Shown in pieces: positions 1 to 64,000 of a stretch of DNA of 64,000 nt. The translations under genes and the position numbers were made by a program. The notes under the pieces were generated by a model. That model was not told the origin of the DNA. It saw nothing but the letters and a program-made list of their open reading frames with translations, and did not search any database. The DNA is from Acetobacteraceae bacterium. GTDB lineage: Bacteria; Pseudomonadota; Alphaproteobacteria; Acetobacterales; Acetobacteraceae. Where the stretch lies: NCBI GenBank assembly GCA_027451405.1, contig DAIDJM010000021.1, positions 1-64,000 on the forward strand. Direction: 5' to 3'. Each line of letters opens with the position of its first letter. Position 1 is the stretch's first letter.

Positions 1-1
1 G

Positions 2-346
2 AAGCTCTCCGCGCTCTCGCTGCTGTCGGGCGGGGAGCAGGCGCTGACCGCGTTGTCGCTGATCTTCGCCGTGTTCCGCTGCAACCCTGCGCCGGTCTCG
101 GTGCTGGACGAGGTCGATGCGCCGCTGGACGATGCGAACGTGGACCGGTTCTGCACCTTGCTGGAAGACATGGTGCGGGAGACCGGGACGCGGTTCCTGG
201 TGGTCACGCACCACCCGCTGACGATGGCGCGGATGGACCGGCTGTATGGCGTGACCATGCAGGAACGCGGAATCTCGCGGCTGCTGTCGGTCGATCTCGG
301 CGCGGCGGTGGAGATGGTGGAGCCGGCGCGGTTGGCGGCGGAGTAG
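2..346 (+). CDS. smc: Chromosome segregation SMC ATPase, C-terminal fragment
   Basis: Only the last 114 codons lie in the window; the reading frame is open to the left edge. The fragment holds the C-terminal half of the SMC ATPase head: the ABC signature LSGGEQ about nine residues in, the Walker B and D-loop stretch [11 protein letters not shown], and the switch His in VVTHHP. SMC condenses and aligns sister chromosomes with ScpA/ScpB and is loaded by ParB at parS in many bacteria; parAB and parS lie about 12 kb downstream. It runs convergent to the CDF transporter, with a short hairpin between them. Family assignment is secure; nothing can be said about the missing coiled coil and hinge. Confidence 0.95.
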
Positions 347-356
347 CGGCGGACCG

Positions 357-376
357 GGCCGGCTTCCTCGCCGGCC
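357..376. terminator. Hairpin between convergent smc and CDF genes
   Basis: GGCCGGC and GCCGGCC form a perfect 7-bp stem around the loop TTCCTC, eleven bases after the smc stop and before the convergent CDF stop. There is no T tract, so intrinsic termination is only plausible. Confidence 0.4.
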
Positions 377-397
377 GCCGGGGACGCGCCCGCGCGG

Positions 398-1660
398 TCA
401 GTGCGCGCGGCGCAGTTCGATGGTGACGTGCGACAAGGTCGGGAACCCGGCCAGGCGGCGGTGATAGTCGTCCGCCTCGTGCGGCGCGCTGGTCGTGATC
501 GCGACGATGGCGCCGAGATGGCCGGGGCCGAGCCGCCAGAGATGCAGGTCGGAGACCCGATCCCCCTCCGCCTCCAGCGTCGCGCGGATGCGGCCCTCCA
601 GTTCGCGGTCCGGCGTCATGTCGAGCAGTACCCCGCCGGTGTCGCGCGTCAGGCCATAGGCCCAGCTCGCGATCACGGCGGCGCCCACCAGCCCGACCAG
701 CGGGTCCATCCACATCCAGCCGAAGGCGCGCGCGGAAACCAGGCCAAGGATCACCAGGACAGACACCGCCGCGTCCGCCATCACGTGCACCACCGCCGCG
801 CGCATGTTGTTGTCGCGGTGTGCGGCGACGTGGGCGGAGGCCGCTGCGTGCTCGGCGAAAGAAAGCCGCGCGGTATGGACCTCGGCACCGGTGGCCAGCC
901 GCAGCATGGCCGTGAACTCGTGCGGCTCGGGGATGGCCTCACGGCTTTCCAGGCAAGTTCCGCGATCTTGGAACAGGAAGGTCCGGGTGCCGCCGTCCGG
1001 GCGCAGCGTCTCGACCGTGACACTTGCCGCCGCCGGCAGCGCACCATCGGCGCGGATGCGGAACACCGGCGGGACGCCGTCTTCGAAGATTTCGAGCCAG
1101 AGCCGACCGGCCGGAAGAACCACCGGGCGGGGTGCATCCTGATGGGCGTGCGAATGGCCGTGGCCGTGCCCATGCCCGTGCGAATGTCCGTGCGAATGTC
1201 CGGCCGTGCCCGCGCCGAGCAGCCAGGCGCTGGCCAGGTTCACCGCGAGACCGAGCACGGCGATCGGGATCGCCTCGCGGAAATGGATCGGCACCGGATC
1301 GAGGAAACGGCGCGCCGCCTCGATCCCGATCAGCACCGCGATCAGCGCCAGGATGATGGCGGAGGTATAGCCGGCCAGATCGCCGAGCTTGCCGGTGCCG
1401 AAGGCGAAGCGGCGGTCCTCGGCATGGCGGCTCGCATAGCGGTAGGCCCCGGCGGCGAGCAGCAGGGCGCCGGCATGGGTGCTCATATGCAGGCCGTCGG
1501 CGACGAGCGCGATCGAGCCGAAGGCGAGCCCGCCCACGATTTCGAGCGCCATCATGGCGCCGCACAGCGCGATCACGGACCAGGTGCGGCGTTCGGCACG
1601 ATCATGGCCGGCGCCCAGAAACAGGTGATCGTGCGGCGCCGGGGGCGATTGGGCGTCCAT
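398..1660 (-). CDS. CDF-family cobalt/nickel/zinc efflux transporter (DmeF-like) with extra internal domain
   Basis: A 420-residue cation diffusion facilitator exporting divalent metal from cytoplasm to periplasm by proton antiport. The first membrane helices (about 28-120) carry the metal-site motif ALVADGLHMSTHA. A His/Gly-rich cytoplasmic loop follows at 155-173 with nine HG/HS/HA repeats. The second membrane half restarts at about 284 with DNNMRAAVVHVMADA, the usual DmeF sequence, and ends in a ferredoxin-like cytoplasmic domain. Between the His loop and the second half are about 90 extra residues (180-270), predicted beta-rich, making the protein about 100 residues longer than a typical DmeF. 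The ATG at 1660 was chosen because residues upstream in the frame do not look coded. DmeF-like specificity (Co/Ni) is inferred from similarity. Confidence 0.9.
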   Translation of the reverse strand: MDAQSPPAPHDHLFLGAGHDRAERRTWSVIALCGAMMALEIVGGLAFGSIALVADGLHMSTHAGALLLAAGAYRYASRHAEDRRFAFGTGKLGDLAGYTSAIILALIAVLIGIEAARRFLDPVPIHFREAIPIAVLGLAVNLASAWLLGAGTAGHSHGHSHGHGHGHGHSHAHQDAPRPVVLPAGRLWLEIFEDGVPPVFRIRADGALPAAASVTVETLRPDGGTRTFLFQDRGTCLESREAIPEPHEFTAMLRLATGAEVHTARLSFAEHAAASAHVAAHRDNNMRAAVVHVMADAAVSVLVILGLVSARAFGWMWMDPLVGLVGAAVIASWAYGLTRDTGGVLLDMTPDRELEGRIRATLEAEGDRVSDLHLWRLGPGHLGAIVAITTSAPHEADDYHRRLAGFPTLSHVTIELRRAH

Positions 1661-1778
1661 GGCAAGGTCTCGCTGGCAGACGAAGGAGGGCAACCTAGCG
1701 CAGCGGCGAGGGCAGCCCAAGCGGTCGGCGCGGGGCGGGTCGGGGGAACCGGGGCGTCGGGCCGCGCTTGAGACGCCG

Positions 1779-2468
1779 ATGCTGCATGTTCCTGCCTGGC
1801 TGCACGCGCTCTCGATCGCGTCGCTCACCCTCGGCGCCCTCGCCGCGTTGCTGATCGCGGCCGACCTGCTGCGGCACAAGCAGCGGATGGGCATCATGAA
1901 CGTGGTCTGGCCGGTGACGGCGCTGTTCGGCTCGCTCTGGGTCGTGTGGCAATATTTCACGTATGGACGGAATGGACGCGGCAAGCCGCCTTTTCCTGTC
2001 CAGGTCGCGAACGGCGCGCTTCATTGCGGCAGCGGCTGCACGCTCGGCGACATCGTGGCGGAATGGATCGCGTTCGGCTTTCCGGCGATCGCCGTCGCGT
2101 TCGGCTATCATCGCTGGTTCGGCGAGAAGATCTTCGCCGTCTGGCTACTCGATTTCGTGCTCGCGTATCTGTTCGGGATCGTGTTTCAATATTTCACGAT
2201 CGCACCGATGCGCGGCCTGCCGCTCGGGCGCGGGATCGTCGCCGCGATCAAGGCCGACACCGCCTCGCTGACCGCCTGGCAGCTCGGCATGTACGGCTTC
2301 ATGGCGTTCGCGTATTTCTACGTGTTCCGCGACCGGCTGGGCAGCGCGCTGCCGACCGACAGCGTGGAATTCTGGTTCATGATGCAGATCGCCATGATCT
2401 GCGGCTTTATCACCGCCTACCCGGTGAATGGGTGGCTGATCCGCGCCGGCCTGAAGGAGGCCATGTAG
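1779..2468 (+). CDS. DUF4396 multi-spanning membrane protein
   Basis: This 229-residue protein has about six hydrophobic segments and matches the DUF4396 family, whose function is unknown. The conserved stretch ALHCGSGCTLGDIVAEW (about residues 80-96) carries two Cys and one His, and IAPMRGLPLGRGIVAAIKADTASL lies in the middle. The Cys/His motif could bind metal or heme, which is inference only. The ATG at 1779 begins just before the first membrane segment. The gene is divergent from the CDF transporter, 118 bp away, so the two may share a regulatory region; similar proteins are often found near metal exporters. Confidence 0.8.
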   Translation: MLHVPAWLHALSIASLTLGALAALLIAADLLRHKQRMGIMNVVWPVTALFGSLWVVWQYFTYGRNGRGKPPFPVQVANGALHCGSGCTLGDIVAEWIAFGFPAIAVAFGYHRWFGEKIFAVWLLDFVLAYLFGIVFQYFTIAPMRGLPLGRGIVAAIKADTASLTAWQLGMYGFMAFAYFYVFRDRLGSALPTDSVEFWFMMQIAMICGFITAYPVNGWLIRAGLKEAM

Positions 2469-2493
2469 CGGACCACGCCACCCCGTGCCGGGA

Positions 2494-2754
2494 TCAGAAC
2501 GAGATCCAGATGCCGTTGCGCCAGTAGCCGCGGCCCGGATGTTCGCGCCAGACGTAACGCGCGCCGGGACCCCAGCGCCAGCTGTTCGGGTGCACGACGA
2601 TGCCGTAACCGCGCGGATAGGCGTAGGGACGGGGCGCGTGCCAGCAGACGCCCTGGCGATTGCAGACGATGGCCGCCGAGGCGGGCAGCGTGGAGGCGAG
2701 AAGCATGCCGCCGCCGATCAGTGCCAGCGTGGCCGCCGCAACGAGTTTGTTCAT
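2494..2754 (-). CDS. Small exported hypothetical protein
   Basis: An 86-residue protein with a clear Sec signal peptide (MNKLVAAATLALIGGGMLLA, cleavage probably after ASA near residue 28). The mature part is about 58 residues, rich in aromatic residues, Gly and Arg, with two Cys (CNRQGVC) that could form a disulfide and the terminal motif WREHPGRGYWRNGIWI seen in many alphaproteobacterial small exported proteins. A purine-rich Shine-Dalgarno (GGAG) precedes the ATG. Function is unknown; it should be periplasmic. Confidence 0.75.
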   Translation of the reverse strand: MNKLVAAATLALIGGGMLLASTLPASAAIVCNRQGVCWHAPRPYAYPRGYGIVVHPNSWRWGPGARYVWREHPGRGYWRNGIWISF

Positions 2755-2790
2755 TCACGGACTCCTTCCGATTCGCCGCGCTCAACGCGA

Positions 2791-2809
2791 CCGAACCGGA
2801 TCGGTTCGG
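2791..2809. promoter_or_regulatory. Palindrome upstream of small exported gene
   Basis: CCGAACCG-GAT-CGGTTCGG is a perfect 8-bp inverted repeat around a 3-bp centre, 37 bp upstream of the ATG at 2754. It could be an operator. It is also downstream of tRNA-Arg on the same strand, but no T tract follows, which argues against a tRNA terminator. Confidence 0.35.
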
Positions 2810-2884
2810 AGAAGAGCGGGATTGTCAATCCCAGGTGAGGGCGACGATCGGGAGCATGGCGAATGTCGGGTGGGCCACGACCCG

Positions 2885-2958
2885 CGCGCCCGGAAGGACT
2901 CGAACCTCCAACCCCCAGATTCGTAGTCTGGTGCTCTATCCAATTGAGCTACGGGCGC
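2885..2958 (-). tRNA. tRNA-Arg (anticodon ACG)
   Basis: Read on the minus strand, a 7-bp acceptor stem (GCGCCCG/CGGGCGC) encloses a D arm, an anticodon arm CCAGA-CTACGAA-TCTGG with anticodon ACG, and a T arm GGAGG-TTCGAGT-CCTTC. CCA is not encoded. The wobble A is expected to be deaminated to inosine by TadA so that it reads CGU, CGC and CGA. Confidence 0.97.
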
Positions 2959-3092
2959 CCGGAGCGGCGGGCTCTATCCCATGCGGCACCGCGCGGCAAG
3001 CGCCGCGGGCGTCACCCTGGGCCCGGGCGGGGCGGCTGGACAAGGGCGGGGGCGGCGTGTGCGATGGCCTGTCCCGAACCCCAGGAGCCCTC

Positions 3093-4070
3093 ATGCTCTC
3101 TCTCGGCGAGCGCCGCACCGTGCTCTCCGGCGGCGTGCCGGTCGCCTTCGCGGTGGCGGGCGAGGGGCCGCTCGTGATCCTGATGCATGGCTGGCCGGAG
3201 CAGAGCCTGTCGTGGCGCCACCAGGTGCCCGTGCTGGTGCGGGCCGGCTACCGGGTCGCCGTGCCGGACATGCGGGGCTATGGCGCGTCCGGAAAGCCCG
3301 AGGACCCGGCGGCCTACCGGCTCGACACGCTGGCCGACGACATGGCGGCGGTGGCCGGCGCGCTCGGCGCTGGGCGGTGGGTGGCGGTCGGGCATGATTG
3401 GGGCGCGCCCTGCGCCTGGCGCGCGGCGCTGCGCTTTCCCGATGCGGTTGCCGCCGTGTTCGCGATGAGCGTGCCGCACAGCGCGCCGCCGCCGGCGCCG
3501 TTCCTGGAGATCCTCGACCATTATTTTCCCGACCGGTTCTTCTACATGCGCTATTTTCAGGAGATCGGCGTGGCCGAAGCGGAACTCGAGGCGGCCGATC
3601 TCGAGGCGGCGCTGAAGGCCATCTATTGGAGCGCGAGCGGCCCTGGCGTGCGCGCCGGCGGCAACCGCCAGGCGCCGCGCGACGCGAACCTGCTCGAGAG
3701 CTTCGGCGCGGCGCCGCCCGGACCGCTGCCATTCATGACGGATGCGGAACTGGCGCAGTATGCGTCGCTGTTTCGCGCGGGCGGCTGGCGCGGCCCGCTC
3801 AACTGGTATCGCAATTTCGACCGCAACGCCGCCGATGCGCGCGCCTATGGCGACCCGGTGGTGCGGCAGCCCGCCGGATTTCTCGCCGGCGAACATGAGG
3901 TGGTGCTGCACTTTTTCCCGGGCCAGCTCGAGACCCAGCGGGCGCTCTGCGCCGATCTGCGGATGGAGCGGCGGCCGGCCGGCGCCGGCCATTGGATCCA
4001 GCAGGAAGCGCCGGCCGAGACCAATGCGGCGCTTCTCGAATTCCTGCAAAGCGTGAGGGACCTCCTGTGA
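3093..4070 (+). CDS. Alpha/beta hydrolase, epoxide hydrolase-like
   Basis: A 325-residue alpha/beta-hydrolase of the soluble epoxide hydrolase type. The oxyanion-hole motif HGWPEQS lies at about 36-42, followed by VPDMRGYGASGKP. The nucleophile elbow GHDWGA (about 104-109) has Asp rather than Ser, as in epoxide hydrolases and haloalkane dehalogenases. The catalytic His is in GAGHWIQQEAP near the C terminus. The HGxP motif favours epoxide hydrolase over dehalogenase. The ATG at 3093 follows a CCAGGAG Shine-Dalgarno. The stop overlaps the putA start (GTGA), so the two are translationally coupled; the substrate is not evident. Confidence 0.88.
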   Translation: MLSLGERRTVLSGGVPVAFAVAGEGPLVILMHGWPEQSLSWRHQVPVLVRAGYRVAVPDMRGYGASGKPEDPAAYRLDTLADDMAAVAGALGAGRWVAVGHDWGAPCAWRAALRFPDAVAAVFAMSVPHSAPPPAPFLEILDHYFPDRFFYMRYFQEIGVAEAELEAADLEAALKAIYWSASGPGVRAGGNRQAPRDANLLESFGAAPPGPLPFMTDAELAQYASLFRAGGWRGPLNWYRNFDRNAADARAYGDPVVRQPAGFLAGEHEVVLHFFPGQLETQRALCADLRMERRPAGAGHWIQQEAPAETNAALLEFLQSVRDLL

Positions 4071-7000
4071 GCCTGCCGGCCCCGTTCCGTCCGGATTACG
4101 CGCCCGACGATTCGGCGCTGGCGCGCCGCTTCCTCGACCGCGCGGCGCTGGCGCCCGAGCGGGAGGCGCGGATCGACGCCGAGGCGCGGCGGCTGATCGG
4201 CGGCATTCGCGGCCGCGCGGGCGCGATCGGCGGGATCGAGGCGTTGCTCCGCGAATATTCGCTGACGACGCCCGAGGGGCTGGCGCTGATGGTGCTGGCC
4301 GAAGGCTTGTTGCGTGTGCCGGACGATGCGACCGCGGACCGGCTGATCGAGGACAAGCTGGGGCAGGGCGGTTTCGCGAGCAGTGCGCCGCATGCCGACA
4401 ACGTGCTGGTGAATGCCTCGGCCTGGGCGCTCGGACTTTCGGCGCGGCTGATCGGGCCGAACGACACGCCGGAGGGGATCCTGCGCGGCGTGGTGCGGCG
4501 GCTCGGGCTGCCGACCGTGCGAACGGCGCTGCGCCAGGCGATGCGGGTGCTGGGCCGGCATTTCGTGCTGGGCCAGTCGATCGAGGACGCGCTCGAGCGG
4601 GCCGGCAGCCGCGCCGGGCGTCTGTTCCGTTATAGTTTCGACATGCTGGGCGAGGGAGCGCGCACCGCCGCCGACGCCGAGCGCCACCTCGCCAGCTATG
4701 CGGCGGCGATCGAGGCGATCGGAGCCGCCGCCGGCAACCGGCCGCTGCCGGACCGGCCCGGCATCTCGGTGAAGCTCTCGGCGCTGCATCCGCGCTACGA
4801 GGCGGTCTCGCGCGCCCGGGTGATGCGCGAGCTCGTGCCGCGGGTGCAACAGCTGGCCCGGGCGGCGGCGATCCGCGGGCTCAATTTCACGATCGATGCC
4901 GAGGAAGCGGACCGGCTCGAATTGTCGATGGATGTGATCGCCGCGGTCGCCGCCGACCGCATGCTGGCCAACTGGGACGGGTTCGGGCTGGCGATCCAGG
5001 CCTACGGCAAGCGCGCGGGCGAGGCGATCGAATATGTGGCGGAACTCGCGCGCGGCCTCGACCGGCGCTTCATGGTGCGGCTGGTCAAGGGCGCTTATTG
5101 GGACACCGAAATAAAGCGCGCGCAGGAACGCGGGCTGCCCGACTATCCGGTGTTCACGCGCAAGGCGATGACCGATCTCGCCTACATGGATTGCGCCGAG
5201 CGCCTGCTGGCCTTGCGGCCGCGGCTCTATCCGCAGATCGCGACGCACAACGCGCTGACGGTGGCGAGCGTGCTCGAGCGCGCCGGCGGCACCGAAGGCT
5301 ACGAGTTCCAGCGGCTGCACGGCATGGGAGAGACGCTCTATGCGGGGCTGCTGGAAGCCCATCCCGACGCCGGCGTGCGGGTTTATGCGCCGGTGGGGGC
5401 GCATACCGACCTGCTCGCCTATCTGGTGCGCCGGCTGCTCGAGAACGGCGCCAATTCCTCCTTCGTATCGGTCGCCGCCGATCCGGATGTTCCGGTGGAG
5501 CAATTGCTGCGGCGACCGGCGGAGATCATCGGCCGGCCCGACCGCGCGCGCCATTCGCGCCTGCCGCTGCCGCGCGATCTTTACGGGCCGGGGCGGAAAA
5601 ATCCGCTCGGCGTGGAGTTCGGCCATCAGGCCGCGCTCGACGCGCTGCTGGCCGAGATCCGTCAGCCGATCGGCGCGCTGCGCGCCGCGCCGCTGATCGA
5701 TGGGGCGGAGGCTGCGGGCCGCGCGCGTGACGCGGTCTCGCCCGCCGATCCGGCGCGGCCCATCGGCGCGGTGATCGACGCGGACCCGGCGCTGGCAGAC
5801 GAGGCGATGGAGGCGGCCGCGCGGGCGCAGCGCAGCTGGAACCATGTGCCGGCCGCGACCCGGGCCGCCATTCTCGAGGAAGCCGCCGACCGGCTCGAGG
5901 CGGCGCGCGGCCGCTTCATCGCGCTGCTCGCGGCCGAAGGCGGCAAGACGCTGGACGATGCGCTGGCGGAACTGCGCGAGGCGGTGGATTTCCTGCGCTA
6001 TTACGCCGTGCAGGCGCGGCATTTGTTCGGCGAATCCGAGCATTTGCCCGGGCCGACCGGCGAGGAAAACCGGCTGCGCCGGCGCGGGCGCGGCGTCTTC
6101 GTGTGCATCTCGCCCTGGAACTTCCCGCTGGCGATTTTCATGGGTCAGGTGGCGGCGGCGCTGGCGGCGGGCAATGCGGTGGTGGCCAAGCCCGCCGAAC
6201 AGACGCCGATCGTGGCCTATGAAGCCGTGCGGCTGCTGCATGGGGCCGGGGTGCCGGCCGGCGCGCTCCAGCTCGTCACCGGGGATGGCGCGACCGGGGC
6301 ACGGCTCGTGGCCCATGCGCGGACGGCGGGCGTCGCCTTCACCGGCTCGACCGAGGTCGCCTTCGCGATCAACCGGGCTCTCGCGGCGAAGGACGGGCCG
6401 ATCGTGCCGCTGATCGCCGAGACCGGCGGCATCAACGCGATGATCGTGGACGCGACCGCGCTGCCCGAGCAGGTCACCGACGACGTGGTGGCGAGCGCGT
6501 TCCGCAGCGCCGGCCAGCGCTGCTCGGCGCTGCGGCTGCTCGCGGTCCAGGAGGATGTCGCCGACCGCGTGATCACCATGATCGCCGGCGCCGCGGCCGA
6601 ACTCGCGATCGGCGATCCGGCCGACCCGGCGACCCAGATCGGCCCGGTGATCGACGCCGAAAGCCGGGCGCGGCTGGACGCCCATATCGCGGAAATGCGT
6701 GCGCGCGCACGGATGCATTATGCGGGCGCCGCGCCGTCGGGCGGCCATTTCGTCGCTCCACATATCTTCGAGCTCGAGGAACCCGGCCATCTCGCGGCGG
6801 AAGTGTTCGGCCCGGTGCTGCATGTCGTGCGCTACGCCGCGCGCGATCTCGATCGCATGATCGATGCGATCGAGGGGACCGGCTACGGCCTGACGCTCGG
6901 CATCCATACCCGGATAGATGCGTTTGCGGAACATGTGGCGCGCCGGCTCTCGACGGGCAATATCTACGTCAATCGCAACATGATCGGCGCGGTGGTTGGC

Positions 7001-7150
7001 GTGCAGCCGTTCGGCGGCTCCGGCCTGTCGGGCACGGGCCCGAAGGCGGGAGGGCCCGATTATCTGCGCCGCTTCGGGCTCGAGCAGACGATTTCGGTGA
7101 ATACCGCGGCGGCCGGAGGCAATGCGGCGTTGCTTGCGGTGGAAGAGTGA
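4067..7150 (+). CDS. putA: Bifunctional proline dehydrogenase / L-glutamate gamma-semialdehyde dehydrogenase
   Basis: PutA oxidises proline to glutamate in two steps: an FAD-dependent proline dehydrogenase barrel (about residues 130-430) and an NAD-dependent aldehyde dehydrogenase (about 500-1000). At 1027 residues it is the short form, lacking the N-terminal ribbon-helix-helix DNA-binding domain of E. coli PutA (1320 residues), so it cannot repress its own gene that way. FTIDAEEADRLELS and RLVKGAYWDTEI belong to the PRODH barrel. In the ALDH half, IAETGG (Glu about 785) and SAGQRCSAL (Cys about 819) hold the catalytic residues. The start is GTG 4067, inside the stop of the upstream hydrolase with GAGGGA before it. 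The protein should associate peripherally with the inner membrane and reduce quinone. Confidence 0.97.
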   Translation: MSLPAPFRPDYAPDDSALARRFLDRAALAPEREARIDAEARRLIGGIRGRAGAIGGIEALLREYSLTTPEGLALMVLAEGLLRVPDDATADRLIEDKLGQGGFASSAPHADNVLVNASAWALGLSARLIGPNDTPEGILRGVVRRLGLPTVRTALRQAMRVLGRHFVLGQSIEDALERAGSRAGRLFRYSFDMLGEGARTAADAERHLASYAAAIEAIGAAAGNRPLPDRPGISVKLSALHPRYEAVSRARVMRELVPRVQQLARAAAIRGLNFTIDAEEADRLELSMDVIAAVAADRMLANWDGFGLAIQAYGKRAGEAIEYVAELARGLDRRFMVRLVKGAYWDTEIKRAQERGLPDYPVFTRKAMTDLAYMDCAERLLALRPRLYPQIATHNALTVASVLERAGGTEGYEFQRLHGMGETLYAGLLEAHPDAGVRVYAPVGAHTDLLAYLVRRLLENGANSSFVSVAADPDVPVEQLLRRPAEIIGRPDRARHSRLPLPRDLYGPGRKNPLGVEFGHQAALDALLAEIRQPIGALRAAPLIDGAEAAGRARDAVSPADPARPIGAVIDADPALADEAMEAAARAQRSWNHVPAATRAAILEEAADRLEAARGRFIALLAAEGGKTLDDALAELREAVDFLRYYAVQARHLFGESEHLPGPTGEENRLRRRGRGVFVCISPWNFPLAIFMGQVAAALAAGNAVVAKPAEQTPIVAYEAVRLLHGAGVPAGALQLVTGDGATGARLVAHARTAGVAFTGSTEVAFAINRALAAKDGPIVPLIAETGGINAMIVDATALPEQVTDDVVASAFRSAGQRCSALRLLAVQEDVADRVITMIAGAAAELAIGDPADPATQIGPVIDAESRARLDAHIAEMRARARMHYAGAAPSGGHFVAPHIFELEEPGHLAAEVFGPVLHVVRYAARDLDRMIDAIEGTGYGLTLGIHTRIDAFAEHVARRLSTGNIYVNRNMIGAVVGVQPFGGSGLSGTGPKAGGPDYLRRFGLEQTISVNTAAAGGNAALLAVEE

Positions 7151-7166
7151 GCGGTCGGGGTTTCCG

Positions 7167-9866
7167 TCACCTTCGTATTTCCCGAAGCGCCCGCCACGGG
7201 CCGACGACCCGCACGGCCAGATCGGCGGCGCGCTCGGGCTCGGCGAGCACGCGCACGTTGGCGAGCCGGTTGGCGAGATCGATGTCGCCCTGGAGATCGA
7301 TCGCCCCCAGCGGGCCAGCCAGCCGGGTGGGGGCCAGTTCCATCAGCCCGTGATCGAGCGTGGCGTCGAAGGTTCCGCTGAGCCCGGCGGTGCTGCCACG
7401 GGTGCGGGCGCGGGATTTCGCGGCAAGGTCGATGCCGGTGAGGGTGGCGTCTCGGATCTGCCCCTGAAGCGAGCCGGCCAGGGTGGCGAGGAGGGCGCTC
7501 GCCGTATGGCCTTCGGCGGTGAGGCTTGCCTCTGCGTCGCCGCTGGCGGGGCCCAGGGAGATGGGGAGTCCGGACGGCGGGTTCGCGATGATGAACGGGC
7601 TCGCCCCGATGCTGGCCGCGAGCCGCGGTGGATCGACGCTCCCATCGAGGACGAGATCGCCGCGGTAGCGTTGGGCGTCGGCCTCACCGTGGAAGCCGGC
7701 GAAGGCGGCGTTGCCGCCGCCGACCAGGAGATCGGTGCTGGCGGACTGGAAAATCTCGCGCAGACCGACGCTGACCGGTCCGGACTCGATATGGATGGCG
7801 CCGTGCCAGCCGGTTTTCCAGCCGCGCTGGAGGAGCACGGGAAACCAGATGCCGCAGGGCGGAAGGGCGAGCCGCTCGGCCTCGATGGTGGCGGCGATGG
7901 CGGGTTCGCCCGCGTCGTCCAGATCGGCGGTGAGCTGCCCCGAGGCGCGCAGCAGGCCGGCGCCGAGCGCCACATGATCGAGATCGATCCGGTGGGGATC
8001 GCCGGTGCCGTGTCCGGCGAGGGTGAAGGAGCCCGAATCGATCGCATCGGCCGGGTCGGGCAAACCCAAGGCCGCGAGCAGGCGTGGGGCGCCGGGATGG
8101 CGGAGCGCGAAGCCCGCTTTCCAGGTTTGCTGGGCGAGATCGATGCGGGATTGAAGCTGGAGCTCGAGGTCGCCGAGGCTGGCCCGGAGTGCCAGATCGA
8201 GCTGCGATGAGGGGCCGGCGGCGTCGACCGCGAGAACGGCGGGGCCGGTCCATAGACGTGGCCAGAGCCGGAAGCGCGCGGGGATGAGCGGCAGCAGATG
8301 GGCGGCATCCGGCGCGTCGATACGCAGGCGCGCGGATTCCACCGTGCCGTCGCGGCGCAGTTCGGCGGAGGCGGCGGCATGGGAACCGGCGGCGCCGAAG
8401 GCGAGCTCCGCGAGGTGAAGGCCCGCCGCGTCGAGACGCGCATCGAGGCGCGGATCGGTCAGCCGGATGCCGTTCCAAACGCCTTCGCGGGCCGTCAGGT
8501 GTGCGGTGATATCGAGGTCGGCAGCGTAGGCGGCCCGGCCGAGCCCGAACAGCGAAGCGAGGTCGAGCTGGTCCGTCGCGAGGTTGGCCTCGAGATGGGG
8601 GCGCAGACCGGATTCGAGCGACAGGCGGCCGGCGATGGAACGGGGTCCGAAGCGGCCGGTGATGCCGGTGGCGTTCCAGATGGCGCCGTTCCAGCTTCCA
8701 TCGAAGCTGGCAGCAAGCGGGGACGGGGGGAGCTGCCCGAGAAGGCTCTCGGGCAAGCCGAGCCACCGGAGCGCGGGAACGGCGTCGCTGCCGCGCAGAG
8801 TGAAATGGCCGGCGAAATCCCGCCCGGCCGGGTCGTCGGCCGAGCCTTGCAGGATCAGGTGCCCAGGCAGTTCCACGTGGGACAGTGCGATATGCGCGCC
8901 CCCCGGGTCATGGCTCAGCGAGACGACGACATGGCGCACGGTGCCCTGGCGAAAGTTGGCGGCTTCCGCTTTCAGCGTGAGCGTGAACGGCAGGGTGGGC
9001 CAGGACGGTTTGGCGGGGCCAGCCTGCCATCCGGAAAGATCGAGGCTGCCGAGCGCCAGGTCGGCCGCCAGATGGGGCTTCGGCAACGCGAGGGTCACCG
9101 AGGCGCGGCCGGGTGTCCTTCCGATCCGAAGCCTCAGATCCGCGGCGGTGACATTCTGGGCCGAGGCGGAAACGGGGCCGGAGACGTCCCAATCCACTGG
9201 CTCGGCGGCCCACCCGGCCGGCAGCGTGACACCGGCCGCGCGGGCGTCGCCCGTCAGATCGCCGCTGGGCAGGACCTGGCCTGAGAAATGGGCGCTGAGC
9301 CGGCCGGGGGAGGCCTGGTCGAGGGCCAGGCTGAGCGGCGCGCGGCCCGCCGGGGTGGGGCGGCCGAGCAGGCCGGTGAGGTGCCAGGGCTGGCCGAAAG
9401 CCTTCAGCATGACGGCGGCATGGAACGAAGCGGTGTCCGGGTCCCGCTGCAACGTGCCCGCCACATCGGTCATCGCCGTCGTGCCCACGACGACGGTGCC
9501 GTGACGGACGGTCGCGGAGAAACCAAGCGGTATCGCACTGGCCGCCTCTTCGATGGCGCTGCCCGGGACCGGCCAGGGCAGATGCAGCACCGGCGCCTCG
9601 AGGCCGAGGTCGCGCGGCGACAGCCGGCCGGCGAGCAGCGGGAGGAAGGCCACCCGCAAGCGCAGCGCGCCGATTTCGGCGAACAGTCCATCGCCGCGGT
9701 TGGGGATCCGCACGCGTTCCGCGCTGATCACGGGCTCCGGTAGGAGCGCCAGGCGGATCGGACCCGCGAGCTCGACCGGGCGCCCGAGACGGAGGCTGGC
9801 GAACGCGGCCACGGACGCGCGGTAGCGGCCGGTTTCCAGAAGATGCGGGGCTCCCCAGGCGAGCAA
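7167..9866 (-). CDS. AsmA family protein
   Basis: About 900 residues with an N-terminal AsmA domain (LGRPVELAGPIRLALLPEPVISAERVRIPN) and a C-terminal AsmA_2-like region (LSAEGHTASALLATLAGSLQGQIRDATLTGIDLA), the arrangement of large AsmA-like proteins that bridge the periplasm and influence outer-membrane lipid supply. The first usable start in frame is TTG at 9866, but the membrane anchor (LRLLPAALAILLLLAWGAPHL) is coded upstream of it, up to about 9911, with no ATG, GTG or TTG before the frame's stop. The true start is probably upstream at a non-standard codon; an ATC at 9911 has GGGAG at good spacing. The gene is convergent with putA, 16 bp apart. Confidence 0.85.
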   Translation of the reverse strand: MLAWGAPHLLETGRYRASVAAFASLRLGRPVELAGPIRLALLPEPVISAERVRIPNRGDGLFAEIGALRLRVAFLPLLAGRLSPRDLGLEAPVLHLPWPVPGSAIEEAASAIPLGFSATVRHGTVVVGTTAMTDVAGTLQRDPDTASFHAAVMLKAFGQPWHLTGLLGRPTPAGRAPLSLALDQASPGRLSAHFSGQVLPSGDLTGDARAAGVTLPAGWAAEPVDWDVSGPVSASAQNVTAADLRLRIGRTPGRASVTLALPKPHLAADLALGSLDLSGWQAGPAKPSWPTLPFTLTLKAEAANFRQGTVRHVVVSLSHDPGGAHIALSHVELPGHLILQGSADDPAGRDFAGHFTLRGSDAVPALRWLGLPESLLGQLPPSPLAASFDGSWNGAIWNATGITGRFGPRSIAGRLSLESGLRPHLEANLATDQLDLASLFGLGRAAYAADLDITAHLTAREGVWNGIRLTDPRLDARLDAAGLHLAELAFGAAGSHAAASAELRRDGTVESARLRIDAPDAAHLLPLIPARFRLWPRLWTGPAVLAVDAAGPSSQLDLALRASLGDLELQLQSRIDLAQQTWKAGFALRHPGAPRLLAALGLPDPADAIDSGSFTLAGHGTGDPHRIDLDHVALGAGLLRASGQLTADLDDAGEPAIAATIEAERLALPPCGIWFPVLLQRGWKTGWHGAIHIESGPVSVGLREIFQSASTDLLVGGGNAAFAGFHGEADAQRYRGDLVLDGSVDPPRLAASIGASPFIIANPPSGLPISLGPASGDAEASLTAEGHTASALLATLAGSLQGQIRDATLTGIDLAAKSRARTRGSTAGLSGTFDATLDHGLMELAPTRLAGPLGAIDLQGDIDLANRLANVRVLAEPERAADLAVRVVGPWRALREIRR

Positions 9867-10006
9867 CAGCAGGATGGCCAGCGCGGCGGGAAGAAGACGC
9901 AGAGACCGGATGTTGCTCTCCCGGATGGGCCGGTCAGGCGGATGGTCCGTGACGGCGGCTCCCGCGTTCTGTCGCTTTCAGCGGCCGCGTGCTAGGGGGA
10001 GAGACG

Positions 10007-10792
10007 ATGGGATATTGGGGAAAGCTCGTCGGCGGGATGGCCGGATTCGCCATGGGCGGGCCGTTCGGTGCCGTCATGGGAGCGGCCCTCGGGCATGCGG
10101 CGGATAGCGGCGCCTTGCCGAAACTCGGTCTTCCGGGCGGCGGGTTCGATCCCGCCTCGACTCTGCATCCGGCGCGGCTCGCCGGCCTGTTCGCGCCGCG
10201 GGAGCAGGTGTTCGCGGTGGGGGTCGTCTCGCTCGCGGCGAAGCTCGCCAAATGCGATGGACCCGTGAACCGGGCCGAAATCGACGCCTTCAAGCGGCAT
10301 TTCCGGATTCCCCCGGAAAATGCACGCCATGTCGGGCGGCTGTTCGATCAGGCGCGCGAGAACGCGGCCGATTTCCAGCCCTATGCCGATCAGTTGGGCG
10401 AGTTGTTCAGCGACAATCGGGGGCTGCTCGAGGATGTGCTGACCGGCCTGTTCGCGATCGCGCGGGCTGATGGGGAAATCCGGCGCGAGGAGCTGAGTTT
10501 TCTGGGTGCGACGGCACGCGGCTTCGGGCTGGGCCAGGCAGCCTGGGAGCGGGCACGAGGCGGGGTGGCGCGGCCGTCGGAGAGCGAGGGCGATCCGTAT
10601 GCCATTCTGGGCGTGGCGCGGAGCGCGAGCGACGAGACCTTGCGGGCGGCCTGGAAGAAGCTCATGCGCGAGAACCATCCCGACACGCTGGCCAGCCGTG
10701 GCGTGCCCCCCGAATTCGTCGCCCGGGCGTCGGAGAAGGTGGCCCGGATCAATGCGGCCTGGGACCGGGTGAAGCGCGAACGGAACCTGTGA
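10007..10792 (+). CDS. TerB/DjlA-type co-chaperone with C-terminal J domain
   Basis: A 261-residue protein with a Gly-rich N-terminal hydrophobic hairpin (GKLVGGMAGFAMGGPFGAVMGAA), a central TerB-like helical domain (about 60-175; CDGPVNRAEIDAFKRHF and RADGEIRREELSFL are acidic TerB repeats) and a C-terminal J domain (about 200-261). The HPD tripeptide that triggers DnaK ATPase is present in RENHPDTLAS. This is the DjlA layout: a membrane-anchored partner of DnaK. Start ATG 10007 follows GGGGGAGAG. The stop overlaps the GTG of the amidase gene, so it is the first gene of a two-gene operon. No djlA symbol is given because orthology is not certain. Confidence 0.88.
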   Translation: MGYWGKLVGGMAGFAMGGPFGAVMGAALGHAADSGALPKLGLPGGGFDPASTLHPARLAGLFAPREQVFAVGVVSLAAKLAKCDGPVNRAEIDAFKRHFRIPPENARHVGRLFDQARENAADFQPYADQLGELFSDNRGLLEDVLTGLFAIARADGEIRREELSFLGATARGFGLGQAAWERARGGVARPSESEGDPYAILGVARSASDETLRAAWKKLMRENHPDTLASRGVPPEFVARASEKVARINAAWDRVKRERNL

Positions 10793-11484
10793 GCCGGCCC
10801 TATATCGACTTGCCCAGCCCCAATTGGGACGAGCGCAGTGGCGGCGCCGACATGCTGGTGCTGCACTACACCGGCATGCAAACGGCGCAGGCGGCGCTGG
10901 ATCGGCTGCGCGATCCAGAAGCCCGGGTGTCCTCGCATTACGTGGTGGATGAGGACGGGAGCGTCTTTCGGCTGGTGCCGGAGGCGCGGCGTGCCTGGCA
11001 TGCGGGGGTGAGCTATTGGCGCGGCCGGCGGGCGCTCAACGACGTCTCGATCGGGATCGAGATCGTCAATCCTGGACATGAGTGGGGTTATCGCGCCTTC
11101 CCGGATTCGCAGATGAACGCGGTGCGCGCGCTTTGTCGGGATATCCTCGCGCGCTGGCCCATTCCCGCCGCGCATGTGGTGGGGCACAGCGATATTGCCC
11201 CGACCCGCAAACAGGATCCGGGCGAGCTTTTTCCATGGGCCTGGCTCGCGGCAGAGGGGATCGGCGTCTGGCCGGAGGCCGGGGAGGTTGAGGCCGACAC
11301 GGCGCCGGAAGCGGCGCTGGTTACCATCGGCTATGATAGCGATGGGGACGGCGAGGCGAACCTCCGTGCCTTCCAGCGTCATTGGCTGCCGGAAGAGGTC
11401 ACGGGTGTCCTATCGGCGGCCACACTCGCCCGGCTTGGCGCGGTCTGCGGCGCTATGCGGCGGATGGCGCGAGCAGGGCGATGA
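10789..11484 (+). CDS. N-acetylmuramoyl-L-alanine amidase (AmiD/AmpD type)
   Basis: A 231-residue zinc amidase of the Amidase_2 family cutting the MurNAc-L-Ala bond of peptidoglycan or anhydro-muropeptides. Zinc ligands are visible in VLHYTGM (His about 26) and in VVGHSDIAPTRKQDPGELFPW (late His and Asp); RAWHAGVSYWRG and NDVSIGIEIVNPG are standard. A C-terminal stretch (about 180-231, ALVTIGYDSDGD...LRAFQRHWLPE) looks like a short peptidoglycan-binding domain. No signal peptide is seen, so a cytoplasmic AmpD-like recycling role is possible. GTG start overlaps the upstream stop (GTGA). The 3' end overlaps the convergent parB end by 32 bp. Confidence 0.9.
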   Translation: MSRPYIDLPSPNWDERSGGADMLVLHYTGMQTAQAALDRLRDPEARVSSHYVVDEDGSVFRLVPEARRAWHAGVSYWRGRRALNDVSIGIEIVNPGHEWGYRAFPDSQMNAVRALCRDILARWPIPAAHVVGHSDIAPTRKQDPGELFPWAWLAAEGIGVWPEAGEVEADTAPEAALVTIGYDSDGDGEANLRAFQRHWLPEEVTGVLSAATLARLGAVCGAMRRMARAGR

Positions 11485-12336
11485 TGCCGTCGAGCTGGTC
11501 GAGGGATCGGTAAAGGATTGTCACGGCGCCGCCTTTGCCGTCGAACCGGATATTGACGCGAAGCCCGAGCTTCTCGGTGAGATCCCGCTCCAACGCGGCG
11601 GTCTCCGGGTCTTTTTCCGCTTTGGGGCGTGCCGGCTCGGTGTCGCGGCCAGCGGCGAGCGCCTCGGTCTGGCGCACATTGAGGCCCCGGGCGATTACGG
11701 TCGGGGCGAGCGCCGCGGGATCGGGGTGGGCGAGGAGCGCCTTGGCATGGCCCGCCGTGAGCTGGCCGGCCTGGACGGCCTCGCGGACCGGGGCCGGCAG
11801 GTTCAGCAGCCTCAGCGAGTTCGCGATATGGCTGCGGGATTTCCCGACCGCCTGGCCGAGCTGCTCCTGGGTCATATCGAACTCGTCGATGAGACGGCGA
11901 TACCCCTCGGCTTCTTCGATCGCGTTGAGATCCTGACGCTGTAGATTCTCTACCAGGGCGGCTGCCATGGCTTCCGTGTCGCTCAGCCGGCGGACCAGGA
12001 CGGGCACGATGGCGAGCCCGGCCTGCTGTGCGGCGCGCCAGCGGCGTTCGCCGGCAATGAGCTGGAACCGATCCGCGATGTCGGGGTGGGGGCGCGCGAG
12101 CAGCGGCTGCAGGATACCCTGGCTGGCGATGGATTGTGCGAGTTCGGCGAGCGCTTCGGGCGGAATCGCCCGGCGGGGTTGGAACGGCCCGGGCTCGAGA
12201 TGGGTGACCGGCAACGACCGAACGCCGGCGCTCGGGGGAGAGGCCTCCGTTGGGCTGGCCATGGAGGTCTCGGCCTCGGTGTCGCCGAGGAGGGCGGCCA
12301 ACCCCTTGCCGAGGCGCGGTCCGGCTTCGCGTCCCA

Positions 12337-12337
<1 letters not shown>
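11453..12337 (-). CDS. parB: Chromosome-partitioning protein ParB
   Basis: A 294-residue CTP-dependent clamp that loads at parS and slides along DNA. The N terminus GLGKGLAALLG-like stretch (RLGKGLAALLGD) is the ParA-stimulating peptide. The ParB/Srx domain begins at about 40 and includes GERRWRAAQQAG, the CTP-binding box, and LVENLQRQDLNAIEEAEGYRRL. The helix-turn-helix is around VGKSRSHIANSLRLLNLP, and the last 40 residues form the dimerisation domain. The two parS sites lie in rsmG, about 1.4 kb upstream in the same operon. Start ATG 12337 overlaps the parA stop. It is the last gene of mnmE-mnmG-rsmG-parA-parB. Confidence 0.98.
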
Positions 12338-13123
<786 letters not shown>

Positions 13124-13131
<8 letters not shown>

Positions 13132-13747
13132 GGGCAAGGTCCCGGATTTCGAGGATCGACCCGTTCTGGTCCAGCTGGCTGGGATGAAGGCGCAGTTCGA
13201 AGCGCCAGCGGCGTCTGGCATCCTCGATTTCCTGTGTGGCCTGACGGCCTTTGAGAAACAAAGCGGCTCCTCCGGGCACCAGATACGGTTCGGTGTAGGC
13301 CAGCAGCGTGGGGAGGGGCGCAAGTGCGCGCGCCGTGACCCTGGCTGCCGGTTTTAGCGCGGCGCGCTCGATTCGTACTGCGTGGATCCGGGCGGGAGCG
13401 GCTGTTTTTCGGGCGCATTCCCGGAGAAAGGCGGCCTTTCGCTGATCCGCTTCGACGAGGTCGAATTCAGTGCCGGTAGCAATCGCTAGGATCAGCCCCG
13501 GGAAACCAGCACCGCTCCCGAGATCGATCGTGCGGGCGTCAGGAGACAGAAAGGGCGCGAGTTGCAGCGAGTCCTGGATGTGCCGATCCCAGATTCGGTC
13601 GAGGTCCGCCGGACTGACCAGGTTTATGCGCTTCGACCAGGCTTGAAGGAGGTCCACGAATTGGTCGAGGCGCTCCTGCGTTTCACGTGGAACATCGATC
13701 CTTGTTCCACGTGGAACAAACCTCCGCTCCGGCCTCACTGCGTTCAA
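13124..13747 (-). CDS. rsmG: 16S rRNA (guanine527-N7)-methyltransferase
   Basis: A 207-residue SAM-dependent methyltransferase (formerly GidB) modifying G527 of 16S rRNA; loss gives low-level streptomycin resistance in other bacteria. The SAM-binding motif [16 protein letters not shown] is at about 69-84. The first 22 residues contain FVPRGT and DVPRET, which are the translations of two parS sites rather than catalytic sequence. The start is TTG 13747, overlapping the mnmG stop (TTGA) with GGGACG upstream; GTG 13738 is an alternative. Translation through parS here means ParB clamps sit on an actively transcribed gene. Confidence 0.96.
13679..13694. promoter_or_regulatory. parS centromere site 2
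   Basis: On the minus strand TGTTCCACGTGAAACG matches the classical parS TGTTCCACGTGAAACA at 15 of 16 positions. It is 24 bp from site 1 and is also in rsmG, translated as VPRET. The two sites start 24 bp apart, a little over two helical turns. Confidence 0.85.
13703..13718. promoter_or_regulatory. parS centromere site 1 (perfect palindrome)
   Basis: TGTTCCACGTGGAACA is a perfect 16-bp palindrome identical to the alphaproteobacterial parS consensus. It lies inside the first codons of rsmG, where it is translated as VPRGT. Confidence 0.95.
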
Positions 13748-15642
13748 GCTGCGTCCCGCCGCCGCAAATAGCCGAGCACTGCCACTACCGCCGCCGGCGT
13801 TACGCCCTGAATTCGCGTCAGCGCGCCGAGCGTTGCCGGCCGCGCGATCTCGAGCCGCTCCCGCACCTCCGCGCTCAGGCCGCCAATGCCGGAAAAATCG
13901 AAGTCGGGGGGGACGCGCACATTCTCGGCAGCCCGCATCTGCCGAACTTCTGCGGCTTGACGGCCCAAGAAACCGTCATAGAGCGCTTCGATCTCCAGTT
14001 GCGCCCGGACACGCGGTGATAGAGCGGCAAGAAAAGGAAATTGAGCGGACATGGCGTCGCGATCCGCGATCTTGGCCAACAGGTCCATGACGGTTTTCGG
14101 CCGGCCGTCTCCGCCCTCGCCCAAAGCCCGCAATTGCGGGAAGGGCAGGCTGCGCCTCGCCTCGTCCAGCGCCAGGCGGAGTTCGGTCTCGTATGCGCGG
14201 AATGCCGCAGCCCGCTCCGCCCCCACGCAGCCCACCTCGAGCCCCAACGGGGTCAAGCGGCGGTCCGCATTGTCCCCGCGCAAGCTGAGCCGGAACTCCG
14301 CGCGCGATGTGAACATCCGGTACGGCTCCGTGACGCCTCGCGTGGTCAGATCATCGATGAGCACGCCCATATAGGAGGAAGCCCGGTCCAGAAGCATGGG
14401 CTCCCGGCCGGCCGCGCGGCGTGCCGCATTAATCCCGGCGACGATTCCCTGTGCGCCCGCCTCTTCATAACCTGTGGTCCCGTTGATCTGGCCCGCGAGA
14501 AAGAGGCGTGGCACGGAACGGAGCTCGAGCGAGGGCTCGAGTGAGCGAGGATCGACATAGTCGTATTCGACCGCGTAGCCGGGCTGAAGGATCCGGGCGT
14601 GTTCCAGCCCGGGAATCGTGGCGACCAGGGCCGCCTGCATCGGCTCCGGAAAGCTCGTGGAGATGCCGTTCGGATAGACCGTATCGTCGTCCAACCCCTC
14701 CGGCTCGAGGAAGATCTGATGGCGGCTGCGATCCGGAAAGCGGACGATTTTGTCCTCAATCGAGGGGCAGTATCGCGGTCCTTTGCCGGCAATGGCACCG
14801 CCATAGACCGGGGAAGCCGCCAGATTTTCCCGGATCAGACGGTGCGTGGCCTCGGTCGTGCCGGTGATCCGGCAGTCGATCTGCCGGTTGACGATATGCA
14901 AGGTGAGGGTGCTGAACGGCTCCGGCTCGGCATCTCCCCAATCGGGGGCCAACGCGTCCCAGTCAATCGAGGTGCGTGACAGGCGTGGCGGCGTTCCGGT
15001 CTTGAGCCGGCCCAGCTTCAAACCCAGCCGGAGCAGGGCGGCCGCCAGCAGGCTGGATGGCGGCTCACCGAGCCGGCCGGCCGGGTATTGCGCCGGGCCG
15101 ATATGGATCATGCCGCGAAGGAACGTGCCGGTCGTCAAAACGGCGGCTCCGCATCGGAACACGCGGCCACTTCCACCCTGCACGCCCGCCAACTCGCCCT
15201 GAGCGCCAAATAGCCAATCCTCGGCCGTGTCCTCGAGAACCGTCAGTTCAGGGGTCTCCCGCAGCCTATCCTGCACGGCCCGGCGGTAGAGTTTGCGGTC
15301 CGCTTGCGCCCGCGGTCCCCGGACGGCGGGACCCTTGCTGCGGTTCAGCAGCTTGAAGTGAATGCCGGCCTGGTCCGCGGCGCGCCCCATGATCCCATCG
15401 AGGGCGTCGATTTCCCGGACCAGATGGCCCTTGCCGATCCCACCGATCGACGGATTGCAGGACATCGCCCCGATCGTGGCCCGCTTCTGGGTGAGCAACA
15501 GGGTGCGGGCACCCATCCGCGCCGCCGCCGCGGCGGCCTCGGTGCCCGCATGCCCGCCGCCGATCACGATGACGTCGTAAGCACCGCCGCCGGCCGGTTC
15601 TTCCGGCCACGCGGGCTCATTTACCGATGCAGAATTGGCCAA
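13744..15642 (-). CDS. mnmG: tRNA uridine-5-carboxymethylaminomethyl modification enzyme MnmG (GidA)
   Basis: A 632-residue FAD protein that, with MnmE, installs the (carboxymethyl)aminomethyl group on wobble U34 of certain tRNAs. The Rossmann motif [14 protein letters not shown] is at about 24-37; [22 protein letters not shown] and the catalytic Cys region [13 protein letters not shown] are present, as is the C-terminal GidA-associated domain ([21 protein letters not shown]-like end) that binds MnmE and tRNA. Length is normal. The TTG at 15642 gives a start 26 bp inside mnmE; no better start precedes the FAD motif. It sits directly after its partner mnmE, consistent with stoichiometric expression. 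Confidence 0.97.
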
Positions 15643-16906
15643 AGATCGTGTCCAGCAAGGCGTCGTTGTCCAGCGGCGCGGTTATACGCCCAAGCGCATG
15701 CAGAGCCAGTCTCAGCGCCTCCGCGCGCAACTCGGGAAGCACAGGTTGCGCCGCCTGCGCCAGATGCTCGCCGCAGGCCCGCAGGGCCGCCTCGTGCCGC
15801 GCGCGGCTGAGGCCGAGCCCGGAAGCCGGGACGAGCCGGCGAGCCGCCTCCGCAAGCCGCGCGCGCAAGGGCTCGATCCCTTCGCCCGTTTGCGCACTGA
15901 CCCCGAGCCCCTCCATGCCGTCGGCGACCGGCCGGCAATCGATTTTGTTGATGACGCAAAGCTCTCCGGCTTGGGTCGGTCCCGGTACGCCGGGCGCTTC
16001 GACGACGCGCAGGATGAGGTCGGCCGCCTCGGCCCGGGCCTTGGCCCGGCGCACACCCTCCTGTTCCACCGGGTCGGTGGTTTCCCTCAACCCCGCCGTA
16101 TCCACGAGCGTGACCGGCAATCCCTCGAGCTCGAGAACCACTTCGAGCGCATCGCGCGTGGTTCCGGGGATGGGCGAAACGATCGAAATCTCGCGCCGCG
16201 CGAGTGCATTCACCAGCGACGATTTCCCGACATTTGGCGCGCCGACCACCGCAAAGACGATGCCCTCACGCAAGCGCGTGGCATCGCGGACATGGTCGGC
16301 ACCTTTCCGCATCTCGCCCACCAGTTCGGCGATCCCCGAGCGAAGCTGCGATTCCACGGAGTCCGGCAAATCCTCATCGGGGAAATCGATGAGCGCCTCC
16401 TGCCAGGCCAGCAATGTCTCCAGACGGGTCCGCCACGACGCGACTTGCCGGCTGGCCTCGCCATCGAGCTGGCGCAGGGCCTGGCGCCGCTGCGCCTCGG
16501 TTTCCGCGGCCACGAGATCGTGGACCGCCTCCGCCTCCAACAAATCCATGCGGCCGTTCAGGAACGCGCGGCGCGTGAATTCACCCGGCATCGCCGGCCG
16601 GGCCCCCTGGCGGACGAGAAATGACGCCACGGCGCGGACGACCGCCGAACCACCATGCACGTGAAACTCGGCCGAATCCTCGCCCGTGTAGCTGCGCGGA
16701 CCCGGAAACCACAGCAACATCGCCGCGTCGAGCCGCTCGCCCGCTTCGTCGTGCAACGCCCGCACCACCGCGCGGCGGGGCGGAGGCAAATCGCCCGCCA
16801 CCGCTTCGAGAATGGGGGAGGCAAGCGGCCCGCTCAGGCGGAGGATCGCGATCGCCGCCCGGCCGGCGCCGGTCGCGACCGCGAAGATCGTGTCCGTCTC
16901 GCCCAA
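15617..16906 (-). CDS. mnmE: tRNA modification GTPase MnmE (TrmE)
   Basis: A 429-residue dimeric GTPase working with MnmG on wobble uridine. The N-terminal tetrahydrofolate-binding domain ([23 protein letters not shown]) is followed by helical segments and an inserted G domain: P-loop GAPNVGKSS at about 220, GTTRD (switch I), DTAGL and NKID. It ends in FCIGK, the invariant C-terminal motif whose Cys is needed for activity. The start is TTG 16906, four bases after the stop of the ferredoxin gene; the initial [13 protein letters not shown] matches family N termini. First tRNA-modification gene of the operon running to parB. Confidence 0.97.
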
Positions 16907-16910
16907 CCGG

Positions 16911-17246
16911 TCAATCCATCATGCAGTCGGCCGCCCGTCCGCCGCCGCGCACATGGGCCTCGAGAACGCGGTCCACATCCTCTCTGTTCCGCACCCGATA
17001 CCAGATTCCTTCCGGATACACAACCATAGACGGCCCGTTTTCGCAACGATCGAGACACCCGGCGGCATTCACCCGCACTCGTGGCAATCCCAACTCCTTC
17101 GCCCGCGCCTTGCAATAATCGCGCAGCGCCTCCGAGCCCCGCGCCGCGCAGCTGCCGCGCTTGTGTCCTTCCGGACGCCGGTTCGTGCAGACGAAAATAT
17201 GAAAGTCGAACCAGTATGGCGGATCGTCCGCCCGGCGTTCGCCCAT
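16911..17246 (-). CDS. Thioredoxin-like [2Fe-2S] ferredoxin
   Basis: An 111-residue protein with the thioredoxin-fold 2Fe-2S pattern: Cys in [16 protein letters not shown] (two ligands about 12 residues apart) and then [12 protein letters not shown] (two more), about residues 20-75. This matches the (2Fe-2S) ferredoxin domain family related to NuoE and Shethna-type ferredoxins. The ending [26 protein letters not shown] is typical. ATG 17246 is well placed. It is just upstream of mnmE and probably cotranscribed; its redox partner is unknown. Confidence 0.9.
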
Positions 17247-17309
17247 CGTGCTCTCCTGCTATCGCCCGCGCCCGGCCTCTTCTATGGGTCGCCACCGCCG
17301 GGAGTCCCC

Positions 17310-19295
<1,986 letters not shown>

Positions 19296-19336
19296 TCACC
19301 CCTGCCCAGTGGCCCCGGCGGCTGCTACATACCGGG

Positions 19337-19897
19337 ATGTATGAGCCGCCCACCCCTCTGACTCCGCCCCGGATGGCACGGGACCTCATCGCCGCGATCC
19401 AGCGCGGCAGCGAGCCGGCGCTCCGCGAACTCTATCGCCGGGAGTCGCGCCGGCTGTTCGGTATCGCGCGGCGAATTCTCGGCCGCGACGACCTCGCGGC
19501 CGAAGCCCTTCAGGAAGCCTTTCTCCAAGTCTGGCAGAATGCGGCGAGCTTCACCCCGGAGCGAGGGGATGCCGCCGCGTGGCTGACCGGAATCGTGCGC
19601 TATCGCGCGCTCGATCTGCGCCGCCGCCATGCCAGGGAGATGAGCGCGGAGCCGATGCCGGCCGATCGCCTGACCGAGCCCGCGCTCGAGGACTCGCCCG
19701 AAGCCCGCCTCGTGGAGAGCGCGTTGCGGCGATGCCTGGAAGCGCTGGAGGGAAACCAGCGCCAGTCGATCCTGCTCGCTTATGTCGAGGGGCTGTCGCA
19801 TGCCGACATCGCGGTCCGGAGCGCCGCCCCGCTCGGCACGGTGAAAAGCTGGGTCCGGCGCGGCCTGCTCTCGCTCAAAGCGTGTCTCGGCGCATGA
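19337..19897 (+). CDS. ECF-type sigma-70 factor
   Basis: A 186-residue extracytoplasmic-function sigma factor with only regions 2 and 4. Region 2 runs about 20-90 (LRELYRRESRRLFGIARRILGRDDLAAEALQEAFLQVWQNAASF; AAWLTGIVRYRALDLRRRH). Region 4 runs about 125-182, with the helix-turn-helix LSHADIAVRSAAPLGTVKSWVRRGLLSLKACL. It overlaps an anti-sigma gene by 4 bp (ATGA), the usual paired layout. It should be held inactive by that membrane protein until an envelope or oxidative cue arrives. No autoregulated ECF promoter was recognised by eye in the 41-bp gap upstream. Confidence 0.95.
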   Translation: MYEPPTPLTPPRMARDLIAAIQRGSEPALRELYRRESRRLFGIARRILGRDDLAAEALQEAFLQVWQNAASFTPERGDAAAWLTGIVRYRALDLRRRHAREMSAEPMPADRLTEPALEDSPEARLVESALRRCLEALEGNQRQSILLAYVEGLSHADIAVRSAAPLGTVKSWVRRGLLSLKACLGA

Positions 19898-20580
19898 TAC
19901 CGACCGAACCCGAAGAACTCGACGCGCTCGCGGGCGAATACGTGCTCGGCACGCTCGATGCGGAAGCGGCGGCGGAAGTCGCCGCTGCGCTCGAAGCCAA
20001 CGCCGCCCTCAGGCGGGCCGTGATCTCGTGGGAAGAGCGGCTCCATCCGCTCGCGGACCTCGCACCGCCGGCCGATCCGCCGCTCGATCTTTGGGACCGG
20101 ATCGCCGCCAATCTGCCCTCCGCGGGCGCGGCACGGCAGGGTCCCGCGCTGCGCCGCGCCCTGGCACTCTGGCGGGCGAACGCCATCGCCGCGACCGCGA
20201 TCGCCGCCTCGCTGCTCGCCTATGTCCTGCTGCGCCCGGCTCCGAGCGGACCCCCCGCCTGGGTGGCGCTCCTGCATGCACCCACCGCTCCGGCGCCGGT
20301 CTGGCTGGCCACGGCCGGCAACGGCGCGCTGCGTCTCGACCCGATCGCCGCCTACCCGGCGCCGCCCGGTCGGGATCTCGAGCTCTGGGTGATTCCGGCC
20401 GGAAGCAAAGTGCCGCGTCCGCTCGGGCTCATTCCGGCCGGCGGCCGTTTTGTGGGGGCGCAGCCCCCGGCTCTTGGGTCCGGCGCGGTGCTCGCCATCA
20501 GCATCGAGCCGAAGGGCGGATCGCCGACCGGCCTGCCGACGGGGCCCGTCGTCCTGATCGGCGACGTGCGCGGCACGTGA
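19894..20580 (+). CDS. Membrane anti-sigma factor (RskA-like)
   Basis: A 228-residue protein with an N-terminal cytoplasmic sigma-binding segment (about 1-90, EELDALAGEYVLGTLDAEAAAEVAAALEANAALRRAV, which matches anti-sigma-K/RskA N termini), one membrane helix (about 97-114, ANAIAATAIAASLLAYVLL) and a periplasmic RskA-type domain. The periplasmic part ends with LELWVIPAGSKVPRPLGLIPAGG and GPVVLIGDVRGT, the conserved RskA C terminus. No zinc-binding HxxxCxxC motif is visible, so it is not a ZAS-type redox sensor. ATG 19894 overlaps the sigma stop. Confidence 0.9.
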   Translation: MIPTEPEELDALAGEYVLGTLDAEAAAEVAAALEANAALRRAVISWEERLHPLADLAPPADPPLDLWDRIAANLPSAGAARQGPALRRALALWRANAIAATAIAASLLAYVLLRPAPSGPPAWVALLHAPTAPAPVWLATAGNGALRLDPIAAYPAPPGRDLELWVIPAGSKVPRPLGLIPAGGRFVGAQPPALGSGAVLAISIEPKGGSPTGLPTGPVVLIGDVRGT

Positions 20581-20588
20581 GACGAAAA

Positions 20589-20612
20589 GGCCAGAGGCTG
20601 GGACCCCTGGCC
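20589..20612. terminator. Hairpin after anti-sigma gene
   Basis: GGCCAGAGG and CCCCTGGCC can pair (8 of 9) around CTGGGA, eight bases after the anti-sigma stop, in the 91-bp gap before the convergent ferritin-like gene. No T tract; probably a bidirectional terminator. Confidence 0.4.
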
Positions 20613-20671
20613 GATCGCGACTCAACTCTCGGGGTTTGAAAGGGAAGCGGTCTGAAATCCGGTAGGCGCGA

Positions 20672-21508
20672 TCAGACGACGTGGAACGATGGGAACGAAT
20701 CGAAGCCGTAGGGCCAGGCGATCGCGTTCACTTCGTTCATGCCCGGCCGCGCGTAGGGACCGGAGAAGCCGGATCCGCCCTGCAGAAAAGGCGTGAGCGG
20801 CGCGACCGCGTCCGAGACCCGCCGGATCAGCGCGGTCTCGATGATGACGTTGTTCGCCGGGTTCATGTTGCCCGCCACCCGCAGCAGCGCCCTGTGCTCG
20901 CATTCGATGCCGGCGATCTGCACCGCGAGCCCGATCGCGTTCGGATCGGCGACTTTGATGCCTTTCGACACCACGCCGGAAAATTCGCGCGCCGCCGCGA
21001 TGTAGGCCGAAATGAAATATTCTTCCAGCAAACTGGCCGTCGGGAAGAACACCGACTCGTCGGTGAACATGTTGTCAGGAAAATAGAACTGCGTCGTCAG
21101 CGGTGTCGCACCGCGGTAGTGCAAAATCTGGTAATGCCTGTATTCCTGAACGACCGCCGCCTGGAAATAGTTGCGGTTCGCGTTGCTGTTCACGTTCGGC
21201 AGGCTGCCGCTGCCGAGCGCGTAATAATAGAAGGTGGTCGCCAGGCACTCGGCCGTCGCCGCGACGTCGAGGATGAATTGCGCCGTGTCCGGTGTCGCCG
21301 TGGCGGCGGTTTCCGCCGCGCGCGCGGCGATGGGCTGCACGAGACCGATCCCGGCCGCGCCGAGCGCCGTGGCGCCGGCGAGGGAAGCGGTCCTGGCGAA
21401 AAAATCGCGGCGCGACGCGCCCGCCGCATCCGCTTCCTGGGCCTTCTCGACCAGCGCCGTCATCACGCGCGTGGTCCGGCCGAATTTGGCCTCCATCCAG
21501 TCCCGCAT
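20672..21508 (-). CDS. Tat-exported ferritin-like protein
   Basis: A 278-residue protein with a twin-arginine signal (ASRRDFFARTASLAGATALGAAG, about residues 32-54) placed after an unusually long 31-residue leader. The mature part is a four-helix ferritin-like domain (Ferritin_2 type): ATAECLATTFYYYALG, QEYRHYQIL, EEYFISAYIAAAREF and GIECEHRALLR supply the Glu and His expected for a di-iron site. Tat export suggests the metal is inserted before export. ATG 21508 follows GGGAG. It is convergent to the ECF sigma/anti-sigma pair. The activity (iron storage, oxidase or DNA protection) is unknown. Confidence 0.85.
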   Translation of the reverse strand: MRDWMEAKFGRTTRVMTALVEKAQEADAAGASRRDFFARTASLAGATALGAAGIGLVQPIAARAAETAATATPDTAQFILDVAATAECLATTFYYYALGSGSLPNVNSNANRNYFQAAVVQEYRHYQILHYRGATPLTTQFYFPDNMFTDESVFFPTASLLEEYFISAYIAAAREFSGVVSKGIKVADPNAIGLAVQIAGIECEHRALLRVAGNMNPANNVIIETALIRRVSDAVAPLTPFLQGGSGFSGPYARPGMNEVNAIAWPYGFDSFPSFHVV

Positions 21509-21731
21509 TCTCGCAACTCCCTGTTCGTCGTTCGAGCAGGGCGGCACAGCCCTGCATGTCGGACTACGGATCGGAGAAGGGGTTTGGATGCATGGAGTCT
21601 CGATTGCCTCCGGCGGGCAGAGCCCGGACCGGCGGAGGCACGCCTCAACCAACACGCGCCTACTCTTGCGGCACGGGTCGACGCGCCGATTTCCCCCGGC
21701 GGACCCCCAGACCCCTTTCTTTCGGTGCCGA

Positions 21732-22307
21732 TTGCGACCCGACTTTGCGGATGATCTCGACGCCTGCCGGGCGGAAACCTTCCGGCTGCTGGCCCGCGGG
21801 GTGGCGGACCGGCGGAGCGCCTTTCACACGCCGGCGCTGGCGACCGTGACGCCTTCGGGCGAACCTCGGGTCCGCACGGTCGTGCTGCGCGCGTTCGAGC
21901 CCGCGCCGCGCCGCCTGCGCCTGCATACCGATGCACGCAGCGGGAAGTTCGCCGAACTCAGCGCCAACCCCTCCGCCGCGCTGCACATCTACGATCCCGG
22001 CAGCCAGATCCAGGTGCGGCTTCTGGGGCAGGCCGCGTTGCACACCGGCGATGCCGTGGCGGATGCCGCCTGGCAGGCCTGCCGGCCACAGAGCCGGCTT
22101 TGCTACGCGACCCTGCCGGCGCCAGGCACGCCGATTGCGGCGCCGCTTCCCGCGCCCGCCAGCGAAGCGGGGGGACGCGCGCATTTCGCGGTCGTTCTGT
22201 TCAGCCTCGACCAGTTCGAATGGCTCTGGCTCGCCGCGGCAGGCCACCGCCGCGCGCGGTTCGACTGGACCGGGGCGGACTGGCGCGGGAACTGGCTTGC
22301 GCCATGA
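21732..22307 (+). CDS. Pyridoxamine 5'-phosphate oxidase-family flavin protein
   Basis: About 191 residues with a PNPOx-like split-barrel flavin-binding fold: SAFHTPALATVTPSGEPRVRTVVLRAF near the N terminus binds FMN, and HTDARSGKFAELSANPSAALHIYDPGSQIQVRLLGQA follows. It matches the general PNPOx family (Alr4036-like), not true PdxH, whose C-terminal substrate motif is missing, so vitamin B6 synthesis cannot be claimed. The start is uncertain: TTG 21732 precedes RPDFADDLDACRAE, where family members begin; longer frames upstream look non-coding. The stop overlaps the ATG of the photolyase-like gene, implying coupling. Confidence 0.8.
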   Translation: MRPDFADDLDACRAETFRLLARGVADRRSAFHTPALATVTPSGEPRVRTVVLRAFEPAPRRLRLHTDARSGKFAELSANPSAALHIYDPGSQIQVRLLGQAALHTGDAVADAAWQACRPQSRLCYATLPAPGTPIAAPLPAPASEAGGRAHFAVVLFSLDQFEWLWLAAAGHRRARFDWTGADWRGNWLAP

Positions 22308-23506
22308 CGCGGCCCGAACCCACGCGCGAGGCGGCGCTTGCGCGTCTCGCCGCCTTCGCGCCCCGCGCCGGCCGGGCTTACGAGGCAGGGCGCAACACCG
22401 ATCCGGGGCCCGAGGCGCCCGGCGCGGTCTCGCATCTGTCGCCCTATATCCGCCACCGGATGGTGACCGAGGCGGAAGTGCTGGCCGCCGTGCTCGACGC
22501 CCACCCGCCGGAGCGGGCGGAAAAATTCATCGAGGAAGTCTTCTGGCGCACCTACTGGAAAGGCTGGCTCGAACAGCGCCCGGCCGTCTGGACCGAATAT
22601 GAGGCGGCGCTCGCCGCCGACCGCGCCCGGCTCGCGGCCGATGGCGCGCTGCGCCGGCGCTACGAGGCCGCGACGCTGGGCCGAACCGGCATCGACGTAT
22701 TCGATGCCTGGGCCGCCGAGCTGCAGGAGCGCAACACGCTGCACAACCACGCCCGCATGTGGTTCGCGAGCATCTGGAGCTTCACGCTCGGCCTGCCCTG
22801 GACGCTCGGCGCCGACTTCTTCCTGCGGCACCTGCTCGATGGCGATCCGGCCTCGAACACGCTCTCCTGGCGCTGGGTGATCGGCACCCAGACCCGGGGC
22901 AAGCCCTATGTCGCCCGGGCCGGCAACATTGCCCGCTACACCGGAGGCCGCTTCGATCCGGCGGGCCAGCTCGACGAAGCGCCCGCGCCGATCCTGCTGC
23001 CCGAACCGCCGCCCCGCCGGCCCATCGCGCCCGCCGGCCTGCCGCCGGCGGGACCCGCGCGGCTCCTGCTGCATGAGGACGATCTCGGGTTCGAATCGCT
23101 CGATCTCGGCCCGGCGGACATCGTCGAGATCGGCGTGTCGGTGGCGCCGGACGCCCGCTCGCCCGAGGGCGCGGCCGAGCCGGTCCGGCGGTGGATCACG
23201 GACGCCGCGGAGGATGCCGCCGCCCGCGCGAGCCGTCACTTCGGCGTGCGGGCTTCGCTGATCGAGCCCGGGTCCGTGGGAATCTGGGCCGCGGCCGCGG
23301 CCTCGCCGGTGATCCTGCCCTGGACCCCGGCCGGCTGGACCGCCAGCCGGCTGGCCAGTCTGCCGGCGCCGATCCGGCTGCGGCGGCGTTATGACGAGAT
23401 CGCCTGGCCGGCCGCCTCGGCCGGGTTCTTCGGTTTCCGACGCGCGATCCCGCGCTGGCTCGAGAGCGGCATCGCGCGCGTGACGCCGTGCGCCGGAGTG
23501 ATGTAG
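22304..23506 (+). CDS. Photolyase/cryptochrome FAD-binding domain protein lacking the N-terminal antenna domain
   Basis: A 400-residue protein whose first 270 residues are the FAD-binding helical domain of DNA photolyases: SHLSPYIRHRMVTE, EEVFWRTYWKGW, NTLHNHARMWFASIWSF and DPASNTLSWRWVIGTQTRGKPYVARAGNIARYT contain the conserved Trp/Asn/Asp around the flavin. The usual N-terminal alpha/beta antenna domain is absent. Instead about 120 extra residues follow (RLLLHEDDLGFESLDLGPADIVEIGVS...), which may be a relocated alpha/beta domain. ATG overlaps the PNPOx-like stop. DNA repair or photoreception is inferred; linked Ogt supports repair. Confidence 0.85.
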   Translation: MTRPEPTREAALARLAAFAPRAGRAYEAGRNTDPGPEAPGAVSHLSPYIRHRMVTEAEVLAAVLDAHPPERAEKFIEEVFWRTYWKGWLEQRPAVWTEYEAALAADRARLAADGALRRRYEAATLGRTGIDVFDAWAAELQERNTLHNHARMWFASIWSFTLGLPWTLGADFFLRHLLDGDPASNTLSWRWVIGTQTRGKPYVARAGNIARYTGGRFDPAGQLDEAPAPILLPEPPPRRPIAPAGLPPAGPARLLLHEDDLGFESLDLGPADIVEIGVSVAPDARSPEGAAEPVRRWITDAAEDAAARASRHFGVRASLIEPGSVGIWAAAAASPVILPWTPAGWTASRLASLPAPIRLRRRYDEIAWPAASAGFFGFRRAIPRWLESGIARVTPCAGVM

Positions 23507-23520
23507 GGGAGAGACCGCGC

Positions 23521-23982
23521 ATGCCGCAGCTTTCGCTCCATACCCCGGTCGGGCCGCTCACGCTTTCCGAGGAAGACGGCGCCATCGTCTCGCTCGACTG
23601 GGGCTGGGGCCGCGATCAGCAGGCGACTCCGCTCCTGATCGACGGCCGCGACCAGCTCCAGGCCTATTTCGACGGCGAAATCCAGGATTTCGACCTGCCG
23701 CTCGCGCCTGCCGGCACCGCCTACCGCCAGCGCGTCTGGTCCGCCCTCCGGGCCATCCCCTTCGGGTCAACCGCCAGCTACGCGGAGATCGCGCGCCGCG
23801 CCGGCGGTTCGCCGCGCTCGGTGGGCGGCGCCAACGGGGCGAACCCGATCCCGATCCTGATCCCCTGCCACCGCGTGGTCGCGACCGACGGGCTCGGCGG
23901 CTATTCCGGCGCGGGCGGTCTCGCCACGAAGCGCTATCTGCTGGCCCTCGAACAGCGCCAGGCGAGGCAATCCGCCGCATGA
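23521..23982 (+). CDS. ogt: Methylated-DNA--[protein]-cysteine S-methyltransferase
   Basis: A 153-residue suicide repair protein that removes methyl groups from O6-methylguanine and O4-methylthymine. The acceptor site PCHRV (IPILIPCHRVVATDGLGGYSGA) is at about 120, with the recognition-helix stretch SYAEIARRAGGSPRSVGGANGANP before it. The N-terminal domain is the short Ogt type without an Ada regulatory half. It starts at ATG 23521, 14 bp after the photolyase-like gene, and overlaps the next gene by 4 bp (ATGA). Confidence 0.95.
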   Translation: MPQLSLHTPVGPLTLSEEDGAIVSLDWGWGRDQQATPLLIDGRDQLQAYFDGEIQDFDLPLAPAGTAYRQRVWSALRAIPFGSTASYAEIARRAGGSPRSVGGANGANPIPILIPCHRVVATDGLGGYSGAGGLATKRYLLALEQRQARQSAA

Positions 23983-24950
23983 TCCATGCCGTTCGCCTCC
24001 ATGAAACCGGAGGCCCCGAGGTCCTCAAATGGGAGGCCGTGCCGCGGCCCGAACCGGGGCCGGGGCAGGTGCTGCTGCACCAGGAGGCGATCGGCCTCAA
24101 TTACATCGACATCTATTACCGCACCGGGCTCTACAAGCTCCCCGCGCTGCCGGCGGTGATCGGCCAGGAGGGCGCCGGCATCGTCACCGCGGTCGGGCCG
24201 GACGTGACCGAGGTGAAGCCGGGCGACCGGGTGGCCTATGCGGGCCCGCTCGGGGCTTATGCGACGGACCGGATCCTGCCGGCCGACCGGCTCGTGCCGC
24301 TGCCCGAAGGCGTGAGCACCCGGGTCGCCGCGGCGGTGCTGCTGCAGGGCATGACGGCCCATTACCTGATCCACCGCACCTACAAGCTGCAGAAGGGCGA
24401 CACGATCCTGGTGCATGCGGCGGCCGGGGGTGTCGGGCTGCTGCTGTGCCAATGGGCGGCGCACAAGGGCGCGCAGGTGATCGGCGTGGTCTCGAGCGAG
24501 GCCAAGGCCGAGATCGCGCGCGCGCACGGCGCTTCCCATGTGGTGGTGGGCTATGGCGCGCTGCCGGCCGAGGTGAAGCGCATCACGCAGGGTGCGATGG
24601 TGCCGGTGGTCTACGATTCGGTCGGGCGCGACACGTTCTTCGCGAGCCTCGACTGTCTCGCCCCGCTCGGGCTGATGGTGAGCTACGGCAACGCCTCAGG
24701 TCCGGTGCCGCCCTTCGAACTTTCGGCGCTGAGCGCGCGGGGCAGCCTCTTCATCACGCGTCCGACGCTCGCGACCTATTCGGCCAAGCGCGCCGACCTG
24801 CTGCATATGGGGCGCGAGGTGATGAAGGCGATCCAGTCCGGCGTGCTGCAGCCCCGGGTGCAACAGGAGTTCCGCCTCGAGGACGCGGCCGAAGCGCACC
24901 GGGCGCTCGAGGCGCGGCGCACGATCGGAAGCACCGTTCTGGTTCCCTGA
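23979..24950 (+). CDS. qor: NADPH:quinone oxidoreductase (zinc-free MDR family)
   Basis: A 323-residue medium-chain reductase. GLNYIDIYYRTGLYKLPALPAVIGQEGAGIV at about 40-70 is the quinone oxidoreductase signature, and the NADP-binding Rossmann motif is VHAAAGGVGLLLCQWA at about 145. The structural and catalytic zinc ligands of alcohol dehydrogenases are missing, as in QOR. It probably reduces quinones using NADPH. It overlaps ogt (ATGA) and is the last gene of the PNPOx-photolyase-ogt-qor run. Confidence 0.92.
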   Translation: MIHAVRLHETGGPEVLKWEAVPRPEPGPGQVLLHQEAIGLNYIDIYYRTGLYKLPALPAVIGQEGAGIVTAVGPDVTEVKPGDRVAYAGPLGAYATDRILPADRLVPLPEGVSTRVAAAVLLQGMTAHYLIHRTYKLQKGDTILVHAAAGGVGLLLCQWAAHKGAQVIGVVSSEAKAEIARAHGASHVVVGYGALPAEVKRITQGAMVPVVYDSVGRDTFFASLDCLAPLGLMVSYGNASGPVPPFELSALSARGSLFITRPTLATYSAKRADLLHMGREVMKAIQSGVLQPRVQQEFRLEDAAEAHRALEARRTIGSTVLVP

Positions 24951-25036
24951 AACCCGTTTTACCAACGGGTTACCTTTCGTTCCTTGGGCGCTCGCCGACC
25001 CCTGCCGATATCGTCAAGCAGGAAAGGAGAGGCCCG

Positions 25037-25570
25037 ATGTCTTTCGCAAAGAAAACCCTGCTGAGCGGCGCGGCGGCGATCAGCCTGGCGATCGCCGGCC
25101 CGGCGCTGGCGGCGCCCGGCCATTTCGGCGGGGGTGGTGGCTTCCATGGCGGGGGAGGTGGCTTCCATGGCGGGGGCGGCTTCCATGGCGGCGGCTACCA
25201 CGGCGGGGGCGGATTTCACGGCGGCTGGCACGGCGGCGGATACCATGGCGGCTATGCCGGTGGCTGGCATGGCGGGTATCGCGGCGGCTACGCTGGCGGC
25301 TGGCATGGGGGCGCCGCTTACCGGCCGGGCTGGGGCGGCGGCTGGCGCGGCGACCATGACGGCTGGCGCGGTTGGGGAGGGGGCTGGGGTGGCGGCTGGG
25401 GCTGGCGCGCCGGCTGGGGCGGCTGGGGCTGGCGTCCAGGGTGGGGCGGCGGCTGGGGCTGGGGTCTGCCGGCGGTCGGCGTCGGCATCGGCGTGGCCGC
25501 GGCGGCGCCCGGTTGTTACGGATACCCGTACTATCCGTATTACCCGTATTGCGGGTATCCGGGGTACTGA
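25037..25570 (+). CDS. Exported glycine/histidine/tryptophan-rich repeat protein
   Basis: A 177-residue protein with a Sec signal (MSFAKKTLLSGAAAISLAIA, cleavage after ALA about residue 26). The mature part is almost entirely low-complexity: FHGGGG, YHGGG and WHGG repeats (about 30-95), then WGGGW/GWR repeats (about 100-145), a short hydrophobic patch LPAVGVGIGVAAAAPG and a Tyr/Pro tail (YPYYPYYPYCGYPGY). The regular His suggests metal binding, and the aromatic/Gly composition suggests a flexible outer-surface or periplasmic protein; both are inference. A strong GGAAAGGAGA precedes ATG 25037. Confidence 0.8.
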   Translation: MSFAKKTLLSGAAAISLAIAGPALAAPGHFGGGGGFHGGGGGFHGGGGFHGGGYHGGGGFHGGWHGGGYHGGYAGGWHGGYRGGYAGGWHGGAAYRPGWGGGWRGDHDGWRGWGGGWGGGWGWRAGWGGWGWRPGWGGGWGWGLPAVGVGIGVAAAAPGCYGYPYYPYYPYCGYPGY

Positions 25571-25580
25571 CGCGGAAGGA

Positions 25581-25700
25581 AGTGTCTTCTTTTTCGGAAG
25601 AAAAAGAAGCAAAAAGACGTCATCCGTTTGACGGGGGTTTCGAAGGCCCCCGTCAAACACGCAAAAGTTTTTTGGTTCTTTTTTTCAAAAAAGAACACTT
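25581..25700. repeat. AT-rich hairpin repeat, locus A (three stem-loops)
   Basis: Three inverted repeats in 120 bp: CTTCTTTTTC/GAAAAAGAAG (586-609 of this kb), GTTTGACGGGGG/CCCCCGTCAAAC (626-658, perfect 12-bp stem), and GTTCTTTTTT/AAAAAAGAAC (675-696). The flanks CAAAAAGACG and GCAAAAGTTTTTTGG mirror each other. Related hairpins recur at 37960-38072 and 59699-59722. It lies after the Gly/His-rich gene and probably terminates transcription. Confidence 0.85.
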
Positions 25701-25757
25701 CCCGTTGCTCTAGCCAACAGCTTGCTTCCGACCGGGCCGCGACCCATACTCGCGGTC

Positions 25758-25985
25758 ATGCATCTCGGCTTGCCATGGTTCGGGCCGAAGCGCGGCTTTG
25801 GCTGGGGCTGGACCCCGGTGGCGTGGCAGGGCTGGCTCGCCACGGCGGTCTTTCTCGCGTTCATTCTTTTCCTGACCTACGGCCCGGCCTTTCGCCACAA
25901 AGGCGTCCTCTTCGTGGCGTTGCTGGGCGGCTTCCTCGCCTTCGTGATCGCCACCGGCACGAAGCCCGGCGGCCGCTGGTACTGA
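25758..25985 (+). CDS. Small membrane protein of unknown function
   Basis: A 75-residue protein, MHLGLPWFGPKRGFGWGWTPVAWQGWL followed by two hydrophobic segments (TAVFLAFILFLTYGPAF and GVLFVALLGGFLAFVIATG). The PWFGPKR-GWGW N terminus recurs in small hypothetical proteins of many Proteobacteria. The ATG at 25758 fits that conserved start. Function is unknown. It ends just before the convergent TauE gene. Confidence 0.7.
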   Translation: MHLGLPWFGPKRGFGWGWTPVAWQGWLATAVFLAFILFLTYGPAFRHKGVLFVALLGGFLAFVIATGTKPGGRWY

Positions 25986-25986
25986 G

Positions 25987-26718
25987 TCAGCGCAGAAACA
26001 ACCCGATCGAGAGCCCGACGCCGATCGCCACCACAGCGATCCGCAGCGCCCGTTCGTTCACCCGGAACATCGCCCAGGCGCCAATCTGACCGCCCGCGAC
26101 CGCGCCGGCGCCGACCGCCAGGGCGTCCGTCCAGTGCACGTCGGTGGAGAAGGCGAAGATTGCCACCGCCGCCGCGTTCATCACGCCGGCGAGCACGTTC
26201 TTGGTGGCCCCGGCCGCCTGCACCGGCAGGCCGGCCAGCGTCAGCGCGGCCAGCATGAGGATGCCGATCCCGCCGCCGAAATAGCCACCATAGATCGCGA
26301 TCAAGAATTGCGCCGCGGCAGACGCGCGGCGGGAGAGGTGGCGCACCTCGCCGCCGCCGCGGCGCAGGAAGCTGCCCCAGGCGAACACCGCGGTCGCGAA
26401 CAGCACGAGGAACGGGACGAGGCGGGAAAACACCGATTGCGGCGTCGCCAGGAGCAGCACCGCGCCCGCGGCGCCGCCGGCCAGGCTGATCGCCACCAGC
26501 GCCGGAAAGGAGAGCGAGGCGGCGCCGGCCACGCGATGGCGTCCGGCGAACCCGGTCGTGAGCTGCCCCGGAAACAGCGCGACGGTGGAGGTGATGTTGG
26601 CCGCGCGCGGCCCCAGGCCCGCGAGCAGCAGCGCCGGAAACGTCAGGAACGAGCCGCCCCCCGCCAGCGCATTCTGGATCCCCGCCAGGAAACCGGCGAG
26701 GGCAAGCAGGAGAAGCAC
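25987..26718 (-). CDS. TauE/SafE family sulfite/anion exporter
   Basis: A 243-residue membrane protein with about seven helices and the TSUP pattern: N-terminal GFLAGIQNALAGGGSFLTFPALLLAGLGPRAANITSTVALFPG and C-terminal repeat GGYFGGGIGILMLAALTLAGLPVQAAGATKNVLAGVMNAAAV. Both TauE half-repeats are present, so it looks complete. Family members move sulfite, sulfoacetate or other organosulfonates; the substrate cannot be read from the sequence. The region upstream of its start is the tandem-repeat-bearing spacer. Confidence 0.92.
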   Translation of the reverse strand: MLLLLALAGFLAGIQNALAGGGSFLTFPALLLAGLGPRAANITSTVALFPGQLTTGFAGRHRVAGAASLSFPALVAISLAGGAAGAVLLLATPQSVFSRLVPFLVLFATAVFAWGSFLRRGGGEVRHLSRRASAAAQFLIAIYGGYFGGGIGILMLAALTLAGLPVQAAGATKNVLAGVMNAAAVAIFAFSTDVHWTDALAVGAGAVAGGQIGAWAMFRVNERALRIAVVAIGVGLSIGLFLR

Positions 26719-26723
26719 CTAAA

Positions 26724-26906
26724 GGAGACGGGGTCTGGGGCCTTCCGGCCGCAGCGGGATCGCGGCGCGGGCGCCACTGGTCCGAGCCTGCGCCGCGATG
26801 GCGCGGGCGCCATTGGTCCGAGCCTGCGCCGCAATGGCGCAGGCGCCATTGGTCCGAGCCTGCGCCGCGATGGGGCAAAGCCCCTGCCCGCCGGAGGCGC
26901 GCCGCA
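26724..26906. repeat. GC-rich dispersed repeat with internal 3 x 36-bp tandem array
   Basis: The spacer begins with GGGTCTGGGGCC-TTCC-GGCCGCAG, an imperfect copy of the family hairpin, and ends with GGGG-CAAAG-CCCC followed by TGCCCGCCGGAGGC. Between them three 36-bp units (26771-26806, 26807-26842, 26843-26878) repeat GCGCCATTGGTCCGAGCCTG with one to four differences. Other copies of the element are at 29487-29550, 42341-42441 and 53819-53920. Confidence 0.85.
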
Positions 26907-26908
26907 CG

Positions 26909-27322
26909 CTAATGACGCCGCATATCGCCGTAGGGGCTATCGAGCGAAAAAGCCGGGATCGCCACGTCGAACGCCTCGCCCGAGGCGGTGGCCACCATGT
27001 GGTAGGTGCCGACCATGAAGCCCGAGGGCTGCTCCAGCGGCGTGCCGGACGTGTATTCGAACGCTTCGCCGGGCTCGAGGATCGGCTGCTCGCCCACCAC
27101 CCCCTCGCCATGCACGCGCTGGGTGCGGCCGGTCGCGTCGGTGATGTGCCAGGTGCGGCGCAGCAACTGCACGGTCTCGCCGCCATGATTTTCGATCGCG
27201 ACCCGGTAGGCCCAGACGAAACGGCTCTCGTCGGGGTCGGACTGGTCGTCGAGATAGACCGCCCGCACCCGCACCCGGATGCGCCTGGTCTCGGCCTCGA
27301 ATTCGGGCGGCGCCTCCATCAT
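26909..27322 (-). CDS. apaG: ApaG family protein
   Basis: A 137-residue single-domain ApaG (fibronectin type III-like beta sandwich). FVWAYRVAIENHGGETVQLLRRTWHITDATGRTQRVHGEGVVGEQPILEPGEAFEYTSGTPLEQPSGFMVGTYHM is the conserved core. Once linked to Co/Mg efflux, its biochemical role is still unclear. ATG 27322 overlaps the metZ stop (ATGA), so it is coupled to metZ, an arrangement conserved across Alphaproteobacteria. Confidence 0.96.
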   Translation of the reverse strand: MMEAPPEFEAETRRIRVRVRAVYLDDQSDPDESRFVWAYRVAIENHGGETVQLLRRTWHITDATGRTQRVHGEGVVGEQPILEPGEAFEYTSGTPLEQPSGFMVGTYHMVATASGEAFDVAIPAFSLDSPYGDMRRH

Positions 27323-28527
27323 TCGGCGGCCTGCTTGGGCTCGGCGGCGGCTTCCAGCGCGCGGCCGAGATCGGCCGTCAGATCCCGCATATCCTCAAGA
27401 CCCACTGAAAGCCGCACCACCCCGTCTCCGATGCCGAGCCGGGCGCGTTCGCCCGCCCCGATCCGCATATGGGTGGTCGTGGCGGGGTGCGTCACCATCG
27501 AGCGGGCATCGCCGAGATTGTTGGAGATCACGATCAGCCGCAGCGCGTCGAGAAAGCGGAACGACGCGGCTTTCCCGCCCCAGAGCTCGAACGTGACGAG
27601 CGTGCCGCCGGCGCTCATCTGGCGCATCGCGAGCGCATGTTGCGGGTGGTCGGAGCGCGACGGATACCAGACCCGGGCGACCGCCGGGTGGGCGGCCAGG
27701 AAGTCGGCGATTTCCGCCGCCCGGCGGCAGGCGGCCTCGACCCGCACGCCCATGGTCTCGAGCCCCTTGAGCAGCACCCAGGCATTGAAGGGCGAGAGCG
27801 TGGGGCCGGTGTTGCGGAGATAGGGCTGCAGCTCCTCCTCGACCCAGGTGCGTTCGCCGAGCACCGCACCGCCGAGCACGCGGCCCTGGCCGTCCATGTG
27901 CTTGGTGGCCGAGTAGACCACCACATCGGCGCCGAGTTCGAGCGGACGCTGCAGAAGCGGCGTCGCGAAGACGTTGTCGACGATGACGATGGCGCCGGCC
28001 TGGTGGGCGAGCGCCGAGACGAGCCCGAGATCGACGATTTCGAGCATCGGGTTCGACGGCGTCTCCAGCAGCACGACCCGGGTCGGGCGCGAGAGCGCGC
28101 GTTGCCAGCCGGCCTGGTCGCCCGCGTCGACGAATTCGTGGCTGATGCCGAGCCGGGGCAGCAGCGTGGAGACGATCCAGTGGCAGGAGCCGAACAGCGC
28201 GCGGCTGGCCACCACGTGATCGCCGGCCCGCAAATGGCAGAGCATGGAGGCATGCACCGCCGCCATGCCGGTCGCGGTGGCGCGGCAGGCCTCCGCGCCC
28301 TCGATACGGGCCAGCCGGCGCTCCAAGGCCGTGACCGTCGGGTTGCCGAAGCGCGTGTATTGATAATGGTCCTCGGTGCCGACGAAGGTGGCTTCGGCCT
28401 GGGCCGCGCTGTCATAGACGAAGCCCGAGGTGGGGAAGATGGCCTCGCTGGTCTCGCCGTAGGGCGTGCGCTCGACGCCGCCATGCAGGAGCTCGGTTCC
28501 CGGATGAAGGTAAGGGGGCTGGGCCAT
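27319..28527 (-). CDS. metZ: O-succinylhomoserine sulfhydrylase
   Basis: A 402-residue PLP enzyme of the Cys/Met metabolism family that makes homocysteine from O-succinylhomoserine and sulfide. HYQYTRFGNPTVTALERRLA binds substrate, and VVYSATKHMDGQGRVLGGAVLG contains the PLP lysine (about residue 210). The sequence resembles MetZ rather than MetB or MetC; that subdivision is by overall similarity. ATG 28527 was preferred over longer frames that run antisense into tRNA-Gly. Followed immediately by apaG. Confidence 0.93.
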   Translation of the reverse strand: MAQPPYLHPGTELLHGGVERTPYGETSEAIFPTSGFVYDSAAQAEATFVGTEDHYQYTRFGNPTVTALERRLARIEGAEACRATATGMAAVHASMLCHLRAGDHVVASRALFGSCHWIVSTLLPRLGISHEFVDAGDQAGWQRALSRPTRVVLLETPSNPMLEIVDLGLVSALAHQAGAIVIVDNVFATPLLQRPLELGADVVVYSATKHMDGQGRVLGGAVLGERTWVEEELQPYLRNTGPTLSPFNAWVLLKGLETMGVRVEAACRRAAEIADFLAAHPAVARVWYPSRSDHPQHALAMRQMSAGGTLVTFELWGGKAASFRFLDALRLIVISNNLGDARSMVTHPATTTHMRIGAGERARLGIGDGVVRLSVGLEDMRDLTADLGRALEAAAEPKQAAE

Positions 28528-28604
28528 GAAACGGCGATTACTCCACCGGTGCGCGGAGGCCAATTGCCGGGCCCGGGAGCGCTTCCTATAGTCCGGTCGC
28601 CCGG

Positions 28605-28678
28605 GCGGGTGTAGTTCAATGGTAGAACGGCAGCTTCCCAAGCTGCATACGAGGGTTCGATTCCCTTCACCCGCTCCA
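28605..28678 (+). tRNA. tRNA-Gly (anticodon CCC)
   Basis: The acceptor stem GCGGGTG/CACCCGC, the anticodon arm GCAGC-TTCCCAA-GCTGC (anticodon CCC) and the encoded 3' CCA (28676-28678) are all present. Its last 12 bases overlap the antisense end of rsmA. Confidence 0.97.
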
Positions 28679-29560
28679 GCCATCTCTCTCCGCGAGACGC
28701 GCCGCGAGCGACAGAAACTCGGCGACCGAGAGCGTCTCGGCGCGGCGCGCGGGATCGATGCTGCAGGACGCGAGCAGGGTTTCGCCGTCGAGCGGGCGCA
28801 GCGCGCCGCGCAGCATCTTGCGGCGCTGCCCGAAGGCCGCCGCCGTCAGACGTTCGAGCGCCGCGAGCTGGGGCCTGGGCGGCTGTTCTTTCCGCGGAAC
28901 AAGACCGATCACGGCGGAGATGACCTGCGGCGGCGGCCAGAAGGCCTCGCGCGGGACGCGCATGCGGATGCCGACGGCGCAGGTGGCCTGGGCGAGCACG
29001 GAGAGGCGTCCGTAGGCCGGTGTGCCGGGAGCGGCGCAGATCCGTTCGGCGACTTCGAGCTGGAACATCAGCGTCAGCCGTTCCCAGCTTTGCGCCTGTT
29101 GCAGCCAGCGAACGAGCAGCGGCGAGCCGACATTGTAGGGCAGGTTGGCGACCACCTGGCGCGGCGCCGGCAACAGCGACGCGGTGTCGAGCGCCAGCGC
29201 GTCGGCTTCGATCAGCCGGAGCCGGCCGGGGTGGAAGGTTTCGAGTTCGCGGATGGCGGCGCAGGCGCGGGGATCGATTTCGATCGCGGTGATCGAGGCC
29301 GCGTTGGTCGCCAGCAGCGCGCGGGTGAGCCCGCCGGGGCCTGGGCCGACTTCGAGCACGTGCAGGCCTGAGAGATCGCCCGCCTGCCGCGCGATCTTCG
29401 CGACGAGATTCTCGTCGAGCAGAAAATGCTGCCCCAGACTCCGCTTTGCGTGGAGCCCGTGTTTTTCGATGGTCTCGCGAAGTGAAGGGGTCGGGGGCCT
29501 TTCGGCCCCAGCGAAGGGGTGCAGGGGAGGCAGAGCCTCCCCTGCTGATCCTGCGTTCAC
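28667..29560 (-). CDS. rsmA: 16S rRNA (adenine1518/1519-N6)-dimethyltransferase
   Basis: A 297-residue KsgA-type methyltransferase dimethylating two adenosines in helix 45 of 16S r[26 protein letters not shown] and the SAM motif [16 protein letters not shown] are at about 38-80; the catalytic NLPY is in [14 protein letters not shown]. The first about 30 residues ([25 protein letters not shown]) are coded by a dispersed GC-rich repeat, and family members normally begin near [11 protein letters not shown]; no start codon exists nearer, so GTG 29560, overlapping the hslU stop (GTGA), is used. The 3' end overlaps tRNA-Gly by 12 bp on the opposite strand. Confidence 0.95.
29487..29550. repeat. GC-rich dispersed repeat inside rsmA 5' end
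   Basis: GGGGCC-TTTC-GGCCCC (29494-29509) and an 11-bp perfect stem GCAGGGGAGGC-AGA-GCCTCCCCTGC (29521-29545) form two hairpins. The element is related to those at 26724, 42341 and 53819, but here it is translated as the rsmA N terminus. Confidence 0.8.
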
Positions 29561-30897
29561 AGAATGAACCGGCTAAGGTCACCTTTGCGCGCCAGCGGCG
29601 CCACGCGCTCGTTCACGTAGGCTGCATCCACGCGGATCGTCTCGCCCACCCGGTCGCTCGCCGAGAAGCTGATATCCTCGAGCAATTTCTCGAGCACGGT
29701 CGCCAGCCGCCGGGCGCCGATATTCTCGACGCGGTCGTTGATGTCGGATGCGAGTTCCGCCAGCGCGTCGATCGCGTCGTCGGTGAAGTCGAGCGTCACG
29801 CTCTCGGTCGAGAGCAGCGCGGCGTATTGTTTCAGGAGCGAATGTTCCGGCTCGGTGAGGATCCGCCGCAGGTCGGCGCGCGAGAGCGGTGCCAGCTCCA
29901 CGCGGATCGGCAGCCGGCCCTGCAATTCCGGCAGCAGGTCGGCAGGTTTGGCGATATGGAACGCGCCGGACGCGATGAACAGGATATGGTCGGTCCGCAC
30001 CGGCCCGTATTTGGTGGAGACGGTGGTGCCTTCGATGAGCGGCAGCAGGTCGCGCTGCACGCCTTCGCGGCTCACGTCGCCGCCGCGGATCACGCCCTCA
30101 CTCGCGCGCGCCACCTTGTCGATCTCGTCGAGGAAGACGATGCCATTTTCTTCCGCATGCGACACGGCCTCGCGGGTGAGGCGCTCATTATCCACGAGCT
30201 TGTCGGCTTCCTCGCGTTGCAGCAGCGGGCGCGCGGCCGACACTTTGAGACGCTTGGTCTGCTGCCGGCCGCCCATCATGCCGCGCATCATCTCGCCGAG
30301 ATTGATCATCTGGCCCGAGGGCATGCCGGGAATGTCGATCGCGCCGAGCGCGCTCGCACTCTCGGTGAGCGCGACCTCCACTTCCTTGTCCTCGAGCTCG
30401 CCGTCGCGCAGCATGCGGCGGAACTTGTTCTTGGTCTCGGAACTCGCGGTGGCGCCGACCAGCGCATCGACGAGCCGTTCCTCGGCGGCACCCTCGGCGC
30501 GCGCCTGCACCTCGCGGCGGCTCGCCTCGCGCATCATGTTCAGCGACACCTCGACCAGATCGCGCACGATCGAATCGACGTCGCGCCCGACATAGCCGAC
30601 TTCGGTGAATTTCGTCGCTTCCACCTTGAGGAACGGCGCCTGCGCGAGCTTGGCGAGCCGGCGCGCGATCTCGGTCTTGCCGCAGCCGGTGGGGCCGATC
30701 ATCAGGATGTTCTTCGGCACCACCTCCTCGCGCATGCCGTCGGGCAATTGCGCGCGGCGCCAGCGGTTGCGCAGCGCGATCGCGACCGCGCGCTTGGCGT
30801 CGTTCTGGCCGACGATGAAGCGGTCGAGTTCGGCGACGATCTCGCGCGGATTGAGGTCGCCGCCGGCGGTCGCGATCCTGGGCGGGGTCGCATCCAT
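29557..30897 (-). CDS. hslU: HslU ATPase subunit of HslVU protease
   Basis: A 446-residue AAA+ unfoldase that forms hexamers on HslV. The N domain [34 protein letters not shown] precedes the Walker [10 protein letters not shown] (about residue 62); [15 protein letters not shown] is the pore-loop (GYVG) motif, and Walker B is [10 protein letters not shown]. The I domain spans about 110-245. The C terminus ends [11 protein letters not shown], whose last residues insert into HslV. ATG 30897 overlaps the hslV stop. Part of hslV-hslU-rsmA. Confidence 0.98.
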
Positions 30898-31457
30898 CAG
30901 AGCGTCTCCACGATGATCGAGCGGTTGGTATAGACGCAGATATCGGCGGCGATTTCGAGCGAACGCCGCGCGATCTGCTCGGCGGTCTGTCCCGGCGCGC
31001 CCATCAGCGCCCGCGCGGCGGCGAGCGCGTAATTGCCGCCCGAGCCGATCGCGATCACGCCATCCTCGGGTTCGAGCACGTCGCCATTGCCGGTCAGCGT
31101 GAAGCTGCGCTCGCGGTCGGCGACCGCCATCATGGCCTCGAGCCGGCGCAAATAGCGGTCCATCCGCCAGTCCTTGGCGAGCTCGACGCAGGCGCGTTCG
31201 AGCTGGTTGGGGAAACGCTCGAGCTTGGCTTCGAGCCGCTCCAGCAGCGTGAAGGCGTCGGCCGTGGCCCCGGCGAAGCCAGTGATGACGCTGCCGTCCG
31301 CGCCGATGCGCCGGACCTTGCGGGCGTTCCCCTTGATGATGGTCTGGCCGAGCGTGACCTGGCCGTCGCCGGCCATGGCGACATGACCCTCATGGCGGAC
31401 GCAGAGGATGGTGGTGCCGTGCCAGCCGATCGGGTCTGGCTGAGGGGTCTGTTGCAT
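30897..31457 (-). CDS. hslV: HslV peptidase subunit of HslVU protease
   Basis: A 186-residue proteasome-type threonine peptidase. A 14-residue propeptide ([14 protein letters not shown]) precedes the catalytic Thr in [25 protein letters not shown]; Lys in NARKVRRI and the [14 protein letters not shown] segment complete the active-site region. ATG 31457. It forms double hexamers capped by HslU, whose gene overlaps by 4 bp. The complex degrades misfolded proteins, classically under heat-shock control; no heat-shock promoter was recognised here. Confidence 0.97.
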
Positions 31458-31790
31458 GACCGCGCTAGGTGGTGCGGCCGGAGGCGTCGTGCCAGTGGCA
31501 GGGTCGGTCGGGGCGCGGTGCCCCCTGAAGCGCGGAGCCCGCGATGGCGCGCCCGCTTAAGGCCGAAAGGCCCCGGAGCCCCCCATTGAAGCGATCGGGA
31601 GGGGTTACCGCACGGCGGACGTGGCGGCCTGGGCAGCGGCATTTGGCGCGGGTCCCGGCGCGAGCGCCAGGAGGGAAAGGGCGGCGATGGTCCCGATCAG
31701 CCAGTATTTCATGCGACAGACTCCGTAGGGCTCTGCTGCGCCGCAGCACGGCACCCACCAGCAACGCAGCAAGCGCCGTGCCGGTCAAGT
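31458..31790. other. Spacer between hslV and folC
   Basis: A 333-bp gap. Besides the possible 35-residue gene it holds a decayed copy of the GC-rich repeat (about 31535-31590, GGCCGAAAGGCCCCGGAGCCCCCC) and probably the hslV promoter. Nothing else was recognised. Confidence 0.5.
31605..31712 (-). CDS. Putative 35-residue exported peptide
   Basis: A short frame between folC and hslV codes a Lys-plus-hydrophobic start (MKYWLIGTIAALSLLALAPG) followed by PAPNAAAQAATSAVR and TAA. GGAG lies eight or nine bases before the ATG. It reads like a signal peptide or tiny membrane peptide. Support is only the signal-like composition and the Shine-Dalgarno; it may be chance. Confidence 0.4.
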   Translation of the reverse strand: MKYWLIGTIAALSLLALAPGPAPNAAAQAATSAVR

Positions 31791-33110
31791 TCAGGCATCC
31801 GCCAGACTGTAACCAACCGTCGCTTCTTGTCTCAGCACCTCGCCCGCGAGGTAGAGGCTCCCGCAGATCAGCACCCGCCCGGGTGGCAGCTTCGCGATCT
31901 CCCGCAACGCGGCGCGGACCGTGGGACCGGGCCTGGCCTGGCCCGCCGCCGCTTCCCGAAGCGCGTCCAGGCTCATGGCGCCGTGCTGGCCCGGCTCGGC
32001 GACCGCCCAGACGCTGGACGCGAAGGGCAGCAAGGGGGCCAGGAAAGCCTGGGCGTGCTTGCCCTGCTTCATGCCGACGACGAGATGCAGCGGCCGGTCC
32101 CGCCAGGCTTCCAGCATGCCGGCCAGGGCGATCCCCGCGCCTTCGTTATGGCCACCGTCGAGCCACAGCTCTGCCTCCGGCGGGAGCAGTGCTGCCAGAT
32201 TTCCATGCAGCCGCTGCAACCGGGCGGGCCAGGTGGCGCGGCCGATGCCGGCGAAGGCAGCGGCCGGAAGTGCGAGGCCGGAGGCGCGGAGCGACGCTAT
32301 GGCGATGCCGGCATTCTCGATCTGGTGCGGTCCGGGCAGCGAGGGCGCCGGCAGGCGCAGGGAACCCGCGCCGTCGGTGAAGACCAGGCCATCGGGGCCG
32401 GGCTCGATGTCCCAGTCGAGGCCGCGGCAGAGCAGCGGCGCCCCGGTCTCGGCGGCGTGGTCCTGGAGCACGAGCATCGCTTCCGGGCGCTGGAAGCCGG
32501 TCGCCACCGGCCGGCCGGGCTTCATGATCCCGGCCTTCTCCCAAGCGATCTTGCCGAGCGTGTCGCCGAGGAATTCCTGGTGGTCGAACGAGATGGAGGT
32601 GATCCCGCAGGCAGCCGGCGCGGCGATCACGTTGGTGGCGTCGAACCTTCCGCCGAGCCCCACTTCGACGATGCAGAGCTCGGCCGGATGCCGCGCGAAC
32701 AGGAGATAGCCGGCCGCGCTCAGCACCTCGAAGACGGTGATCGGCGCCCCCGCGTTCACCGCCTCGATCTCGAGCAGCGTGTCGGTGAGCTCGCGATCCG
32801 AGACCAGTTCGCCGGCGATGCGGAAGCGCTCGTTGACGCGGACGAGATGGGGCGAGGTGGTGACATGCACCCGCAGCCCGGCCGCCTCGGCGATCGCCCG
32901 CAGGAAGGCGCAGGTGGAGCCTTTGCCGTTGGTCCCGGCGACATGGATGACCGGCGGAAGCCGGCGCTCGGGATGGCCGAGTGCCGCGAGCAGGCGCTCG
33001 ATGCGGCCGAGGCTGAGATCGATCAGCTTCGGATAGAGGCCATGCAGGCGCTGGATGATTTCGGCGGCCGGATGGTCCGCCTCGATGTCCGGCTTCGGCA
33101 CCGCGCTCAA
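31791..33110 (-). CDS. folC: Folylpolyglutamate synthase / dihydrofolate synthase
   Basis: A 439-residue Mur-ligase-like enzyme adding glutamate to dihydropteroate and folates. The P-loop HVAGTNGKGST is at about 50-60; SPHLVRVNERFRIAG, the carbamylated-Lys region ISFDHQEFLGDTLGKIAWEKAGIMKPG and the C-domain LWLDGGHNEGAG follow. The longest frame starts inside hemH; TTG 33110, preceded by GGAG at 8 bases and lying 23 bp after the hemH stop, is a better start (GTG 33101 is another candidate). Last gene of hemE-hemH-folC. Confidence 0.93.
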   Translation of the reverse strand: MSAVPKPDIEADHPAAEIIQRLHGLYPKLIDLSLGRIERLLAALGHPERRLPPVIHVAGTNGKGSTCAFLRAIAEAAGLRVHVTTSPHLVRVNERFRIAGELVSDRELTDTLLEIEAVNAGAPITVFEVLSAAGYLLFARHPAELCIVEVGLGGRFDATNVIAAPAACGITSISFDHQEFLGDTLGKIAWEKAGIMKPGRPVATGFQRPEAMLVLQDHAAETGAPLLCRGLDWDIEPGPDGLVFTDGAGSLRLPAPSLPGPHQIENAGIAIASLRASGLALPAAAFAGIGRATWPARLQRLHGNLAALLPPEAELWLDGGHNEGAGIALAGMLEAWRDRPLHLVVGMKQGKHAQAFLAPLLPFASSVWAVAEPGQHGAMSLDALREAAAGQARPGPTVRAALREIAKLPPGRVLICGSLYLAGEVLRQEATVGYSLADA

Positions 33111-33133
33111 GCGGCGGTCTCCGGCAGGCGCGG

Positions 33134-34201
33134 TCAGGCCGCGACGCGGATCGGGCAATCCGCGTGGTTGGCGGGACAGAAGCGGCCGCCGGCGAAGCTG
33201 CAGAGGCCGGGACCCATGCCGCGCGCGGCCTGCACCAGATCGGCGAGCGCCGCGATGAAGCCCGGATCGTCGTTCTGCGCCGGCGCGCGGAAATAGCCTG
33301 GCACGCCCTGCTTCTCGGCGAGCTCGCGATATTCGACGTCGAGCTCGACCAGCGTCTCGCTATGTTCGGAGACGAAGGCGATCGGCACGACGAGCACCGC
33401 GACTTTGTCGTGCGCGGCCCGTTCGATCGCCTCCTCGGTCGAGGGATCAAGCCATTTCTGCGGGGTCGCGCGGGACTGGTAGCAGACCTGGTGGTCGAGG
33501 TCCGGCTCGCCCAGCGCTTCCACGACGCGGGCGACCGTCGACTCGACCTGGAACTGATAGGGGTCGCCCTCGCGCACGATCTTCTCCGGCAGGCCGTGCG
33601 CCGAGAACAGCACCCGGACCGGCGCCTTCGATTCCGCGCGCGCCGCATCGAGCGCCCGGCGCACGAGAGCCGCCGTGGCGGCGACATAGCCGCCATCGTC
33701 GCCCCAGCAGCACAGCGTCGTCACCGGCCGCGCCAGACCGGCGCGAGCCGCGGCGTCCCGCCAATCGTCGAGCGAGCTGCCCGAGGTGGTCGTGGAGAAT
33801 TGCGGATAGAGCGGCAGCAGCACGATCTCGTCGGGATTCCAGGCGCGCACCGCACGGGCAGCCTCGAGCGCGAACGGATGCCAGTAGCGCATCGCAATGA
33901 AGCACTTGCCGTCCACGCCGCGCGCCGCGAGAGCCGCCTCGAGCGCGTCGGCCTGCGCCTGGGTGAGTTCGAGCAGCGGCGACTTGCCGCCGAGCAGCCG
34001 GTAATTCTCGCTCGCGGGCTTGACGCGGGCGCGGGCGATGATCTGGGCCAGCAAAGGCCGGATGAAGAACGGCACCCGCAGGATCGCGGGATCGCGGAAC
34101 AGATTCAGCAGGAAGGGCTTGACCGCCTCCGGACTGTCGGGGCCGCCGAGATTGAACAGAACGACCGCGATGCGCGGCGCGCGGCGCACATCCTGTTTCA
34201 T
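33134..34201 (-). CDS. hemH: Ferrochelatase
   Basis: A 355-residue enzyme inserting ferrous iron into protoporphyrin IX. VVLFNLGGPDSPEAVKPFLLNLFRDPAIL is the conserved start, the catalytic His is in VLFSAHGLPEKIVREGDPY (about 200), and CYQSRATPQKWLDPSTEEAI follows. The C-terminal tail has three Cys (GLCSFAGGRFCPANHADCPIR) and an internal pair TTLCCWGDD, suggesting a [2Fe-2S] cluster as in Caulobacter ferrochelatase. ATG 34201 overlaps the hemE stop. Confidence 0.97.
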   Translation of the reverse strand: MKQDVRRAPRIAVVLFNLGGPDSPEAVKPFLLNLFRDPAILRVPFFIRPLLAQIIARARVKPASENYRLLGGKSPLLELTQAQADALEAALAARGVDGKCFIAMRYWHPFALEAARAVRAWNPDEIVLLPLYPQFSTTTSGSSLDDWRDAAARAGLARPVTTLCCWGDDGGYVAATAALVRRALDAARAESKAPVRVLFSAHGLPEKIVREGDPYQFQVESTVARVVEALGEPDLDHQVCYQSRATPQKWLDPSTEEAIERAAHDKVAVLVVPIAFVSEHSETLVELDVEYRELAEKQGVPGYFRAPAQNDDPGFIAALADLVQAARGMGPGLCSFAGGRFCPANHADCPIRVAA

Positions 34202-35226
34202 GTCGCCCGCAGCGTCTCGACCAGATCGGCCACGTGCTCGGGCGGCGTGTGCGGCAGGATGCCATGGCCGAGATTGAAGATGTGCGGGCGGCCGCGCAGC
34301 GAATCGCGGATCCGCAGCGCCTCGGCGCGCATCGCCTCGCCGCCGGCGATCACCGCGATCGGGTCGAGATTGCCCTGCACCGCGACGCCGTCCGGCAGCG
34401 AGGCCGCGATCGCCGCCGCGTCCACGCTGGTGTCGAGCGCCACCGCATCGACGCCGGTGCGCTCGGCGTAATCGGCCGCGAGCGTGCCGGCGAGACGCGG
34501 AAAGCCGATCACCGGCACGCCGGGATGACGCTGGTTCAGCGCATCGACGATGGCGGCGGTGGGCTCCATCACATGCAGCGCGAACTGGCTGGGCGGCAGA
34601 ATGCCGGCCCAGGTGTCGAACAGCATGACGGTCTCGGCACCGGCTTCGATCTGGGCCGACAGATAGTCGATCGTCGCCTGCACCAGCACGGTGAGCAGCG
34701 AGGCGAAGAAATCGGGCGTCGCGTAGGCGAGCCGGCGGGTCTCGGCGAAATCGCGCGAACCGCCGCCCTCGACCATGTAGCAGGCGACCGTGAAGGGGCT
34801 GCCGGCGAAGCCGATCATGGTGGTGTGGTCGGGCAGCGAGGCGCGGGTGCGGCGCACGGTTTCCATGACCGGCGCGGTGAGTGCCTCGGCGCGGGCCGGA
34901 TCGAGCACGGCAAGCCCGCGGCTGTCGCGGATCGGGGTCATGACCGGCCCCTCGCCCTCGACGAACTCGAGCGACTGACCGAGCGCCCAGGGCAGGATCA
35001 GGATGTCGCTGAACAGGATCGCGCCATCCATGCCGAAGCGGCGCACCGGCTGCAGCGTGATCTCGGTGGCGAGATCGGGCGTGGTGCAGCGCGCGATGAA
35101 GCCGCCCGCCGTCTCCCGGATCGCCCGGTATTCCGGCAGGTAACGTCCGGCCTGGCGCATCAGCCAGATCGGCGGCGGCCAGACAGGCTCGCCGGCAAGC
35201 GCACGCAGCATCGGTTTGGCGTTCAT
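34198..35226 (-). CDS. hemE: Uroporphyrinogen decarboxylase
   Basis: A 342-residue cytosolic enzyme converting uroporphyrinogen III to coproporphyrinogen III. Signature 1 PPIWLMRQAGRYLPEYRAIR is at about 18-37, the catalytic Asp is in GAILFSDILILPWALG, and signature 2 region GFAGSPFTVACYMVEGGGSRDF is present. ATG 35226. It is divergent from the PPDK regulator across a 332-bp spacer, the gene arrangement that flanks the replication origin of Caulobacter, and leads the hemE-hemH-folC operon. Confidence 0.97.
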   Translation of the reverse strand: MNAKPMLRALAGEPVWPPPIWLMRQAGRYLPEYRAIRETAGGFIARCTTPDLATEITLQPVRRFGMDGAILFSDILILPWALGQSLEFVEGEGPVMTPIRDSRGLAVLDPARAEALTAPVMETVRRTRASLPDHTTMIGFAGSPFTVACYMVEGGGSRDFAETRRLAYATPDFFASLLTVLVQATIDYLSAQIEAGAETVMLFDTWAGILPPSQFALHVMEPTAAIVDALNQRHPGVPVIGFPRLAGTLAADYAERTGVDAVALDTSVDAAAIAASLPDGVAVQGNLDPIAVIAGGEAMRAEALRIRDSLRGRPHIFNLGHGILPHTPPEHVADLVETLRAT

Positions 35227-35558
35227 GGCGGCATCCGCGCGGGGAATCACGGCGACGGCGCCGTTCGCCGCGTCCCCTGCCCTATCTTTCATAAGAGAGT
35301 CCAGAACCTGGGGTGTCTGTTGGAGCCTGTGAATCGAGGGGTACCCGGAACCCGCCCGCTGATCCGCAATCTGTCCACATTCGCCGATCTGTCCAGAGCC
35401 CTGATCGCATGGCTTTTTCCGGGCTTGTCCCGAAATCCCGGCCGACCCCTCCGATCGATCCACCGCGCGCGGACCTTGTGCGGTTTGTCCCCGGTTTGCG
35501 CCGCCGCCGGGAAGGCGCATCCTGGCGTCGCCACTTATCCCCGTTATCCTCGCCTTTC
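35227..35558. other. Candidate chromosomal replication origin (oriC)
   Basis: A 332-bp spacer between divergent hemE and the PPDK regulator, the position of Cori in Caulobacter. Seven DnaA-box-like 9-mers lie in one orientation: TGATCCGCA (35360), CTGTCCACA (35371), CTGTCCAGA (35389), TTGTCCCGA (35425), TTGTCCCCG (35485), TTATCCCCG (35535) and TTATCCTCG (35544). ATCTGTCCA is directly repeated 18 bp apart. Three GANTC sites (CcrM methylation motif) are at 35244, 35297 and 35331. No long AT-rich unwinding stretch and no TTAA-N7-TTAA CtrA site are seen. The call rests on context and degenerate boxes. Confidence 0.6.
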
Positions 35559-36422
35559 ATGAACCCGGCCCGCATCAACCTTCACCTCGTCTCCGATGCG
35601 ACCGGCGAGACGCTGAACTCGATCGTGCGCGCGACGGTGGCGCAGTTCGAGCCGGTGCATGTGGTGTACCATCGCTGGAGCCTGATCCGGACGCGGTTCC
35701 AGCTGCACCGGGTGCTCGAGGGCATCGAGGCCGATCCGGGCCCGGTGCTCTCGACGGTGGTGGACCGGGCGCTGCGCGGCGATCTCGAGGAGGCCTGCCA
35801 GCGGCTCGGCCTGCCGGTGGTGAACGTGCTCGATCCGGTGATGGCGCTGCTGCAGGAGCAGATCGGCGAGCAGGCGGCGGCCCGGCCGGGCCGCCAATAC
35901 AAGCTCGACGCCGATTATTTCCGGCGGATCGACGCCATCCATTTCGTGCTCGCGCATGACGACGGACAGGCCCAGTCCGGGATCGCCGAGGCCGACGTGA
36001 TCCTGGTGGGCGTCTCGCGCAGCTCCAAGACGCCGACCAGCTTCTATCTGGCCAATCGCGGCATCAAGGCGGCGAACGTGCCGCTGGTGCCGGGCCTGCC
36101 GGACCCGCCGGGCCTCGACGATCCGCGCTGCCCGGTGGTGGGGCTGACGCTCGACGCGGAATCGCTGATCGAGATCCGCCGCCACCGGCTCAAGCTCATC
36201 GCCCAGGGTCACAGCGCGGGGGTTCTGCGTCAGGAGAGCGCCGACTATGTCGATCTCGACTCGGTCAAGGCGGAGCTGCTGTGGGCGCGGCGGCTCTGCA
36301 CCCGGCGCGGCTGGCCGGTGGTGGACGTGACGCGCCGCTCGATCGAGGAGACGGCCGCGACGGTTCTGCAATTGATGCAGGCCTGGCATCTGCGGCGCGA
36401 GCGCGAGATCCGGCCCGCCTGA
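35559..36422 (+). CDS. Pyruvate, phosphate dikinase regulatory protein (DUF299)
   Basis: A 287-residue bifunctional kinase/pyrophosphorylase controlling PPDK (or PEP synthase) by phosphorylating an active-site threonine with [28 protein letters not shown] is the conserved N terminus; the P-loop-like [18 protein letters not shown] lies at about 148-165, and [17 protein letters not shown] near 205. ATG 35559. The gene is the RP001/CC0001 homologue that borders the origin in Rickettsia and Caulobacter, which is why the spacer before it was examined. Confidence 0.95.
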
Positions 36423-36480
36423 GCCGGGCTCACGCAGCCATGGCTTGTAAATCCTGCGCGGCCCCTGCCACACAGTCGTC

Positions 36481-37971
36481 ATGCTGGCACGCAGCCCGGC
36501 CCAACTCGCCGTCACGCCGCCGCGGAGCCACGCCCCCCGCCTGCTCGTCGATTTGTCGCATGCGGCCGACGGCTATGTCGGCGTCGCCCAGGATCTGCGG
36601 CTGAATTTCGGCCTGCTGTGCGGCCTGCCCGATATCGAGGTCGCCGGCCTGCTGATGCCGACCGGCCGGCACGATCTGCCGATCCTGCGCCGCCGCCATC
36701 CCGACGAGGCCGCGCTCACCGCCGCGGTGCTTCATTGCATGGAGCGCAACTGGTCGGGTCCGGCGCGCCGGCCCTTCCCCCTCTCGCTGCTCCAGCGGGC
36801 GCAGATGCTGCGGCAGATGGCGCGCCCGGGCCACGCCGTCCTGCGCGTCGCCGATACCGGCCAGCAGAATGCGATCTGGCGCGTGCTGTTCGCCAAAACC
36901 CTGGAACCCGCCGACCGGGCCCTGGTGCTGTCGCGGCCCTATTACGCGACCGATCTGGCGGTCAGCTCGATCATCGATCGCGTCGCCCATTTCCCGGTCG
37001 CGTATCCCAAGACACTGGCCGCGCGCGGCTTCGACGCGGTGCTGTTCTGCATGCCGCGGCCGGTGCGGCTGCCGCCCGGCGTCCGGCAGATCGTGCGTTT
37101 CCACGACGCGGTGCCGGTGACCGACACCGACACGGTGAACGGCTGGAAGCTCGGGCTCGCCCATTCGCGGCTGGTGCGCCACTGCGCGCCAGACGCGGTC
37201 TTCGTGTGCAATTCGCCGCAGAGCCTCGAGCAGCTCGTGGCGCTCGATCCGCGGCGCGCGGAACGGGCCGTGGTGATCCCCTGCGCCCTGCCGCCGTCCT
37301 TTGCCCCGGGGACTGGGCTCGATCGGGCGGGGCTCGATCCCGCTTCCATCGCCGCGCGGCACGCGACCTTCCGGGCCCTAGGCCGCGACGGCGCGCCGGA
37401 AGGCTGGACGCCGCCGGAGACCGGCTTCCGCTATGTGCTGTCGGTCTCCACGCTGGAACCGCGCAAGAATTTCCCCGGGCTGATCCGCGCCTGGGAGAGG
37501 GCGGCGGCGCGTTCGGCGGCCCCGCTCCGGCTCGTCATCGTGGGCAGCGCCGGCTGGCGCGAGACGACCGTGCTCGACGAGATGCGGCCGGGTGTCGCGA
37601 GCGGACGAGTTCTGCATCTGCAGAACCTGCCGCCGGAGGAATTGCAGGCGATGATGCGGGGCGCGGCGTGTTTCGCGTTTCCGTCGTTCAACGAGGGTTT
37701 CGGGTTTTCGCCGCTCGAGGCGCTGCGCGCCGGCAGGATCTGTGTGGTCTCCGACATTCCCGTGTTTCGCTGGATTTTCGGCGACAGCGTGCTCTACGTC
37801 GATCCTTACGACAGCGAGAGCATCGCGCGCGGCATCGAGCGGGCGACCGGGGCGGAGAGTGCGGCGCTCGACGCCCAGTTCGGCGCGCGGCGCGAGGCGG
37901 TGCTGGCGCGGTTCCGGCCCGAGACGGTGCGCGCGGCGTGGGCGGCGATGCTGAAGGATGTTCTTTTTTGA
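36481..37971 (+). CDS. Glycosyltransferase (GT4-like, GT-B fold)
   Basis: A 496-residue retaining-type glycosyltransferase. The N-terminal acceptor domain is divergent; the C-terminal donor domain has FRYVLSVSTLEPRKNFPGLIRAWERA (about 320-345) and the EX7E motif in FNEGFGFSPLEAL (about 402-414), followed by VVSDIPVFRWIFGDSVLYVDPYD. The donor sugar and acceptor are unknown; a role in surface polysaccharide is likely. The last residues KDVLF are coded by the left arm of the AT-rich hairpin and the TGA stop is in its loop. Confidence 0.88.
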   Translation: MLARSPAQLAVTPPRSHAPRLLVDLSHAADGYVGVAQDLRLNFGLLCGLPDIEVAGLLMPTGRHDLPILRRRHPDEAALTAAVLHCMERNWSGPARRPFPLSLLQRAQMLRQMARPGHAVLRVADTGQQNAIWRVLFAKTLEPADRALVLSRPYYATDLAVSSIIDRVAHFPVAYPKTLAARGFDAVLFCMPRPVRLPPGVRQIVRFHDAVPVTDTDTVNGWKLGLAHSRLVRHCAPDAVFVCNSPQSLEQLVALDPRRAERAVVIPCALPPSFAPGTGLDRAGLDPASIAARHATFRALGRDGAPEGWTPPETGFRYVLSVSTLEPRKNFPGLIRAWERAAARSAAPLRLVIVGSAGWRETTVLDEMRPGVASGRVLHLQNLPPEELQAMMRGAACFAFPSFNEGFGFSPLEALRAGRICVVSDIPVFRWIFGDSVLYVDPYDSESIARGIERATGAESAALDAQFGARREAVLARFRPETVRAAWAAMLKDVLF

Positions 37972-38072
37972 AAAAAAGAACCAAAAAACTCTCTCGCATT
38001 CGAACGTCGCCGCAACAAACCCCGTCCTGATGCGAAGAAGTCTTTTTGGTTCTTTTTCTTCAGAAAAAGAAC
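37960..38072. repeat. AT-rich hairpin repeat, locus B (paired stem-loops)
   Basis: Left hairpin GTTCTTTTTT-GA-AAAAAAGAAC (37960-37981) and right hairpin GTTCTTTTTCT-TC-AGAAAAAGAAC (38049-38072) bracket about 67 bp. It sits between the convergent glycosyltransferase and MFS genes and should terminate both. The left loop supplies the glycosyltransferase stop. Confidence 0.88.
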
Positions 38073-38076
38073 ATTC

Positions 38077-39342
38077 TCACTTCCTGAACCCCGGCAAAGC
38101 GAACCCAAGCAGCCCGAGCGCCGGCAGGAACGAGCAGACCACATAGACCGTGCGCACGCTCGTCGCGTCCGCGAGCTGGCCGAGCAGGGCGGCGCCGATG
38201 CCGCCGGCGCCGAACGCGACGCCGAACATGAGCCCGGACACCGTGCCGATCCGTCCCGGCAGCAGGTCCTGCGCATAGACCACGATCGCCGGGAAGGCGC
38301 TGGCGAGCAGCAGCCCGATCGGGATGGTGAGCGCGACCGTCGCGGCGAAGCCGACATGCGGCAGCAGCAGCGTGAAGGGCAGCACGCCGAGGATCGAGCC
38401 CAGGATCACCCGTTTGCGGCCGATCGCATCGCCCACCCGGCCGCCGGCGATGGTGCCGATCGCGACCGAGCCCAGGAACACGAAGAGACAGAGTTCCGCG
38501 GTCCTGACCGGCACGTGGAAGCGCGAGATCAGATAGAAAGTGTAATAATTGCTCATGCTCGCGAGATAGAAGAATTTGCTGAGCATCAGCATGACTAGGA
38601 TGGTCATCGCGAGGCCGATATGGCGGCGGCTGTGGGGAGCGGTTTCGTGATGCGCGACGGGGTGGGCGTATTGGCGGTACCATAGGCTGACGCCGGCGAG
38701 CACCAGGATCGCGAGCAGGGCGAGGAGCGCGAACCAGCCGATCGAGGCCTGTCCGTCCGCGGCGACGACGAAGGCGGCGGCCAGCGGGCCGAGCGCCGCG
38801 CCGGCATTGCCGCCGACCTGGAAGAGCGCCTGCGCGAAGCCGGGCCGGCCGCGGGCCGCGAGCCGCGCCACCCGCGAGCTCTCGGGATGGAAGACCGACG
38901 AGCCGACCCCGACCAGGGCGACCGCGAACAGCAGGGCGGCATAGCTATTCGCGGTGCTCACGAGCAGAATGCCGAGCAGCGTGGAGCCCATGCCGAGCGG
39001 TAGCGAGAAAGGCATCGGCCGCCGGTCGGTGACGTGGCCGATCACCGGCTGGAGCGCGCTGGCGGTGAGGGTGTTGACGAGCGTGATGGCGCCGACCTGG
39101 CCGAAACTGAGGCCGAACCGGGTTTTCAGCACCGGATAGACCGCCGGGAGCAGGGATTGCAGCAGGTCGTTCAGCAAATGGCTGAAGCTGATCGCGCAGA
39201 GAATGGCGAAGGCGGCGCCCGCCCCGGTCTGCCGCTCCGCCGTGATCGACTGACCCATTCGCATCCCCGCATGCTGCGCTGCCGCGGAGGTCGGCTGATC
39301 GGCCGGTGGGGTCAATAGGTGCGCGAAACGGAAGCGGTTCAT
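38077..39342 (-). CDS. MFS exporter, fosmidomycin-resistance (Fsr) type
   Basis: A 421-residue major facilitator with twelve predicted helices. FAILCAISFSHLLNDLLQSLLPAVYPVLKTRFGLSFGQVGAITL is the Fsr N terminus, and GHVTDRRPMPFSLPLGM is the loop 2-3 motif A; VGVGSSVFHPESSRVARLAA is diagnostic of the Fsr group. It is a drug:proton antiporter by family; the natural substrate is unknown. ATG 39342 gives a 40-residue leader; ATG 39264 or 39258 would be nearer the first helix. The stop falls 5 bp outside the AT-rich repeat. Confidence 0.9.
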   Translation of the reverse strand: MNRFRFAHLLTPPADQPTSAAAQHAGMRMGQSITAERQTGAGAAFAILCAISFSHLLNDLLQSLLPAVYPVLKTRFGLSFGQVGAITLVNTLTASALQPVIGHVTDRRPMPFSLPLGMGSTLLGILLVSTANSYAALLFAVALVGVGSSVFHPESSRVARLAARGRPGFAQALFQVGGNAGAALGPLAAAFVVAADGQASIGWFALLALLAILVLAGVSLWYRQYAHPVAHHETAPHSRRHIGLAMTILVMLMLSKFFYLASMSNYYTFYLISRFHVPVRTAELCLFVFLGSVAIGTIAGGRVGDAIGRKRVILGSILGVLPFTLLLPHVGFAATVALTIPIGLLLASAFPAIVVYAQDLLPGRIGTVSGLMFGVAFGAGGIGAALLGQLADATSVRTVYVVCSFLPALGLLGFALPGFRK

Positions 39343-39404
39343 GCCAGGGTTGCGCGCCGGCCCGCCGCACGCGAGTTTTGCCCCGGTCGCGGGTGGAGGA
39401 AGCG

Positions 39405-39980
39405 ATGGCGAACGATTGGGCGCGCAAGGTGGGGCAGATGCTGCGCAATGTGCGGCCTGGCCTCGGCGCGCTCGCGACCAGCCGGATCGGCCTGCCCTCG
39501 CGCGGCATGACCATCACCAGCCCGGCCTTCGAGGATGGGGGCACGATGCCGGACCGCTACACCCAGGACGGCGAGAGCCTGTTCCCGCCGCTGCGCTGGG
39601 AGGGGGTGCCGGCCGAGGCGCGTTCGCTGGCGCTGCTGGTCGAGGATGCGGACGCGCCGTTTCCGCGGCCGCTCGTGCACGCGGTGCTGCACTCGATCCC
39701 GCCGACCTTGTCGGGCATCCCCGAAGGCGGTGTCGCGATCCGCCAGCTCCGTCCCTCGCCGCTCGGCTTCAAGGCGGGGCGCAATTCGGTGGCGCGGCCG
39801 GGCTGGATGGCGCCCTCGCCGATCCCTGGCCACGGTCCGCACCGCTACGCGTTCCAGCTGCTGGCGCTCGATACGATGCCGAGTTTTTCGAGCCCGCCGG
39901 GTCGCGGCCAGTTCCTGCGCGCGATGCGCGCCCATCTGCTCGCGGCGGCGCGGCTGGTGGGGGTCTATCAGCGGCCCTGA
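39405..39980 (+). CDS. YbhB/YbcL family (PEBP-like) protein
   Basis: A 191-residue phosphatidylethanolamine-binding-protein-like domain: MTITSPAFEDGGTMPDRYTQDGESLFPPLRWEGVPAEARSLALLVEDADAP is the ligand-pocket region and PHRYAFQLLALD the second half of the signature. About 34 N-terminal residues precede the domain, without a clear signal peptide. Cytoplasmic; the function in bacteria is unknown. ATG 39405 follows GTGGAGGA. Confidence 0.92.
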   Translation: MANDWARKVGQMLRNVRPGLGALATSRIGLPSRGMTITSPAFEDGGTMPDRYTQDGESLFPPLRWEGVPAEARSLALLVEDADAPFPRPLVHAVLHSIPPTLSGIPEGGVAIRQLRPSPLGFKAGRNSVARPGWMAPSPIPGHGPHRYAFQLLALDTMPSFSSPPGRGQFLRAMRAHLLAAARLVGVYQRP

Positions 39981-40522
39981 GCGTCGATCCGGGCGAGCAG
40001 GGCGGCGAGATCGACGGCCTCCACGAGACCGCCCGGAGGATCGGCGAAACCGTCGGCGGTGGCGGCCTCGAGCGCCGCGAGGAAGCCGCGCGCCCAGCCC
40101 TGTTCATTACAGATGAAGATCGGTTTGTCGTGCAGCCGGAGCTGCCGCCAGGTGATCATCTCGATCGTCTCGTCGAGCGTGCCGATGCCGCCAGGCAGTG
40201 CGACGAACAGATCGGCGAGCGCGAAGATGCGCTCCTTCCGCTCGTGCATCGAACGCGTGACGATGAGCTCGCTCAGCCCGGCATGGGCGACCTCGGCCGT
40301 TTGCAGGAATTCCGGGATCACGCCGATCACCTGCCCGCCCGCGTCGAGCGCCGCGTCGGCCAGCACGCCCATGAGGCCGCGGCTGCCGCCGCCATAGATC
40401 AGACGGTGTCCGCGGCGCGCGAGCGTGCGGCCGAGCGTCGCGGCGAGGGACGCGTGACGTTCGTCGTGGCCGAGACGCGACCCGCAGAAAACCGCAACGG
40501 ATGCTCGTCCCGGTGGTGTCAC
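39968..40522 (-). CDS. LOG family cytokinin riboside 5'-monophosphate phosphoribohydrolase
   Basis: A 184-residue Rossmann-fold nucleosidase. ASVAVFCGSRLGHDERH opens the domain, IYGGGSRGLMGVLADAAL follows, and RSMHERKERIFALADLFVALPGGIGTLDE carries the PGGxGT-xxE catalytic signature of LOG enzymes. Members cleave nucleoside monophosphates to base plus ribose-5-phosphate; a role in cytokinin production or nucleotide housekeeping cannot be chosen from sequence. GTG 40522 with GAGGGG before it was selected; the longer frame upstream is antisense to the cytochrome gene. Convergent with ybhB-like gene, overlapping 13 bp. Confidence 0.93.
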   Translation of the reverse strand: MTPPGRASVAVFCGSRLGHDERHASLAATLGRTLARRGHRLIYGGGSRGLMGVLADAALDAGGQVIGVIPEFLQTAEVAHAGLSELIVTRSMHERKERIFALADLFVALPGGIGTLDETIEMITWRQLRLHDKPIFICNEQGWARGFLAALEAATADGFADPPGGLVEAVDLAALLARIDAQGR

Positions 40523-40609
40523 GACTTGCCCCTCGGCGCCCGACGTGCTTGTGACGGCGCCGGGCGGATAAGGCAACGCGCCGCCGCCGCCGGAAAAGGG
40601 GGATCTTCG

Positions 40610-41062
40610 ATGCGGCGTACCGGCTTTTTGTTTCTTCTGCCTCTGGCCTGGGCGGGGCTCGCGCATGCGCAGACCGTGGCGATGCCGGCGAGCGCGGTGA
40701 TCGCCGCGCGGCAGAGCGCCTTCGCGCTCTCGGCTGGCACCTTCGCTGGCATGAAGGCGGCGATCGCGCACCATGACCATGTGAAGGCCTGGGCCGACGC
40801 GGCCGGGAGTCTCGAGGAATGGGCCGGGCTCATCCCCTCGATGTTCCCGGACGGAACGCAGACCGGTCACGACACCAAAGCGAAGCCGGCGATCTGGACC
40901 GACCGCGCGGGGTTCGAGAAGCGCGCGCGGGCCTATGGCGAGGCGGCGCGGGCGCTCGAGACGGCGGCGCGCAACGACGATTTCCCGGCCTTCGTCGCCG
41001 CCTTCAAGCAGACCGCGGCGGCCTGCGGCGCGTGCCATAAAGCCTACCGCGAGAAGGAGTAG
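40610..41062 (+). CDS. Cytochrome c'-type (c556) heme protein
   Basis: A 150-residue protein with a Sec signal (RRTGFLFLLPLAWAGLAHA, cleavage about residue 20) and a four-helix cytochrome c' domain. The only heme-binding site is CGACHK near the C terminus (about 141-146), as is typical. An axial Met (SAGTFAGMKAAIAHHD, about residue 48) suggests low-spin c556. Periplasmic electron transfer or gas binding. Strong AAAGGGGGA before ATG 40610; divergent from the LOG gene. Confidence 0.9.
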   Translation: MRRTGFLFLLPLAWAGLAHAQTVAMPASAVIAARQSAFALSAGTFAGMKAAIAHHDHVKAWADAAGSLEEWAGLIPSMFPDGTQTGHDTKAKPAIWTDRAGFEKRARAYGEAARALETAARNDDFPAFVAAFKQTAAACGACHKAYREKE

Positions 41063-41187
41063 CCCCGCCGCTCCGGGCCGCTCCGGGGGGGCTTAGGGCG
41101 GCTGCATTGCGCTTGGACGGCCGATTGATATTGTGGCAGCCCAACCGCTTGCCGGATTCGCGCCGGCTCCCCCGGGGATGACGACCC

Positions 41188-42312
41188 ATGAAACTGAAGG
41201 CCGACCGCGCCACGTTGCTTCGGGCGCTGGGCCACATCCAGAGCGTGGCCGAGAAACGGAACACGATCCCGATCCTGGCCAACGTGCTGATCGCGGTGAA
41301 GGACGGACGGCTTTCGTTCACGGCCACCGACATGGAAATCGCCATCGTCGAGGAAGTGGCGGCCAGCACCAGCCGCAATGGCGCGGCCACCGCGCCGGCG
41401 GCGACGCTCTACGAAATCGTCCGCAAGCTGCCGGAGACCGCCGAGATCGAGTTCGATCATCCCGGCGGCGACGCGCCGCTGGGCTTACGCGCCGGGCGCT
41501 TCAACACCAGCCTCGTGGTGCAGCCGGTCGAGGATTTTCCGAGCATGACGGCGGGCTCGCTGCCGCACCGCTTCCATCTGCCGGCACTGGTGCTGCGCGG
41601 CCTGATCGACCGCACCCGTTTCGCGATCAGCACGGAAGAGACGCGCTATTACCTCAACGGCATCTATCTGCACCGCGCCGAATCGGACGGGCATCCGGTG
41701 CTGCGGGCGGTCGCGACCGACGGGCACCGGCTCGCGCGCGTCGAGGAGCCGCTGCCGGAAGGGGCGAGCGCGATGCCGGGCGTCATCGTGCCCCGCAAGA
41801 CCGTCAACGAGCTGCGGCGGCTGCTCGAGGATGAGAGCGGCAGCGTCGAGGTCGCGCTGTCCGACACGAAAATCCAGTTCACGGTGGGACCGATCACGCT
41901 GACCAGCAAGCTGATCGATGGTACGTTCCCGGAATATGAGCGCGTGATCCCGAGCGGGAACGACAAGGTGCTGCGGGTCGGCAAGAAGGATTTCGCCGAC
42001 GCGGTGGCGCGCGTCGCGGCCATCAGCAGCGAGCGCTCGCGGCCCGTCAAGCTCAGCCTGCAGAAGGATCTGCTGACGCTCTCGGCGGCCAGCGCCGAGC
42101 AGGGCAGCGCCGTCGAGGAACTCGACAGGGACCATGTGGAATATGCGGCAGGCCCGCTCGAGATCGGCTTCCAGGCACGGTATCTGAACGACATCACCGA
42201 CCAGATCACCGAAAACGTGGAATTCTGTTTTTCGGACGGATCGGCGCCGACCGTGGTGCGCGACGCGGGCGATCAGTCGGCGCTCTACGTGCTCATGCCG
42301 ATGCGGGTCTGA
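41188..42312 (+). CDS. dnaN: DNA polymerase III beta sliding clamp
   Basis: A 374-residue ring-forming clamp that tethers DNA polymerase. MKLKADRATLLRALGHIQSVAEKRNTIPILANVLI is the conserved N terminus, and it ends DQSALYVLMPMRV, the family C terminus. Three beta-clamp repeats are visible. Length is normal. It stands alone here, without dnaA or recF, about 5.6 kb from the candidate oriC. ATG 41188; the 125-bp upstream gap probably contains its promoter. Confidence 0.98.
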   Translation: MKLKADRATLLRALGHIQSVAEKRNTIPILANVLIAVKDGRLSFTATDMEIAIVEEVAASTSRNGAATAPAATLYEIVRKLPETAEIEFDHPGGDAPLGLRAGRFNTSLVVQPVEDFPSMTAGSLPHRFHLPALVLRGLIDRTRFAISTEETRYYLNGIYLHRAESDGHPVLRAVATDGHRLARVEEPLPEGASAMPGVIVPRKTVNELRRLLEDESGSVEVALSDTKIQFTVGPITLTSKLIDGTFPEYERVIPSGNDKVLRVGKKDFADAVARVAAISSERSRPVKLSLQKDLLTLSAASAEQGSAVEELDRDHVEYAAGPLEIGFQARYLNDITDQITENVEFCFSDGSAPTVVRDAGDQSALYVLMPMRV

Positions 42313-42340
42313 TAGCTCTCGCAACGGAGAGCCGCTCGTG

Positions 42341-42441
42341 ATGGGGTCTGGGGCCTTTCGGCCCCAGCGGGCTTGCTGCTGGCCGCCACTGGTTCGAGCA
42401 TCCGTGGCGAGGGGACAAAGCCCCTGCCTGCCGGGGGCAAT
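42341..42441. repeat. GC-rich dispersed repeat downstream of dnaN
   Basis: Hairpin CTGGGGCC-TTTC-GGCCCCAG (42348-42367) starts the element, and GGGG-ACAAAG-CCCC (42411-42424) followed by TGCCTGCCGGGGGCA ends it. Between them is CCACTGGTTCGAGC, related to the 36-bp units at 26771. It lies between the convergent dnaN and enoyl-CoA hydratase genes and may terminate both. Confidence 0.85.
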
Positions 42442-42469
42442 CTTTACAAACCGTTAAAACATCCCGCTC

Positions 42470-43225
42470 TCAGACCCGCGCGCGCTTTTGCAGAAACGCG
42501 TCGATGCCCTCGGCCGCGTCCGCGGTCATCAGATTGTCGGCCATCACCTCGCTCGCGAACGCATAAGCCTCGGCCAGAGGCATCTCCGTCTGGCGCAGAA
42601 AAGCCTGTTTGCCGAGTGCCAGGATTCGGGGACTGCGCGTGGCCAGCGCGCCGGCGAGCCGGTCGACCGCCTCGTCGAGTTCCGCAGGCGGCACGATTTC
42701 ATGGACGAGCCCGATCGCGTGCGCGCGCTCGGCATCGATCGGCTCGCCGGTCAGCAGCATGCCGAGCGCGGCCTGGCGGCCGATCGCGCGGCTCAGCGCG
42801 ACGGCGGGGGTGGTGCAGAAGAGGCCGATGCGCACGCCGGGCGTGGCGAAGCGCGCGTCGCTGGCGGCCACCGCCAGATCGCAGCTCGCGGCGAGCTGGC
42901 AGCCGGCCGCGGTGGCGATGCCGTGCACGCGGGCGATGACCGGTTTGGGCAGATTGACGATCTGCTGCATGAGGGCGGCGCATTGCTGGAACAGCGCAGC
43001 GGCGGCCGCGCGATCGTTTTGTGCCCGTAATTCCCGCAGGTCGTGGCCGGCGCAGAAGGCGGGGCCCGCGCCGGCGATGACGACGACGCGGATGGCGGGA
43101 TCGGCGGCGGCGGTCTCGAGGCCGTCGGCGAGGGCCCGCATCATGGCGGCGGACAGCGCGTTGCGAGTTTCGGGGCGGTTCAGGGTCAGGCGCAGGATGG
43201 CGCCGGCGAGGTGAGCGTCGAGCAT
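42470..43225 (-). CDS. Enoyl-CoA hydratase/isomerase family protein
   Basis: A 251-residue crotonase-fold enzyme. The CoA/oxyanion segments GAGPAFCAGHDLRELRAQ (about 53-70) and IARVHGIATAAGCQLAASCDLAVAASDARFATPGVRIGLFCTTP (about 98-141) are intact. It has Glu residues at 133-145 only partly matching the catalytic pair of classical hydratases; the sequence is close to the ECHDC3-like branch, whose reaction is less certain. ATG 43225. No linked beta-oxidation genes were found. Confidence 0.9.
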   Translation of the reverse strand: MLDAHLAGAILRLTLNRPETRNALSAAMMRALADGLETAAADPAIRVVVIAGAGPAFCAGHDLRELRAQNDRAAAAALFQQCAALMQQIVNLPKPVIARVHGIATAAGCQLAASCDLAVAASDARFATPGVRIGLFCTTPAVALSRAIGRQAALGMLLTGEPIDAERAHAIGLVHEIVPPAELDEAVDRLAGALATRSPRILALGKQAFLRQTEMPLAEAYAFASEVMADNLMTADAAEGIDAFLQKRARV

Positions 43226-43311
43226 GCACGTGCCTCCAGCGGCGGGGTTTTTCTATGCCGGGAGGGTGCGGCTTTGCTATCGGGAGACGGACATGACGGA
43301 GACCGGCTGAT

Positions 43312-43908
43312 TTGGCCTCGCTGAGCCTTCCCTTCTGGCTGCTGATGCTGACCGTGCTGCTGCTCGCGCGCAGCTCGCATTGGCTCGAACACAGCCTGCG
43401 GCGGCGGGAGGAACGCAGCCGCCTGCGCGCCGGCCTGATCGGCGAGATCAACACGCTCCGCATGATCTACCGGCTCAACGCCACCCAGGACATGGAGGCC
43501 GGGCATTGGCTCTCCGGCCGTCCCTATTTCCTGATGTTCCGGGGCTCGCTGGGCAAAAGCCTGCTGCTGACGGAGGCCGAAGTCAGCGCGCTGGCGCGCG
43601 CCCATGCCGCGTCGGAAGCCCTCGACGCGGCCGCTGCGCTCCATGCCAAGCGCCACCGCCAGGCCGGGGGCGCGGTCGCGCTCAACCTCGAGCGCCTTCT
43701 GCGCGCGGCGCGGCTGCGAGCCCGCATCGCCCAGGCGGTGCTGACCGCGGCGGCCGAGGCCGATGCGCGTCCGGCCTGGCCGATCCGGGCCTGGGCGCGG
43801 CTGCGCCGCGTCTGGGTGCCCGACGCCGAGCCGGCCGCGCCGCCGCCGGGAGCCGAAATCCTGCGCCTGCCGCCTCCCCCGGAGCGCCGGCCCGCCGCCG
43901 GCGCTTGA
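43312..43908 (+). CDS. Hypothetical membrane-anchored protein
   Basis: A 198-residue protein with one N-terminal membrane helix (LPFWLLMLTVLLLARSS, about 6-22) and a long helical, Ala/Arg-rich cytoplasmic part ending in a Pro-rich tail (PPPGAEILRLPPPPERRP). No known domain recognised. It starts at TTG 43312, with GGAG upstream at a workable distance. It precedes the yggT gene by 55 bp, suggesting cotranscription, and is divergent from the enoyl-CoA hydratase gene. Confidence 0.65.
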   Translation: MASLSLPFWLLMLTVLLLARSSHWLEHSLRRREERSRLRAGLIGEINTLRMIYRLNATQDMEAGHWLSGRPYFLMFRGSLGKSLLLTEAEVSALARAHAASEALDAAAALHAKRHRQAGGAVALNLERLLRAARLRARIAQAVLTAAAEADARPAWPIRAWARLRRVWVPDAEPAAPPPGAEILRLPPPPERRPAAGA

Positions 43909-43963
43909 CCGCCCGCCGCCGGTCGGGCGAGGTGCGCGCGCCTTCCTCGCCGGAGCCTGCCGC

Positions 43964-44278
43964 TTGCTGACCAATTTCTTCTTCCAGCTGCTCTTCACGC
44001 TGCTGCGTCTCTACAGCTGGGCCATCATCATCGGCGCGGTGATCAGCACGCTGCTGGCGTTCAACGTGCTCGACAGCCGCAACCGGATCGTCTGGAGCAT
44101 CGCCGACTTCCTGGCGCGCATCACGGACCCGGTGCTGCGGCCGATCCGCCGCGTGATCCCGCCTCTGGGGGGCGTGGATTTCAGCCCGCTGGTGGCGCTC
44201 GTGCTGGTGCAGATGGCGGTGGTCGTGCTGGCCTGGCTGCAAGCGGGCTATAACGGGGTCTGGCAGCCGCTGTTCTGA
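43964..44278 (+). CDS. YggT family membrane protein
   Basis: A 104-residue protein with the YggT pattern: LLRLYSWAIIIGAVISTLLAFNVLDSRNRIVWSIADFLARITDPVLRPIRRVIPPLGGVDFSPLVALVLVQM. Two or three membrane helices flank the conserved DPVLRPIRRVIPPLGGVDFSP loop, which is nearly invariant in the family. Linked to osmotic tolerance or SepF-like division context in other bacteria; mechanism unknown. The start is TTG 43964 with CGGAG eight bases before. Confidence 0.92.
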   Translation: MLTNFFFQLLFTLLRLYSWAIIIGAVISTLLAFNVLDSRNRIVWSIADFLARITDPVLRPIRRVIPPLGGVDFSPLVALVLVQMAVVVLAWLQAGYNGVWQPLF

Positions 44279-44324
44279 GGCGGTTGCCGGGGCGGGGCGT
44301 GCCCGGTATATGCCGCGGCTCGGC

Positions 44325-44401
44325 CGGAGTGTAGCTCAGCCTGGTAGAGCACTGTGTTCGGGACGCAGGGGCCGGAGGTTCGAATCCTCTCACTCCGACC
44401 A
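44325..44401 (+). tRNA. tRNA-Pro (anticodon CGG)
   Basis: Acceptor CGGAGTG/CACTCCG, anticodon arm CTGTG-TTCGGGA-CGCAG (anticodon CGG), T arm GGAGG-TTCGAAT-CCTCT and encoded CCA (44399-44401). It is the cognate for the CCG codon, which is abundant in this GC-rich genome. Confidence 0.97.
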
Positions 44402-44534
44402 AAATCGGCACCGGATCATTCCGGTCCGCCAGCCAATAATTGTAAGTAGAACACGTTGCCCGGCGCGGCAATTACGGGGAAACCCGGCGGCCGCCCCGGC
44501 TTTCCCTGCGCATGCCTCCCACAGGGAAAATGCC

Positions 44535-45551
44535 ATGCGCGTGCTCGTGACGGGTGCCGGCGGCTTCATCGGCCGTCACCTGACGGCCTCGCTCGCCTCC
44601 GAGCCCGGACGAGACGTGGTGCCGACCACGCGGGACAGGCGGGACGGCACGCGGCGCCTCGACGTGCTCTGCCCGGCCGATTTCGCGCCCGCCCTCGCCG
44701 GCTGCGATGCAGTCGTGCATTGCGCGGTGGGCGGCGAGGCGGTGACGGTCCGCGGCACCCGCCTGCTTCTCGAGGCGGCGCGCCGGGCCGGCGTGGCGCG
44801 CCTCGTCCATCTCAGCACGATCTCCGTCTATGACGCCCCGGCCGGCGAGGTCGGCGAGGATGCCCCCGTGGTCGGACCGGCGACGGCCGGCTATCCGGGG
44901 TGGAAATCCGCCGCCGAACGGGACTGTATCGAGGCGAGCGGGATCGACATCGTCCGGCTGCGCCCGACCATCGTCTATGGCGCCGGAAGCCGCTGGTGGC
45001 TCGGGCAGTTCGCGCGCCGCATCCAATCCGGCCATTGGGGCACGTTCGGGACCGGGGCCGAGGGGATCTGCAACCTGGTGCATGTGAGCGACGTGGTGGA
45101 AGCGGTGCGCACCGCGCTCGACCACCCGGCCGCGCCCGGCGAAGCGTTCAACGTCAATGGTCCCGAGCCGATCCGCTGGAACGCCTGGTTCGAGCGTTTG
45201 GCGGCGGCGATCGGCGCGCCGCCCCTGCGCCCGCATGCCCCGTCCGCGCTGCGCCGGCGCGCGCTCGCGGCCCTGCCGCTTCGGCTGGTCGGCAAGGCGG
45301 CGCCGCGACTGGCCGAGCCCTGGCTGGTGGCGATGCCGGGCCGCAGCGAAGTCGGCCTGTTTGCGCAGACCGCCATCTTCTCGACCGACAAGGCGGGTCG
45401 CCGGCTCGGCTGGACGCCGCGCACCGGCGTCGATGCAGGGCTCGCGGCCTCGCTGGCCTGGCTGCGCGCCGAGGGCCTCGCCTCGCCTCAGCCCAGCTCG
45501 GCGATCGACAAAGCCTCCCTGCGGCCGCGCGACGCGCTGGCCGCGAGGTGA
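44535..45551 (+). CDS. NAD-dependent epimerase/dehydratase (extended SDR)
   Basis: A 338-residue Rossmann-fold sugar-nucleotide or sterol-type SDR. VLVTGAGGFIGRHLTASLA binds NAD at about 3-21; the catalytic positions are STISVYD and a GYPGWKSAAE region where YxxxK is replaced by YPGWK, so the active-site Tyr spacing (Y-x3-K) is kept. LRPTIVYGAGSRWW and FGTGAEGICNLVHVSDVVEAV are typical of the extended family. The substrate is unknown. ATG 44535 with ACAGGGA upstream. Its last 64 bp overlap the convergent GMC oxidoreductase gene. Confidence 0.88.
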   Translation: MRVLVTGAGGFIGRHLTASLASEPGRDVVPTTRDRRDGTRRLDVLCPADFAPALAGCDAVVHCAVGGEAVTVRGTRLLLEAARRAGVARLVHLSTISVYDAPAGEVGEDAPVVGPATAGYPGWKSAAERDCIEASGIDIVRLRPTIVYGAGSRWWLGQFARRIQSGHWGTFGTGAEGICNLVHVSDVVEAVRTALDHPAAPGEAFNVNGPEPIRWNAWFERLAAAIGAPPLRPHAPSALRRRALAALPLRLVGKAAPRLAEPWLVAMPGRSEVGLFAQTAIFSTDKAGRRLGWTPRTGVDAGLAASLAWLRAEGLASPQPSSAIDKASLRPRDALAAR

Positions 45552-47116
45552 TCGGCGAGCCGGATCGCCAGCGCCACGATCGTCAGGGTGGGGTTGGCAT
45601 GGCCGCCGGTCGGAAACACCGAGCTGCCGGCGACATAGAGCCCTTCCACGCCATGCACCTGGCCATCCAGATCGACCACGCCGCGGGCCGGGTCGGCCGC
45701 CATGCGGGTGGTGCCGATATGGTGGGAGACATCGGCGAAATCGGGCGGTAGCGCGTCCCCCGCCCGCACCCAATCGGCAAGCGCGGGCACGGGGAGCCCG
45801 AGCGCGCTGAGCACCGGGCGGATGCGCTCGGCGGCGATGCGGAGCGTGCGGGGCTCGGCCGGGTCGATCCGCCAGTCGAGACGCGGGAGCGGGACGCCGT
45901 GCCGGTCGCAACGCTCGGCCAGCGTCACGCGGCTCTCGGGATCGGGGACCTGCTCGATCATGGCGTTGAGCTCGAGCCCGGCCAGCCGGCGCGGCACGGC
46001 GCCTGAGCCGCCGAGGCTGCTCCAGAGCCCGCGCGCGAGCAGGACCGGGTGGGCGGCGATCCGGGCGGCGTCGGCGAGCCCGGTGGACAGGCCCGAGGCG
46101 AGCCGTTTGAGCGCGCTCCACGGATCCTGCGGCGAGACGAGCTCGCTGAGCCAGAACGCGCCGTTGAGCAGCCCCTCCCGCGCCTGCAGCGCCGGGCTCA
46201 GGCGCCAGCCTTGAGAGAAGAGATGGGTGCCCTCGGGTCCGCGCACCAGCCGGGTCGCGAAATGCGGCGCGAGCCGCCCGGCGTCGCGCGGCCGGAACAC
46301 CGCGATGCCGCCGCGCACATGATCCATCAGAAACCGCCCGACCAGGCCGCGCGCATTGCCCAGCCCCGCCGCGCAGACATCGCGGGAGGCGAGCAGCAGC
46401 CGCGCATTCTCGATGCCGCCGGCCGCGAGCACGACCAGCCGCGCGCGGATGCGGTGGCGGCGGCTCTCGGGCGTTGCCGCCTCGACGCCGGCGATCGCGC
46501 GGGCCTCGCGGTTGGGAATCAGTCGCGTGACGGTGGCATCGGTGACGATGCGCAGCTTGTGGCCCGAATCCGCGAGGAGCGCATCGCGGATCCGGACCGG
46601 TTCGGCGGGATGTCGCCCGCGGCTGAATTGCCAGAAACAGGGCAGGAAGAGCGCCGGATCGGGCCGCGTCGGCGGCGCGGGCAGGCCGGTATAGGCCCAT
46701 AGATCGTCGGCATCCTCCCGGACCGGCGCGGCGAGACCGAGATACGGCCGGGCCCGCGCCAGAAAGGGCTTCAGCGTCTCGGGCCCGATGGGCCAGCCCG
46801 AGTGGCACACCCACGGGCGCGTTTCATGGTCGATGTCGTCGAGCGGGGTGCAGCGCCCGGTCCAGATCCGCGCCGTGCCGCCGAGCCCGCGGTTACGGAT
46901 GATGGTCTGATCGAGGATTCGGGGGGCACCGACGGACTCGATCTCGTTGAGGGTCTCGGCGGCTGGGTCGTATTCGAGGCCGCCACTTTCGAGCAGGAGA
47001 ATGTCGAGCCGATGGCCCGCGAGCTCCCGGGCGAGGGTGGCCCCGGCCGGGCCGGAGCCGATGATGCAGACATCGGCGGAGAGGTCAGCGGGGAGGTCGC
47101 GCAGGCTGGTGGGCAT
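45488..47116 (-). CDS. GMC-family FAD-dependent oxidoreductase
   Basis: A 542-residue flavoprotein. The FAD motif is ADVCIIGSGPAGATLARELAG (about 15-34); IRNRGLGGTARIWTGRCTPLD is the FAD-loop and VVLAAGGIENARLLL the second dinucleotide motif. The C-terminal half has DVSHHIGTTRMAADPARGVVDLDGQVHGVEGLYVAGSSVFPTGGHANPTLTIVALAIRLADHLA, the GMC active-site His/Asn stretch. It resembles cytoplasmic GMC oxidases/dehydrogenases more than the membrane-bound sugar dehydrogenases; no signal peptide. The 3' end is antisense to the epimerase end. Substrate unknown. Confidence 0.9.
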   Translation of the reverse strand: MPTSLRDLPADLSADVCIIGSGPAGATLARELAGHRLDILLLESGGLEYDPAAETLNEIESVGAPRILDQTIIRNRGLGGTARIWTGRCTPLDDIDHETRPWVCHSGWPIGPETLKPFLARARPYLGLAAPVREDADDLWAYTGLPAPPTRPDPALFLPCFWQFSRGRHPAEPVRIRDALLADSGHKLRIVTDATVTRLIPNREARAIAGVEAATPESRRHRIRARLVVLAAGGIENARLLLASRDVCAAGLGNARGLVGRFLMDHVRGGIAVFRPRDAGRLAPHFATRLVRGPEGTHLFSQGWRLSPALQAREGLLNGAFWLSELVSPQDPWSALKRLASGLSTGLADAARIAAHPVLLARGLWSSLGGSGAVPRRLAGLELNAMIEQVPDPESRVTLAERCDRHGVPLPRLDWRIDPAEPRTLRIAAERIRPVLSALGLPVPALADWVRAGDALPPDFADVSHHIGTTRMAADPARGVVDLDGQVHGVEGLYVAGSSVFPTGGHANPTLTIVALAIRLADHLAASASRGRREALSIAELG

Positions 47117-47422
47117 GCGCCAGCTACCCGCAGTCGGGCGTGGCAGGGGGCCAACTCTGCGCGAGGCCCGCTTGAGTTGAAGGGAGTGGACGCGTTCGCA
47201 AAATTGATTCGGTAACAGAACTGTCGTGACAGGGTTCCGTTATGCGGGAGCGCGTGTTGGTGGAGGCCTGCCTCCGGCGGCTCTCGATCCTGTATCAGCG
47301 GGCCACTTTGTCCGCCCGACTCGTCTTCGGCCCGGTGGAGGTTGCTCCAACCGGGCGGATGGGGAGATCGCTTTTCGGCGGATTGCTGTGACGAAACAAA
47401 CCGCCGACGCGGCAGACGGACT
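47117..47422. other. Spacer upstream of GMC gene
   Basis: A 306-bp gap between two leftward genes. It probably carries the GMC gene's promoter and includes GCCTGCCTCCGGCGG (47267-47281), a fragment of the GC-rich repeat. No gene or RNA was recognised. Confidence 0.5.
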
Positions 47423-48688
47423 CTACGCCGCCAGCCGGTCCGCGATCACCGGCAGTTCCGGCACCTCGCCGGCGGGGCCGAGCACCGCGAGCGTGGGCTG
47501 GGCCCGGAACATGCGGGTGGCCGCGCGGCGCACGTCGGCGAGCGTCACCGCGTCGAGCAGCGCCATCGTCTCCTCCATCCGCACCACGCGCCCATAGACC
47601 TGAAGCTGGCGGGCCAGCTGCTCGCAGCGGCTGCCGGTGCTCTCGAGCGACATCAGCAGGCCCGCTTTCACCTGCGTGCGGGCGCGGGCGAGTTCCGCTT
47701 CGGTGACGTCGTGCTGCACCCGCGCGAGTTCCTCGAGCGTGACCGGAATCAGTTCCGCCGCCTCGCTCTCGCCGGTGCCGGCATAGATGCCGAACAGGCC
47801 GCCATCCACATAGGGCGCGGCGAAGCTGTAGATCGAATAGACCAGCCCGCGCTTTTCCCGGATCTCCTGAAACAGGCGCGAGGACATGCCGCCGCCGAGC
47901 AGCGTCGAGAGCAGCAGGCCGGCATGGTAGTCGGGGTCGGTGTAGCTCATGCCGGGGAAGCCCAGCACGATGTGCACCTGGTCGAGATCGCGGGCCTCGC
48001 GGAATTCGTGGCCCTGATAGCGCGCCGGCGCCGGCGCCGGCGGCAGGGCCGCCGGCAGATCGGCAAAATGTTTCGCCACGAGATCCACCACGCGCCCATG
48101 TTCGAGCGCGCCGGTCGCGGCGACCACAATGTTGCCGGCCGCATAATGACCGCGCATGTAGCCGGCGATCTCACCGCGGGTCAGTCCGCCGACGATCGCC
48201 TCGGTGCCGAGCACCGGCCGCCCCATCGCCTGATGAGGGTAGGCGGCCTCCTGGAAATGATCAAAAATGATGTCGTCGGGCGTGTCGTTCGCCTGGCCGA
48301 TCTCCTGCAGGATCACGCCGCGCTCGCGCTCGATCTCCTCGGGCGCGAAAGTGGAATGGGTGAGGATGTCGCCGATGATGTCCGCGCCGAGCGCCAGGTC
48401 GCCCTTCAGCATCTTCACGTAATAGGCGGTCTGTTCGCGCGCGGTGTAGGCGTTGATGTGGCCGCCGACATTCTCGACCGCCTCGGCGATCGCCGCGGCG
48501 GTCCGGCGCTCGGTGCCCTTGAAGGCCATGTGCTCGAGGAAATGGCTCACCCCGTTCTGCGCCGCCTCCTCATGCCGCGTGCCGCTCGCGACATAGGCGC
48601 CGAGCGAGACCGTCTCGACATGCGGCATGCGTTCGGTCGCGACCGTCAGCCCCGACGGCAGCACGGTCACTTCGATCGTTTCGGTCAT
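47423..48688 (-). CDS. M16 zinc metallopeptidase (mitochondrial-processing-peptidase-like)
   Basis: A 421-residue single-unit M16 peptidase. The inverted zinc motif GVSHFLEHMAFKGT (HxxEH, about residues 50-56) and the downstream Glu in EAVENVGGHINAYTAREQTAYYVK are intact, so it is catalytically competent. The second domain (YSIYSFAAPYVDGGLFGIYAGTG) has the R/Y-type segment. It is the alphaproteobacterial homologue of mitochondrial MPP beta. It follows thrC with a 4-bp overlap, a conserved order in this class. No signal peptide, so cytoplasmic. Confidence 0.95.
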   Translation of the reverse strand: MTETIEVTVLPSGLTVATERMPHVETVSLGAYVASGTRHEEAAQNGVSHFLEHMAFKGTERRTAAAIAEAVENVGGHINAYTAREQTAYYVKMLKGDLALGADIIGDILTHSTFAPEEIERERGVILQEIGQANDTPDDIIFDHFQEAAYPHQAMGRPVLGTEAIVGGLTRGEIAGYMRGHYAAGNIVVAATGALEHGRVVDLVAKHFADLPAALPPAPAPARYQGHEFREARDLDQVHIVLGFPGMSYTDPDYHAGLLLSTLLGGGMSSRLFQEIREKRGLVYSIYSFAAPYVDGGLFGIYAGTGESEAAELIPVTLEELARVQHDVTEAELARARTQVKAGLLMSLESTGSRCEQLARQLQVYGRVVRMEETMALLDAVTLADVRRAATRMFRAQPTLAVLGPAGEVPELPVIADRLAA

Positions 48689-50139
48689 CCGTTATTCCTC
48701 GAGGCGAATGCGAGAACCGCGCGCTGCACCTCCGCCAGATCGTTCGGCACGGCGCGGTAATCCTCCGGGCGGTCGTAGAGATCGGCGAGCGCCGGCGGCA
48801 GGGCGGGGCGTATCCCGATGGCGCGCTCGACCGCATCGGGGAATTTCGCCGGATGCGCGGTCGCCGCCACGATCATGGGGCGTGACGGGCTGGCCGCGGT
48901 CCGCGCCGCGGCCAGCGCCACCGCGGTGTGCGGATCGGCCACATAGCCGCTCGCGCGATGGACCCGGCGCATCTCCTCGATCGTCTCGGCATCGTCGATC
49001 CGGTGGCCGTGGAACAGCGAGGCCGCTTCCATCCAGGCGGGCTGCGGCACCGCCATGCGGCCGCCATGGGCGAAATCCGCCATGACGCGCGCGGTCGCCT
49101 CGGCATCGCGCCGCAGGAGCTCGAACAGCAGGCGCTCGAAATTGCTGCTGACGCCGATATCCATGCTCGGCGAGAGGCTCGGCTCGACCGGGCGCCGCGA
49201 CATGTCGTTGGCGGCGAGGAAGCGCGCGAGGATGTCGTTGCGGTTGCTCGCGACCACCAGCCGGCCGACCGGCAGCCCCATGCGCCGCGCCGCCCAGGCG
49301 GCCAGCACATTGCCGAAATTGCCCGTGGGCACGGCGAAATCCACCGCGCGCCCGGGCGCGCCGAGCGCCATCGCGGCCGCGACGTAATAGGGAATCTGCG
49401 CGGCGATCCGCGCCCAGTTGATGGAATTCACCGCCGACAGGCGCAGCCGCTCGCGGAACGCAGCGTCGGCGAACATCGCTTTGACCAGCGCCTGGCAATC
49501 GTCGAAATCGCCCTCGACCGCGAGATTGAGCACGTTGGGCGCGCGCACCGTCGTCATCTGCCGGCGCTGCACCTCGCTCACCCGGCCGCGCGGATGCAGG
49601 ATCGCGATCGCGATGCGCTCGCGCCCGCGGCAGGCCTCGATCGCCGCCGAGCCGGTATCGCCGCTGGTGGCGCCGACGATGGTGATGCGCTCGCCCCGCT
49701 CGGCCAGCACATGGTCGAACAGCCGGCCGAGCAGGCCGAGCGCCAGATCCTTGAAGGCGAGCGTCGGCCCATGGAACAGTTCGAGCACGAACAGGCCGGT
49801 ATCGAGCTGCACGAGCGGCACGGTCGCGGGATGGGCGAACCCGGCATAGGAATCGGCGCAGAGCCGGGCGAGCGGCAGATCCTCCCCGGCGAAGGGCTCG
49901 ATCACGCGGGCGGCGAGCGGCGCGTAGCGCAGGCCGGCAAGGGCCGGGAATTCGAGCTTCGGCCAGGCTTCGGGAACATAGAGCCCGCCATCCGGGGCAA
50001 GCCCGCCGAGCAGGACGCTCGCGAAATCCCCACCCGCGGCGCCGCGGGTGGAGCGGTAGCGCGCGGCGCCGGCCGCCGCCGGCAGGAGGCCGGGCGCGGT
50101 CAGCTCATCCAAGGGGATAGGGGAGCTTGAAGATGACAT
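48685..50139 (-). CDS. thrC: Threonine synthase
   Basis: A 484-residue PLP enzyme converting O-phosphohomoserine to threonine. [31 protein letters not shown] is the conserved N terminus, [22 protein letters not shown] carries the PLP lysine (about residue 122), and [17 protein letters not shown] binds phosphate. The start is uncertain: ATG 50139 overlaps the ispH 3' end by 35 bp and has GGAGG too close to it; TTG 50112 would also keep the conserved part. Followed by the M16 peptidase with overlap. Confidence 0.95.
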
Positions 50140-51085
50140 CCTCCGTCGTGACCTGCCGCTCCTCGAGGGTGAGCGAGAATCGTTCGCCGAGTGCCGCCAG
50201 CACCTCCTGCACCAGGCTTTCCGGCGCCGAGGCGCCCGCGGTGAGCCCGATCGTCCGCACGTCCGTGAGCAGCGACCAGTCGAGATTCTCGACCTTCGGC
50301 ACCAGGACCGCGCGCGGCGCGCCGGCCCGCTCCGCGACCTCGCGCAGACGCTGGCTGTTGGAGGAGTTCGGGCTGCCGATGACGATCACGAGGTCGCAAT
50401 CCCGGGCGAGCGCCTTGACCGCCGCCTGCCGGTTGGTGGTCGCGTAGCAGATATCCTCGCGGCGCGGGCCCTCGATATGGGGGAAGCGCTGGCGCAGCGC
50501 CTCGATGATGTCGGCCGTGTCGTCCACCGAGAGCGTGGTCTGGGTGATGAAGGCGAGCGGCCCGGCCGGCGCTTCCACGGTCGCGGCCTCCGCCTCGTTC
50601 TGCACCAGCGTGACGGTGCCGGGCGGCAGCTGGCCCATGGTGCCGACCACTTCCGGATGGCCGGCATGGCCGATCATCAGGATGTGCCGCCCGTCGGCGA
50701 AATGCCGCTCGGCCTCGCGATGCACCTTGCTGACCAGCGGGCAGGTCGCGTCGAGATAGAGCAGGTGGCGGCGGCGCGCTTCCTCGGGCACCGATTTCGG
50801 CACCCCGTGCGCCGAGAACACGACATGGCCGGCCTCCGGCACCTCGTCGAGCTCCTCGACGAAGATCGCGCCCTTGCGCTCGAGCGCCTCGACCACGGTG
50901 CGGTTATGGACGATCTCGTGGCGCACATAGACCGGCGCGCCGTAGCGGCGCAGCGCCTCTTCGACCACGCGGATCGCGCGGTCCACCCCGGCGCAGAAAC
51001 CGCGTGGGGCGGCCAGGATCACGCGGAGCGCCGGCCGGCCAGCCAGCCCCGAGTCCGGGGCGTCGCTCGGGAAAATGTCGGGCAT
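50105..51085 (-). CDS. ispH: 4-hydroxy-3-methylbut-2-enyl diphosphate reductase
   Basis: A 326-residue [4Fe-4S] enzyme, last step of the MEP isoprenoid pathway. The three cluster Cys are in [17 protein letters not shown] (about 31), [17 protein letters not shown] (about 116) and [11 protein letters not shown] (about 210). The catalytic Glu is in the loop before [14 protein letters not shown]. Residues 1-20 are a divergent leader. ATG 51085. First of ispH-thrC-M16. Confidence 0.97.
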
Positions 51086-51196
51086 GGCCTCCGCCTTGGT
51101 TCACGTGTATGCCGCGCGCATCATGCCGGGCGGCGGGGGACCGTGCCAAGCTTGGCTTGCGCGGCCGAGAGGTGGCCCGAAAGGGATGAGGTTGCA

Positions 51197-51760
51197 ATGC
51201 GTATCGTGATCCGGGCGGCAGCCCTCGCGGCGCTGGCGGGTCTGGCCGGTTGCGTCGCCGACCCCGAGGAGAAGGCGCCGCAATGCCCGCTCGCCTATCT
51301 GCGCCCCGACGCTGCGACGCTCACGCGCTATGATGGGCGCGGCACCGACATCACCGACCTCACGCTCACCGCGCGGCTGCTCGACATCAAGGGCGACTGC
51401 TCGGGCGTGCTCGGGGCGAAGACGCTCAAGGCGCGTGCGCATGCCGAGATGGTCATGACGCTGGGGCCCGCGGCGCCGAGCCGCACGGTGAGCGTGCCCT
51501 ACAACGTGGCGGTGACCAGGCATGGGCAGCTCCTGGAGAAGAAGCAGCTGGTGGCGAATGTGACGTTTCCGCCGAACGTCGACACAGTCCAGGTGCGGGG
51601 CGACGAGGTGAATTTCCTGTTCCCGACGCCGGACGGCATGGGCGGTGCGAATTACACGATCTATTTCGTGTTCCAGCTGACGCCGGCGGAACTGGCGGCG
51701 AACCAGCGCGCGCTGGCCGCGGGCGCATCAGCGGGCGCACCAGGCGCGGGCGCGCCCTGA
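51197..51760 (+). CDS. Putative outer-membrane lipoprotein
   Basis: A 187-residue lipoprotein: signal peptide RIVIRAAALAALAGLAGC with lipobox LAGC, acylated Cys about residue 19. The mature part has two more Cys (QCPLAYL and KGDCSGVLG) that could pair, and beta-rich segments ending NYTIYFVFQLTPAELAANQRALA. No known domain recognised. ATG 51197 with an AAGGGATGAGG purine-rich region upstream. Divergent from ispH. Confidence 0.8.
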   Translation: MRIVIRAAALAALAGLAGCVADPEEKAPQCPLAYLRPDAATLTRYDGRGTDITDLTLTARLLDIKGDCSGVLGAKTLKARAHAEMVMTLGPAAPSRTVSVPYNVAVTRHGQLLEKKQLVANVTFPPNVDTVQVRGDEVNFLFPTPDGMGGANYTIYFVFQLTPAELAANQRALAAGASAGAPGAGAP

Positions 51761-51836
51761 ACGGCGGAGGGGCTCGGTCGCGCGTCTTGCCCCGCCGCCT
51801 GAGTGCCGGTCTTCGGGGTCGAGCCCGCCCGGGAAT

Positions 51837-52964
51837 TCACCTCCGCTGGCCGGCCGGTCCAAGCCCCTGCCCGCCGGAGACGATCCGCACCCGGTGCCAG
51901 GCCGCTCCGCAATAGCCTTTGAAGTTCCACACATCCGCGGCCGAGGCCGGCTGCGTCTGCGCGGCACTGTCCCAGGCCCGAACCACCAGCTCGTGCTCCC
52001 CCTCGCCCGGCAGCTCGAGTTCGAGCTCCCAGAGCGCCCAGCCCCAGGGCGCCCCCGCCTCGTGCGCGAGCCTTGCCTGACGCCAATGCCGCCCGCCATC
52101 GGCCGAGACATCCACCCGCGCCACCTTGCGTCCGCTCGCCGTCGCATAACCGCGCACCGTCACGGGTCCCGGCCGCACCACCGCCCCTTCCGCCGGCATG
52201 CAGATCGCGGCGTTCAGCGGCATCGCGTCGATCGTCAGGCCCTCGCGCCAATCCGCGGAATCGCTGGTCTGCCCCGGCGGGAAAAGCTTGTAATCCCGCG
52301 CCTGCGGCTTCGCCTCGCTCGGCGCTGCCTGCACCGCAATCCGCCGGAGCCATTTGGCGCTCCGCACGCCGGCGAAACCCGGCACGATGGCGCGCAGGGG
52401 GAATCCGTGCTCGGGCGTGAGCGGCTCGCCGTTGATGCCGGTCGCCAGCAGCACTTCCGGCGCCAGCGCCTTGGCCATCGGGATCGAGACCTCATAACGG
52501 AAGCGCTCGCCGTCCACCTCGCACGCATCGGCGGCCGACAGCACCACGTGGCCGTCTTCGCCCTCCCACACGCCCGCCGCGCGCAGAACGTCCCCGAGCG
52601 CCACGCCGCTCCAGACCGCATTGCCGATCGCGCCGGCCGACCAAAGATCGCCGGTCACCGGACGCAGCCGGGCGAGGTCGCCGCGCCGGTTGCCCGCGCA
52701 TTGCAGCACGGCGGTGACCGACCGGGCCGGAAAGCGCTCGCGCAGCGCCGCCATCGAAAGATCGAGCGGCCGCGCGACCCGTCCCTCGACACCGAGCCGG
52801 TGGGTGGCCTCGTCGAGTGCGGGAATCTCGCCGTGACAGCGCACATAGAGGTCCGTCTGGGGCGTCAGATAGGCAGCGCATAGCCGGCCGAGCGGCGGCT
52901 CCGAATTGAGCGGCTGCCGGGTGTGGACGATGCGCCCTTCGCTCGTCCCCGCCATCGCGACCAT
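51837..52964 (-). CDS. Molybdopterin sulfite oxidase-family enzyme
   Basis: A 375-residue protein with the Oxidored_molyb domain (about 30-220) and a Mo-co dimerisation domain (about 235-355). The molybdenum Cys is in TAVLQCAGNRRGDL (about residue 92); PLRAIVPGFAGVRSAKWLRRIAV is also a family mark. There is no signal peptide or heme domain, so it may be cytoplasmic or start further upstream. The last residues (SGGQGLGPAGQRR) are coded by sequence like the GC-rich repeat. ATG 52964, with an alternative Met three codons on. Sulfite as substrate is inferred from family. Confidence 0.9.
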   Translation of the reverse strand: MVAMAGTSEGRIVHTRQPLNSEPPLGRLCAAYLTPQTDLYVRCHGEIPALDEATHRLGVEGRVARPLDLSMAALRERFPARSVTAVLQCAGNRRGDLARLRPVTGDLWSAGAIGNAVWSGVALGDVLRAAGVWEGEDGHVVLSAADACEVDGERFRYEVSIPMAKALAPEVLLATGINGEPLTPEHGFPLRAIVPGFAGVRSAKWLRRIAVQAAPSEAKPQARDYKLFPPGQTSDSADWREGLTIDAMPLNAAICMPAEGAVVRPGPVTVRGYATASGRKVARVDVSADGGRHWRQARLAHEAGAPWGWALWELELELPGEGEHELVVRAWDSAAQTQPASAADVWNFKGYCGAAWHRVRIVSGGQGLGPAGQRR

Positions 52965-53030
52965 GCGCTACCTCCCGTTCCGGACCCTGTTCCAGAACGG
53001 GGCATTCCGGCCGGGTTGCACGGGGCCGGC

Positions 53031-53762
53031 TCAGTAGCGGAGCACATCTCCCGAGCGCACATACCCCGCGGCGCTCTGGCTGCGGACATAGAGCCAGGTC
53101 TGCACCCCCACCCGCTCGCGCCGCTCGATCACCAGCGGTTCGCCCATATTGAGGAAGGCGCGCACGTCGGCGTCGTCGTTGGGCTGAAGGCGCAGCGCCA
53201 GATCCTGCACGGCGGCCTGGCCGAGATGCTCGCCTGGGCGCAGGCGCAACGAGGCGGCGAGCCCGGGCGGCAGGGGCGCCGCCGCCACCGGCACGCGCGC
53301 CCCCGGCGCGCGGGGCGCGGCGGGATGCGGCCAGGCCGCGTAGATCAGGGCAGCCGCGGCCACCGCCAGCCCGCCGCCGGCGATCAGCCGGCTCCGCGCC
53401 TCCGCCCGCAGCGCCCGGCCCACGTCGAACGCGGCGCGCTGCAGCGCGATCTGCAGCTCGGTGGCGCGGGCGATCGCGGTGGCGGCCTCGACCTCCGCCT
53501 CCTGCCGGGCGGCGCGGGCGATCGCGAGTTCCCGCTCGAGCCCGAGTTCCCGCGCCCCCTGCGTGAAAGAGGCGCGCGGCCGGGGCGGCTCGCCGAGGCG
53601 TAGCGAGACGTCGGTGAGCGAGAGCCGGTGCTGCTTGAGGAACGCGATCAGTTTGAGCCGCGCGGTCTCGGCCTCGGCCGGCTGTCCCGAGCCGAGCATC
53701 GACAGAAGCTTCTGCAGCCGGCCCACGAAAGCCTGGTCGGCGAAAGGGTCCAGATCCGACAC
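53031..53762 (-). CDS. Hypothetical membrane protein with C-terminal SH3-like domain
   Basis: A 243-residue protein: an N-terminal helical domain (about 1-60, GRLQKLLSMLGSGQPAEAETARLKLIAFLKQ), a coiled-coil-like stretch (about 75-110), one membrane helix (about 127-143, GGGLAVAAAALIYAAW) and a C-terminal SH3b-type region with LVIERRERVGVQTWLYVRSQSAAGYVRSGDVLRY. The C-terminal fold would lie in the periplasm and could bind peptidoglycan. GTG 53762. Function unknown. Confidence 0.7.
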   Translation of the reverse strand: MSDLDPFADQAFVGRLQKLLSMLGSGQPAEAETARLKLIAFLKQHRLSLTDVSLRLGEPPRPRASFTQGARELGLERELAIARAARQEAEVEAATAIARATELQIALQRAAFDVGRALRAEARSRLIAGGGLAVAAAALIYAAWPHPAAPRAPGARVPVAAAPLPPGLAASLRLRPGEHLGQAAVQDLALRLQPNDDADVRAFLNMGEPLVIERRERVGVQTWLYVRSQSAAGYVRSGDVLRY

Positions 53763-53818
53763 GCGGGTCTCTATGCCACCGTTTGCTCGAGCGGGATGCG
53801 CTTAGATCGATTCGTCAC

Positions 53819-53920
53819 GATTGCCTCCGGCGGGCAGAGGCTCTGCCTCTCTTGCGTCCGGTGCTCGGACCGATGGCGCACCGGCCGCAAGCCGCTGGGG
53901 CCCGAAGGCCCCAGACCCCA
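53819..53920. repeat. GC-rich dispersed repeat (inverted copy)
   Basis: Read on the plus strand it begins TTGCCTCCGGCGGGCAGAGG, continues through CGGACCGATGGCGCAC and ends with the hairpin CTGGGGCC-CGAA-GGCCCCAG (53895-53914) and GACCCC. This is the reverse orientation of the copy at 42341. It lies between two leftward genes. Confidence 0.85.
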
Positions 53921-53945
53921 TTACTCTAGGAAGTCGCCGCCGCCC

Positions 53946-54737
53946 TCACACCGCGAGCCGCGTCAGCGCCGGTCCGAGCAGCGCGGCATCGCCGACCGCG
54001 ATCACGTCCGCTTCATCGCCGATTTGGAGCCGCCGCCCCTGCCAGTCGGTGACGCGGCCGCCGGCGCCCTCGATCACCGGCACGAGCGCCGCCCAGTCCC
54101 ACATCTTCAGGCCACGCTCCGCGACGATGTCGATCAGCCCGAGCGACAGCAGGCCGTATTGATAGGCGTCGCCGCCCCAGCTCGTGCGCTCGCAGCCCGC
54201 GGCGAGCCGCTGGAAGCGGGGCAGGGCGTCGCCCAGCAGCTCGGGCGAGGTGCAGGAAAGTTCGGCGCGCGCGAGGGTGGTGCAGCGGCGGGTGCCGGGC
54301 CTGCCACCGAGCGGGCCCTCGAAAAGCGTTTTTTGACCGGCGAGGCCGATCCAGCGTTCGCGCGTGACCGGCTGGTCGATCAGCCCGAGCACGGGCCTTC
54401 CTTCATGCAGCAGGGCGATCAGCGAGGTGAAAAGCGGGCGGCCGGTGAGAAAGGCCCGGGTGCCGTCGATCGGGTCGAGCACCCAAAGGAAATCCTGCCC
54501 GAGCTCGCTCGCTCCGCCTTCTTCGCCCAGGACGCCATGGTTCGGGAATGCCTCGCGCAGAACATGGCGCATGGCCTGTTCGGCGGCGCGGTCGGCCTCG
54601 GTGACCGGGCTTTCGTCGGCCTTGCGCTCGGCCCGGAGCGGGGTCCGGAACCGGGCGCGCAGGACCGCGGCCGCCGCCGCCGCCGCGACTTCGGCCGCGG
54701 CGATCAGCGGCGCGGGATCGGCAAAGCCGGGGATCAT
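53946..54737 (-). CDS. Inositol monophosphatase-family phosphatase (probable histidinol-phosphatase)
   Basis: A 263-residue Mg-dependent, Li-sensitive type phosphatase. Metal ligands are in GEEGG (loop), LDPIDGTRAFLTG (about 80-95) and GLKMWDWAALVPVIEGAGG near the C terminus. LGLIDQPVTRERWIG and GDAYQYGLLSLGLIDIVAE match HisN-type histidinol-phosphatases, the probable role. ATG 54737 was preferred; GTG 54770, five bases after the cytochrome stop, is also possible. Confidence 0.88.
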   Translation of the reverse strand: MIPGFADPAPLIAAAEVAAAAAAAVLRARFRTPLRAERKADESPVTEADRAAEQAMRHVLREAFPNHGVLGEEGGASELGQDFLWVLDPIDGTRAFLTGRPLFTSLIALLHEGRPVLGLIDQPVTRERWIGLAGQKTLFEGPLGGRPGTRRCTTLARAELSCTSPELLGDALPRFQRLAAGCERTSWGGDAYQYGLLSLGLIDIVAERGLKMWDWAALVPVIEGAGGRVTDWQGRRLQIGDEADVIAVGDAALLGPALTRLAV

Positions 54738-54774
54738 GCGGGGCGCCGGGTCGTCGGGGCGCCGGGCCACGCGA

Positions 54775-55353
54775 TCAGTCGGTGGATTTGTCGTCCGGCG
54801 AGGGCAGCGGCAGCGGGTTGTGCGAGAGCGTGTGCAGGTAGTCGATCACGTCCGCCCGCTCCTTGTCGTTGTCGATGCCCGCGAAGCCCATCTTGGTGCC
54901 GGGGGCGTAGGCCTTCGGGTTGTCGAGCCATTCGTTGAGCGAGGCGTAGGTCCATTTCCCGGTATGGCTCTTGAGCGCCGAGGAATAGTCGAAACCGGGC
55001 ATGCTGGCGCGGTCGCGGCCGACCACGCCGTAAAGGTCCGGGCCGACCTTGGTGCCCGCGCCTTCGACGAAATTGTGGCAGGCCGAGCAGAGCTTCTTGA
55101 CGTCCGCCTCGCCCGCCTGCGGGTCGGCCTTGGCGAGGAGCGGGGCGATCGGCGGCAGGCTGGGCGGCGCGGCCGCGGCCTGGTTGCCCGAGGCCGGGGT
55201 TTCGCTCGGGGCGGGGACGCCCTGGATCACCACGGCCTGCTTGGCGAGCCGGTGCGGGTGAGAGGCGAAATCGGCGACGACGCCCAGACCGACATAGGCG
55301 ATGCCGGCCGTCAGGACGGCCGCGAAGATCTTGTTGAACTCGATACTGTCCAT
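54775..55353 (-). CDS. Membrane-anchored cytochrome c (CycM-like)
   Basis: A 192-residue protein with an uncleaved N-terminal anchor (MDSIEFNKIFAAVLTAGIAYVGLGVV), a Pro/Ala linker (about 45-70) and a class I cytochrome c domain. The heme motif is CSACHN (about 89-94) and the axial Met is in TKMGFAGIDND (about 154). It is the mitochondrial-type membrane c552/CycM that carries electrons between complex III and oxidases in Alphaproteobacteria. Divergent from kdsB, the conserved order cycM-kdsB-pheA. Confidence 0.93.
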   Translation of the reverse strand: MDSIEFNKIFAAVLTAGIAYVGLGVVADFASHPHRLAKQAVVIQGVPAPSETPASGNQAAAAPPSLPPIAPLLAKADPQAGEADVKKLCSACHNFVEGAGTKVGPDLYGVVGRDRASMPGFDYSSALKSHTGKWTYASLNEWLDNPKAYAPGTKMGFAGIDNDKERADVIDYLHTLSHNPLPLPSPDDKSTD

Positions 55354-55475
55354 GCGCGCTCCGGCCCCGTATCGGCGGACGCGGGTGCCGCGGTTGTCCG
55401 CGCCACGGGCCCGCGCCTATGTTGCCCGGCCCGATTTAGAGAACCCCTCGCGACCCGGCAACCGCCAAACCCCCC

Positions 55476-56249
55476 GTGAAACCGCTCATTCTGATTCCCT
55501 CCCGGCTGGCCGCGACCCGGCTGCCGCGCAAGCCGCTCGCCGAGATCGCCGGGCGCCCCATGATCCTGCACGTGCTCGCGCGCGCGGCGGCCGCCGGCGC
55601 AGGTCCGGTCGCGGTGGCCAGCGGCGATGCCGAGATCAGCGCGGTGGTGCGCGCCGCCGGCGGCATCGCGATCGACACCGATCCGGCGCTGCCCTCCGGC
55701 TCCGACCGGGTGTTCGCCGCGGCGGAGGCCTTCGATCCGGAAGGGCGGTTCGACGTGCTCGTCAATCTGCAAGGCGATCTGCCGACCGTCCCGCCCGCCT
55801 ATCTCGCTGCGGTGCTGGAGCCGCTGGCCGATCCGGGGTTCGACATTGCGACCCTGGTGGCGCCCATCACGAGCGAGGCGGAAAAAGAGACCCCGGCCGT
55901 GGTGAAGGCGGCCTGCATGTTCGCCGCCGGCGCGCGGGTGGCGCCGGCACCGTATTTCTCGCGCAACCCGGTGCCGTCCGGAGACGGGCCGTTCTGGCAC
56001 CATATCGGCATCTACGCCTGGCGGCGGGCAGCCCTCGCGCGCTTCGTGCGGCTGCCGCCTTCGCCCTTGGAGTTGCGGGAGAAGCTGGAGCAGTTGCGGG
56101 CGCTGGAAGCCGGGATGCGGATCGGCGCGGCGCAGGTCGCGGAGGCGCCCTGGGGGGTCGATACGCCGGAGGATCTCGAGCGGGCGCGGCGGGCCCTCGA
56201 ACAGCCGGGCGCCGCCGCCCACGCCGCCCGGTCGGGACCGGCAGCGTGA
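55476..56249 (+). CDS. kdsB: 3-deoxy-manno-octulosonate cytidylyltransferase
   Basis: A 257-residue CMP-KDO synthetase activating KDO for lipid A-core assembly. LILIPSRLAATRLPRKPLAEIAGRPMILHV is the nucleotide-binding N terminus; PSGSDRVFAAAEAF, VNLQGDLPTVPPAYL and YFSRNPVPSG are the substrate and Mg motifs. It implies a KDO-containing lipopolysaccharide. GTG 55476. The stop overlaps the GTG start of pheA (GTGA). Confidence 0.95.
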   Translation: MKPLILIPSRLAATRLPRKPLAEIAGRPMILHVLARAAAAGAGPVAVASGDAEISAVVRAAGGIAIDTDPALPSGSDRVFAAAEAFDPEGRFDVLVNLQGDLPTVPPAYLAAVLEPLADPGFDIATLVAPITSEAEKETPAVVKAACMFAAGARVAPAPYFSRNPVPSGDGPFWHHIGIYAWRRAALARFVRLPPSPLELREKLEQLRALEAGMRIGAAQVAEAPWGVDTPEDLERARRALEQPGAAAHAARSGPAA

Positions 56250-57130
56250 ACCCGGCGATCGCGTTCCAGGGCCGGCCGGGCGCCTATTCCGATCTCGCCT
56301 GCCGCACCGCCCGGCCCGGCTGGGCCACGCTTCCCTGCGACACGTTCGAGGCGGCGATCGACGCCGTCCGCAGCGGCGCCGCGTCCCTCGGCATGCTGCC
56401 CTGCGAGAACTCGCTGGCCGGACGGGTCCCCGACATCCACGCGCTGCTTCCCCGCAGCGGCCTCTCCATCGTGGGCGAGCATTTCCAGCGCGTCGAACAC
56501 TGCCTGCTGGCCCCGCACGGCGCCACGCTCGCCACCCTGAAGCGGCTGCACTCCCACCCCGTGGCGCTCGGCCAGGTCCGGCGGCTGGTGCGGGAACTCG
56601 GGCTCCTGCCGGTGCCGCAAGCCGATACGGCCGGGGCGGCGCAACTGGTGGCGGAATGGGGCAATCCGGAGGAAGGGGCGATCGCCTCCGAGCTCGCGGC
56701 CGAGACCTATGGGCTCGCGCTGCTGCGCCGCAACGTGGAGGATGCGGCCCACAACACCACGCGCTTCTACATCGCGGCCGCGACGCCGCAGCCGCAGGAC
56801 CCGGCCACGCCGGGCCTGATGACGACGTTTCTGTTTGATGTCAGAAATGTTCCGGCAGCGCTCTACAAGGCGCTCGGCGGGTTCGCCACCAACGGCGTCA
56901 ACATGACCAAGCTCGAAAGCTACATGGTCAACGGCGCCTTCACCGCGACCGAATTCCTTTGCGATGTGGAGGGCCATCCCGATCAACCGCCGGTCGCGCG
57001 GGCGCTCGAGGAGTTGCGGTTCTTCTCCCATAATGTCGCCATACTCGGGACCTATCCGATGGCCTCGTTCCGCCGCAGCGCGCCGGGCCTCCCGCCGCCG
57101 TCGCGCGCTTCCCTCGAGCGGGCCGGTTAG
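56246..57130 (+). CDS. pheA: Prephenate dehydratase
   Basis: A 294-residue monofunctional enzyme making phenylpyruvate. The catalytic domain (about 1-185) includes IAFQGRPGAYSDLACR, LPCENSLAGRVPDIHALL and the DAAHNTTRFYIAA triplet (TRF) essential for catalysis. The ACT domain (about 190-275) has TTFLFDVRNVPAALYKALGGFATNGVNMTKLESYMVNG for Phe feedback inhibition. No chorismate mutase domain. GTG 56246 overlaps kdsB. Confidence 0.96.
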   Translation: MNPAIAFQGRPGAYSDLACRTARPGWATLPCDTFEAAIDAVRSGAASLGMLPCENSLAGRVPDIHALLPRSGLSIVGEHFQRVEHCLLAPHGATLATLKRLHSHPVALGQVRRLVRELGLLPVPQADTAGAAQLVAEWGNPEEGAIASELAAETYGLALLRRNVEDAAHNTTRFYIAAATPQPQDPATPGLMTTFLFDVRNVPAALYKALGGFATNGVNMTKLESYMVNGAFTATEFLCDVEGHPDQPPVARALEELRFFSHNVAILGTYPMASFRRSAPGLPPPSRASLERAG

Positions 57131-57231
57131 GCGCCAAAAAAGCCTCCGGCCTGTGACAACCTCGCCATGTCGGCGGGTTTGCCCTTTACCCGGGGACGGT
57201 TTCCGGGCCGAATACGCTGCGCCGCAGCGAT

Positions 57232-59694
<2,463 letters not shown>

Positions 59695-59698
59695 GAAC

Positions 59699-59722
59699 GT
59701 TCTTTTTCTTCAGAAAAAGAAC
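59699..59722. terminator. AT-rich hairpin repeat, locus C (bidirectional terminator)
   Basis: GTTCTTTTTCT-TC-AGAAAAAGAAC is a perfect 11-bp stem between convergent glgP and dinB, identical to the right arm of locus B. T and A tracts on both sides suit intrinsic termination in either direction. The dinB stop codon lies in its loop. Confidence 0.88.
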
Positions 59723-60942
59723 ATCCTTCCCTTCTTGATCGCCCCCACCCCAAACCGCTCCCGCAACCCATCGATCGCCTTCTGCCGCGCCACGAGCCTC
59801 GGCAGATCCGGATCCGCGAGCGACGGCTGATCCGCTTGCGCCAACGGCGCGAGCCCCGCCGCCCCGAGCCCGATCAGCCGGAACGCGGTCCCGTCCGCCT
59901 CGCGGGCGAGCAGCGCGGCGCCGGCGGCGAACAGCAGATCCGGCAGCACGGTCGGCTGCGCCAGCCGCGCCTGCCGCGTGCGGAGCGCGAAGCGCGCGGT
60001 CTTGAGCTTCAGCACCACGCCGGAAGCGGCGAGTTCCGTCTCCCGCAGCCGCCGCGCCAGCTTTTCCGCGAGCGGCCAGAGCTGCGCCTCGAGCGCCGTC
60101 GGATCGGACAGGTCCTGCGCGAACGTCGTCTCCGCGCTGACCGATTTCGCCTCGCGCCGCGGATCGACCCGCCGCGCATCCTCGCCCTCCGCGCGCGCGA
60201 CCAGCGCCGGGCCATCCTCGCCGAGCCGGCGCCGCGCCTCGGCCGGGCGCAGGCCCTGCAATTGCCCGATCCGGGTGATGCCGAGTGCCGCGAGCCGGCG
60301 TGCCTGCGCCGGCCCGACGCCGGGCAGCAGCGTGACCGGATGCGGCGCGAGCAGCGACGCGGCCTCGCTGCCCAGCACCGCGAAGCCGCGCGGCTTGTCG
60401 AGCGAGGCCGCGATCTTGGCCAGCATCCGGTTGCGCGCGAGCCCGATCGAGACCGTGACGCCGAGGCTCGCCTCGACCTGGCGCGCGAATCCCGCCAGAA
60501 CCGCCGCCGGCGGCGCGCCATGCACCGCCTCGGTGCCGGCCAGATCGAGCGCGGCCTCGTCGATCGAGAGCGGCTGCACCGCGGGCGTCAGCGCCAGCAT
60601 CAGCCGGCGCATCTCCGCCGCCACCGCCGAGTAGGCCGCGAAATCGGGTCGTAGCACGACGGCGTCGGGGCAGAGCTTGAGGGCCTTGAACATGGGCATG
60701 GCGCTGCCGACGCCGGAGAGCCGGGCGATGTAGCAGGCGGTGCTGACGACCCCGCGCGTGCCGCCGCCGACGATGACGGGCCGGCCGGCGAGCTCCGGCC
60801 GGCGCCGCTTCTCCACCGCCGCGAAAAAGGCGTCCGCATCGACATGCGCGACCGAGAGGGCGAACAGCTCGGGATGTTCGAGCCGGTGCGGCCGCGCGCA
60901 GCCGCAGGGTTCCGGAGCACAATGGCGGCAAAGCCAGGGCAT
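59710..60942 (-). CDS. dinB: DNA polymerase IV (Y family)
   Basis: A 410-residue translesion polymerase. HVDADAFFAAVEKRRRPELAGRPVIVGG (about 33-60) and SIDEAALDLAGTE (about 125-137) carry the catalytic Asp/Glu; LPGVGPAQARRLAALGITRIGQLQ is the thumb HhH motif. The N terminus has an extra Cys-rich stretch MPWLCRHCAPEPCGCARP before the palm, absent from E. coli DinB. The C terminus KKGRMFFF comes from the AT-rich hairpin, where the stop lies in the loop; no clear beta-clamp motif was seen at the end. ATG 60942. Confidence 0.95.
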   Translation of the reverse strand: MPWLCRHCAPEPCGCARPHRLEHPELFALSVAHVDADAFFAAVEKRRRPELAGRPVIVGGGTRGVVSTACYIARLSGVGSAMPMFKALKLCPDAVVLRPDFAAYSAVAAEMRRLMLALTPAVQPLSIDEAALDLAGTEAVHGAPPAAVLAGFARQVEASLGVTVSIGLARNRMLAKIAASLDKPRGFAVLGSEAASLLAPHPVTLLPGVGPAQARRLAALGITRIGQLQGLRPAEARRRLGEDGPALVARAEGEDARRVDPRREAKSVSAETTFAQDLSDPTALEAQLWPLAEKLARRLRETELAASGVVLKLKTARFALRTRQARLAQPTVLPDLLFAAGAALLAREADGTAFRLIGLGAAGLAPLAQADQPSLADPDLPRLVARQKAIDGLRERFGVGAIKKGRMFFF

Positions 60943-61016
60943 CGCCCCCCAGTCTAGCCGAGCGGCGGCCGAGTTGCCGCTGGTCGCGGCGGGGAAATCG
61001 GCTACACACCCGGGCG

Positions 61017-63704
61017 ATGCCGGAAACCGACACCGCCCTGCTTGCCGGGATCGCCCGTCAGGCTCAGCTCTCCGCCCGGCTCCAGGCGGCGCGGGCCGCC
61101 GCCCTCGGCGGCGAGGCCCATGCGCTGCGCCAGCAGGTCCACGCGATCCGGGCTTCCTTCTTCTGGCGGCTGACCGGCCCCGTGCGCCAGGCGGTGGATT
61201 TCGCCCGCGGCGCGCCGGGATCGCCCTCCTGGCGCCGGGCGCTTGCGCTGGCCAAGGAGCGGGGGCTTGCCGCCGTGCTCGAGCGCGCGCGGGAGCGGGC
61301 GCGGATCCGCCGCCAGCTCGCGGCCGCCGCACCGCGGCCGGGGGCGCCGGCACCGTTTCTGGCCGGGTACGAGGCGCCGCCCAGCCGCGATCCGGCGGCC
61401 CTGCTCGCCCCGCGCGTGCTGATCGTGGGCGAGCTGACGCTGCCGCAATGCGCCAAATACCGGGTCTGGCAAAAACAGGAATTGTTCGCGCGCCTCGGCA
61501 TCGAAGCGAGCGTGGTCGATTGGCGCGACGTGCCGGGTGTGCTCGGGCTCGCCGCCACCGCCACCCAGGTCATCCTCTACCGGGTGCCCTTCTTTCCCGA
61601 GGTGCAGCAGATGGTGGCGGCGCTGCGCCGCCTGCGCCTGCCGCTCGCCTTCGAAGTGGACGACCTGATTTTCGACCGGGATCTGTTCTTGCAGAACCGC
61701 AACATCGACACGCTCGATCCCGAGCTGCGCGAGGGCGTGATTTCCGGCGTCGATCTCTACCGGAACTGCATGCTGGCCTGCGACTGGGGCATCGCCTCGA
61801 CCGGCGCGCTGGCGGCGGCGATGCGGGGATGCGGGCTGGCGCGCGTCGAGACGGTCGAGAACGCGCTCGACGACGAGACGCTGGGGATAGCGGGCCGGCT
61901 GCGTGCCGCGCGCTCGCCCCATGACGGGATCGTGATCACCTATGGCTCGGGCACGAAAACCCACAACGCCGATTTCGCCGAGGCCGTGCCGGGTTTGCTC
62001 GACGTGCTGCGCGAGCGGCCCGAGGTGCGGCTGCGCATCGTCGGCGAGCTCACGCTCGACCCCGCGTTCGACCGTTTCGGCGACCGCGTGGAACGCGTCC
62101 CGCCGCTGCCGTTCGGCGCCTATCTCGAGCAACTCGCGGCCAGCGACATCAGCCTGGCGCCGCTCGAGCCGACCCTGTTCAACGACGCCAAGAGCAACAT
62201 CAAATTCCTCGAAGCCGCGATCGTCGGCGTGCCTTCCGTCTGCTCGCCGCGCGCCACCTTCACGAGCGTCATCGAGAGCGGCGTCAACGGCATGCTGGCC
62301 GACGGCGCCGAGGGCTGGCGCCGCGCCTTGCTCACCCTGATCGACGATTCCGCGCTGCGCGCCCGCATGGGCGAGGCCGCGCTCGCGACCGCGCTCGACC
62401 GGTATGCGCCGGATGCGGTCGCGCGGCGCCAGCTCGCCCCGCTGTTCCGCGACCTCGACCGCCGCCCGGCGCGCGATCTGCGCGTGCTCGCGGCCAACAT
62501 CTATTTCTGGCCCCGCAGTTACGGCGGCGCGACCATCGTCGCCGAGGAGATGGCGCGGCGCTTCGCCGCCATGGACGGCACCGAGATCGTCGTCGCGACT
62601 GGACTGGACAATGCGGTGCGCCCGCGCGTGCTGCGCCGCTACGAACATGAGGGGCTGACGATTTTCGGCCTGCCGGTGACGGAAGGCAGCGACGCCATCG
62701 GCGAGTTCGACAACCCGGCGATCGGCGAGAGCTTCGGCCAGGTGCTGGACGCGGTGCAGCCCGACATCGTGCATCTGCACGCGGTCCAATGGCTCACCGC
62801 CAGCGTGGCGCTCGCCTGCCGTACGCGCAACGTCCCTTATGTCGTGACGCTGCACGATTGCTGGTGGCTGTGCGAGCGCCAGTTCATGGTGACGGGGTCA
62901 GGAAAATTCTGCGGCCAGACCCGGATCGAACCGCGCATCTGCGAGGCCTGCATTCCGGGCGCGCGGCATATCCGCGAACGCCGCGCGCTGCTGCTCGAAA
63001 CCCTGGCCGGCGCGGCGCAGCTGATCTCGCCGAGCGAAGCCCACCGACGCCTCTTCGTCGCCAACGGCATCGATCCGGAGAAGATCGTCGTGGCGCCGAA
63101 CGGGGTGCGGCTGCCGGCGCGCCCGCGCCCGCGCCGCGAGCCACGCCGGCTGCGCTTCGCCTATGTCGGCGGCCCCTGGCCGATCAAAGGCTTTCCCCTG
63201 GTGCGCGCCGCGTTCGAGAGTCTCGAGCGCGGCGACTGGGAGCTGCTTCTCGTGGACAGCACGCTGAAGCTGGGGTTCCCGTCGCTCGACATACGCGGCT
63301 GGCGCGTGCGCGGGGAGGTCACGATCGTGCCCCCCTACGCGCAGGACGACCTCGACACATTCTTCGATGGCATCGATGTGCTGCTGTTCCCGTCGCAATG
63401 GAGGGAAAGTTTCGGGCTCACGGTCCGCGAGGCGCTCGCGCGCGACGTGTGGGTGATCACCACCGAAGGCGGCGGCCCCGCCGAGGCCGTGACCGACGGC
63501 GTGAACGGCACCCTCATTCCGCTCGACGGTCGTTCCGACGCGCTTTCGGCGGCGCTTCGCGCCATCCTGGCCGATGCTCCGCGTTTCCTGAACTTCGTGA
63601 ACCCGCGCAAGGGCGAGATCATTGACTACGCGGAACAGGCCGTGGCATTGCGCCGTTTGCTGGCCGATGCCGCACGGCAGCCCGCAGTCCCAGCACAGGA
63701 GTGA
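61017..63704 (+). CDS. Two-domain glycosyltransferase (tandem GT-B modules)
   Basis: An 895-residue protein with an N-terminal helical part, a first GT-B-like module (about 135-480, VLIVGELTLPQCAKYRVWQKQELF ... DISLAPLEPTLFNDAKSNIKFLEAAIVGVPSVCSP) and a second GT4-type module (about 490-870, VLAANIYFWPRSYGGATIVAEEMARRFA; ISPSEAHRRLF; YVGGPWPIKGF; FPSQWRESFGLTVREALA). The EX7E motif in the second module (ESFGLTVRE) is intact; the first has ND-K-S-IKFLE instead. It should act on surface polysaccharide. ATG 61017, divergent from dinB. Confidence 0.88.
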   Translation: MPETDTALLAGIARQAQLSARLQAARAAALGGEAHALRQQVHAIRASFFWRLTGPVRQAVDFARGAPGSPSWRRALALAKERGLAAVLERARERARIRRQLAAAAPRPGAPAPFLAGYEAPPSRDPAALLAPRVLIVGELTLPQCAKYRVWQKQELFARLGIEASVVDWRDVPGVLGLAATATQVILYRVPFFPEVQQMVAALRRLRLPLAFEVDDLIFDRDLFLQNRNIDTLDPELREGVISGVDLYRNCMLACDWGIASTGALAAAMRGCGLARVETVENALDDETLGIAGRLRAARSPHDGIVITYGSGTKTHNADFAEAVPGLLDVLRERPEVRLRIVGELTLDPAFDRFGDRVERVPPLPFGAYLEQLAASDISLAPLEPTLFNDAKSNIKFLEAAIVGVPSVCSPRATFTSVIESGVNGMLADGAEGWRRALLTLIDDSALRARMGEAALATALDRYAPDAVARRQLAPLFRDLDRRPARDLRVLAANIYFWPRSYGGATIVAEEMARRFAAMDGTEIVVATGLDNAVRPRVLRRYEHEGLTIFGLPVTEGSDAIGEFDNPAIGESFGQVLDAVQPDIVHLHAVQWLTASVALACRTRNVPYVVTLHDCWWLCERQFMVTGSGKFCGQTRIEPRICEACIPGARHIRERRALLLETLAGAAQLISPSEAHRRLFVANGIDPEKIVVAPNGVRLPARPRPRREPRRLRFAYVGGPWPIKGFPLVRAAFESLERGDWELLLVDSTLKLGFPSLDIRGWRVRGEVTIVPPYAQDDLDTFFDGIDVLLFPSQWRESFGLTVREALARDVWVITTEGGGPAEAVTDGVNGTLIPLDGRSDALSAALRAILADAPRFLNFVNPRKGEIIDYAEQAVALRRLLADAARQPAVPAQE

Positions 63705-63709
63705 CGGCG

Positions 63710-64000
63710 ATGGACCAGCGCGTCGAAGCCGGAATGCCGAACACGGACTGGCTGCGGGCAATCATCGATCCCGCGCTGGCGCCGCTCTTCGCCCGCCCGA
63801 CCCGCACCGGCGTGCTCAGCGCCTGGTATGGCCACGTGCCCTTCGCCCATTGGATCGTCGCGGCGACCCGTCCGCGCTGCCTGGTCGAGCTCGGCTCCCA
63901 TTACGCCGTCTCCTACTCGGCTTTCTGCGAATCGGTGCTCCGCGAGCGGCTCGACACGCGCTGTTTCGCCGTCGACACATGGCAGGGCGACGATCATGCG
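63710..64000 (+). CDS. SAM-dependent methyltransferase, N-terminal fragment
   Basis: The first 97 codons of a gene cut by the window end. CLVELGSHYAVSYSAFCESV matches motif I of class I (Methyltransf_24-like) methyltransferases and CFAVDTWQGDDHA motif II, the form found in surface-polysaccharide gene clusters. ATG 63710 lies five bases after the glycosyltransferase stop, with CAGGAG before it, so they are one operon. The C-terminal part and any fusion are unseen. Confidence 0.85.
   Translation, partial: MDQRVEAGMPNTDWLRAIIDPALAPLFARPTRTGVLSAWYGHVPFAHWIVAATRPRCLVELGSHYAVSYSAFCESVLRERLDTRCFAVDTWQGDDHA

Follow-up and report, generated by a model that had tools for sequence, protein, structure and literature searches.

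A candidate chromosome replication origin between hemE and the PPDK-regulator gene of an Acetobacteraceae bacterium, with DnaA-like boxes at conserved positions in much of the family

Results

The spacer between hemE and the PPDK-regulator gene

The 332-bp spacer (positions 35227-35558) that separates the divergent genes for uroporphyrinogen decarboxylase (hemE, minus strand, 34198-35226; TIGR01464, 388.8 bits) and the PPDK/PEP-synthase regulator (plus strand, 35559-36422; NF003742, 304.5 bits) is, with a probability that we put at about 0.92, the oriC of this Acetobacteraceae genome, and it is of the hemE/COG1806 type of Alphaproteobacteria. It lies in the window, i.e., the whole 64,000-nt stretch of DNA that was analysed, which comprises bases 1-64000 of a 110,627-bp contig (C21) of a draft genome of 67 contigs and 3.37 Mb. 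A sequence-only reading had proposed an origin between these two genes, and the proposal is supported by DnaA-like boxes at fixed positions in most of the spacers examined, by the GC skew of four relatives and by two dif-like sites; the profile matches to both genes bore out the divergent arrangement that it described. We take the regulator gene to be COG1806/DUF299. PMC1914354 defines the hemE/COG1806 origin as a spacer between these genes, which is what the window contains, and places hemE and COG1806 on either side of Caulobacter Cori, so that the flanking genes are, as had been claimed, those of Cori. The same source treats hemE-linked origins as known in Caulobacter and describes them in Rickettsia.

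The neighbours named in the earlier reading were also located, with dnaN (41188-42312) about 6 kb to the right of the spacer and a parABS-like locus to its left. The latter consists of parB (11453-12337), about 22 kb from the spacer, an adjoining parA-like gene (12337-13323) that scored below the NCBIfam cut-offs, and a parS-like pair at 13679-13718, which accounted for all 4 strand-hits (0.03 expected). Both par genes stand beside rsmG-mnmG-mnmE, and the order mnmE-mnmG-rsmG-parA-parB was identical, on the hemE side, in the window and in two relatives (G087 and G120).

DnaA-like boxes in the spacer

On the plus strand, eight 9-mers matched TTATCCACA at 6 or more of 9 positions (35360, 35371, 35389, 35425, 35456, 35485, 35535 and 35544), against 1.86 +/- 1.28 expected, and only 1 of 5000 dinucleotide shuffles reached this number. 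The spacer thus carries a cluster of DnaA boxes above chance, as hemE/COG1806 origins do, although single boxes match at just 6-7 of 9 positions. Seven DnaA-like 9-mers in one orientation had been reported; the excess is real, with eight boxes instead of seven, but an inverted box, CGATTCACA (35328-35336, minus strand, 6/9), had been overlooked. The bare count of inverted 9-mers was at chance (at least one in 3793 of 5000 shuffles), yet the position of this box is conserved in relatives. No 9-mer of the spacer lies within one mismatch of TTATCCACA, so that a search for canonical boxes taken alone would have misled.

Each of the six positions conserved in the family (see below) is occupied in the window by a box that matches at 6 or more of 9 bases. 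These are the inverted box at -10, then CTGTCCACA (35371-35379, 7/9) at +34, the weak boxes TTGTCCCGA (35425-35433) at +88 and TTGTCCCCG (35485-35493) at +148, the latter 50 bp ahead of the next box, and finally TTATCCCCG (35535-35543) at +198 and TTATCCTCG (35544-35552) at +207, all five on the plus strand. The inverted box is adjoined by the conserved anchor GGGGTACCC (35338-35346) and stands beside GGGGTACC (35328-35345 for the two together); the stretch of lowest stability in the vicinity (35281-35310) adjoins them. The 9-mers at 35360, 35389 and 35456 fall outside the six positions; the first corresponds to +22, which peaks weakly in spacers of the window's own type (4.55) and more strongly in the GTAC-free set.

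Other motifs of the spacer were then considered. The direct repeat ATCTGTCCA was found (35369 and 35387), and the three GANTC sites that had been pointed out are present (35244, 35297 and 35331), but their number is not above chance (mean 1.95; three or more in 1528 of 5000 shuffles). With consensus patterns for CtrA and IHF, neither TTAA-N7-TTAA with up to two mismatches, which agrees with the earlier statement that CtrA sites are lacking, nor an IHF-like site was found in the spacer; the CtrA and IHF sites of Cori, a feature of its control, found no counterpart there. A terminator-like hairpin at 35300-35312 was near chance (1 found, 0.5 in shuffles).

A layout conserved across the family

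A hemE match was obtained in 145 of 150 genomes searched, and 86 of the 145 hemE upstream regions, all of the same family and the window's among them, were compared. In 62 of them a PPDK regulator was located no more than about 500 bp away (PPDK-type). The motif GGGGTAC is present in 50 regions, namely 30 PPDK-type (including the window) and 20 others, while 32 PPDK-type regions lack it and 4 have neither; the named loci that share the anchor include Gluconobacter, Asaia and Acetobacter, which makes Acetobacteraceae a safe assignment. One spacer counted among those without the regulator (L171, from G077) has the +198/+207 box pair and was probably missed by the motif search; it was kept in the counts. 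Aligning the spacers for conserved 9-mers, a check that had been recommended, revealed fixed-position boxes in most of them, and the conserved blocks in the alignment of the 62 PPDK-type spacers were gggcctgtggatNNcggggtacc, tgtccaca, ttatccccg and gttatccccgctatNctc.

The spacers were anchored on GGGGTAC without gaps and the mean likeness to a DnaA box (matches of 9) was computed at each position. In 29 PPDK-type spacers, the window being excluded, peaks were observed at -10 (inverted, 7.1), +34 (7.34), +198 (6.21), +148 (5.72), +207 (5.55) and +88 (5.48), whereas 60 shuffled sets never exceeded 4.03. The 20 GGGGTAC spacers without an adjacent PPDK gene share four of these peaks, at -10 (7.35), +34 (7.1), +88 (6.9) and +148 (6.5), against a shuffle maximum of 4.35; they have extra peaks at +98, +188 and, inverted, at +114 and +44, while +198 is down to 4.95 and +207 is outside the twelve highest. 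A third set, 21 PPDK-type spacers without GTAC, was anchored on the inverted box and its G-run, so that -10 is given there by construction; peaks were found at +35 (6.19), +23 (5.86) and +198 (5.29), +88 was weak (4.71), and +148 and +207 were outside the top eight. Comparison of the three sets indicated that a core is constant and the remainder varies. In 33 spacers, a few genomes being present twice (e.g., L003 and L062), the distance from the anchor to the +198 box was 197-199 bp in 21 and 195-200 bp in 25, despite a distance from hemE to the anchor that varied from 81 to 217 bp.

A template of the six sites scored 39 at the spacer (z 8.1), the unique maximum on both strands of the 110,627-bp contig, with no more than 29 elsewhere on it, no more than 30 in 20 kb around dnaA (contig C45), and none of 20,000 shuffles reaching 39. 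The template exceeded all of 100 shuffles in 74 of the 86 family spacers and failed in 12. From a further set of 80 loci, 79 were scanned, and 44 exceeded their 100 shuffles while 35 gave no signal. Nine of the 44 are Sphingomonadales loci (L093, L095, L096, L100, L107, L110, L113, L115 and L118), in which a similar anchor, again with a G-run, precedes the gene motif by 248-257 bp; the template test was failed by two Roseomonas loci (L087 and L097).

A single copy of the box-A pattern CTGTGNNTNNNGGGGTAC exists in the window's genome, at the spacer, and 38 of 120 family genomes have 40 copies in all (82 have none; the reversed control gave 10 matches), with 36 of the 40 at the hemE spacer as checked against hemE positions. 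The four copies away from hemE were set aside; three of them have, by eye, a common upstream sequence and look like ends of a mobile element, and copies of CTGTGGATNNCGGGGTAC away from hemE (L292, L293 and L294, also L291) gave the same picture. Separately, in one Acidocella MAG and five proteobacterial loci (L075, L080, L083-L085 and L088) GGGGGTTAA or a similar sequence replaces GGGGTACC; these loci keep the G-run and the inverted box, and what varies is the middle of the palindrome.

A probable unwinding element beside the inverted box

Origins have AT-rich or least stable DNA by their DnaA boxes, and here the least stable 30-mer of 35101-35560 is 35281-35310 (nearest-neighbour dG -36.4; 0.17% of the 30-mers of the window are less stable), beside the inverted box, which makes it a probable DNA unwinding element. 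In relatives, the AT content of the unwinding side was 57% and 65% in the two GGGGTAC sets, compared with 40% and 47% across the anchor; in the window, the -75 to -34 stretch has just 43% AT. On the strand leading into the box, TAG outnumbered CTA by 44 to 8 in the 30 PPDK-type spacers, window included, and by 18 to 1 in the 20 others, an excess that fits the DnaA-trio idea as presented in PMC8287927. The place of this trio, 35311-35327 on the plus strand, is degenerate in the window, where inspection by eye found no run of three NAN triplets; at least three of these next to a DnaA box characterize a basal unwinding system (BUS) according to the same paper.

Two classes of boxes and the specificity of DnaA

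The sequence-only reading had taken the CCCC and CCTC endings for a lineage-specific DnaA box, a claim that the comparison did not support. The genome has a single PF00308 match, and in an alignment of its domain IV with the E. coli DnaA chain 1j1v_A, from the complex of DnaA with DNA, the motifs RSVARPRQ, SLP and RDHTTV are kept, GGR being replaced by GNR beside RDHTTV; the recognition helix is thus conserved. Furthermore, near-canonical consensus sequences (TTATCCACA at -10 and TTGTCCACA at +34) and weak ones (TTATCCCCA, TTATCCCCG and CTATCCTC at +88 to +207) hold different fixed positions in the same spacers, with endings in CACA at -10 and +34, CCCC at +148 and +198, and CCTC at +207. Each base of CACA at -10 and +34 is conserved in at least 97% of the PPDK set and at least 90% of the other GGGGTAC set, and the window keeps it at both places. 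A DnaA of altered specificity in this lineage, with a true CCCC-type box, would explain why TTATCCCCG is met more often than any other form at +148 and +198 of the PPDK spacers, but the kept domain IV motifs and the conserved CACA make it very improbable. The box consensus differs by position, not by lineage, and these alignments suggest boxes of two affinity classes instead of an altered recognition sequence; a logic of weak sites, with G- and W-boxes, has been described for Caulobacter Cori in PMC4468827.

Boxes at the start of the PPDK-regulator gene

The start codon of the PPDK regulator follows the +207 box after 6 bases and the +198 box after 15, and in the spacers for which no such gene was found +198 and +207 fade as parts of its promoter would. 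These are the grounds for reading the spacer as the divergent promoter region of hemE and the PPDK regulator only, with the 9-mers as regulatory or promoter sites. Nevertheless, such a role would not account for the positions -10, +34, +88 and +148, which are kept in spacers where no PPDK gene was found, nor for the skew of four relatives, which points to the hemE spacer (see below); moreover, a search of 35150-35620 with the E. coli sigma-70 consensus gave nothing and an Rfam scan of the spacer returned no family, so that a promoter region and nothing else is scarcely probable. At the gene start itself, within 35535-35558, TTATCCCCGTTATCCTC ends 7 bases before the PPDK-regulator ATG, where no ribosome-binding site is evident; a similar motif precedes the gene in many relatives. 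A leaderless promoter overlapping the DnaA box pair is possible, and TTATCCTCG (35544-35552) may instead be its -10 element.

GC skew, dif-like sites and the rest of the genome

GC skew was analysed in four relatives with chromosome-sized contigs (G087, G142, G148 and G061), from 20 sampled segments of 20 kb in each. The tests were one-sided and took the samples to be exchangeable, and their p-values should be read as approximate. The contrast between the halves defined by hemE was 0.018 (p 0.0007), 0.048 (p 0.0003), 0.075 (p 0.0001) and 0.024 (p 0.02), respectively. The first harmonic placed the origin at 598 kb with hemE at 567 kb in G087, at 2425 with hemE at 2301 in G142, at 25 with hemE at 3193 of 3198 in G148, and at 113 with hemE at 3874 of 3907 in G061, i.e., with offsets of 31, 124, 31 and 146 kb, within one sampling step. 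As a skew origin dnaA was rejected in G087 (p 0.44) and G148 (p 0.99), where it is far from hemE. In G142, dnaA, 323 kb away, scored p 0.004, and in G061, where the skew is weak and dnaA is near hemE, the two are inseparable (dnaA p 0.02). In Acetobacter pasteurianus 386B, oriC was placed near dnaA, according to PMC3751514. A dif search of 11 genomes with a consensus sequence gave three matches, each with 3 mismatches: the point opposite hemE is about 130 kb away from the match in G061 and about 50 kb away from that in G087, and the third, on a secondary contig (C4) of G022, was left out, the reversed control matching once, also in G022. With this consensus no dif-like site was found in the window's own genome.

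Several observations were counted against the origin reading, namely the absence of a skew flip on the window's contig, the degenerate trio, the inverted box of just 6/9, the 12 template failures among 86, the +148 and +207 positions outside the top eight in the PPDK-type spacers without GTAC, the dnaA scores in G061 and G142, the mismatches of the dif matches with the one control match, and the placement of oriC near dnaA in A. pasteurianus 386B. On the contig, GC skew is positive on both sides of the spacer (left +0.035, right +0.004) rather than changing from negative to positive across it, and neither gene strand nor codon-position-3 skew flips there; to the right, most of the coding sequence is on the minus strand, as judged with a rough ORF picker. 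The first three of these would be understandable if the family origin had once been here and initiation had since moved in this lineage, leaving a decaying relic. That loss can happen is indicated by two genomes of about 2 Mb (G032 and G117, loci L008 and L012), which keep hemE while the spacer has neither GGGGTAC nor TTATCCC and fails the template; in these small genomes the origin may have moved elsewhere. In the window, however, the template score of 39 ties for 15th of 50 GGGGTAC spacers, all six positions keep at least 6/9 and the box-A pattern is nowhere else in the genome. Moreover, across the 3.37 Mb TTATCCMCR gave 22 matches, against 57 of its reversed control, without a cluster and with none on the dnaA contig. 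The spacer itself has just one of these matches, so that this search rules out a cluster of canonical boxes elsewhere and not one of weak boxes, which is excluded on C21 and in 20 kb of the dnaA contig only. A relic is thus hardly to be credited.

Palindromes that change between lineages

In the 20 GGGGTAC spacers without an adjacent PPDK gene, GTAC occurred 217 times against 30.9 expected (about 7-fold, z 34; GTAC-rich spacers include L011, L014, L018, L024, L026-L028 and L147), and in the 21 PPDK-type spacers without GTAC (L017, L020, L174, L197 and 17 further ones without GGGGTAC) GANTC occurred 90 times against 22.5 (4-fold, z 14.4), with up to 11 per spacer; these z-scores come from shuffles that ignore relatedness. 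Both motifs are weak in the window's own set (GTAC 49 against 32.5, GANTC 48 against 32.1). Clusters of three GTAC recur in GTAC-rich spacers among the matches listed from 8 genomes, a qualitative observation, as the word that served as reversed control is much more frequent. We know of no factor that binds the GTAC palindromes of origin spacers. The GANTC enrichment suggests, as far as motif counts go, a CcrM-type control in that group; a GcrA gene was present in the window's genome and in all 6 relatives searched, which is uninformative on the spacer.

It is possible, although somewhat doubtful, that a core arrangement of DnaA boxes (an inverted one with its G-rich anchor, a plus-strand box about 34 bp on, and co-oriented boxes at conserved distances) is inherited throughout the Acetobacteraceae while lineages swap the palindromes, GTAC in acetic acid bacteria and GANTC in a second PPDK-type group. 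Some Sphingomonadales have a similar anchor about as far from the gene, and the window has neither strong GTAC nor strong GANTC. The failure of the +148 and +207 positions to recur in the GANTC group weakens this reading.

Discussion

The box positions, their conserved spacing, the peak of instability and the skew of relatives were observed, and the DnaA binding, the site of melting and the order of loading are the parts of the origin reading that we infer. DnaA would be loaded at 35371 and at the inverted box of 35328, and would cooperatively fill the weak co-oriented boxes at 35425, 35485, 35535 and 35544; the resulting filament, registered by the conserved spacings, would melt the AT-richer 35281-35310 beside the inverted box, where the helicase would be loaded. 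The terminal box pair would overlap, or double as, the start of the PPDK-regulator gene.

In the left half of E. coli oriC the unwinding element is followed by R1, i.e., an AT-rich element, an inverted box of the TGTGGATAA type and an array of weaker sites, and the window has the same succession; in contrast, GGGGTACC is not known from E. coli, and the weak sites of the window are mostly 50-60 bp apart whereas those of E. coli are close-packed. The spacer resembles Caulobacter crescentus Cori in its flanking genes, in its DnaA sites, of which two are moderate and several weak, and in the nearness of parABS (PMC1914354 and PMC4468827). It would differ from Cori in that no CtrA-like or IHF-like site was found by the consensus patterns and in carrying GGGGTACC beside the inverted box. 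As in the BUS of the Bacillus subtilis type (PMC8287927), relatives have TAG-rich triplets, a short GC-rich gap, a DnaA box and an AT-richer tract; unlike in the BUS, the trio of the window is degenerate, there is one inverted box and not a tandem pair, and the next conserved box starts 35 bp past the end of the inverted box in the opposite orientation.

The location of the origin was to be expected; what appears to be new is the layout in its details, together with the add-on motifs that vary. Our literature search found no paper joining Acetobacteraceae, oriC and DnaA boxes, and none on the architecture of Acetobacteraceae origins among the matches listed. In much of the family the layout can be read with a precision of one or two bases, which could allow origins to be called in draft genomes without skew, and it separates boxes whose position is conserved from those that can change. 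If the core layout with swapped palindromes is true, control systems of the origin would have been exchanged on a conserved initiator platform, and the GTAC arrays would imply an undescribed origin-binding factor. The family would then offer a natural experiment in which the control of the origin is swapped while the DnaA platform stays.
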